DNA from: a virus
IMG/VR virus record: IMGVR_UViG_3300045118_000092
Span: 1 to 28,743 of that record
DNA: 28,743 nt
Direction: 5' to 3' (one strand)
Part shown: in pieces, positions 1-28,743 of the stretch
Layout: every line of letters starts with the position of its first letter
Position numbering within the stretch: position 1 is the stretch's first letter
Translations under genes and position numbers: made by a program
The notes under the pieces: model-generated
The model's input: only the letters and a program-made list of their open reading frames with translations
The model's database searches: none
What the model was told of the DNA's origin: nothing

Positions 1-496
1 TTTCTGCCGTGTATTCGTCAGGAACGAGATAGCCGCCGTCTCCCGGCGTTGTTTCGTTCAGAGCCTTGACAGCCTGCGACGCCTGCCACAGATTCTGCAT
101 GGCCTGCGGATTGCCGAACTTCGCCTGTATCACGTCGATCACAAACGAAGAAAACTTGTCCCGGAACGCCTGATCCTTGATCGCACACTGGTGCTTCAGG
201 TGCGGATACAGGTTCGGCTGCTCCAGCATCTCGGCAAGCTCCTTGCCCTGCAGGTCCAGCGAATAGCCGGAATAAATCCGCTTTTTGATGATCTTGTCAT
301 CAGCCCCGGCCATGTTGATGTCAACCGGCGCCGGATTCTCCACCGTCGGCAGGCCGATCTTCTTGATGTGCTCTTCAAGCGAACCGAACTTCTCTTCGAG
401 CTTACGGTCACGCTCTTCGAGCTCTTCCTTCACTTCCGCTTTGAGCTCGCCTGAAATTTCTTTCAGGAGTGATTTTAATCGTTCTTCTGGAGTCAT
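1..496 (-). CDS. Major capsid protein, HK97 fold (N-terminal part, cut by window edge)
   Basis: This is the start of the shell-forming capsid protein; about 165 residues are present and the C-terminus lies beyond base 1. The first 55 or so residues are strongly charged and predicted coiled coil (repeated EELEERDRK-type pattern), as expected for the scaffold-like delta domain that the prohead protease removes in HK97-type phages. At about residues 150-165 comes the family hallmark TTPGDGGYLVPDEY, which marks the start of the mature fold. The ATG at 496 overlaps the stop of the protease gene as ATGA, so the two are translationally coupled, the usual protease-capsid order. The identity rests on motif, order and neighbours; the fold itself cannot be seen because the gene is partial. 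Confidence 0.88.
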   Translation of the reverse strand, partial: MTPEERLKSLLKEISGELKAEVKEELEERDRKLEEKFGSLEEHIKKIGLPTVENPAPVDINMAGADDKIIKKRIYSGYSLDLQGKELAEMLEQPNLYPHLKHQCAIKDQAFRDKFSSFVIDVIQAKFGNPQAMQNLWQASQAVKALNETTPGDGGYLVPDEYTAE

Positions 497-1797
497 CTTT
501 TCTTCTCCTTCATGGTTGATTCAAGTAAATCGGAGACATCGTTTAAGTCCTTCTCGGTAATGTCCCCTTCCGGTGCGAGACCGTTCATGATGGCGACCAG
601 TACATCTGCGTCATTCGCCTCCTCTTTCTCGGTCGCGGCAATGTCCGCGTCCGGAAATGACAGGGGCTTCTGCTCGCTGTCGCCGGTGAACAGCTCGCGA
701 ATAGCTTCGAGCTTGAACAGGTTAAAACTCGGAGCGATCCTTTTGTATTCTATGTAATGGTTGGCAAGGTGCGCGTGCGGTTCCTTGCCCTGGGTAATTG
801 AGATGGTGCCGTGATAAACATCTTCCAAGAGCCGCTTCATGGAGGAGGTCACGCCGGCAAGATTGGTGACCAGCGAGCCGTTTTCAACGTCGTGGTGCAT
901 GTAGCGCAGGTTGTGTATGTCGGCGTAGGCGAACGCGGTCGAGAGCTTTACAATGCCCTCTTTTTTGTCTTCGGTAAGCTCGTCAAAACCTTCTTTTGTC
1001 AGGTCGGGCAGCTTGTCATCAATGATACCCGCCCAGGTAACCAGCCGGTTGAATGCCTTGCCACGGTCGTATTCAGCCAGCTCGGGCAAACAGGGGACCG
1101 GCATGTCATGTTTCGGCGATACGGTCAGCGTCGCCTTCACCTCAGGTACCGTGGCAGAAGGCGTGGGAGTGGTCTCATCCACGATCTCGCAGGAGTTTTT
1201 CTTCTCTGCTGTAGGCTCTAGTGCGGGCGACTGCAGCCCTTTGTCCTGGGCGTACTGCTCTTCACGCGCTGCCGCAAACTCAAAGTCCTTCTTCTCGGCG
1301 TCGGTAATAAGACCGCATTGCAGGGCGTTCATTAAGGCATTTGGATTCGCCGGGACCGATACCGCCGACAGCTCCAAAAGCTCCTGTTTTAAGATGGTGC
1401 GGTCAGGCTTCGGCCTTTCCTTGCCGTCTTCCCACTTGTGATCTTCCCACTCAAGCGGGATAAAGCCCACCGATACGCTTTTCAAATACCCGCCCTGGTA
1501 CAGCTTGAAAATGGTGTCGGCAAACGGGTACTCTTCCGCGGTGGCAAACTGGATGTCGAAGTCCAGGCCGTCCTTGCCCTTTTTCACCCTGACCGCCTTT
1601 CCGATGGGCGGGCTGCTGTAATTATGTGCCCATAGAAACACCGGATTCTTTTGGTAGTTATCGAGCTTCCAGCCCTTTGGCTCTACCACCTCGTTGCAGC
1701 GGTCAATGTCCCCGGTCGATCCCCGAAATGATATGACCCGCTTCTCGGGGTCGTGCTCTTTTACGTCAACGGTGAAGTTTAAAAACTGCTTGTCCAT
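493..1797 (-). CDS. HK97-family prohead protease with long C-terminal extension
   Basis: Serine protease that matures the prohead by trimming capsid subunits. Residues 1-160 match the U35 family: His58 in FLWAHN, the serine in the KSVSVGF motif (Ser109 best aligned) and the QELLELSAVSVPANP segment (Glu139/Glu142) form the expected Ser-His-Glu environment. At 434 residues it is about twice the usual length. The remainder (about 165-434) is a Pro/Thr-rich linker followed by a mostly helical domain ending in a charged tail; I do not recognise it, and a fused scaffold function is an inference. The ATG at 1797 has a good ribosome-binding site (AAGGAG, 5 nt away). It follows the portal-MuF gene after a hairpin and overlaps the capsid gene by 4 nt. 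Confidence 0.87.
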   Translation of the reverse strand: MDKQFLNFTVDVKEHDPEKRVISFRGSTGDIDRCNEVVEPKGWKLDNYQKNPVFLWAHNYSSPPIGKAVRVKKGKDGLDFDIQFATAEEYPFADTIFKLYQGGYLKSVSVGFIPLEWEDHKWEDGKERPKPDRTILKQELLELSAVSVPANPNALMNALQCGLITDAEKKDFEFAAAREEQYAQDKGLQSPALEPTAEKKNSCEIVDETTPTPSATVPEVKATLTVSPKHDMPVPCLPELAEYDRGKAFNRLVTWAGIIDDKLPDLTKEGFDELTEDKKEGIVKLSTAFAYADIHNLRYMHHDVENGSLVTNLAGVTSSMKRLLEDVYHGTISITQGKEPHAHLANHYIEYKRIAPSFNLFKLEAIRELFTGDSEQKPLSFPDADIAATEKEEANDADVLVAIMNGLAPEGDITEKDLNDVSDLLESTMKEKKR

Positions 1798-1814
1798 GCT
1801 CGTCTCCTTACAGT

Positions 1815-1846
1815 AAAAAAGCAGGTCACAGCATTGCTGCGCCTGC
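1815..1846 (-). terminator. Intrinsic terminator-like hairpin between portal and protease
   Basis: On the minus strand two nested complementary arms (GCAGG with CCTGC, and CAGCA with TGCTG) form a compact hairpin followed directly by six T residues (1815-1820). It sits in the 79-bp gap between portal-MuF and protease, inside what should be one head operon, so it may trim read-through and set relative amounts, or be overridden by antitermination. Confidence 0.6.
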
Positions 1847-1876
1847 CTCTTACCGTCTTAAAAGAATTGCTCTGCC

Positions 1877-3970
1877 CTATAGGCTCGGTTTCACCTGTAC
1901 CGGGATCAGTGTGCACCGGCAATTAATCACCTCGCCCGCCGGACCATTGGGATCACCCGGGTAATGCAGGTGCGTCACCGGAAAGGTTGCATCAAGCGGG
2001 ATCGGATCCCCCGCCCCTTCGTCACGGTGGCTGTCCCTGACGTATTCATCCCCTGCGGTCAGCCATTGCTTCTTTTCGACCGCCTCGTTTTGCATCTCGA
2101 TCATCCCGCCCTCGTTGGTCGCCCCGATCACCTCGGTGCGGGCAATCATATTCACCCGGTAGCGGGCTGCATTGAATACCGCCTTGATGCGGTCAGCAAG
2201 CTGGTTGATGCTCTCCCCTGCCACTACCCCGTCCAGAAGCGTCTTTTGTATCTGCGTCCGCGTGGTCTCCACCACTATGCCGGTGATCTTTGTACAACGC
2301 CGCAATATGGCCTCTTCAATCATCGGGTTGCCTGCATCAATGGCAGGAGCTCCCAGCACCTCAGACAGTAGTTTGATGCCGGCAAGGATCGCCTCGTTTA
2401 GCTGCTTGCGGGACAGTTCTTCCAGCTTCTTTCTCTCAATGCCCCACTTGAAGGTAATCACATCAGGCGTTGACTTGTGCAGCGCCTTCTCATTCTTTAA
2501 AAGCGCCTCAAGAATGATGTTTCTTTGCTCGTAGAAATAGCGACGCAGCTTGCTGGCAAACACCAGCTCATTAGGCGTCACCGCCTGGATAAACCGTCCC
2601 CACAGCCTGACGTACTTCTCCATGGTGCCGTACAGCCTGACCGCCTCAATGGCCGCCGGCATCTTCATGATTCGCTCCTCTTCCTCATCTTCTTCGTTAG
2701 CAGGCGGCAGCTCAGGCTTGCCATTTCCGTTGCCCCCTTCGGGTATGCTGTCAGCCGATGAAACCGGGACCGATGTCATTGGCGCAAACCAGATGTCACC
2801 CCATGGTACGTCTTCAAAACCCAGGTCAAGCCGCTTGTTTATCATGTTGATGGGATAGCCGATGCGATTCAGTATCTCGGCGCTCGCCACCTTCTCGTTA
2901 TAGTCTTCCTGCAGCTCAGGGACGCTCTTGCGGTCAAACTCCGCCCAGTGATCAGGTGCATACCGTCTGAAAAACTGCGCCGCGAAGCCGTCCTCAAGCA
3001 TCTTCATGACCGGCAGCAGCGTATCATTCCAGAATATGCGTTTCTGTCCGAATAAGGTGGCGTAATTCAGGTCATCGGTAATTCCCACCACGCCCTTCGG
3101 GATCCGCCAGATAGAAAGGATTTCCTCCCTTGAATAGCGCCGCTGCTCTAAAAACTCCATGTCCTTCGGCGATAAGGATACCCGCTGATACTTCGCCCCT
3201 GATATAATCGCCAGCCGCTTGGCATTCTCAGGCCCCTGGTGCCTTGTCTCAAAATCCTTTCGTAACTGCTTGATCTGAATGTCGTTTAACTTGTGCTCTG
3301 ATAGGATCACCCCGCCCGGCTCGGCGTCATTGTCAATGATCGCCTTGTTGTATTTCAAGGCACCGTAGTCCGTCTCCATGGTCAAACGCGCCACCGTCAC
3401 CGGTGAAAGCCCGGATATCATGTTCTTCGGGTTGAACTCTTTAAAGTGGATCACCTGTTCGGGTGGTATGGTGACGTTATTGTTTTTCATCCGCCAGGCC
3501 ACGAGCTGCCCGTTTGAATCGGTAAGCGCCTCCATCTTCTCCGATCCGAACACCCACATCTCTGACGGAAACAGCTTTGACTTGTTGAATGACAGGAGCA
3601 CAAAGGCGTTGCCCTCGACCTTTAGGAAGGTGATTATCGCCTGCCAGAACTGGAATCGCGACGTGTACGGATTGGGCCGCATAAACAGGTCATACACCGG
3701 CCCGGACTCCATCAATGTGTCTTCACCCTTGTAGAGAATGAACGGCACCTGGCTGACCGGCAGCGCTATGGCATTAATTGCCACATACATCCAGGGATAT
3801 TGGCTGTATGGCTCAACCAGCTTGTTTCCGCTGATGGTATCCTCCAGGCTGCGCAGCCACAGATTCTGCCAGGTCAGGCCCTTGGTGCTCACGCCGTTTG
3901 ATTCTATTTGCCGATTCTCAAAAGCAGAAAACTCAAAGTTTAGAAACCTTGAGTTTATTGCGAATTTCAT
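1877..3970 (-). CDS. Portal protein fused to a MuF-type head morphogenesis domain
   Basis: A 697-residue fusion. Residues about 30-400 match HK97-type portal proteins, the dodecameric channel for DNA packaging: LVEPYSQYPWMYVAINAIA near the N-terminus, the VEGNAFVLL region, and IPKGVVG followed by a YATLFGQK helix. A flexible Gly/Pro and acidic linker (about 403-433) joins it to a helical region and a MuF minor-head domain, recognised by RTEVIGATNEG and the C-terminal DSHRDEG...NCRC signature. These two proteins are usually encoded by adjacent genes. The ATG at 3970 has an AAAGGGAG ribosome-binding site. It lies 14 nt after the terminase gene. There is no sign of a frameshift; the reading frame is continuous. 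Confidence 0.88.
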   Translation of the reverse strand: MKFAINSRFLNFEFSAFENRQIESNGVSTKGLTWQNLWLRSLEDTISGNKLVEPYSQYPWMYVAINAIALPVSQVPFILYKGEDTLMESGPVYDLFMRPNPYTSRFQFWQAIITFLKVEGNAFVLLSFNKSKLFPSEMWVFGSEKMEALTDSNGQLVAWRMKNNNVTIPPEQVIHFKEFNPKNMISGLSPVTVARLTMETDYGALKYNKAIIDNDAEPGGVILSEHKLNDIQIKQLRKDFETRHQGPENAKRLAIISGAKYQRVSLSPKDMEFLEQRRYSREEILSIWRIPKGVVGITDDLNYATLFGQKRIFWNDTLLPVMKMLEDGFAAQFFRRYAPDHWAEFDRKSVPELQEDYNEKVASAEILNRIGYPINMINKRLDLGFEDVPWGDIWFAPMTSVPVSSADSIPEGGNGNGKPELPPANEEDEEEERIMKMPAAIEAVRLYGTMEKYVRLWGRFIQAVTPNELVFASKLRRYFYEQRNIILEALLKNEKALHKSTPDVITFKWGIERKKLEELSRKQLNEAILAGIKLLSEVLGAPAIDAGNPMIEEAILRRCTKITGIVVETTRTQIQKTLLDGVVAGESINQLADRIKAVFNAARYRVNMIARTEVIGATNEGGMIEMQNEAVEKKQWLTAGDEYVRDSHRDEGAGDPIPLDATFPVTHLHYPGDPNGPAGEVINCRCTLIPVQVKPSL

Positions 3971-3984
3971 TATAGGGTCTCCCT

Positions 3985-5184
3985 TTAGAGCACCACAATG
4001 CTCACTTCATCGCGCTGCCGTAAATGCGTATATATGCTATAGCGGACAGCGTCTATCCCGTGATCGTGGTGTTTAACCGGCTCGTCAAGCACGTTTCCCC
4101 GGTTGTCGGTCTTCCAACAGTAGCTTGATCTTTCCTTGTTTAAATTCACATTTTCAGGCCGCGTGTGAATCTTTAGGCACTTCAGAAAATCAATGCCGTC
4201 TTTTACGCTTCCCTTGCCCTTGTGAGCAGGCACGGCATAAAAACCGGCGTCGCTTATCTCGGCGATCCGGTCCGGCGCCTCCGAATCACAGTACAGGTAA
4301 TCACCCGGCGATATGTCAAGCTCGCGCAACCTGGCGATTAAATCAGAATTGGTCAGGTGCGACTCATATAACAGCTCGGTAAGGTAAATCTCGTTGTCCA
4401 GTATCCCTACCTTGATCACCGCCGTCTCGTTGTTGTACCCGAAGTCTACCCCGTAGATCACCTCATCAAAATGCTCGGGGTATTCAGTCAGAATGACCCA
4501 GGGCGCGAAGATGACATTGGACAGCTGCGCGTATTCGCCCAGGCCGTAAATCTTCCAGTATTCGGGATTCTGCTCAGAAAGCGCCTCAAGCTCCCTGACA
4601 TAATCAGGCGGCAGGAATGGATTGTCCTTATAGGTGCTCCGTATCGGGACTATGCCCCGCTTTAGCACCAACTCCTGGTTGATGTAGCCGTATTCGTCAG
4701 TCGGGTTGTGCGACAGTATGATCTGATTCACATACCCGCTGCTTCCGGTTGGCGACCTCTTTCGCAGGTTAAGCTGGATGAAATCCTCAAGTGTGAACTC
4801 GGTCGCTTCCTCCACCCATATCTTGTTAAAATTGCTGCTCTTGATTTTCTCCGGATCATCCAATCCGGTAAACAGCATGTAATTGCCACGGTACGTCAGG
4901 ATGCGGTCACTCTTATTGTGCTCGAAATACTTGTAGACGCCGACCTCCTTCATCAGGTCGAGTATCCACTTATAGGCAGTCTGTCGGAGTGCCGGCAGCG
5001 TCTTTCTTGTCACCAGGTAGCTCTTGTCGCGCTCGGTGCAGAACTCAAGGATCAGGTCCTGCATGACGCTGTAGCTCTTTCCCGATCCCGCCCCGCCGGT
5101 CAAAATAACAATGCCGTCTTGCTTGTGTTTCTGCAATTCGGCATAGCATTTCGTGTACTCCCACCTGTACTCTATCTCAGACAT
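3985..5184 (-). CDS. terL: Terminase large subunit (packaging ATPase/nuclease)
   Basis: Motor that pumps phage DNA into the prohead and cuts it into genome lengths. Walker A GGAGSGKS at residues 30-37, Walker B-type IWVEEATEF with the catalytic glutamates at 125/126, a coupling-type segment LSHNPTDEYG (158-166), and an RNase H-like nuclease domain with Asp247 (GVDFGYNNET), Asp300 (YCDSEAPDRI) and Asp374/Asp378 (HHDHGIDAVRY). The length of 399 residues and the motifs fit the PBSX/Terminase_3 type. The ATG at 5184 overlaps the end of the upstream DUF5681-type gene by 8 nt, and the portal follows 14 nt later, the standard packaging order. Confidence 0.95.
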   Translation of the reverse strand: MSEIEYRWEYTKCYAELQKHKQDGIVILTGGAGSGKSYSVMQDLILEFCTERDKSYLVTRKTLPALRQTAYKWILDLMKEVGVYKYFEHNKSDRILTYRGNYMLFTGLDDPEKIKSSNFNKIWVEEATEFTLEDFIQLNLRKRSPTGSSGYVNQIILSHNPTDEYGYINQELVLKRGIVPIRSTYKDNPFLPPDYVRELEALSEQNPEYWKIYGLGEYAQLSNVIFAPWVILTEYPEHFDEVIYGVDFGYNNETAVIKVGILDNEIYLTELLYESHLTNSDLIARLRELDISPGDYLYCDSEAPDRIAEISDAGFYAVPAHKGKGSVKDGIDFLKCLKIHTRPENVNLNKERSSYCWKTDNRGNVLDEPVKHHDHGIDAVRYSIYTHLRQRDEVSIVVL

Positions 5185-5539
5185 CTTTCAATGATTTGGC
5201 AGGCACCATCACCACTTTAATCGGGTTGTCTTCGTCCATGCCGTGCTGCAGCTTCTGTAATGGCATGCCGTCGATGTACTGGATAACCAGCTTGTCCTTG
5301 CCGTCCCTGCCCCGCAAGGCGTCTCTGACGATATTGGCTGCCAGTATCATGGCGTTGTTTCGCTTCTCACCTTTCGGCACTTCTGCCAGAAGTTGCTTGA
5401 TAAGCGTCACTATGGATATGCTACCTTTTGGGCGGCCGCCGCTAGGATTTCCGGGCAAGAATTTTCCAGTTTTCGGATCCCGAATTGACTTTCTTCTTTC
5501 CTTTTTTTCTCCTATTTCAATAGGTTTTTCTCTAGCCAT
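5177..5539 (-). CDS. DUF5681-type protein, probable terminase small-subunit role
   Basis: 120-residue basic protein. The segment FLPGNPSGGRPKGS (about residues 28-41) is the signature of the DUF5681 family, commonly found directly upstream of large terminase genes. A helical region follows, ending in IQYIDGMPLQKLQ. I infer a small-terminase or DNA-recognition role from position and family context; no canonical helix-turn-helix can be asserted. The gene starts 3 nt after the stop of the methyltransferase gene with only a weak ribosome-binding site, suggesting coupled translation, and overlaps terL by 8 nt. Confidence 0.75.
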   Translation of the reverse strand: MAREKPIEIGEKKERRKSIRDPKTGKFLPGNPSGGRPKGSISIVTLIKQLLAEVPKGEKRNNAMILAANIVRDALRGRDGKDKLVIQYIDGMPLQKLQHGMDEDNPIKVVMVPAKSLKDV

Positions 5540-5542
5540 AAA

Positions 5543-6145
5543 CTAACCATCTGTAATAACTACTCTTTTTAGGTAGGCAATGCCGCAGTCTTCAGTGCGA
5601 ACTGCTTCAAGTTTCCATTCGTTTTTGTGCGTGCTTTGAAAGTCAATGACCGCCCGCATGATATTGTCATCAGTCGTATCGTGGAATATGATGGTCTCTT
5701 TCACCTGGGGTGCGTGCTTTAGCTCGTCCATAACGTGATCGTAGGTATGCCGCGAGTCAATGAGCAGCACATCACATTCAGGGATAGCCGGCAACTCGGC
5801 GGTGTTTGCCTTAAAGAATGCGAAGCCCGATCCTAGCTCTGCCGCAATGAAGCGCAACGCGTCAAGGTTTTTAAGCTCGGATGACGGCAGGATGTCATGA
5901 GAAAATACCCATTGTGGCCTTCCGCACAGAAAAATAAAAGCAGACTGCCCCTCACCATAACCGAACTCAACGACGCGCTTGCCGGCAGCCAGTTTCCGCA
6001 GGTCATCCATAAACACTGCCTGATTGGTTACCGGCCAGGCGTTGAAAGCGGCTTTCGCCCGGGCAAACAGCTCATCAACATCAAAGCCATGCTCAATATC
6101 CAATGAGACCTGATCGCCGCCGTTTTTTGTTATGACCAGCTGCAT
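5543..6145 (-). CDS. Class I SAM-dependent methyltransferase-like protein
   Basis: 200 residues. Motif I is VVEFGYGEGQSAF (about 58-70), followed by a second strand ending in SHD, and by DVLLIDSRHTYDHVMDEL, typical of the Methyltransf_24-type families that act on sugars or small molecules. IIFHDTT comes later. The start is the ATG at 6145, which shares an A with the TAA stop of the glycosyltransferase gene (TAATG) and has GGGGGAG just upstream; a GTG two codons earlier is less likely. Its tight coupling to a glycosyltransferase suggests both modify the same glycan (virion or host surface), but the substrate is unknown. Confidence 0.72.
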   Translation of the reverse strand: MQLVITKNGGDQVSLDIEHGFDVDELFARAKAAFNAWPVTNQAVFMDDLRKLAAGKRVVEFGYGEGQSAFIFLCGRPQWVFSHDILPSSELKNLDALRFIAAELGSGFAFFKANTAELPAIPECDVLLIDSRHTYDHVMDELKHAPQVKETIIFHDTTDDNIMRAVIDFQSTHKNEWKLEAVRTEDCGIAYLKRVVITDG

Positions 6146-6945
6146 TACCACTCCCCCACAAACTTAACCAGCTTCAGCTCATCCCACTGGTAATCTTCGT
6201 GAAAGGTCTCGGTCGCGTTATCGCTCTGCATGATCATGTCGGCCACGGTCAATCCGTCCTGCTTGTAGGCATGCAGCTGATTCTCGCCGTAATAGCCGAT
6301 ATTTTGCACCCTTGAGAAAAACGGGGCCACATGCCGGTACTGATGGGCAAAGCGGATCGTGTTTATGGTGCCGTCCTGCAGCGGTGACGCATGCTTGAAG
6401 TAGGGCGCCATGGGCAGTACAAACTGCGTAAAAAAGGACATTTGATTTTCAAAGTACTCATCCCTGATGTAAGGGGCGATGAGCGCATAGTCGGCCGTGT
6501 CGTACATCACCCCCCAGGGGCTGTACCCGTCTACTATGGTAATCTCGTTTTCTTTGTATTCCTGCTTCGTGTAAGGCGCGAAGGACTTGCTTGGATGAAA
6601 GCCGGTAACCGAGAAGCAATGCTCGTTTTTATATTCGTAAGCAGCGAGAATAAAATCAATGAAATCAGCCGACACATAGATGTCATCCTCGACCACTATC
6701 ACGCGGTCATATTTCTCTTTTTCAAAGAGCTCTTTGATTCCGGACAGGATGTTTTTGTTCAGGCCAAAACGATTACCGCGTTTTATAACACGAAAATCTT
6801 TCAGCTCGGGAAGCTCATACCCGTCGCCGTCAAGGTAGCAGAACCGATCTACCTTCTCGATATTTCGGCAACGGTTAATCGCCGCCAGCGTCAGCTTGTG
6901 AATCTCCGGCCTCCTGTAGCCGAACGTCACGAGCGCCGTTTTCAT
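6145..6945 (-). CDS. Glycosyltransferase (GT-A fold-like)
   Basis: 266 residues. Starts MKTALVTFGYRRPE, a nucleotide-sugar-binding first strand, and carries VIVVEDDIYVSADF with Glu-Asp-Asp at 86-88 in the position of the metal-binding DxD motif, followed by a VTGFHPSK and SPWGVMY region similar to GNT-I-like/GT2-type transferases. It should transfer a sugar from a nucleotide-sugar donor; donor and acceptor are not predictable. Ribosome-binding site GGAAGGAG before the ATG at 6945. Coupled to the following methyltransferase gene and placed upstream of the packaging genes, an unusual spot that suggests insertion of a surface-modification module into the late operon. Confidence 0.75.
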   Translation of the reverse strand: MKTALVTFGYRRPEIHKLTLAAINRCRNIEKVDRFCYLDGDGYELPELKDFRVIKRGNRFGLNKNILSGIKELFEKEKYDRVIVVEDDIYVSADFIDFILAAYEYKNEHCFSVTGFHPSKSFAPYTKQEYKENEITIVDGYSPWGVMYDTADYALIAPYIRDEYFENQMSFFTQFVLPMAPYFKHASPLQDGTINTIRFAHQYRHVAPFFSRVQNIGYYGENQLHAYKQDGLTVADMIMQSDNATETFHEDYQWDELKLVKFVGEW

Positions 6946-6996
6946 GTCGTCTCCTTCCTTTTACAATCTCTGCGTCAATTATATCTCTAAGATGAA

Positions 6997-7566
6997 TCAG
7001 CATTTGCTGCCTGAAATCATCTGCAATGTCGAGCGCGCACCGATAAGCTCGTGCTGCGGATTGCTCGTACGCAAGGAATTTTTTTTTACGTCTTCGGAGC
7101 CTGTCCGAATGAGCGCCGCAAAACGCGGAACTTCAGATGCGCGCTGTATGTAGAACTCGACCGTCTCTTCATCGACTCTGAGCTTCCGCGCGCAGGACGC
7201 GACGGAAGCCTTGCCGATGGTCACTTCGTCGTAAATGAAGCGAGCGATGGCGGCGATCACAGAGCCATCACCGTCGCTGTATCCAAGCTCATAAAGACGG
7301 TGGTTAATATTGCTGTTACCGCTTTCGTCCTTTTCGTCTTTTGCGCTGCTCACGCTATGAACACAGTTTCTGAATCCACCTTCCTTTCCCAGCTTCTTGC
7401 ACCAGTACCACATGACCGACTGCGAAATGCCGTGCTTTGCCCCGTACGCGGTGTAGGTCATGTCGTCATTCTTATGACTCAAGAAGTCAGTCATTAGCTC
7501 GGTAATGTTGTTGCCGACGCAGCCCAGCTTGCGCAGCCGGTCAACATTATCACTTTTCTTGCCCAT
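6997..7566 (-). CDS. Putative HTH DNA-binding protein
   Basis: 189 residues with two helix-turn-helix-like stretches: YTAYGAKHGISQSVMWYWCKK (about 35-55) and ASVASCARKLRVDEETVEFYI (about 122-142). No family is assigned. Its place ahead of the head genes would also suit a small terminase or late regulator. I chose the ATG at 7566 (GGGTGAG ribosome-binding site, 4 nt after the upstream stop) rather than a TTG seven codons earlier. Acidic middle segment (SAKDEKDESGN). Confidence 0.6.
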   Translation of the reverse strand: MGKKSDNVDRLRKLGCVGNNITELMTDFLSHKNDDMTYTAYGAKHGISQSVMWYWCKKLGKEGGFRNCVHSVSSAKDEKDESGNSNINHRLYELGYSDGDGSVIAAIARFIYDEVTIGKASVASCARKLRVDEETVEFYIQRASEVPRFAALIRTGSEDVKKNSLRTSNPQHELIGARSTLQMISGSKC

Positions 7567-7570
7567 GAGC

Positions 7571-7798
7571 TCACCCGTTTGAAACAATCACCTTTAAGGC
7601 TCTCAGGATCTCAACGCAGGTTTGCTTGTCAGCCTTGAGCTTTTCCACCTTTACCCGGGCGTTTCCGAGCTCTGATATGGCAAAGCCCAGGTCGGCATTA
7701 AGCTCGGTCAGCGTAGTGGTAAGCTCGCCCATGAGCCGCAAAGCGGCGTCCACCTGCAGCGTCTGTATCTCTTCCTTTGTCAATTTCGGAATGTCCAC
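7571..7798 (-). CDS. Small coiled-coil protein, unknown function
   Basis: 75 residues, almost entirely helical with heptad-like Leu spacing (LTTTLTELNADLGFAISELG, then VEKLKADK). GTG start at 7798 with AAGGA 5 nt upstream. Ends 4 nt before the HTH gene. No signal peptide or membrane segment. Function unknown. Confidence 0.6.
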   Translation of the reverse strand: MDIPKLTKEEIQTLQVDAALRLMGELTTTLTELNADLGFAISELGNARVKVEKLKADKQTCVEILRALKVIVSNG

Positions 7799-7814
7799 GC
7801 CATTCCTTTCATGA

Positions 7815-7895
7815 AACGGGGCGGGAGCTGAGCAGCCGCCGGGGAGGATTAAGGGCCGGAAGCTGCTCAGCCTGGGAGTGCTGCTTTACCCCGTT
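7815..7895. repeat. Nested inverted repeat between late genes
   Basis: The 104-bp gap between two small late genes holds two nested perfect palindromic pairs: AACGGGG (7815-7821) with CCCCGTT (7889-7895), enclosing GCTGAGCAGC (7827-7836) with GCTGCTCAGC (7862-7871). There is no T-run on either side, so it is not a simple terminator; a structured mRNA element or RNase processing site is possible. Confidence 0.55.
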
Positions 7896-7902
7896 ATGCA
7901 CC

Positions 7903-8220
7903 TTACGCCGGGACCGCAGGCGTGTTCGCCTGGATTGCAGCGGCAAGCGCATCGGCGCTTGCGTTCAGCTGGTCCGACAGCGCCTGAATCTTTGCCGGGT
8001 CCTGCGCCGCGGCCGCGAGCTGCGCCGCGATCCCCTGAATGAGCGTGATCGCGCTCTGCTCGAGTGACGTGTTCTCTGTTACCTGTACCTGCAGCTCGTC
8101 GAGTGTCATGGTGATACCTGCTCCTTTCTTGATCAATCGATCAATTTGAAAGATGATATAGAGTTCGCCTGCCATAACGCAGACGAGAAGACACGCGAGG
8201 ATGAAATCAAAATCAGTCAT
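7903..8220 (-). CDS. Small membrane-anchored phage protein with nested start
   Basis: 105 residues. Residues about 5-25 are a hydrophobic segment (FILACLLVCVMAGELYIIF). From Met38 the sequence MTLDELQVQVTENT...GIAAQL, then Ala-rich helices to TPAVPA, resembles a widespread small stand-alone phage protein of unknown role. Met38 (8109) is preceded by AAAGGAG at 11 nt, so a shorter 68-residue product could also be made from the same frame. The upstream start at 8220 overlaps the lipoprotein stop (ATGA). It lies at the end of the lysis region; role unknown. Confidence 0.6.
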   Translation of the reverse strand: MTDFDFILACLLVCVMAGELYIIFQIDRLIKKGAGITMTLDELQVQVTENTSLEQSAITLIQGIAAQLAAAAQDPAKIQALSDQLNASADALAAAIQANTPAVPA

Positions 8221-8678
8221 TGCACCGCCTCTTCAGTGTAAAATTCCTGCACCGCTTCCTTCCCGGTCAGAACCGTGTCGGTCACCCCGTTTTTGTTAAA
8301 CGGGTTGACACCTGAATCGATCACAACGACCGGAAGCTCGCCGGTTGATGTCGGCTTTATAATCATCCTGACATGGCTGAAGTAGCCGAGCGCGACATCG
8401 AGCGTCCCGATTCCGGTGGTGGAGGCAAGCGGTATGGGGATCCGGGCGTCAAAACCGGTCCCCTTCAGGATGTCTAAGGTCGAATAGTCATCTTTTGTCT
8501 GCAGCTGGCCCACCTCGAAATATGGCGCCTTGCTTAACAGCGTGCCGTCAGCGTCATAGGTGTACTTGATGCCGGTCGTGCAGGCAGAAAGCAGCGTGAG
8601 CAGAAGCGCAAGTATTGTCAATGTCAAAAGCATAACCGCCAGATCACTTTGTGTCAGCGTTTTAAAAAAATCTCTCAT
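8217..8678 (-). CDS. Predicted phage lipoprotein
   Basis: 153 residues from the ATG at 8678 (GGGGGAC just upstream; overlaps the preceding stop as ATGA). A hydrophobic stretch (about 13-30) ends in the lipobox LSAC with Cys33, predicting export and lipid attachment in the envelope. The mature part is beta-rich, without coiled coil or the proline-rich make-up of typical outer spanins. Being next to the endolysin, it could serve as an outer-membrane lysis partner or in superinfection exclusion; neither can be decided from sequence. Confidence 0.65.
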   Translation of the reverse strand: MRDFFKTLTQSDLAVMLLTLTILALLLTLLSACTTGIKYTYDADGTLLSKAPYFEVGQLQTKDDYSTLDILKGTGFDARIPIPLASTTGIGTLDVALGYFSHVRMIIKPTSTGELPVVVIDSGVNPFNKNGVTDTVLTGKEAVQEFYTEEAVQ

Positions 8679-8890
8679 GTTTTGTCCCCCTTTTTCTCTG
8701 CCGGATACCACAGCAGCACCACGCCAAATGGCTCGCTGCAGTCCCCGTTTAAGATGACCTGAATGTCATTGCCGTACTTCGTCAACCCCTTCACGTATCC
8801 GGCCGGCTCGATCTTCCCCCAATAGTCAACCTCTTTGCGCACGAAACGGTAAAAGCGGATCGTCTGCCAGAGGATTTTAAGGAATTTCAT
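8675..8890 (-). CDS. Small hypothetical protein of the lysis region
   Basis: 71 residues, basic aromatic N-terminus (MKFLKILWQTIRFYRFVRKE) without a clear membrane segment, then a short beta-rich part with NGDCSEPFGVVLLWYP. ATGA overlaps on both sides with the endolysin and lipoprotein genes show it is translated as part of the cassette. Function unknown. Confidence 0.6.
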   Translation of the reverse strand: MKFLKILWQTIRFYRFVRKEVDYWGKIEPAGYVKGLTKYGNDIQVILNGDCSEPFGVVLLWYPAEKKGDKT

Positions 8891-9276
8891 AGCAACTCGA
8901 AGTGCGCATAATCAAGGAATGTCTCGTTTTTTGTATTCAGGTCGTTATTCCAGTCGGCCCCCCACCGTATTCTGATTCCCAGGCCGTGAGCGCAACCGAG
9001 CACAAAGTAACCGAATTGCTCAAATTCCTTGATGTTCTTCCAGTCTATAGGAGATGGCACAACATCAACCGCCATGGCCGGTTCCGAATTGTGCCTGCTC
9101 AATGGATACTGCAGCTTTGACATTCCCGCATCAAATGCAGCGTTTTGCGCTTCCTTTCCCCGGTAGCCGCATATAACCGCACAATCGTAGCGCTTGATTA
9201 CGCAATTAAAAAGCGTGATCAGCGGCTGATCGCAGGTAAGCAGGCGCAAAAGGCTTCTTTCACTGAACGCTGGCAT
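8887..9276 (-). CDS. Endolysin: M15-family L-Ala-D-Glu/VanY-type peptidase
   Basis: Peptidoglycan-cleaving enzyme for host lysis. 129 residues, the size of T5-type endolysins. Zinc ligands are visible as His62 (SRHNSEPAMAVD), Asp71 and His125 in DYAHFEL, with Asp122 at the catalytic acid/base position. The N-terminus MPAFSERSLLRLL is typical for the family, which supports the ATG at 9276; a TTG 11 codons upstream would overlap the preceding gene. Only 1 nt separates it from the upstream stop (TGATATG), implying coupled translation. No signal peptide, so it needs the holin for access to the wall. Confidence 0.88.
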   Translation of the reverse strand: MPAFSERSLLRLLTCDQPLITLFNCVIKRYDCAVICGYRGKEAQNAAFDAGMSKLQYPLSRHNSEPAMAVDVVPSPIDWKNIKEFEQFGYFVLGCAHGLGIRIRWGADWNNDLNTKNETFLDYAHFELL

Positions 9277-9277
9277 A

Positions 9278-9787
9278 TCACACCAAAAAATGCTCGATTG
9301 TGTCGTCAAATCCTGGAATGATGGTGTCGTTCTGCGGCTCGATCAGCATTTTTTTACCGTCCTGGTTGATATACCAATTCATCCCATGACCGCGCCTGCG
9401 CACGACGCACATCCCCAGGCAAACACCTTCAGTCCAATCACGGGCAGCCGCCCACAGTGACAGCGCGTATGAATTGCAAACGTACCATTCAGGCGTCGGC
9501 TTCCGCTCGTTGATCCTGTTCCACGCCAGAAATCTGCGTATCTCCGCGTCGGTGGTAAGGCGATACTTCGGATTCCCCATCGTCAGCCTGACGCCGTATG
9601 TCTTGCCGTCAAACGGGTCAACGAACGTCTTCGGCAGCATGTCGATGAGCTGCTGCCCGGTAATCTCCCGGTACACGGTGGCCGGCGGCAGGGTAGAAAC
9701 CTGCTGCTTGTGCAGCTGCCGCCGCTCACATTCTGCCTTTATGGCAGTCGAAGTCGCGTATTTGAGAAAACCGTCAACCCATGCCAT
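9278..9787 (-). CDS. Putative papain-like cysteine protease of the MOA-C (agglutinin C-terminal) type
   Basis: 169 residues. The C-terminal half carries WYVCNSYALSLWAA (Cys104), GHGMNWYI (His134) and KMLIEPQND (Glu150), in the order and spacing of the Cys-His-acid site of the agglutinin C-terminal domain found in Marasmius oreades agglutinin and in many phage proteins annotated as MOA-related. I see these residues directly; the family call is from memory of the pattern. N-terminal 60 residues are of unknown fold. It sits between a small helical gene and the endolysin, so a role in lysis or in handling peptide cross-links is an inference. Confidence 0.55.
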   Translation of the reverse strand: MAWVDGFLKYATSTAIKAECERRQLHKQQVSTLPPATVYREITGQQLIDMLPKTFVDPFDGKTYGVRLTMGNPKYRLTTDAEIRRFLAWNRINERKPTPEWYVCNSYALSLWAAARDWTEGVCLGMCVVRRRGHGMNWYINQDGKKMLIEPQNDTIIPGFDDTIEHFLV

Positions 9788-9788
9788 G

Positions 9789-10019
9789 TTACGGAGCCGG
9801 TGTCATGTCCTGCTGCGGTATGTTGAAATTCTGCCGGATAGAATTAATCAGCGGCAGAATCAGCTCGTTGTCGAGCGTGTTGTCGGTACGGTTTACGAAC
9901 GATTCGACCGCGTCGAGCACGGCATCAACAAACTTCTTTTGTGTGGCTTCGTCCATGCATGCCTTGATAAGCACCTTCATGAGCGCCTGTACCATGTAAA
10001 TGACAATAGTTTCCTTCAT
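9789..10019 (-). CDS. Small helical phage protein, unknown function
   Basis: 76 residues, amphipathic helices: MVQALMKVLIKACMDEATQK, then VDAVLDAVESFVNR and an ILPLINSIRQNFNI tail. Similar small proteins with an L-P-L near the end occur near holin/endolysin genes, but none has a function I can name. ATGA overlap with the upstream membrane gene. Confidence 0.6.
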   Translation of the reverse strand: MKETIVIYMVQALMKVLIKACMDEATQKKFVDAVLDAVESFVNRTDNTLDNELILPLINSIRQNFNIPQQDMTPAP

Positions 10020-10255
10020 GGTTTCCCCTTTTTGAGTAGGTCGAGTATTTCCCGCAATTTCTCGTTGTTATCTTCTGATACGAGTATATGGTATTCCTTG
10101 CGGTCGATAAGCAGATTGAGTGTCTTTTGGTTCTGCTGCAGCGCCTGCTTGTTATAGCTGACGAGAAAGATGACGTAGAGCGCGCCCGCGGTCAGATACA
10201 CAATAATCGCAGCCACCGCTATCAGGTCTTTTATGTTTCCATTAAGGAGCGACAT
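10016..10255 (-). CDS. Single-pass membrane protein of the lysis cassette
   Basis: 79 residues. One transmembrane segment (about 10-33, IAVAAIIVYLTAGALYVIFL) followed by a charged coiled coil (KLREILDLLKKGKP). This topology would suit a second holin subunit or an inner-membrane spanin. It overlaps the XhlA-like gene by 14 nt and has only a weak ribosome-binding site, so translation is probably coupled. Start at 10255 is the first ATG in frame. Confidence 0.6.
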   Translation of the reverse strand: MSLLNGNIKDLIAVAAIIVYLTAGALYVIFLVSYNKQALQQNQKTLNLLIDRKEYHILVSEDNNEKLREILDLLKKGKP

Positions 10256-10535
10256 TTTTTCCGGTCTCGATAATAGTTATGAGAATGCCGCAGAGCGTCA
10301 TCAGAAAGCTGAATATTATACAGACGAACCACGACGGACGGCTGTGTAACAGCTTCAGAACGTCGTCTACCTTTTTTTTCACTTCGTCTATGTCTTCCTT
10401 GATATGCTTTCCGTTTGCTTCTATACTCGTCAGGCGTTCGAGTGTGTGTGCATGTTCTAGGCAAGTGCCTGACCGCTCTCTCTCCGCTGCCATGCTTAGC
10501 GCTCCCGCGTATTCTGCCATTATCTGCATTTCCAT
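10242..10535 (-). CDS. XhlA-like holin-associated membrane protein
   Basis: 97 residues with a long soluble coiled coil (LERLTSIEANGKHIKEDIDE..KKKVDDVLKLL, about 32-65) followed by a C-terminal transmembrane segment (about 70-90, WFVCIIFSFLMTLCGILITI). This layout and size match the XhlA family, which works with a holin to release endolysin. Start is ATG 10535 with GGGGTG 8 nt upstream; ATGs at 10529 and 10520 are possible. It overlaps the upstream regulator by 16 nt. Confidence 0.65.
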   Translation of the reverse strand: MEMQIMAEYAGALSMAAERERSGTCLEHAHTLERLTSIEANGKHIKEDIDEVKKKVDDVLKLLHSRPSWFVCIIFSFLMTLCGILITIIETGKNVAP

Positions 10536-10879
10536 GACCTGAGCACCCCGATTTCCCTCAAGTCTTGCTCTAGCCGTCTCATTGTCTTAACCCTCTCTGC
10601 TTTTACCATGAAATGATTGCGCCTGATCCTGGCGGCTATCTCCCTATCCCCCAGGCGGTGCCGAAAAAAAAGCTCAAGAATAAATCTTGAGCGTTCCGGT
10701 TGCTTGTAAACGTAGTATCCTATGGTTGCACAGACATCGAGCTTTACCGTCTCATGGGTTAGACTCCGGTCGACAAAAACCTGTCTGACCGAAAGAGACG
10801 GCGGCAGGCAGGTTCCATCGTCAAAGTAAAAGTCGAGCGCTTCTTTAATGCCAGAGAATGTCACCGTTATCGTTTTCAA
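10520..10879 (-). CDS. Sigma-70 region 4-like / late-gene regulator candidate
   Basis: 119 residues. The C-terminal half (ILELFFRHRLGDREIAARIRRNHFMVKAERVKTMRRL) has the look of a region 4/ArpU-RinA type helix-turn-helix, as found in phage regulators that switch on late genes. N-terminal half is beta-rich and unassigned. TTG start at 10879 with GGGGAG 9 nt before it. As the first gene of the late block after a 128-bp gap, an activator of lysis and head genes is a reasonable inference. Confidence 0.55.
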   Translation of the reverse strand: MKTITVTFSGIKEALDFYFDDGTCLPPSLSVRQVFVDRSLTHETVKLDVCATIGYYVYKQPERSRFILELFFRHRLGDREIAARIRRNHFMVKAERVKTMRRLEQDLREIGVLRSWKCR

Positions 10880-11007
10880 GGCGCACCACTCCCCTACCTA
10901 TAGGCGTATAGAGGCAAAAACTTTAGTGAGAAAATTACATATATACGCTGGAAGCCTTTATTATCAGTGCCTTTGGAAATAAAAAAAAAAAGTACGATTT
11001 AAGTTTT
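10880..11007 (-). promoter_or_regulatory. Intergenic region, possible late promoter; no strong sigma-70 match
   Basis: 128 bp between two regulator genes. AT-rich, with a 12-A run at 10980-10991 (T12 on the coding strand) just after the upstream stop, and TATA-like elements (GCGTATATATG and CTATACGCCTATAG on the minus strand). I cannot pair these with a convincing -35, so a phage-activated promoter is only a guess. Confidence 0.3.
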
Positions 11008-11415
11008 TTAGTCCTGTTTAATGGCCCTGACGATCTGTGACACCCTGGATTCGGTGATCCCCAGCATAAAAGCCACGTCCCGCTGCGACATATGCTCCTG
11101 CTCCACCTTGAGCCATATCCAGAAGTACATGACCCCGTTTATGCCGTATCCCTGAAAGTGGCTGATGAGCTGGCGGGCCGCCTTGCCGTTCCTATCAAGG
11201 TTGTCGTATTTTCGCTTTGCTTCGGCCAGTCTCCCCAGCTCGGCGCCAGCCTTCACGGCAAAAGCCTTGTCAACGTAGTCAGTCGAAAGCGTCGGCGTCT
11301 TGTCGGCAACGCTAATACCATGCATGAATTTTGAAAGCCGCTCGCATGATGCCGTCAGCTTATTGCAGGCGTCACGCTTATCGCATTTTTCGCAGGTGTT
11401 TTCATGCTGTTGCAA
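11008..11415 (-). CDS. Putative regulator: Cys cluster plus C-terminal HTH
   Basis: 135 residues. N-terminal CEKCDKRDAC...C cluster could bind zinc or an Fe-S centre. The C-terminus (EHMSQRDVAFMLGITESRVSQIVRAI) is a clear sigma-like helix-turn-helix. Start is TTG 11415 with AAAGGA 6 nt upstream; a TTG six codons earlier has no ribosome-binding site. With the next gene it forms a pair of small regulators ahead of the lysis genes, so control of late transcription is likely but unproven. Confidence 0.6.
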   Translation of the reverse strand: MQQHENTCEKCDKRDACNKLTASCERLSKFMHGISVADKTPTLSTDYVDKAFAVKAGAELGRLAEAKRKYDNLDRNGKAARQLISHFQGYGINGVMYFWIWLKVEQEHMSQRDVAFMLGITESRVSQIVRAIKQD

Positions 11416-11433
11416 TGAGTGTCCTTTTTGCAA

Positions 11434-12198
11434 TCAATTTGTGTAACCCAAGTCGCTAAAAGGATGAATAGAGCCAATCAATTTTCGAGCTTCTTCAATG
11501 ATTTGTTCTTGTGATTTCTTCCCATAATACGATTTCAAAAAATAATCCAACTTGTGGTCTTGAAACATGCCGTTTCTATAGGTCACTGATTCCATTTCTA
11601 AAACTATCGACTTCCTATAGAGGTCATAATTTCTAACCTTCATTTTGTTCTGTGCTAGAAAATTAGTTTTTATAAATGCTGGTAGGTCGTTTCTAACTTG
11701 TTTGACTGACATGATTTCATTAAGCAGATTAATTTTTCTAATTCTCCTTTCCTTAAAAGATTCTTTTTTTAAGTACCTTTTATGCCTTGATAAATATCCC
11801 CAATCATAATTTTTATCAGGATATCCATCGTTAAATTGCAAGATAATCCCACCTGCTTTTAGCAATAAGTATTTTGCCATATCGTTTTTAGGGTTATGGC
11901 CAGGTCCATTAATTTCCCAACAATAAATCACTTCACCTACCGTTGACTCTGCAATTAAATCTATCTCTCCGCTAAAAAACATATCTTTAATTTTACAAAT
12001 CTTACTTCCATTGAAATACCTATGCAATTCATCAATGTGTTTCCACGTTTCCCATTCTTTCCATATCCATTCTATCCTTTTTGAATCTCCTAAAATGCTT
12101 CCGATTTTTACATTTTTAAATATTTTAAAAAAAGGATTGTAAAACACAGAATAAAAATCATACCATGCCTGCTCAATGTCGGTTGATAATCTTTTCAT
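11434..12198 (-). CDS. AT-rich accessory gene, possible Vsr/DUF559-type PD-(D/E)XK nuclease
   Basis: 254 residues, visibly more AT-rich and richer in Lys/Asn/Ile than its neighbours, a sign of recent acquisition. The segment SGEIDLIAES (Asp80) followed by YCWEINGPGHNPKND (Glu95, Asn97, His101) resembles the EIDG-x-x-H core of Vsr-like nucleases, where the usual E-x-K is altered. The rest is basic and helical with no known motif. Good ribosome-binding site (GGGAGGAG) at ATG 12198. It may be a defence, counter-defence or homing-type gene; function is not established. Confidence 0.5.
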   Translation of the reverse strand: MKRLSTDIEQAWYDFYSVFYNPFFKIFKNVKIGSILGDSKRIEWIWKEWETWKHIDELHRYFNGSKICKIKDMFFSGEIDLIAESTVGEVIYCWEINGPGHNPKNDMAKYLLLKAGGIILQFNDGYPDKNYDWGYLSRHKRYLKKESFKERRIRKINLLNEIMSVKQVRNDLPAFIKTNFLAQNKMKVRNYDLYRKSIVLEMESVTYRNGMFQDHKLDYFLKSYYGKKSQEQIIEEARKLIGSIHPFSDLGYTN

Positions 12199-12213
12199 TA
12201 TTTGTCTCCTCCC

Positions 12214-12426
12214 TTATTGCTTCCCCTCCGGCCGCATAAAATCCTGCAGCTGCGCCGTGGTTTCATGGTATGCCGTCCTTACTTCCTGCTGCAGCTTTTC
12301 AATGTTGAGCTGCTGCCAGTACAGCGCGCCGGCAAAAAACAGGTTGCTTAACGTCAGCCCCGTTATCAGGCAGGCATACACAACGATAGAACGCGGCACC
12401 ATCCTCATCTGCTTAGTTTCATTCAT
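12214..12426 (-). CDS. Small single-pass membrane protein with coiled coil
   Basis: 70 residues: basic N-terminus, a transmembrane segment (about 13-36, SIVVYACLITGLTLSNLFFA) and a coiled coil (LNIEKLQQEVRTAYHETTAQ). ATGA overlap with the VRR-NUC gene and GGAGG upstream show it is translated. Function unknown. Confidence 0.6.
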   Translation of the reverse strand: MNETKQMRMVPRSIVVYACLITGLTLSNLFFAGALYWQQLNIEKLQQEVRTAYHETTAQLQDFMRPEGKQ

Positions 12427-12731
12427 GGCTGCGCCTCCTTCCTTTCAAACACGGTGGCAACATCATCAGTCGAGCGAGCCAGGATATACAGGCCGCCTTC
12501 CCGCACAATGGCGTCACGAAACTGCTCCTGGTGCTCAGACAGCTTTCCTTTGGCCGTCTTCACTTCAATGCCAACAAAGCGGCCACGGCATATCCCCACT
12601 ATGTCAGGGACCCCAGGGGTGCTCCCCAGCCCCTGCCATACCTTCCAGTGAAATATTCCTTTGAGCTTCAGGTATTGCCTGATTCCCCTGGTGATTTCAC
12701 TCTCTGTCGGCTGTTTCTGCTTCAACTTCAT
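12423..12731 (-). CDS. VRR-NUC domain nuclease
   Basis: 102 residues covering a complete minimal VRR-NUC domain (PD-(D/E)XK superfamily): SEITRGIRQYLKLKG at the start, STPGVPDIVG with Asp43, GIEVKTAKGKLSEHQ with Glu56 and Lys58, then Gln68/70. Stand-alone phage enzymes of this family are thought to cut branched DNA such as Holliday junctions and so resolve replication or recombination intermediates before packaging. ATG at 12731 lies 1 nt after the upstream stop with AGGAAG before it. Confidence 0.85.
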   Translation of the reverse strand: MKLKQKQPTESEITRGIRQYLKLKGIFHWKVWQGLGSTPGVPDIVGICRGRFVGIEVKTAKGKLSEHQEQFRDAIVREGGLYILARSTDDVATVFERKEAQP

Positions 12732-12732
12732 G

Positions 12733-12915
12733 TCAGTTCAGCTTCCTGCTCGTGTCCAGTTTGAAGTCAATCACCTTGCACTTTTCCCGGTTGTCATCAG
12801 GGATCAGGTTATACAGCCTGCAGAAGTCGGCGATTACCATGGCCGCGACATCCGCCGTATCTTCCGGCTCCATGGTGCTGATCCGAATGGTGATCTCGTG
12901 GTCGCGTGTTTTCAC
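12733..12915 (-). CDS. Small hypothetical protein
   Basis: 60 residues from a GTG at 12915 (AAAGGGAAAG ribosome-binding site, GTGA overlap with the preceding stop). An ATG 9 codons earlier would overlap the upstream gene by 31 nt and is less likely. Alternating strand/helix pattern (HEITIRIST, then ADVAAMVIADFCRLYNLI). No recognised family. Confidence 0.5.
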   Translation of the reverse strand: MKTRDHEITIRISTMEPEDTADVAAMVIADFCRLYNLIPDDNREKCKVIDFKLDTSRKLN

Positions 12916-13328
12916 TTCTTTCCCTTTGCCGCGCATTTGCATGGCGCTGCTGCCTTCTTCCGGTATGCCCGGATCGTCTTAATTGCCTCTGCCTCCGGGA
13001 CCGCCGCCAATTCCCCCAATAGGATGCTCATGACCTCTTTCACCTGGGCGATGGACAGCGATTCCTTTTTCCCTTCCTTCAGGGTGACTTTTTTTGCCAG
13101 ATCGTTTAAGTTCATGTCTGTCTCCTTTTTTTTGATGGTTGTTTTGTACCCCAGGGCAGCGGCCTGCTTTCGCAATGCCCCTGCCAGCTCCCTCATGCGA
13201 TTGACGTTTCCAAGGTCGCAGGAGATCTCGTTTGCTATGGCGTTCAGTATCGCGGCGAATCGGTGCTTGAGCATCATCACGATTGACGTTTTCTTTTTGA
13301 GCTTGATTACCTGTGCCGTTTCTTTCAT
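12912..13328 (-). CDS. Two small phage proteins in one frame, with a strong internal start
   Basis: 138 residues from the ATG at 13328 (GGGAAG at about 6 nt). The first ~71 residues are basic and helical (KLKKKTSIVMMLKHRFAAIL; RMRELAGALRKQAAALGY). At ATG 13115 a near-perfect ribosome-binding site (AAAGGAG, 6 nt spacing) precedes MNLNDLAKKVTLKEGKKESL, whose look is that of a common stand-alone small phage protein; that product would be 67 residues and ends with a Cys/Lys-rich tail. No stop separates the halves, so either a fused protein, or fused plus short form, is made. Functions unknown. Confidence 0.55.
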   Translation of the reverse strand: MKETAQVIKLKKKTSIVMMLKHRFAAILNAIANEISCDLGNVNRMRELAGALRKQAAALGYKTTIKKKETDMNLNDLAKKVTLKEGKKESLSIAQVKEVMSILLGELAAVPEAEAIKTIRAYRKKAAAPCKCAAKGKK

Positions 13329-13347
13329 GCTCATCTTCCCTGCTGGT

Positions 13348-13518
13348 TTACTCGTTTACCTTCGGCGCCATCGCGTCCATGCATGCCTTCAGATTGTTCG
13401 CGCATATCCCGATCATGATCTCAGCCGGTGTAACGCCGTCCTTCTTCAATTCGGCCTCGCACATTTTCAGGGTGTTCAAAAGCAGGTATGCAATTTTCAA
13501 TGCTGCTTGCGGATTCAT
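13348..13518 (-). CDS. Small helical hypothetical protein
   Basis: 56 residues (MNPQAALKIAYLLLNTLKMC...), mostly helix with three Cys. ATG 13518 has AAGGGGG about 7 nt upstream, stronger than a TTG at 13539. Same orientation and tight spacing as its neighbours. Function unknown. Confidence 0.5.
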   Translation of the reverse strand: MNPQAALKIAYLLLNTLKMCEAELKKDGVTPAEIMIGICANNLKACMDAMAPKVNE

Positions 13519-13535
13519 TACATCACCCCCTTCCG

Positions 13536-13643
13536 TCAATTGATGATGCCCATTAACCGAAGCGCGTCTTCTGTGAGCTTAATCAGCCCGTACCAAAACA
13601 CGGCGCATACAAACGAAAATGCAAGAATGCACAACAACTTCAT
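13536..13643 (-). CDS. 35-residue membrane mini-protein
   Basis: ATG at 13643 with GGGGGAC 4 nt upstream, stop TGA at 13538-13536. The peptide has a Lys after Met and a hydrophobic stretch (LLCILAFSFVCAVFWYGLI) spanning most of its length, then a short polar end. It fills what would otherwise be a gap between two tightly packed genes. A single-pass membrane peptide or secreted peptide is likely; function unknown. Confidence 0.5.
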   Translation of the reverse strand: MKLLCILAFSFVCAVFWYGLIKLTEDALRLMGIIN

Positions 13644-13656
13644 AGCGTCCCCCGTT

Positions 13657-14139
13657 TCAAAAAGGCGTCCCTTTCCTTTTGCATAATGCCGCAATGCCAG
13701 GCACCGCCATGGCAAATTCAGTCTCTATGGTGAAATACTTTTCCGCCTCGTCAAGCAATGACACGCCGTTGTACTCGCCGACATCCTCCTGCACAAATAG
13801 CATGGCGTCTGCCTGCATCATCTCATAGCAGATGTAGTGCATCGTCTGCGGCACCTGCGTTTTGAACATGGCGAAGAAGTTAAACGCGGCGATGAAATCA
13901 TACCGCAGCGCCTTCATGTTGTTCATCGGCAGCGGCATGTTTGGGATCCGCCCGTAACAGTCAGGATGCTGCACCTTGAAGAGCCGGATGTTGTTCGGCG
14001 AATCCACATAGGACATGAATGCCTTCGGGTAGGCGTCCCGGCAGCGCACCATGAAGCTGTAGTCTCCTCCGCCCAGCACCAGGACGGTGCTCATCTGCTC
14101 GGCCGGCACAGCGCTCAAAATTTCATCTGTAATGCTCAT
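13657..14139 (-). CDS. Rossmann/methyltransferase-like protein
   Basis: 160 residues. STVLVLGGGDYSFMVRCRDA (about 17-36) resembles a SAM-binding motif I, and MSYVDSPN and YDFIAAFNFFAMFKTQVP lie where motif II and IV strands would be. The catalytic features are weak, so it may be a degenerate or divergent methyltransferase. ATGA overlap with the upstream zinc-finger gene. Substrate and role unknown. Confidence 0.5.
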   Translation of the reverse strand: MSITDEILSAVPAEQMSTVLVLGGGDYSFMVRCRDAYPKAFMSYVDSPNNIRLFKVQHPDCYGRIPNMPLPMNNMKALRYDFIAAFNFFAMFKTQVPQTMHYICYEMMQADAMLFVQEDVGEYNGVSLLDEAEKYFTIETEFAMAVPGIAALCKRKGTPF

Positions 14140-14675
14140 GCTTTCCCCATCCGGTCAAAAGCCGCATTCAGCTCCCTTCGCATATCGGCGATTACCTCGC
14201 GCCTTACCGTTGCCATAAGGCCGTCCACAAACTGCGTGATGCTGGCCGGCGCATTCTTACCGGCCACGAGCGCCTTCCCGTTTTTAGGCGCCGCTTTTAT
14301 TTTTGGCTTCGTGACCTTGGCCAAAGCCTTGTCGCGTATCGGCTGCTTTCTCTCGCCCAGCCCTTCCGGCAGTTCCTCGATCTTCTTGCCCCTGGCACGC
14401 CATTGGTCATAATGCCGCTGGCACATCCACCGAGCCAACACCGGCGCGCTGCATCCGTCAATTCTGCATGTCAATGCCGCCTTTGTCATGGTCCTCCCTC
14501 CGTTTATTTTGATTCCCTGCTCGCAGTCATGGCACTGCTCATACTTGTTCCAGGTCCTACCATATTGGTACTCATGCGCCATGTACTGCCGTTTGATGCA
14601 CGCCTCCCTGCTCAGGCTGCAGAAGAGCTTTTCGCAGTAGATGATTTCCGGCCCGCTCTTCGCTTCTGGTGCCAT
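14136..14675 (-). CDS. Fused zinc-finger-like phage protein with strong internal start
   Basis: 179 residues. Residues 14-52 hold a Cys-rich unit (YCEKLFCSLSREACIKRQ ... CHDCEQG) of a type often encoded as its own small phage gene. Residues 63-95 hold a second unit, CRIDGC-APVLARWMCQRHYDQW, a C-C-C-H motif seen in HNH-associated or stand-alone phage proteins; the remainder is basic linker and helix. ATG 14489 (Met63) is preceded by GGAGGGAGGACC, so an 117-residue protein is probably also or instead made. Likely nucleic-acid binding; exact function unknown. Confidence 0.55.
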   Translation of the reverse strand: MAPEAKSGPEIIYCEKLFCSLSREACIKRQYMAHEYQYGRTWNKYEQCHDCEQGIKINGGRTMTKAALTCRIDGCSAPVLARWMCQRHYDQWRARGKKIEELPEGLGERKQPIRDKALAKVTKPKIKAAPKNGKALVAGKNAPASITQFVDGLMATVRREVIADMRRELNAAFDRMGKA

Positions 14676-14833
14676 TGCCGTGCCTTTTCGTTATGGTATT
14701 CGCGCTGGTCTAGTGCTGCGGCCACCGAGCACGCATAATCAGGGCAGCCGTACTTGCTCTTGCTATGTCCCAGGTATTGCTTGCCGCAGTATGGGCAGGT
14801 CACTTGTGTGCGCTTCTGTAGGGGCGGTGTCAT
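14612..14833 (-). CDS. Small zinc-ribbon protein
   Basis: 73 residues from ATG 14833, which shares one base with the TAA stop of the ATPase gene (TAATG). CPYCGKQYLGHSKSKYGCPDYAC is a treble C pattern for zinc, followed by a basic, Ser/Ala-rich tail that overlaps the next gene by 64 nt. Probable nucleic-acid binding or accessory replication protein. Confidence 0.55.
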   Translation of the reverse strand: MTPPLQKRTQVTCPYCGKQYLGHSKSKYGCPDYACSVAAALDQREYHNEKARQWHQKRRAGRKSSTAKSSSAA

Positions 14834-15639
14834 TAGTCGGCAAGCTCCGCCAGGTACTGATTCGGCTTTATGGTCTCTATAACAGTGCTCATATCCCCCG
14901 TCCTTCTTGCCTTGCATACCTTCAAAAAGCTGCTCTCCGTCTTGCATATGCCGTTGTCGCTGGTGGTGCGGTGCACAAAGATGGCCGTATCAGCCTCCTG
15001 CGCAACCAAAGAAGAATCGCGGATTTTGTGCAGCCCGACGTCGTCAGCGCTCTCAACCCTGGTCTTTGTCGTGTGGCAACACAGAAAAATGATGATGTCC
15101 AGTTCAACACACAGCCGCTTTAATGCCCTTACCACCGTGCCAATATCAAGGCTCGGATTTCTCGAAGTGCTCATGTCGAAAATGTAGTGCAGGTGGTCTA
15201 TAAAGGCCACTTCAATGCCGAGCTTCTCCTTGCTTCGGCGTATTACCTCGGCCACCCAGTCAATCGAATACGGGTACAATTCTGCTGGCATGTAAAACTG
15301 CAAGTCCTTTGCGTTAAGTGCAAACTTAGGCAGAAAAAAGCGCGCTGACACCTCAAAGGTAAACCATAGCGGGATCACCCCGTCATGGCAGAAGTCCTTT
15401 GTCAGGCTCTGGCAGAATAACGTCTTGCCGCAGCCAGTGGCCCCGGTCACCACCACCAGCTCGCCGGACACAAAGCCGTCTACCGCCTTGCAAAGCGTCG
15501 GGAATGTTGCCGCTTTTATAATGTCCACCTGCGGCATTCGCTCGATCCGCTTCAGCATGTCGAAGTTTGAGACGATCTCTACTTCGCGAGCGTGTCGTAG
15601 CACCCTTTCATTTGTAGTAACAGGCCGTGGCAGTGCCAT
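14833..15639 (-). CDS. DnaB/RecA-like ATPase, probable replicative helicase
   Basis: 268 residues with a RecA-type core: Walker A GATGCGKT (66-73), Walker B VAFIDHLHYIF (Asp148), and a motif ending FLCCHTTKTRVES...IRDSSLVAQEADTAIFV that matches the DnaB C-terminal 'L-R-x-S-x-x-I-x-Q-x-AD' region. It lacks the N-terminal DnaB domain, like other short phage helicases. It should unwind DNA at the phage origin together with the adjacent initiator. It follows the initiator gene by 9 nt and its start is an ATG. Confidence 0.8.
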   Translation of the reverse strand: MALPRPVTTNERVLRHAREVEIVSNFDMLKRIERMPQVDIIKAATFPTLCKAVDGFVSGELVVVTGATGCGKTLFCQSLTKDFCHDGVIPLWFTFEVSARFFLPKFALNAKDLQFYMPAELYPYSIDWVAEVIRRSKEKLGIEVAFIDHLHYIFDMSTSRNPSLDIGTVVRALKRLCVELDIIIFLCCHTTKTRVESADDVGLHKIRDSSLVAQEADTAIFVHRTTSDNGICKTESSFLKVCKARRTGDMSTVIETIKPNQYLAELAD

Positions 15640-15737
15640 ATCAGATTCTCACAGTCCTTTTTGAGTGTCGGGTATTTTTTCGCCAGACGCTTTGCCTCTT
15701 TTATCTCCGCCGGTAACACAAAGTTTATCTCCGTCAT
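15579..15737 (-). CDS. Possible small ORF overlapping initiator tail and helicase start
   Basis: 52 residues, frame-shifted inside the low-complexity C-terminal tail of the initiator gene and running into the ATPase gene. The sequence (NFVLPAEIKEAKRLAKKYP..., ENLIWHCHGLLLQMKGCYD) looks like a genuine helical protein, unlike the repetitive tail it overlaps. ATG 15737 has AAGGA 8 nt before it. It could be an overlapping gene (replication accessory), or the true end of the initiator if a frameshift exists near 15740. Uncertain. Confidence 0.35.
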   Translation of the reverse strand: MTEINFVLPAEIKEAKRLAKKYPTLKKDCENLIWHCHGLLLQMKGCYDTLAK

Positions 15738-16494
15738 TAGCCAGTCCTTCAGCTCCTCCGTTACCAGCTTTGAGCTTTGCTCTCCGCATTCGTACGTCAT
15801 TAAGCATTTTGTCGAGTCCGGCCTTGCCGGCCCCGTTGTCCGGCTGCGGCACCTGGGACAGAGCTCCGTTGCCGCGGCTGATCCAGTTTGTAATGAAGCG
15901 TCCATAGCTTTTCTTCCTTTTTGTGGGGTTGTTGTCCAGCCATAGCTCCATTTTTTTTAGTTCATAAAGAAACTGCTGCCGGTCGAGGCCGTAGGCCGAG
16001 ACATATTTGTCTGCTTCATGGTCGGTAAGGGTAAAATACCGGCAGGTAAAAAATGCGGCTCCGCCAATAGTATTATTCTTTTGTATTGAAGATGAAGATG
16101 AAGTATATGCAGTTACATTTTTGTTACATTTTTGTACATTTGCGTTACAAATTTGTTTCCGAAATTCAGCGACTCTCTTTCTTGTTGTAATTCTTGCCTT
16201 TTCTTCTTTTCTCATCCTCCTGTTTACAATTGTTACAATTTCGTTACAGAAAGTTACGTTTGCAAACTTTGTCTTTTTATTCTCATTTAAGAATGTCTCT
16301 AGGTCGGATATTTTACAGTGAATAAGTTGCGCCAATTGATCCACCGTCCCGCGCAAAATTCCACGCTCAGGTGCATCCCACATACGGCATAAAATATTGA
16401 TCCACATCCCCTGGGTGTGAAAGCTCACCATCTGTAACTGGGTGTCCCTAAGCCAGTCACCGGGGTAAAATTGAAACGCTGGCTGCTTGCCCAT
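15649..16494 (-). CDS. Phage replication initiator / helicase loader (DUF1376-like N-terminus)
   Basis: 281 residues. The N-terminus, AFQFYPGDWLRDTQLQMVSF..GMWINILCRMWD, is a winged-helix unit typical of DUF1376-like phage replication proteins. The middle (about 85-145) is Lys/Arg/Asn-rich and Ser-rich, encoded by DNA full of short repeats. Residues about 150-215 (YFTLTDHEADKYVSAYGLDRQ.., NPTKRKKSYGRFITNWI) resemble the helicase-loading region of replisome organisers. The tail after residue 225 is low complexity. Together with the next gene (DnaB-like) it makes the replication module; repeats within the gene suggest the origin lies inside, as in lambda O. ATG 16494. Confidence 0.72.
   Translation of the reverse strand: MGKQPAFQFYPGDWLRDTQLQMVSFHTQGMWINILCRMWDAPERGILRGTVDQLAQLIHCKISDLETFLNENKKTKFANVTFCNEIVTIVNRRMRKEEKARITTRKRVAEFRKQICNANVQKCNKNVTAYTSSSSSIQKNNTIGGAAFFTCRYFTLTDHEADKYVSAYGLDRQQFLYELKKMELWLDNNPTKRKKSYGRFITNWISRGNGALSQVPQPDNGAGKAGLDKMLNDVRMRRAKLKAGNGGAEGLANDGDKLCVTGGDKRGKASGEKIPDTQKGL
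16112..16258. repeat. Two clusters of iteron-like GTTACA repeats, candidate origin
   Basis: GTTACA or close variants begin at 16112, 16123, 16134 (GTACA), 16144, then at 16222 (GTTTACA), 16232, 16243 and 16253 (GTTACG). Within each cluster the spacing is 10-11 bp, one helical turn. They lie within the initiator gene in AT-rich DNA. A DnaA-box-like 9-mer (TGATCCACA, one mismatch) lies nearby at 16398. Phased iterons in an initiator gene are the usual sign of a phage origin; function here is inferred. Confidence 0.5.
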
Positions 16495-16901
16495 TATTTT
16501 GCGCCTTTACCATTTGCCCAGTGAAACCATTTAGTAACAATGTTTTTTGCTTCTTCAACTCCATAATATTCTTTTTTCCAATTTCTAAACATGACTATGA
16601 ATTTTTCAGGATTCATTTTTCCCCATATAATCATTACTGTGAAATATCCTGTCTTAACTAAATTATTCAGCAATATCATTTGTCCTTGTGGCACTTCAAT
16701 TCCTGGTGTCTTAGTTTCAAATACTAAAAAATTACCTTTCCTCTCTACGATTGCATCAATGTCTGTTGGTTTTATTTTTGTTTCGCCAAAACACCCCTGC
16801 GTCCATGTCCAGTCAAAAGTACCATCAAAAGAAAGTGGTAAATTTTGAGAGAATTTTTCTCTATTGTAGATTGTTTCAGGAAGGTTTATTAAATCAGCCA
16901 T
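16494..16901 (-). CDS. Small PD-(D/E)XK nuclease-like protein next to a DNA methylase
   Basis: 135 residues, AT-rich. TKIKPTDIDAIVERKGNFLVFETKTPG shows Asp47/Asp49 and Glu62-x-Lys64, the core of a PD-(D/E)XK nuclease, with Gln at 72-74 after it. Remaining sequence is aromatic and basic. It overlaps the methylase gene by 8 nt and abuts the initiator gene, so the three are co-translated. Candidate roles: resolvase, VRR-like nuclease, or partner of the methylase in a small restriction-like pair. Family not certain. Confidence 0.6.
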   Translation of the reverse strand: MADLINLPETIYNREKFSQNLPLSFDGTFDWTWTQGCFGETKIKPTDIDAIVERKGNFLVFETKTPGIEVPQGQMILLNNLVKTGYFTVMIIWGKMNPEKFIVMFRNWKKEYYGVEEAKNIVTKWFHWANGKGAK

Positions 16902-17736
16902 TAATCACAGTCATTAAAAGACCATACTTACAAAACTCAATATTGAAAGCGTCCTGATTATCCCCGAAATAATAAAAAGCCTGCCCGTTTGTAGGTTGGC
17001 TTATACTTCCGTCAATCTTGTTGAAATTGATTCTGCCTTTTGTGAAACAAATACACTGTGCATTTAATGCGGCATTATAAAACCATTGTGTATCGGTATT
17101 GTTATTGGTAAGTAAAATTGCTTGAAACACTCTGCCAGCATTAAACTCAACAATTAGTTTATTTATGAATTTTTCTACTAGTGGATATTCATACGGTGGA
17201 TTGAGCCAAACATTCCCTTTCCAGTCTTTCGATAGGCCGTCATCTTCAGCGTTATAAAACATACTTGATTTAACTGTAATGTTTGCGTGGTCATTTGAGG
17301 CAGGATCAAGATCAATGCTGCCCATTACGGTGCGAGCAGATTCAATATATTGCTCGGGAGTGTAACTTTCATGGTCACCAGTATGCAGAGTCGCCAATAC
17401 TGATTTGTTTTTTTCTTCCAAAGCCTTTACCGTCCACTCGTGCGCCTTCTTCTCTGCAATTTTTAGATATTCGTCATAATGTGGATTTGCATTGTAGGTT
17501 TTTAGCCATTTTTTTAATTGATCTGCATCTCGTCCAGTTTCTCTCTCTAATTCGAGAAAATTAATTTTTCCGATTTTACCCCCCGTAAAATCGGAAATTG
17601 CCTTTCCCTTGTTCCACATACCCAAAAGAATTATTAGCCTGCTTTCATAAAATCCATTAATAGCTTTATTGAAAACTTGCTTGTCAATCTCATCCAGTTT
17701 ACATTTTAGATCGTCCACCCTAGCCAGCTTTGTCAT
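16894..17736 (-). CDS. Phage DNA N6-adenine methyltransferase (Dam-type, PF05869-like)
   Basis: 280 residues. The C-terminal 150 residues carry the phage Dam family features: SIDLDPASNDHAN (141-151), FYNAEDDGLSKDWKGNVWLNPPYEYP with the catalytic NPPY at 179-182, LLTNNNTDTQWF and CFTKGRINF. It should methylate adenine in phage DNA, giving protection from host restriction or marking DNA for replication or packaging. The N-terminal ~115 residues form a separate helical region (GFYESRLIILLGMWNKGKAI...) that I cannot assign. More AT-rich than the neighbouring genes. ATG 17736; overlaps the nuclease gene by 8 nt. Confidence 0.82.
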   Translation of the reverse strand: MTKLARVDDLKCKLDEIDKQVFNKAINGFYESRLIILLGMWNKGKAISDFTGGKIGKINFLELERETGRDADQLKKWLKTYNANPHYDEYLKIAEKKAHEWTVKALEEKNKSVLATLHTGDHESYTPEQYIESARTVMGSIDLDPASNDHANITVKSSMFYNAEDDGLSKDWKGNVWLNPPYEYPLVEKFINKLIVEFNAGRVFQAILLTNNNTDTQWFYNAALNAQCICFTKGRINFNKIDGSISQPTNGQAFYYFGDNQDAFNIEFCKYGLLMTVING

Positions 17737-17744
17737 TCTTCCCC

Positions 17745-18005
17745 CTACTCAATCAGCCTTTCTAGTGTCTCGACGTACAACTTGATCTTGCGTACCTGGT
17801 CAGCGGTAAAAACATAAAGCCCGGGCTTGGCTGAGAACTTATCCATAACGCCCAGGCTGCGGCTAAGCGCGATCAGATCAACGCCGTGCTCGTCTGAGAA
17901 TTGCTTTCTGTTGCCGCCGTACTGCTTTGTGATAATCTCGTTTATAATGTCGCTTAGGTGCTGTTTTTTGAGCAGGCGGTCGATTACGGTATGATTGATT
18001 GCCAT
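17745..18005 (-). CDS. Small putative regulator at the cII position
   Basis: 86 residues. RKQFSDEHGVDLIALSRSLGV looks like a loose helix-turn-helix-type region, and a helical C-terminus follows (TADQVRKIKLYVETLERLIE). It is the second gene of the leftward early operon after the Cro-like gene, the place of cII in lambda-like phages, but no sequence similarity to CII can be claimed. ATG 18005; ribosome-binding site weak. Function unknown. Confidence 0.5.
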   Translation of the reverse strand: MAINHTVIDRLLKKQHLSDIINEIITKQYGGNRKQFSDEHGVDLIALSRSLGVMDKFSAKPGLYVFTADQVRKIKLYVETLERLIE

Positions 18006-18026
18006 AAAATTGCTAACTATTTGCTA

Positions 18027-18055
18027 TTGACTCTTGATATGCAATGCAATATAGT
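18027..18055 (+). promoter_or_regulatory. Sigma-70 promoter on the plus strand, antisense to the cro operon
   Basis: TTGACT (18027-18032) and TATAGT (18050-18055) with a 17-bp spacer, an excellent sigma-70 match. It faces the repressor gene and lies between the Cro-like gene and the next gene, like PRE or pO (OOP) in lambda. Start of transcription would be about 18062. Confidence 0.6.
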
Positions 18056-18061
18056 TTTAAT

Positions 18062-18148
18062 GAAAGAGGTGATACTGCTTAATGGATGTTACCTGCTTTC
18101 ACTTTTGAAGGGCATTGGATGCTTTGACGGGCTTGCAATGCCCTTTTT
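18062..18148 (+). ncRNA. Candidate ~87-nt antisense small RNA (OOP/PRE-like position)
   Basis: Predicted transcript from the promoter at 18027 to an intrinsic terminator. Hairpin 1: GAAAG-AGGT (18062-18070) pairs with ACCT-G-CTTTC (18091-18100) with a one-base bulge. Hairpin 2: GGGCATTG (18110-18117) pairs with CAATGCCC (18136-18143), followed by TTTTT. It is complementary to the leftward early mRNA between the Cro-like gene and the gene at 17745. A very short reading frame (8 codons) inside is probably not functional. Unproven, but promoter, fold and terminator agree. Confidence 0.5.
18110..18148 (+). terminator. Intrinsic terminator of the plus-strand small transcript
   Basis: Perfect 8-bp stem GGGCATTG/CAATGCCC with an 18-nt loop and five T residues. 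It stops plus-strand transcription just before the antisense of the Cro-like gene. The minus strand has no T-run here. Confidence 0.65.
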
Positions 18149-18174
18149 AAATCAATTCATACAGCCAATCAGTC

Positions 18175-18384
18175 TTACCCGTTGAGAAAGACAAAGTCTT
18201 CTTTTGGAATACCGAAGGCTTTTTCATACTTTATGGCTATTTCAGGATCTACTTTAAGTCGATCACCAGAGATATGCCTGGATATGGTAGGCTGCGGGAC
18301 TCCAGAAATGATCCCGGCCTGAAGCTGGGTAATTTGCTTTTCTTCGAGCAGTTTTTTGAGTTTTTCAATACCAGTGTTTTTCAT
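18175..18384 (-). CDS. Cro-like HTH repressor
   Basis: 69 residues with one XRE-type helix-turn-helix: ITQLQAGIISGVPQPTISRHISGD (about 18-41). Small size, position divergent from a CI-like repressor and first place in the leftward early operon support a Cro-type role, i.e. shutting off repressor synthesis and favouring lytic growth. Start ATG 18384 lies 9 nt after a TATAAT box, so the mRNA is nearly leaderless. Confidence 0.75.
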   Translation of the reverse strand: MKNTGIEKLKKLLEEKQITQLQAGIISGVPQPTISRHISGDRLKVDPEIAIKYEKAFGIPKEDFVFLNG

Positions 18385-18393
18385 AGTGCGCTA

Positions 18394-18422
18394 ATTATAC
18401 CGCCTGCCATTATGTAAGTCAA
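18394..18422 (-). promoter_or_regulatory. PR-like early promoter for the cro operon
   Basis: On the minus strand TTGACT (18422-18417), 17-bp spacer, TATAAT (18399-18394). It drives the Cro-like gene and the whole leftward early operon. Its -35 lies next to one arm of the inverted operator motif. Confidence 0.75.
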
Positions 18423-18446
18423 CATTTTATTCCATCTGTATGTTGA
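18419..18446. promoter_or_regulatory. Inverted operator between divergent promoters
   Basis: TCAACAT (18419-18425) and ATGTTGA (18440-18446) form a perfect inverted pair, 21 bp start to start (two helical turns). Each arm overlaps a -35 box, one of the PR-like and one of the repressor promoter, so binding here could block or balance both. Which protein binds is unknown. Confidence 0.5.
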
Positions 18447-18472
18447 TTTTTCATAATCCCATCCGGTATAAT
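18443..18472 (+). promoter_or_regulatory. Repressor-maintenance promoter (leaderless mRNA)
   Basis: TTGATT (18443-18448), 18-bp spacer, TATAAT (18467-18472). Transcription would begin at or 1-2 nt before the repressor ATG (18481), giving a leaderless mRNA like lambda cI from PRM. Confidence 0.65.
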
Positions 18473-18480
18473 CCTAACTT

Positions 18481-19113
18481 ATGAAAATAATATATGAAAA
18501 ACTCATCACGGCAGTCAGGGAAAGATTTAAAACAAACGAAAAAATGACCCAAGAATCATTTGCGGCGCTTTGTGGTCTTACTCAGGGTGGATTGAATAAG
18601 ATACTCACCGGGGAGAGAAGAGAGCCAGACAATGAAACGGTAAGTAAGCTCGTCAAGGGATTAGGAGTCCCGATGACTGAATTTTTGACATTCGAGCCCG
18701 GGGACAATGTTGATATTGCCATCCAACCACGCCGCTATGTGCCGCTTATATCTTGGGTAAATGCTGGGAGGTTTAAGGAAGCTATGGACGAAAATCCAGT
18801 AGGAATTGGAGAGCCTATACCATACGAAGGAACGGATCCACAGGCATTCGCCCTAGTCATTAACGGCGACAGCATGGAGGATGAGTTTTTTGCTGGGGAT
18901 ATTATCATCGTCAGCCCTAATGCTTATTGCAACAGCGGAGACTATTGCGTCGTCAAAATTGGCGACACAGTCTCTTTAAAAAAGGTGATCATGAAAGATG
19001 AAATGGCAGTGCTGCGGCCATTAAATAAGAAGTATGAAGACATTATCATTACAAAGGATGACAAGCATTTTCACATAATAGGCAGGGTTGTTTTTAAACA
19101 AAAGCGATACTGA
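18481..19113 (+). CDS. CI-like repressor: HTH plus S24 (LexA-type) self-cleaving domain
   Basis: 210 residues. N-terminal helix-turn-helix MTQESFAALCGLTQGGLNKIL (22-42) binds operators. C-terminal S24 domain has the Ala95-Gly96 scissile bond (WVNAGRF), nucleophile Ser131 (INGDSMEDEFF) and general base Lys167 (TVSLKK). These are the residues used for RecA-stimulated autocleavage, so the prophage should be induced by DNA damage. It is transcribed divergently from the Cro-like gene, with no leader. This is the lysogeny master regulator. Confidence 0.88.
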   Translation: MKIIYEKLITAVRERFKTNEKMTQESFAALCGLTQGGLNKILTGERREPDNETVSKLVKGLGVPMTEFLTFEPGDNVDIAIQPRRYVPLISWVNAGRFKEAMDENPVGIGEPIPYEGTDPQAFALVINGDSMEDEFFAGDIIIVSPNAYCNSGDYCVVKIGDTVSLKKVIMKDEMAVLRPLNKKYEDIIITKDDKHFHIIGRVVFKQKRY

Positions 19114-19115
19114 TA

Positions 19116-19421
19116 ATGAGAAATTTTTTCAAAGGAGTAACTGTCGTATTTTTCTTCATCGGATTCGCGCTTCCTGCATTTTTTATATTGGCAGTCATTA
19201 CTGCGATTGCTGCTTGTTTTTGTAGTCCGCCTTTCAGGGGCCTTCGGCCAGATGGCAAGCCACGTACGGGTGGGGCATTGGGAGGCTTTTGGGATGGTTT
19301 TGTCACTGGGCTAAAAATGAAGGAATGTCCATATTGTAAAAGTGACATTCCTTTAGACAGTCTTAAATGCCGGCACTGTGGTGAATGGGTTGCAAAAAAA
19401 GATGAATCAAGCACTGAATAG
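19116..19421 (+). CDS. Membrane protein with C-terminal zinc ribbon
   Basis: 101 residues. Hydrophobic N-terminus (about 8-38, VVFFFIGFALPAFFILAVITAIAACF), a Gly/Arg-rich link, then CPYCKSDIPLDSLKCRHCGEW, a double CxxC zinc ribbon. It starts 2 nt after the repressor stop, with no clear ribosome-binding site, so it is probably translated by coupling and expressed in the lysogen. Lysogen-expressed genes of this kind often alter the host envelope or exclude other phages; nothing here proves that. Confidence 0.6.
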   Translation: MRNFFKGVTVVFFFIGFALPAFFILAVITAIAACFCSPPFRGLRPDGKPRTGGALGGFWDGFVTGLKMKECPYCKSDIPLDSLKCRHCGEWVAKKDESSTE

Positions 19422-19438
19422 CTCAATTCATGAAACTT

Positions 19439-19453
19439 AAAAAAAGGGGGGGG
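19439..19453. repeat. A7G8 homopolymer tract in ribosome-binding region
   Basis: Seven A then eight G (G at 19446-19453) directly before the ATG at 19457. The G-run forms the only Shine-Dalgarno-like sequence for the secreted protein. Such a run is prone to slippage, which would shift spacing and the frame of an upstream in-frame ATG (19430). Confidence 0.6.
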
Positions 19454-19456
19454 CTC

Positions 19457-20110
19457 ATGAAGAAGATTTTTGTTGCCGCGCTTGTTTTTGGATTCTGCTC
19501 TACACTTAATGCACAGGAATGCAAAGACTATGGTATGACTATGCAATATTTAGATACCTATGCGGAATCAAATTGGAGCATTTGTTCTGAGACTATTAAA
19601 TTCTCGATAACTGGTGTTTCTGAATCATTTTTACTATGTGATACGCAATTTGCATTTGTGCAAGAAAATAATCAGTTTGAAGTTCGCGATTTTTCATCTG
19701 ATGATTATTCATTTATCCACTTTAACGGAACATTTGATGGATGCGCTAATATAAGACAGGGGGTCACTATTTCTGGATGGGTCGATTCATTCCCTGATTG
19801 GTTCAAGATTGATAGTCCTTTTAGAATTTATTACAGTTATAGTTATGTCGATATAAATGGATCACCAATTTCTACCACAACTTCTGTCTGTGAATGCGAG
19901 TATATTTGTCCTGCAGAGCTTATATATGGATGCGATTCGCCTGAAGCGAGCAAATTGAGATTTATTCGCGACAATGTTTTAAGGAAGACGCCAGAAGGCC
20001 AGGAATTGATCAGACTTTATTACTTATGGAGCCCTGTAATAGCTCAAATTATTGACAATGATCATAAATTTAAGGACGACATGAAAAGAATTATCGATAA
20101 TTTATTGTAA
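19457..20110 (+). CDS. Secreted protein with C-terminal CFI-box-like domain, lysogenic-conversion candidate
   Basis: 217 residues. A signal peptide (MKKIFVAALVFGFCSTLNAQ) predicts export. The middle is beta-rich with several Cys (disulfide potential). The C-terminal ~70 residues, CPAELIYG followed by SPEASKLRFIRDNVLRKTPEGQ..YYLWSPVIAQII, match the layout of the CFI-box C-terminal domain (CFIATAAYG...LRxFRD...YYxxSPxxA). AT-rich and expressed on the repressor side, it is a typical moron. ATG 19457 chosen for the signal peptide and the G-rich ribosome-binding tract. Function unknown. Confidence 0.6.
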   Translation: MKKIFVAALVFGFCSTLNAQECKDYGMTMQYLDTYAESNWSICSETIKFSITGVSESFLLCDTQFAFVQENNQFEVRDFSSDDYSFIHFNGTFDGCANIRQGVTISGWVDSFPDWFKIDSPFRIYYSYSYVDINGSPISTTTSVCECEYICPAELIYGCDSPEASKLRFIRDNVLRKTPEGQELIRLYYLWSPVIAQIIDNDHKFKDDMKRIIDNLL

Positions 20111-20141
20111 CATTAACTGTTTAATTAATATATTCTTTTAA

Positions 20142-20170
20142 AAATAGCGCCACTTGAGCGCTATTTCTTT
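20142..20170 (+). terminator. Intrinsic terminator after the lysogeny genes
   Basis: Perfect 9-bp stem AAATAGCGC (20142-20150) / GCGCTATTT (20158-20166) with a 7-nt loop, followed by a short T-rich stretch. Ends the repressor-moron transcript and separates it from the recombination operon. A-rich on the other side, so it may act in both directions. Confidence 0.65.
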
Positions 20171-20201
20171 GCCGAAAAATACCCCATCTGGAATTATTTT
20201 C

Positions 20202-20229
20202 TTGACTTACCTATGGCATCTGGTATAAT
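20202..20229 (+). promoter_or_regulatory. Sigma-70 promoter of the recombination/integration operon
   Basis: TTGACT (20202-20207), 16-bp spacer, TATAAT (20224-20229). It starts a transcript at about 20236 that begins with a long structured leader and continues through the recombination genes to the integrase. Confidence 0.7.
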
Positions 20230-20235
20230 CATCCC

Positions 20236-20640
20236 AACAATCAGACAGGGGCTGTTATGATCGTTGAATTGCTTAACCACAACCAGCAGATGAGACCGGC
20301 ACAAAGCGCAGCCTATAAACGGTATGCCAGTAACAGCCCCTTGCCGGTCTCATCTTTTTGTTTTCTACCACTGGCGGCTGCGGCTGCCCGGCGCGTGAAG
20401 GCGCTCAAGCATAGCGTACCCCAGAGGACGCACAACGCTTGCGTACAACGGCTGAATGTGGTGACGCGGTAAGCAGTAAAGCTCTTTGAAATGGGGATAG
20501 GCGTCAATAGCCTACGGGCGCAGTTATAACCGGTAACTGACTTCATCGCCTGTCCCCTACTAACCGGGCCTAACAAGCCCAAGGACGGTGGCGGGGTGGT
20601 CCCTCTCCCCATCCCGCCACCTGATTTTAAAAGGAGAAGA
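20236..20640 (+). ncRNA. Candidate large structured leader RNA (about 400 nt, no convincing gene)
   Basis: No credible coding region fills this 413-bp gap; a 71-codon frame from 20257 is low-complexity and passes through the paired regions. Perfect complementary pairs seen: 20248-20257 with 20331-20340 (10 bp) and 20289-20301 with 20342-20354 (13 bp, followed by TTTTT), interleaved; ACGCA/TGCGT at 20428-20444; an 11-bp stem 20493-20503/20547-20557 (one G-U) enclosing a GCC-UACG-GGC hairpin (20510-20519) and CAGTTA/TAACTG (20521-20539); GGGC/GCCC at 20566-20580; and an 11-bp stem 20587-20597/20611-20621 just before the first ribosome-binding site. It could be a regulatory leader or a free RNA. 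No known class recognised. Confidence 0.45.
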
Positions 20641-20642
20641 GT

Positions 20643-20828
20643 GTGGCAGCACCGCAGTGGTGGTTAGAGCGCGAGAAGCACATGGCAAGGGATGAAGGCA
20701 ACCGGGATCGGCAATGGTCAGATTATGACGATGACCGGCACCAACGGAAGCCGAGACGGATCCCCCGATACAGCGAAGAGGGGCTGTATGAGTCAGCTTA
20801 CACCGAAAGCGAGGATGACAATGAATGA
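20643..20828 (+). CDS. Small charged hypothetical protein
   Basis: 61 residues from GTG 20643 with AAAGGAG 7 nt upstream, immediately after the structured leader. Very rich in Arg, Asp and Glu (DDDRHQRKPRRIPRYSEE), probably disordered. First gene of the recombination operon; overlaps the next gene by 8 nt. Function unknown. Confidence 0.55.
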   Translation: MAAPQWWLEREKHMARDEGNRDRQWSDYDDDRHQRKPRRIPRYSEEGLYESAYTESEDDNE

Positions 20829-21036
20829 CATTAAAAACGTAATGGGACAGCTTACTGAGGCACAGCAAAACATCGTAAAGGCAGGGGCGCAGCTTGAAGC
20901 GATGCACGCCCTGCTGCAAAAAGAGCTGGACGAGACAAAGCGCAGGACACTTCACTTTATGCACCACCTGGATGAGGTATTCGGCGCCATTAATGTCAAC
21001 CGGGACCAGGTGCGGGAGGCGGTGAAAAACTTATGA
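20821..21036 (+). CDS. Small helical hypothetical protein
   Basis: 71 residues (MNDIKNVMGQLTEAQQNIVK...), almost all helix with coiled-coil potential. ATG 20821 has GAGG at 6 nt; an in-frame ATG at 20815 is less well placed. Overlaps the neighbouring genes at both ends. Function unknown; position suggests an early accessory role. Confidence 0.6.
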   Translation: MNDIKNVMGQLTEAQQNIVKAGAQLEAMHALLQKELDETKRRTLHFMHHLDEVFGAINVNRDQVREAVKNL

Positions 21037-21251
21037 AGTGCCCGAAATGCGGAAGCGTAATGGATGAGCACAAGGCAAAGCTGGACGGGGTAATCGCGTT
21101 TGACTGCCGGGAGTGCGGCGAGTGGTTCTTGGGCAATCAGGATAAGGGCGATGCTGACCAGGTACTGACGGCGGTGTCAAGCGCGGTGGGGCTGCTATTT
21201 TGCGCCGCCTGCTGGTATGCCGCATTCGTGCTGCTTGCGCCACTGTTTTAA
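21033..21251 (+). CDS. Zinc-ribbon membrane mini-protein
   Basis: 72 residues. MKCPKCGSV...FDCRECGEW forms a zinc ribbon, followed by a C-terminal transmembrane segment (about 49-70, VGLLFCAACWYAAFVLLAPL). ATGA overlap with the preceding gene. The mirror-image layout (membrane then ribbon) occurs in the gene at 19116; relation is unknown. Confidence 0.6.
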   Translation: MKCPKCGSVMDEHKAKLDGVIAFDCRECGEWFLGNQDKGDADQVLTAVSSAVGLLFCAACWYAAFVLLAPLF

Positions 21252-21276
21252 AACACCATCAAAAGGGAGAGAGACT

Positions 21277-22188
21277 ATGACACACTTAGCGAAAAGAGAC
21301 AGCGAATTGCCGGCGGTGGTGACTGAAAAGATCGCCCAGCTCGCCAAGCAGGAGGGCATCCCGGTAAGCGGCCTTAACATCCTGGGCGGTAAGACCTACA
21401 TTAACGTCACCGGCCTTGACTGCAAGGTGCAGAATAAGTGCGCCGATGAGCACCTGGTATTAAAAGGCATCGACTTAAAAGAGCTGACACCCGAAGGTGA
21501 AAACCTTTTTGGCTTCAAGGCGACCATCCAATTTTTCGACCGGGAGAATTTTCAGAAAGCATTGAAAGCATGCACCGAGGTCAATAAGGACGTGCTGGAC
21601 AAGCTGGAATCAACATTTACCTACAGCTTTTCGGACATCGGCCTGGCATCCCCCGACACCTGCGAGGGGATCGCCTATGAGTATGTCTATGATCAACAGA
21701 AGGGGCGAAAGGTAAAGGGCAAGCTGCTGAAAGAAAACGTGATTATGATGGCGTCACGCCGCGCCACTAACAGGGCAAAACGGGAGGCAACGGGCACCGG
21801 GCTTACTTCGCTTGATGAAATGCCTATGGAAGCGGCAGAAAGCAACGGCAAGCCGCATGTCGAGCCGCCCCGGGCAAAATCAGCGGCACCAGCAGTACAG
21901 ATGAAACCAGAGCCAGCTGCTGATCCCGATGCCGAGATGCGCGAAACCTTGCGATCCATGATGAAAGACCTGGCCGGTGAGGACGGTAACTGCAATGACC
22001 TGCTTGAGCAATACAGCGGATTTGAGGGGAAAGATGGCCAGATTAAGGCGGTGCGCAATTTAAAAGACCTGAAAGGCAAATGGCTGCAGTCCACATACGG
22101 CAAAGTAAAGAAGGACTGGGAATCCGCCGGATTTAATGCACAACCGATTGATAGTGAGCCGATCGATGAAGATGAGGTGCCGTTCTAA
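21277..22188 (+). CDS. Probable single-strand annealing / recombination protein with SSB-like tail
   Basis: 303 residues from ATG 21277 (GGGAGAGAGAC upstream). Residues 1-180 contain GLNILGGKTYINVTGLD and a later basic helix ASRRATNRAKREATG, of the kind found in phage annealing proteins (Sak/ERF/RecT-like functions), but I cannot place it in one family. A Pro/Ala/Glu-rich linker leads to a helical domain, and the very end DEDEVPF copies the acidic tip by which SSB recruits partners. It is coupled (TAATG) to a RecB-like nuclease, the usual exonuclease-annealase pairing. Function inferred from context. Confidence 0.55.
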   Translation: MTHLAKRDSELPAVVTEKIAQLAKQEGIPVSGLNILGGKTYINVTGLDCKVQNKCADEHLVLKGIDLKELTPEGENLFGFKATIQFFDRENFQKALKACTEVNKDVLDKLESTFTYSFSDIGLASPDTCEGIAYEYVYDQQKGRKVKGKLLKENVIMMASRRATNRAKREATGTGLTSLDEMPMEAAESNGKPHVEPPRAKSAAPAVQMKPEPAADPDAEMRETLRSMMKDLAGEDGNCNDLLEQYSGFEGKDGQIKAVRNLKDLKGKWLQSTYGKVKKDWESAGFNAQPIDSEPIDEDEVPF

Positions 22189-22784
22189 TGATTACCTATA
22201 ATGACGAAACGCACACCTATGCCCTGGACGGCATCCGGCTTAAAAGCGTGACGCAGATTTTAGACATCGCCGGCCTGTCAAACTATTCAAACATACCGGA
22301 GGACATACTTGAGCGTGCCAGATTATTCGGAACCGCGGTTCATGACATGACGTACCTGTATGACAACAACAACCTTGATACCGAGTCACTTGATCCAGCC
22401 CTGGTCCCATACCTTGCCGCATGGCGCGCCTTCCTGCAGGTGACCGGCTGGACAACCGAAGCGATTGAGCAGCTGGTGTATTCGCGCCGATACCTCTACG
22501 CGGGCCGGTACGACCGCAAAGGGATTTACAATGGCAAGGCCACCTTGCTTGACATCAAGACCGGCGTTAAGAATAAGGCCACCGTAAAGCTGGCAGGCAT
22601 CCAGCTCTCCGGATATGAAATTGCGCACAATGAATTAAACGGGGCGGCAACGATAAAGCAGCGGCTCTGTGTATGGCTCGGCGGGGACGGAAAGTTTAAG
22701 ATGGAGATATACACAGACAAAAGCGACCAGGCAAGGTTTTTGGCGGCGCTGACAATCGCAAACGTAAAGGAGGAGATGAAATGA
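22188..22784 (+). CDS. RecB/Cas4-like PD-(D/E)XK exonuclease
   Basis: 198 residues with the full motif set: LFGTAVHDM (His52), YAGRYDRKG (Asp109), TLLDIKTG (Asp122, Lys124) and IQLSGYEIA (Gln139, Tyr143). This fits PDDEXK_1-type nucleases that resect DNA ends and work with an annealing protein in phage recombination. TAATG overlap with the upstream annealing-protein candidate and ATGA overlap downstream. No Cys cluster for an iron-sulfur centre, so not a Cas4 proper. Confidence 0.8.
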   Translation: MITYNDETHTYALDGIRLKSVTQILDIAGLSNYSNIPEDILERARLFGTAVHDMTYLYDNNNLDTESLDPALVPYLAAWRAFLQVTGWTTEAIEQLVYSRRYLYAGRYDRKGIYNGKATLLDIKTGVKNKATVKLAGIQLSGYEIAHNELNGAATIKQRLCVWLGGDGKFKMEIYTDKSDQARFLAALTIANVKEEMK

Positions 22785-23470
22785 ATACGGCGGAGACAAT
22801 ACAGATTGATACCAGCAGGGTTGACGAGAAGGAATCAGAAGTGCTTGCGCTGGTAACGAGTGCGGGTGGCGTTGCCATTACAACGCCGGAGCAGCTTGAA
22901 GACGCCAATGGCTGCCTGATAAAAATAAAGGAAAAGATAAAAGAACTTGATGAAGACAGAAAGGATTTAACCAGACCGATTGACGGCCTTAAGAAAAAGA
23001 TCATGGATAAATACAAACCATGGCTTGACAAGCTCGACCAGGCCAAGGGTGTTCTGACCAAGGCGATCATGGCCTATACCGATGAGCAGGAAAAAAAGCG
23101 CCGGGAGCTGCAAGATAAGCTGCAACGGGAAGCGGATGAGAAGGCCAGGAAAGAGCAGGAACGGCTGCAGGCCAGGGCTGACAAGTGGGAAGAAAAAGGG
23201 AATACGGATAAGGCAGAGGCGTTGCGTGAGAAGGCCGATGAAGTCGTGCCTGACGCAGTGCCGGTAGTGCTTACCATGCCGACACCGAAAGGTCTGTCTT
23301 ACCGGGATAACTGGAAGGCGGTAGTGGTGGATATTAACATGGTGCCGCGTGAATACATGATCCCCGACCAGAAGGCGCTTGATAAGATCATGCAGGCAAC
23401 CAAAGGCACCGTTAAAATCCCCGGCATCAAGGCGGTCAATGAAAAGGTGCTTATGAGCCGGAGTGCTTAA
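22781..23470 (+). CDS. Coiled-coil phage protein of the recombination operon
   Basis: 229 residues. Residues about 40-150 are long helices (KIKEKIKELDEDRKDLTRPI, then a highly charged QEKKRRELQDKLQREADEKA stretch). The C-terminus (LSYRDNWKAVVVDINMVPRE..., GTVKIPGIKAVNE) is a small globular part. This kind of protein is common beside phage exonuclease/annealase genes. ATGA overlap with the nuclease gene and AAAGGAGG upstream. Its exact role is unknown; a DNA-binding or Gam-like role is possible. Confidence 0.65.
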   Translation: MNTAETIQIDTSRVDEKESEVLALVTSAGGVAITTPEQLEDANGCLIKIKEKIKELDEDRKDLTRPIDGLKKKIMDKYKPWLDKLDQAKGVLTKAIMAYTDEQEKKRRELQDKLQREADEKARKEQERLQARADKWEEKGNTDKAEALREKADEVVPDAVPVVLTMPTPKGLSYRDNWKAVVVDINMVPREYMIPDQKALDKIMQATKGTVKIPGIKAVNEKVLMSRSA

Positions 23471-23508
23471 GCGACGCCGCCATGAATCACTTGACCTCGC
23501 ATAAACAG

Positions 23509-23547
23509 CATGATATGCCATATTCAGAAGGGGTGCGGCATATCATG
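23509..23547. repeat. 11-bp inverted repeat over the likely integrase start
   Basis: CATGATATGCC (23509-23519) and GGCATATCATG (23537-23547) are perfect inverted copies, 17 nt apart. The right arm ends with the ATG that is the better integrase start, and the loop holds AAGGGG. Formed in mRNA, the hairpin would hide the start codon; as DNA it would suit a dimeric regulator. Confidence 0.6.
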
Positions 23548-24648
23548 GACAAGATCATAAAGGGCGTCTCTAAGGTAGGGCATGACCTGTTTGACGTATT
23601 TGTCTACTACCCTGCCTATGGCCGGACGGTAAGGCTCACCCATGACCGCCGCGGCGAGCGGATCCGCTCCGAGACAAAAGCCTATGAGGTGCGCTACGAG
23701 GCTTTAACCCGCATTAACAACCACACCTTTGATCCCCGCGATTACCGGAAAGAGAGGCCGCACACCTTTGACAACGCCATTACCGCCTGGCTTGACCGCA
23801 ACCTGGGCAGCTACAGCCCAAAATCACAGAAAGACTACCGCAACCGGATCAATGGCGTGATTGTGCCATTCTTTCAGGACATGGACATCAGGGACGTAAA
23901 CGGCAAGGTGTTGAGTGATTTCGTCCACCACGTCAGGCAAGGCCGCACCAACAAGACCGTCAACAACCTTGTAACCATCGTCAAGGCGTTTTATAAAGAC
24001 ATGTTCTACCAGCAGGCGATAAAGCAGATGCCGATGTTTCCCCGTGCACTCACCGTGCAGAATAAGGCTGTTGCCTGGTGCCCGCTAAATGTGCTTGAAA
24101 GAATAGTGCAGGAAGTGGAAGACAGCCAGGTGCGGGAGGCTATTCTTACCGCCAGGCTGCAATGGCTGCGGGTGGGAGAGGTACGGGGGCTGCGGTGGGA
24201 AGACATTGACTTTGACGCAAACCAAATGACGGTTAGAAGCTCGTTTTCAAGCAGTGTGTTCAGGGAGACAACCAAGACCGGAAAGCAGACGGTAAAGCAC
24301 CTGCATTCAACGGTAAAGGGAATGCTGGCCGGCCGTGTCGGGCATGGAAAAGCATTCGTGTTTACCTACCGGGGTAAGCCGTTGTATGAAAGCCTGTTGA
24401 GGAAACGGTTTAATGCGGCAAGGGACAAGGCGGGGTTCTCAAGCTCGCTGACCTTATACGGCGCAACCAGGCACAGCGGGGCGACGGAAGGCTATATTTC
24501 AACCGGTGATATTAGGAAGGTGCAAAAGGCGCTGGGGCATACCGATATAAGGACAACCATGAAATATGAGCACGCAACCGACACAAAGGCGGTCATTGAG
24601 CCGCAGGCGGAAGTGAGGGAGATAAATGAAAAAATCAAAACGCGATAA
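23545..24648 (+). CDS. int: Tyrosine-family integrase
   Basis: Site-specific recombinase that inserts and excises the phage at att. 367 residues from ATG 23545 (388 from an ATG at 23482 that lacks a ribosome-binding site). By numbering from 23482: SAM-like core-binding region about 93-190, then catalytic Arg230 (LRVGEVRGLRW), a Lys near 265-268, Arg330 in YGATRHSGAT (the first His of HxxR is replaced, a known variation), His353 (LGHTDI) and nucleophile Tyr362 (MKYEHA). The N-terminal ~70 residues would bind arm sites. Directly followed by attP. Confidence 0.9.
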   Translation: MDKIIKGVSKVGHDLFDVFVYYPAYGRTVRLTHDRRGERIRSETKAYEVRYEALTRINNHTFDPRDYRKERPHTFDNAITAWLDRNLGSYSPKSQKDYRNRINGVIVPFFQDMDIRDVNGKVLSDFVHHVRQGRTNKTVNNLVTIVKAFYKDMFYQQAIKQMPMFPRALTVQNKAVAWCPLNVLERIVQEVEDSQVREAILTARLQWLRVGEVRGLRWEDIDFDANQMTVRSSFSSSVFRETTKTGKQTVKHLHSTVKGMLAGRVGHGKAFVFTYRGKPLYESLLRKRFNAARDKAGFSSSLTLYGATRHSGATEGYISTGDIRKVQKALGHTDIRTTMKYEHATDTKAVIEPQAEVREINEKIKTR

Positions 24649-24838
24649 AGATTTAGATAACTTGATAATTATGTGGGGGAAAGTTCCAATAATAGTCAAA
24701 AAATCAAAGAATGGAAAAATTAAGGTTATTGCAACAGAATGGAAAGAAGTCAGCGGCTATATAGATGCTATGTTAGCTTCTATAACGGATGAGGATTTAG
24801 CCCGGATTTCGCACGGATTAAAGAAGCCTGATTTATAA
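24626..24838 (+). CDS. Small basic protein overlapping integrase end
   Basis: 70 residues, Lys-rich N-terminus (MKKSKRDKDLDNLIIMWGKV), then a short mixed fold. GGGAGAT ribosome-binding site 4 nt before ATG 24626; overlaps the integrase by 23 nt. More AT-rich than the integrase. Its 3' end contains one of the two repeats flanking the att core. Could be a recombination-directionality or accessory protein, but no motif supports this. Confidence 0.5.
   Translation: MKKSKRDKDLDNLIIMWGKVPIIVKKSKNGKIKVIATEWKEVSGYIDAMLASITDEDLARISHGLKKPDL
24799..24824 (+). repeat. Left arm-type direct repeat (P arm)
   Basis: 26 bp containing CGGATT twice with 11-bp spacing (24803 and 24814). It matches the repeat at 24972-24997 with 3 mismatches, in the same orientation. 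Arm-type integrase sites are usually such short direct repeats on each side of the core. Confidence 0.55.
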
Positions 24839-24867
24839 CTATTTGTAATAATAATAAATAATTCTAA

Positions 24868-24900
24868 CCGCCGCGGGTTCGACTCCCGCCGCCTCCACCA
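24868..24900 (+). other. Putative attP core: 3' end of a tmRNA gene (ssrA)
   Basis: The 3' part of a tRNA-like molecule without its 5' part: T-stem GCGGG (24873-24877), T-loop TTCGACT, CCCGC (24885-24889), acceptor 3' strand CGCCTCC (24890-24896), A73, CCA. U at position 70 and A73 fit alanine charging, and the T-arm/acceptor sequence is characteristic of tmRNA. A phage copy of the 3' end restores the gene upon integration. No 5' tmRNA body lies upstream, so this is att rather than a gene. tRNA-Ala is a less likely source. Confidence 0.78.
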
Positions 24901-24904
24901 TTAC

Positions 24905-24961
24905 AACCACAATATGTCATGTCTGGGAGTGCAAGACAGCCTGATATATTGTGGTTTTTTG
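24905..24961 (+). terminator. Terminator directly after the att core
   Basis: Stem AACCACAATAT (24905-24915) / ATATTGTGGTT (24946-24956), with a small inner GTCT/AGAC hairpin, and a run of six T. It ends the integrase transcript in the phage. After integration it would lie just behind the restored host ssrA and could replace its terminator. Confidence 0.75.
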
Positions 24962-24971
24962 TTTTATTAAT

Positions 24972-24997
24972 AGCTCGGATTTCGCTCGGATTATAGA
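24972..24997 (+). repeat. Right arm-type direct repeat (P' arm)
   Basis: 26 bp with CGGATT at 24976 and 24987, the partner of the repeat at 24799-24824 (23 of 26 identical). The pair brackets the att core at roughly -69 to +97. Confidence 0.55.
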
Positions 24998-25140
24998 GCA
25001 TACCGCTTGCAATAGACCTCAACCAGCCTGTTAATATTCTGGTTGCCTTCCGATTCCATAAGCATCATCATTGCCTCGGCCTTCAGTCCCCGGATCACCA
25101 TCGCACGGTAGCACAGCCACAGTAACCGCTCATCGCTCAC
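24991..25140 (-). CDS. 49-residue protein beside attP, unknown
   Basis: GTG start at 25140 with a strong GGAGG at 5 nt spacing. Helical, Met-rich (GLKAEAMMMLMESEGNQNINRLVEVYCKRY). An ATG at 25194 lies inside the terminator stem and is less likely. It lies past the terminator of the late block, and its 3' end touches the P' repeat. No family recognised. Confidence 0.45.
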   Translation of the reverse strand: MSDERLLWLCYRAMVIRGLKAEAMMMLMESEGNQNINRLVEVYCKRYAL

Positions 25141-25158
25141 GGCATCCTCCACAAACGC

Positions 25159-25201
25159 AAAAAAAGAGGCCCTGCCGGTGCTAAATACCGGCAAGACCTC
25201 T
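25159..25201 (-). terminator. Strong terminator ending the late tail block
   Basis: 15-bp stem with two G-U pairs on the minus strand (25201-25187 with 25179-25165), 7-nt loop, then seven T. It closes the minus-strand genes at 25242-28743 before attP. Confidence 0.8.
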
Positions 25202-25241
25202 GCTCGTTAATGAGTTGAAACCTCAATCGGAAAACAGCTTT

Positions 25242-25559
25242 TTACGTGCCTTTTTCGTTCAATACCCTGAGCTTGACCACATGCTCAAACGTGTTGTTTG
25301 CGTCCGTCACCGCCACGAATTTGACAAAGTAATCGGTATCCTCTGTCCCGGCCTGCACTTTAGCCAAGAGCTTTGTCCCGCTAACTGCCAGGCTTCCGGA
25401 AAGCACCATGGTCGTGCTTCTGTCTGTCTCTGTTGCGTCGTCCTGGTATACCTTGACCGAGCTGCTCACCAGCAGGATGGATTCCCCGGTCGCCAGCCGG
25501 GAGGCAAAATCTGTCTCAACGGCAAATCGTTCGTTAGGATACTTTGAGAAGGACTCCAT
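25242..25559 (-). CDS. Small beta-sandwich-like phage structural protein
   Basis: 105 residues from ATG 25559 with an ideal AGGAGG at 7 nt. Alternating short strands: FAVETDFASRLATGESI, then SGSLAVSGTKLLAKVQAGTEDTDYFVKFVAVTDANNTFEH. This layout, with an A-G-T-x-x-x-D-Y core, recurs in small proteins near phage tail or decoration genes (Ig-like). Exact role unknown; probable virion decoration or distal tail accessory protein. Confidence 0.6.
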   Translation of the reverse strand: MESFSKYPNERFAVETDFASRLATGESILLVSSSVKVYQDDATETDRSTTMVLSGSLAVSGTKLLAKVQAGTEDTDYFVKFVAVTDANNTFEHVVKLRVLNEKGT

Positions 25560-25669
25560 TATATACCTCCTGCTTAACAGGCTGGCCTGAGACAATATTT
25601 CTTTGCCTGCAGCTGGTGATTTCACGTTTATAAAAAATATACCGCTCCTGGGGCAATTCTAAGATAAAA

Positions 25670-25720
25670 GCAGGCAAAAGGAGCAGTGGAGGGGCCTGCT
25701 CCTTCTCAATAAATGCCTGC
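25670..25720 (-). terminator. Hairpin/terminator between two late genes
   Basis: Nested arms: GCAGGC (25670-25675) with GCCTGC (25715-25720) and AAGGAGCAG (25678-25686) with CTGCTCCTT (25696-25704). On the minus strand it is followed by TTTTAT, a weak U-tract. The gap to the next gene (176 bp) is otherwise AT-rich with no clear gene. Confidence 0.5.
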
Positions 25721-25736
25721 CGACGAGGTGTGAGAT

Positions 25737-26324
25737 TTACGCACCGTCGTCTGTGGTTTGCAGCGTGTACGTCACCTCCACCGTGTCACCCGATGCCACC
25801 GTCCTGGCAGATCCAAAATTGGCGGCGCAGGCGATACTTGCCGCTCCACTGGTCAGCTTGCATAAAAATGCCCCGTAAACGGTGCCGGAGCCGGTAATTG
25901 AAAAGCTCGCCTTATTGCTGCTGTTGTCCATCTGCTTGGTGGTCGTTCCGGTAATGCTGCCCGGCGTGTAAGCCTTCCTGGTTCCGGAGTAGCTGGTAAA
26001 CTCGGTCAGGTCGCTGGTCGCGGTCCAGGTGGCAGATGGCGATGAGTCGGTATAAAGCCCCACAAACCAGGTCGAGTCCTGGGTAGCCCCCTTGAAATAC
26101 ACGTCAAGCAGGTCGCCCAGCCCTGAATTTACCCAGATATTGTGGACGCTGTCATGCCATTTGATATTGCCGTCGGCATCACGGCAGACGACATCAAATA
26201 CACCGCCTATCTTGAGACCGCTGCGCATGCCGGCCCGTGCCTTGACCGAGCACTCGGCCTTGTCCTTTACCCCACAGCGCTGCAGATAGGACTTGCTTAA
26301 TCGTTTAACGAAGTCATGAAGCAT
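25737..26324 (-). CDS. Phage tail-associated protein
   Basis: 195 residues from ATG 26324 (AAGGAG ribosome-binding site at 9 nt). Features of a recurrent phage structural family: VVCRDADGNIKWHDSVHNIWVNSGLGDLLDVYF, then a WFVGLYTDSSPSATWTA segment and Ser/Thr-rich beta strands (KASFSITGSGTVYGAFL) to the end. Found near the end of tail modules, such proteins are probably fibre or baseplate-attached. The function is not settled. Overlaps the repeat-protein gene by 11 nt. Confidence 0.65.
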   Translation of the reverse strand: MLHDFVKRLSKSYLQRCGVKDKAECSVKARAGMRSGLKIGGVFDVVCRDADGNIKWHDSVHNIWVNSGLGDLLDVYFKGATQDSTWFVGLYTDSSPSATWTATSDLTEFTSYSGTRKAYTPGSITGTTTKQMDNSSNKASFSITGSGTVYGAFLCKLTSGAASIACAANFGSARTVASGDTVEVTYTLQTTDDGA

Positions 26325-28131
26325 CGTGTTTTCTCCTTGTAATTGCATGAAAAAGTGTCTGTAAGTTGCGCACGGTGAAGTGCACCGTGACATTGTTACA
26401 GGTAAAGCTGAAATGCGGCTCGCCGTAGGTGGCGATAAAATACGGCTCGTCCCGCAGCACCACGCTGTCAAGTGCCGTTAAAAGCAGATCAAGGCGGGGA
26501 GCCACGATCTCGGCAAATACCGCCTTGTCGGTTAAGCGCTCGACAACATCCATCCGGACGGACGCCGCATCCCCGGCCGCGATCCCGTCAATGCAGCTTG
26601 CTAAGTACACGGCAAAACGGGATGCGGTATCGCCGCCTTTTAACCCGTCGGTCAAGGCAAATGCGAGCCGAAGCGTGATGGTGTTGCTGTCGCCTGCCCT
26701 TACCGAATCGACCAGCGATGCGGCGATACGAGCCATGGCAGCGCTTGCATCCCCTGCTTTTGCCTTGTCATAGACGTGCTCGGTGTACCAGGCGCCCCCC
26801 ATGTAGGATATAATGTCCGACATGGTAAGGCCAGACTGCAGCGCCAGGTCCATGATCACCTGGTAGTCGGCCAGGTCGCCAGCCTTTATTGCCTCGATGG
26901 CGGCAAGCGTAATGATGACGCCTACTGCTGTAGCATCTCCCGGCTTTGCCTTGTCGGTGGATGCCAGGCTAAGCCAATTTACCCCGGAAGCCATATCCCC
27001 CGGCTTTAAACCATCGGTAAGAGAAGCCGGGAGCCGGTTGACTCCAACGATGACATCACCCGCCTTTACGCCATCTGTCAGCTCTGCCGCGAAAGCCACA
27101 TAGACTGCAGATGTGTCTCCCGCCTGCACCTGTTCAAGGGCTGATACGATATGGCGCATGCTCAATACAGCGATGTCACCAGCATTCAGGCCGTCCGCGG
27201 CGCTGAATGCAAGCCTGAATCCGCCCGACGCTAAATCTCCTGCGTGTGCCTTGTCGGTGGAGGACGTGCTGAAGGAGACGACGGCTGAAACCTGTTCACC
27301 TGCATTCAGGCCGTCCACCACAGCAGCCACTACCGAAAGAACACCCGCGATCGCGTCACCTGCATCAACCCCGTCAGTGACCGCAACCGAGACCTTGAAG
27401 CCGATTACATCAGAATCCCCGGGCGTGAAACCGTCGGTAATTGATAGGGTGAGCGCGTTTGTGCCGGCGCAGATATCGCCGGCCAAAACCTTGTCAATGA
27501 GCGATGTTACAAAAGAAGCGACGACGGCTGCCTGATCCCCCGCATTCGTTTTATCTGCCGATGCAAGGTTAATGGTCACCCCGACGCTTACCGAATCTCC
27601 TGCTAATGCCTTATCCGTTGCCGTTAGACTGAGCGTATTTGATACCGTGACCGGATCCCCGGCCTTTATTCCGTCAACCATGGCGGTGATAAACGATGCT
27701 ACTGCCACCGCCTGGTCACCTGCATCGACGCCGTCGGTAACGGATACCGTCACCCGAAAAGCGATAATGTCAGAATCACCAGGCTTCGCCCCGTCGGTTG
27801 CGGATAGATACAGCTTATTAATGCCGACAGTAACGTCGCCCGGCTTCGCCCCATCGGTTGCGGCAAGGCTTAACTTGTTGACGCCTATAATGACATCGCC
27901 GGTTTTTGCCCCGTCGGATGATGTCACATGCAGCGTGACCGCGACTGTTTCAGCGTCGCCCGCTTTAAGGCAGTCGGTCTGTGCAATATGAAGCTGCGCA
28001 ACGGCAGAAAGCGGATCCCCCTTGAGCGCCTTGTCGGTGGATGCCACTTCATGCTTTGTGCCGCCGTAGCCGCCGGTGACCAGGTTCTGCCGCCAGCCGC
28101 CCCCGAGCCCGCCCGTGACGATGTTAGGCAT
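26314..28131 (-). CDS. 605-residue repeat protein (20-residue TDGxKAGD repeats), probable appendage
   Basis: N-terminus MPNIVTGGLGGGWRQNLVTG is Gly-rich. From residue 31 to 440 the protein is 21 consecutive units of exactly 20 residues, consensus (A/S/L)TDG(V/L)KAGD followed by about 11 mostly hydrophobic residues. A two-residue shift near 440-460 is followed by about four more units to residue 530. The C-terminal ~70 residues (SVVLRDEPYFIATYGEPHF..., TVHFTVRNLQTLFHAITRR) are a distinct domain. The regular unit suggests a solenoid or fibre; Asp/Gly positions might bind metal. Location among tail genes suggests a virion appendage. ATG 28131 with AGGATT upstream. No family recognised. Confidence 0.7.
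   Translation of the reverse strand: MPNIVTGGLGGGWRQNLVTGGYGGTKHEVASTDKALKGDPLSAVAQLHIAQTDCLKAGDAETVAVTLHVTSSDGAKTGDVIIGVNKLSLAATDGAKPGDVTVGINKLYLSATDGAKPGDSDIIAFRVTVSVTDGVDAGDQAVAVASFITAMVDGIKAGDPVTVSNTLSLTATDKALAGDSVSVGVTINLASADKTNAGDQAAVVASFVTSLIDKVLAGDICAGTNALTLSITDGFTPGDSDVIGFKVSVAVTDGVDAGDAIAGVLSVVAAVVDGLNAGEQVSAVVSFSTSSTDKAHAGDLASGGFRLAFSAADGLNAGDIAVLSMRHIVSALEQVQAGDTSAVYVAFAAELTDGVKAGDVIVGVNRLPASLTDGLKPGDMASGVNWLSLASTDKAKPGDATAVGVIITLAAIEAIKAGDLADYQVIMDLALQSGLTMSDIISYMGGAWYTEHVYDKAKAGDASAAMARIAASLVDSVRAGDSNTITLRLAFALTDGLKGGDTASRFAVYLASCIDGIAAGDAASVRMDVVERLTDKAVFAEIVAPRLDLLLTALDSVVLRDEPYFIATYGEPHFSFTCNNVTVHFTVRNLQTLFHAITRRKHDAS
26542..28041. repeat. 60-bp tandem coding repeats
   Basis: DNA period of exactly 60 bp for about 1230 bp, with the Gly-Asp codon pair recurring at the same place each time, then a 6-bp shift and about four more units. 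The units are diverged, with some neighbouring ones near-identical (e.g. the units around 27720-27780 and 27360-27420), pointing to past duplication. Confidence 0.85.
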
Positions 28132-28147
28132 TTACAATCCTTGAATA

Positions 28148-28184
28148 AAAAGCCCTGCTTTCTTTGCACGAAGGCAGGGCTTTT
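28148..28184 (-). terminator. Bidirectional-looking terminator upstream of the repeat protein
   Basis: AAAAGCCCTGC (28148-28158) pairs with GCAGGGCTTTT (28174-28184), an 11-bp stem flanked by A and T runs on both sides. It separates the partial gene at 28210 from the repeat-protein gene, which may therefore have its own promoter or rely on read-through. Confidence 0.75.
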
Positions 28185-28209
28185 AAGTTTTCGTGATGTG
28201 TTTTAGTCG

Positions 28210-28743
28210 CTAGACTGGATGCCGCTCGTAAATATTCTGGTGGGCCCCGGTAGCTCCGTCGGATGCGTAGAGATTAAAGGTGTACAGCACCGATGAGCCG
28301 TTGTCATCATAAATCAAAAGCTGCGGCGGGCTGGCCGCTTCATCCACCCGCCATTTGTTCGTCTGAATCTTCTTCACGCGCTGCACCAGGTCTCCGACAG
28401 ATCCTGCCGTCGGCGAGTTCACCGCCGTCCCCACCACCGCCGTGTCGCATTCAGCATTGACGTCAGCTTTCATCTGGGTTGTGAGTGCAAGGTTCGCGTC
28501 GCCTAATTCGCGCACATCGACCTGAAGCCTATCGACAGCGACAAAGGAAGAGTCTCCTGCAAAAAGAGAATCATACACGAGCGCAGGAACTACATAAAAC
28601 TCGACCCACAGCGGCACAAATTTTTTCGACAACTCGCTTGCGTTGGAGAAGGTAAATATTAAATGACCGCTGTATTCGGCGTCGCCGTTGTCGCTCGTCC
28701 TGTCTCCGGTTATGTCAAACTCGTACCATCCGCCTGAGATATG
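28210..28743 (-). CDS. Phage tail-associated protein (C-terminal 177 residues, start beyond window)
   Basis: The frame is open to the right edge: the visible part begins ISGGWYEFDITGD and continues through TFSNASELSKKFVPLWVEFYV, QVDVRELGDANLAL and a C-terminal KWRVDEAASPPQLLIYDDNG...LYASDGATG region. A TTG at 28632 is not needed as a start because coding features extend upstream of it. The mixed beta/helix pattern with a late 'WRVDE...YDDNG' unit is typical of phage proteins that connect fibres or form distal tail structures. N-terminal identity is not visible. Confidence 0.6.
   Translation of the reverse strand, partial: HISGGWYEFDITGDRTSDNGDAEYSGHLIFTFSNASELSKKFVPLWVEFYVVPALVYDSLFAGDSSFVAVDRLQVDVRELGDANLALTTQMKADVNAECDTAVVGTAVNSPTAGSVGDLVQRVKKIQTNKWRVDEAASPPQLLIYDDNGSSVLYTFNLYASDGATGAHQNIYERHPV

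Follow-up and report, generated by a model that had tools for sequence, protein, structure and literature searches.

Genomic context and promoter of the leader

What occupies the roughly 400 nt that separate a near-consensus promoter from the first gene of a phage recombination and integration operon? We addressed this question for positions 20236-20640 of the IMG/VR record IMGVR_UViG_3300045118_000092, which was analysed over its full length of 28,743 nt (hereafter, the window). This 28.7 kb virus record is that of a temperate phage whose minus strand encodes the structural and replication functions. On the plus strand, upstream of the leader promoter, a LexA-like repressor is encoded at 18481-19113, and a terminator-like hairpin (20142-20166) stands between the repressor region and the promoter. 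Two genes found 3' of the repressor (19116-20110, plus strand), of which the second encodes a CFI-box C-terminal domain, have atypical codon usage and are probably lysogenic accessory genes. The 3' boundary of the leader agrees with the first-pass annotation: it is the ribosome-binding site (RBS) of a small gene, with a Shine-Dalgarno (SD) sequence AAGGAG at 20631-20636 (plus strand) followed by a GTG start at 20643. This first operon gene (20643..20828, plus strand) encodes a 61 aa arginine- and acid-rich product, has coding-like codon usage (score 0.284), and retrieved no family in Pfam, PHROGs, and NCBIfam searches. The remaining operon (21277..24648, plus strand) encodes an exonuclease (phrog_298), a phrog_10477 protein, and a tyrosine integrase, and the operon position of the single-strand annealing protein is held by a protein of no recognised family. 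An attP candidate with a tmRNA-like 3' end, GCGGGTTCGACTCCCGCCGCCTCCACCA, is found 3' of the integrase at 24872-24900; of 150 genomes from a single phylum, 4 carry it exactly, and the sequence makes integration of the phage into a tmRNA gene likely.

The proposed sigma-70 promoter was confirmed as a near-consensus element, TTGACT-16-TATAAT (20202..20229, plus strand), which matches 11 of 12 consensus positions, carries an extended -10, and has a predicted start near 20236. When 19000-22500 was scanned for promoters, this was the only 11/12 match, and weaker matches occurred in the number expected by chance. The divergent early promoter that adjoins the repressor gene (18422-18394, minus strand) carries the same TTGACTTACNTA at its -35 and the same GGTATAAT at its -10 as the leader promoter. 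Because both elements are shared, the two early promoters are probably under the same repressor, and their sequences point to a probable common operator. Also in this region, amid the early minus-strand genes, a plus-strand element at 18027-18150 consists of a promoter (TTGACT-17-TATAGT) and, about 55 nt on, GGGCATTG...CAATGCCC-TTTTT; this may be a second small RNA.

Fold and coding potential of the whole leader

The first-pass annotation had described the leader as a large structured RNA without a credible gene, and both parts of this description held. The predicted fold of 20236-20640 has an energy of -162.2 kcal/mol, against -133.5 +/- 6.6 in dinucleotide shuffles (z -4.4, reached by 0 of 100), and the portions 5' and 3' of the terminator described below each fold strongly when taken separately (z near -3; -2.9 and -3.1). 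There are three exact Watson-Crick stems of at least 8 bp (14, 11, and 9 bp), and to arrive at the annotated "seven exact stems" one must also count shorter ones and those containing G-U pairs. No convincing direct repeats were found in the leader, and a role as an origin or iteron array was rejected on these grounds.

The one frame of note, 71 codons at 20257..20472 (plus strand), spans the terminator and has a codon score of -0.029, a value found among off-frame windows and exceeded by 99% of true gene windows; the genes that directly follow the leader do have coding-like usage. Pfam, PHROGs, NCBIfam, and phage DNA yielded no relative of its 71 aa translation. We would like to note that the codon-usage test is not absolute, since the two accessory-looking upstream genes also score low. 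Nevertheless, 20257-20472 is probably not a normal gene, and it may be a leader frame.

An intrinsic terminator interlocked with a second stem

The strongest element of the leader, an intrinsic terminator at 20288-20365, was absent from the first-pass annotation. Its 5' strand, arm B (AGATGAGACCGGCA, 20288..20301, plus strand), is an exact 14-bp complement of 20342-20355, and arm B' (TGCCGGTCTCATCT) together with the T-tract (TTTTGTTTTC) occupies 20342..20365 (plus strand), about 120 nt from the transcription start. The perfect 14-bp stem is thus followed by TTTTTGTTTT, the letters of the T-tract also being given as TTTTGTTTT. A stable GC-containing stem with an immediate U-tract, located between a promoter and the first gene, is what defines an intrinsic terminator or attenuator, and a 14-bp stem occurred in 0 of 1,000 shuffles of the leader. 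The loop is unusually large at 40 nt, and a standard terminator scan overlooks the element because the loop limit of the scan is 8 nt. The first-pass annotation had named an attenuator as one alternative for this leader, and an intrinsic terminator within the leader supports that alternative.

The terminator is accompanied by a second long stem. Arm A (AGGGGCTGTTA, 20247..20257, plus strand), in which an RBS-like AGGGG is followed by the first letter of the ATG at 20257, is an exact 11-bp complement of arm A' (TAACAGCCCCT, 20331..20341, plus strand), and A' directly adjoins B'. The arms therefore follow each other in the order A-B-A'-B', as in a pseudoknot. Among 1,000 shuffles one had interlocked stems of 9 bp or more, and the interlocked arrangement together with a T-tract occurs at this site alone in 1.99 Mb of sequence (the window and all fetched loci, both strands). 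When the nascent RNA was folded to 20341, the best fold had A paired with A' (-28.5), and when it was folded to 20356 the terminator was best (-37.9). In the same nascent-RNA folding, the probability that the upstream SD is unpaired falls from 0.54 to 0.12 once A' emerges. The energy models used do not score pseudoknots, and these nascent-RNA folds exclude them; from the arm order we infer that A:A' and B:B' could form simultaneously.

A boxA-like site and predicted masking of the first SD

In the minimum-energy fold of the whole leader, a long-range helix (UUGCUUA/ACCACA/CAGC at 20269..20287 with GCUG/UGUGGU/UAAGCAG at 20451..20476, plus strand) encloses the terminator region. Directly 3' of it lies a boxA-like element, GCTCTTTGAAA (20481..20491, plus strand), with one mismatch to GYTCTTTAANA, the published gamma-proteobacterial consensus (PMC5725501). 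A match this good was obtained in 117 of 5,000 shuffled leaders (2.3%). A second copy of GCTCTTTGAAA at 6720-6730 (minus strand) was dismissed as chance, as it lies inside a coding frame. Further 3' the predicted fold contains a branched domain at 20493..20557 (plus strand), closed by an 11-bp helix (GGGGAUAGGCG/CGCCUGUCCCC, 20493-20503 with 20547-20557), and a 13-bp hairpin (GGTGGCGGGGTGG/CCATCCCGCCACC, 20587..20621, plus strand) directly 5' of the RBS. A TAGGC/GCCTA inverted repeat is also present in the leader sequence 3' of the boxA-like site.

In the minimum-energy folds the strand 20481-20491 pairs with AUUUUAAAAGGAG, the SD region of the first gene, and forcing this strand to be single-stranded raises the mean SD exposure from 0.51 to 0.82. 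Within these folding models, boxA and anti-SD arm may thus be rival interpretations of the strand, or the strand may serve in both capacities. Because it lies downstream of the terminator, a boxA here cannot help polymerase past it, and boxA control of the leader's own terminator was rejected on this order.

Search for relatives of the leader

No homologue of the leader was retrieved by distant blastn against phages, plasmids, and E. coli genomes (for phages also with E up to 10), and weak blastn matches clustered at 20367-20411 look like GC-rich chance. An 18-mer around the boxA-like site yielded no leader homologue in IMG/VR. Searches by way of the flanking proteins (the annealing-position protein, the exonuclease, the integrase, and both small downstream genes) likewise led to none, nor did comparison of the leader with 47 records carrying exonuclease or integrase relatives. 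Searching the annealing-position protein against 78 genomes of an order with an attP-matching tmRNA end also reached no leader homologue. The first-pass annotation had compared the leader with the large phage RNAs GOLLD and ROOL. This comparison failed: no Rfam family reached threshold in the window, a relaxed search of 20150-20750 returned only matches with E of at least 1.5 to unrelated families, which is chance level, and the leader, as a 5' UTR running up to a start codon, is no free-standing RNA.

Phage relatives of the exonuclease were found at about 40% identity. A distant relative, Shewanella phage QDWS, has the same order of repressor, leader, RecT-like protein, exonuclease, and phrog_10477-like protein, and its leader of about 450 nt between the repressor and the recombination genes contains a perfect-consensus boxA (GCTCTTTAAAA). 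An upstream boxA-like motif was present at only a few of the exonuclease-relative loci, so boxA is no rule for such operons. The QDWS leader matches no Rfam family at gathering score. It does match the Burkholderia phages Magia, BgManors32, and Bcep176, as well as 37 of 38 IMG/VR contigs that had been collected by a hairpin-boxA pattern.

These sequences share a Burkholderia-type phage leader RNA of about 250-300 nt, in which hairpins are followed by a boxA (GGCGGAWCGYTCTYTAAC) and then by modules ending in a strongly covarying GC-rich hairpin (L002:1107-1393, L006:2478-2762, L007:2476-2752, L008:2304-2552, and L056-L093 except L078). In one hairpin of the family 10 of 18 pairs are changed on both sides, 98% of cells are paired, and the covariation score was reached in 0 of 500 shuffles. 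The boxA core is invariant in the family, which was partly gathered by its boxA pattern. The RNA is likewise present in 5 genomes out of 59 from the genus to which the Paraburkholderia genome (G040) behind locus L049 belongs. It matches no Rfam family; two subtypes can be told apart, and the family is apparently undescribed. Two records with this leader, OK094664.1 ('Hujiaoplasma phage zrk29-1') and OP650936.1 (QDWS), are both 47,902 long with identical leaders, and the presence of a Burkholderia-type leader RNA makes the stated host of both look doubtful.

The window leader resembles the Burkholderia-phage leader RNA in being a large structured RNA with a boxA or, in the window, a boxA-like site, and the leaders of QDWS, Magia, and BgManors32 hold a similar position, ahead of early or recombination genes. 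In contrast, the boxA of the Burkholderia-phage leader lies near its 5' end, whereas the boxA-like site of the window is 3' of the terminator, and the sequences do not match. Covariance models of the two Burkholderia modules (R1 and R2), run with filters off, had no match in the window leader; their best window scores were at chance level and outside the leader. As neither model matched, the window leader is not a member of the Burkholderia family. From that family it is clear that other phages conserve a structured, boxA-led leader at a position of this kind, which is no proof of function in the window.

Comparison with known regulatory leaders

The lambda PL leader (nutL, N) is similar to the window leader in that an early operon under repressor control, probable in the window, begins with a boxA (boxA-like in the window) and structured RNA between it and the SD of a small first gene, and in lambda the Nus factors and N repress translation of N (PMC5725501). 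In contrast, the window leader has its intrinsic terminator 5' of the boxA-like site and is unrelated in sequence; no homologue of the boxB-bound N was found, the first gene having no known family and no N-family match in protein family searches. The 5' UTR of suhB also has a boxA near the SD, which controls translation and Rho termination in an autoregulation by Nus factors (PMC5725501); the window differs in being a phage early operon with a boxA-like site one mismatch off and a predicted pairing between this site and the SD. Gifsy-1 IsrK and P4 CI/seqA share with the layout predicted for the window a phage promoter, an early terminator that yields a short RNA, a read-through mRNA, and a small ORF whose RBS is hidden in that mRNA (PMC4825925), but the window has no recognised antirepressor gene downstream and no sequence match to them. 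Finally, putL and putR of HK022 are structured RNAs just 3' of early phage promoters that govern termination (PMC9378689). They are about 70 nt long and bind the RNAP zinc-binding domain through two stem-loops (PMC9378689), whereas the window leader is 400 nt long and begins with a terminator.

A model for the leader and its alternatives

The reading we favour, with somewhat better than even confidence, is that 20236-20640 is the 5' leader of a repressor-controlled early recombination and integration operon, acting as a transcription attenuator and a translational checkpoint. Upon release of the repressor, most transcripts would stop near 20361 and yield a short RNA of about 125 nt, which is the most likely step of the model. 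As the nascent RNA emerges, A:A' would form before a switch to, or the addition of, B:B'. Because the terminator is 5' of the boxA-like site, it must be passed otherwise, by leakiness or by a ribosome that starts at the ATG at 20257 before A' appears; such a ribosome would cover B and allow polymerase to read through, so the terminator may respond to translation or another early signal. The order of these pairings and their coupling to a ribosome are the least certain steps. On the read-through RNA, NusB/S10 bound to the boxA-like site could plausibly shield the untranslated leader from Rho and, by blocking the pairing of that strand with the SD, open the first gene. A more elaborate version, which we consider quite improbable, has a pseudoknotted terminator-riboregulator that couples exposure of the leader RBS to termination, joined to a Nus-dependent domain that couples antitermination to SD unmasking, all without a phage antiterminator protein.

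The structure 3' of the terminator might instead serve translational control alone, with 20481-20491 as an anti-SD arm and no involvement of Nus factors. This is compatible with an attenuator, and we regard it as possible but less likely than not. The predicted pairing with AUUUUAAAAGGAG, the 2.3% of shuffles that hold a one-mismatch boxA, and the identical 11-mer that occurs a single time within a minus-strand coding region all speak for it, while the perfect boxA in the same-type leader of QDWS and the invariant boxA core of the Burkholderia leaders, a family partly gathered by its boxA pattern, speak against it. The promoter could also mainly produce the terminated RNA of about 125 nt, which would act in trans on phage or host targets with read-through into the operon secondary. 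The short RNA does have its own promoter and terminator, and in Gifsy-1 the terminated short RNA and the read-through mRNA both function (PMC4825925). This nevertheless appears unlikely, as the duplex of the short RNA with its own downstream leader is no better than in shuffles (z 0.3), seven other early-region targets gave no excess complementarity over shuffles (z 0.0 to +0.9), and arms A and B have no additional copies above chance elsewhere in the window. A trans antisense action of the IsrK/P4 type likewise finds no support in these shuffle-like duplex energies.

It is very unlikely, in our judgement, that 20257-20472 is a real 71 aa gene in which the stems are incidental. The frame is open over 71 codons and has AGGGG 5 nt before its ATG, but it contains the terminator with its T-tract, its codon usage is non-coding, and no homologue was found in the libraries or phage DNA. 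We give equally little credence to the leader being functionless GC-rich debris of recombination between phage modules. With no homologue there is no evidence of selection, which would suit debris; the fold nevertheless beats every shuffle, the terminator and its interlocked stem are far above chance, and the layout from promoter to RBS is ordered.

A structured regulatory leader is a reasonable reading. It is of a known kind, the leader of a phage early operon, with an unusual interlocked terminator. To our knowledge, little is understood of how non-lambdoid temperate phages control their early transcription once the repressor has been released. Here the recombination and integration genes are preceded by an interlocked terminator and a boxA-like site, which make a concrete candidate for such early control, and the conserved, covarying boxA-led RNA of the Burkholderia phages hints that early operons of phages may more generally begin with large structured leaders.
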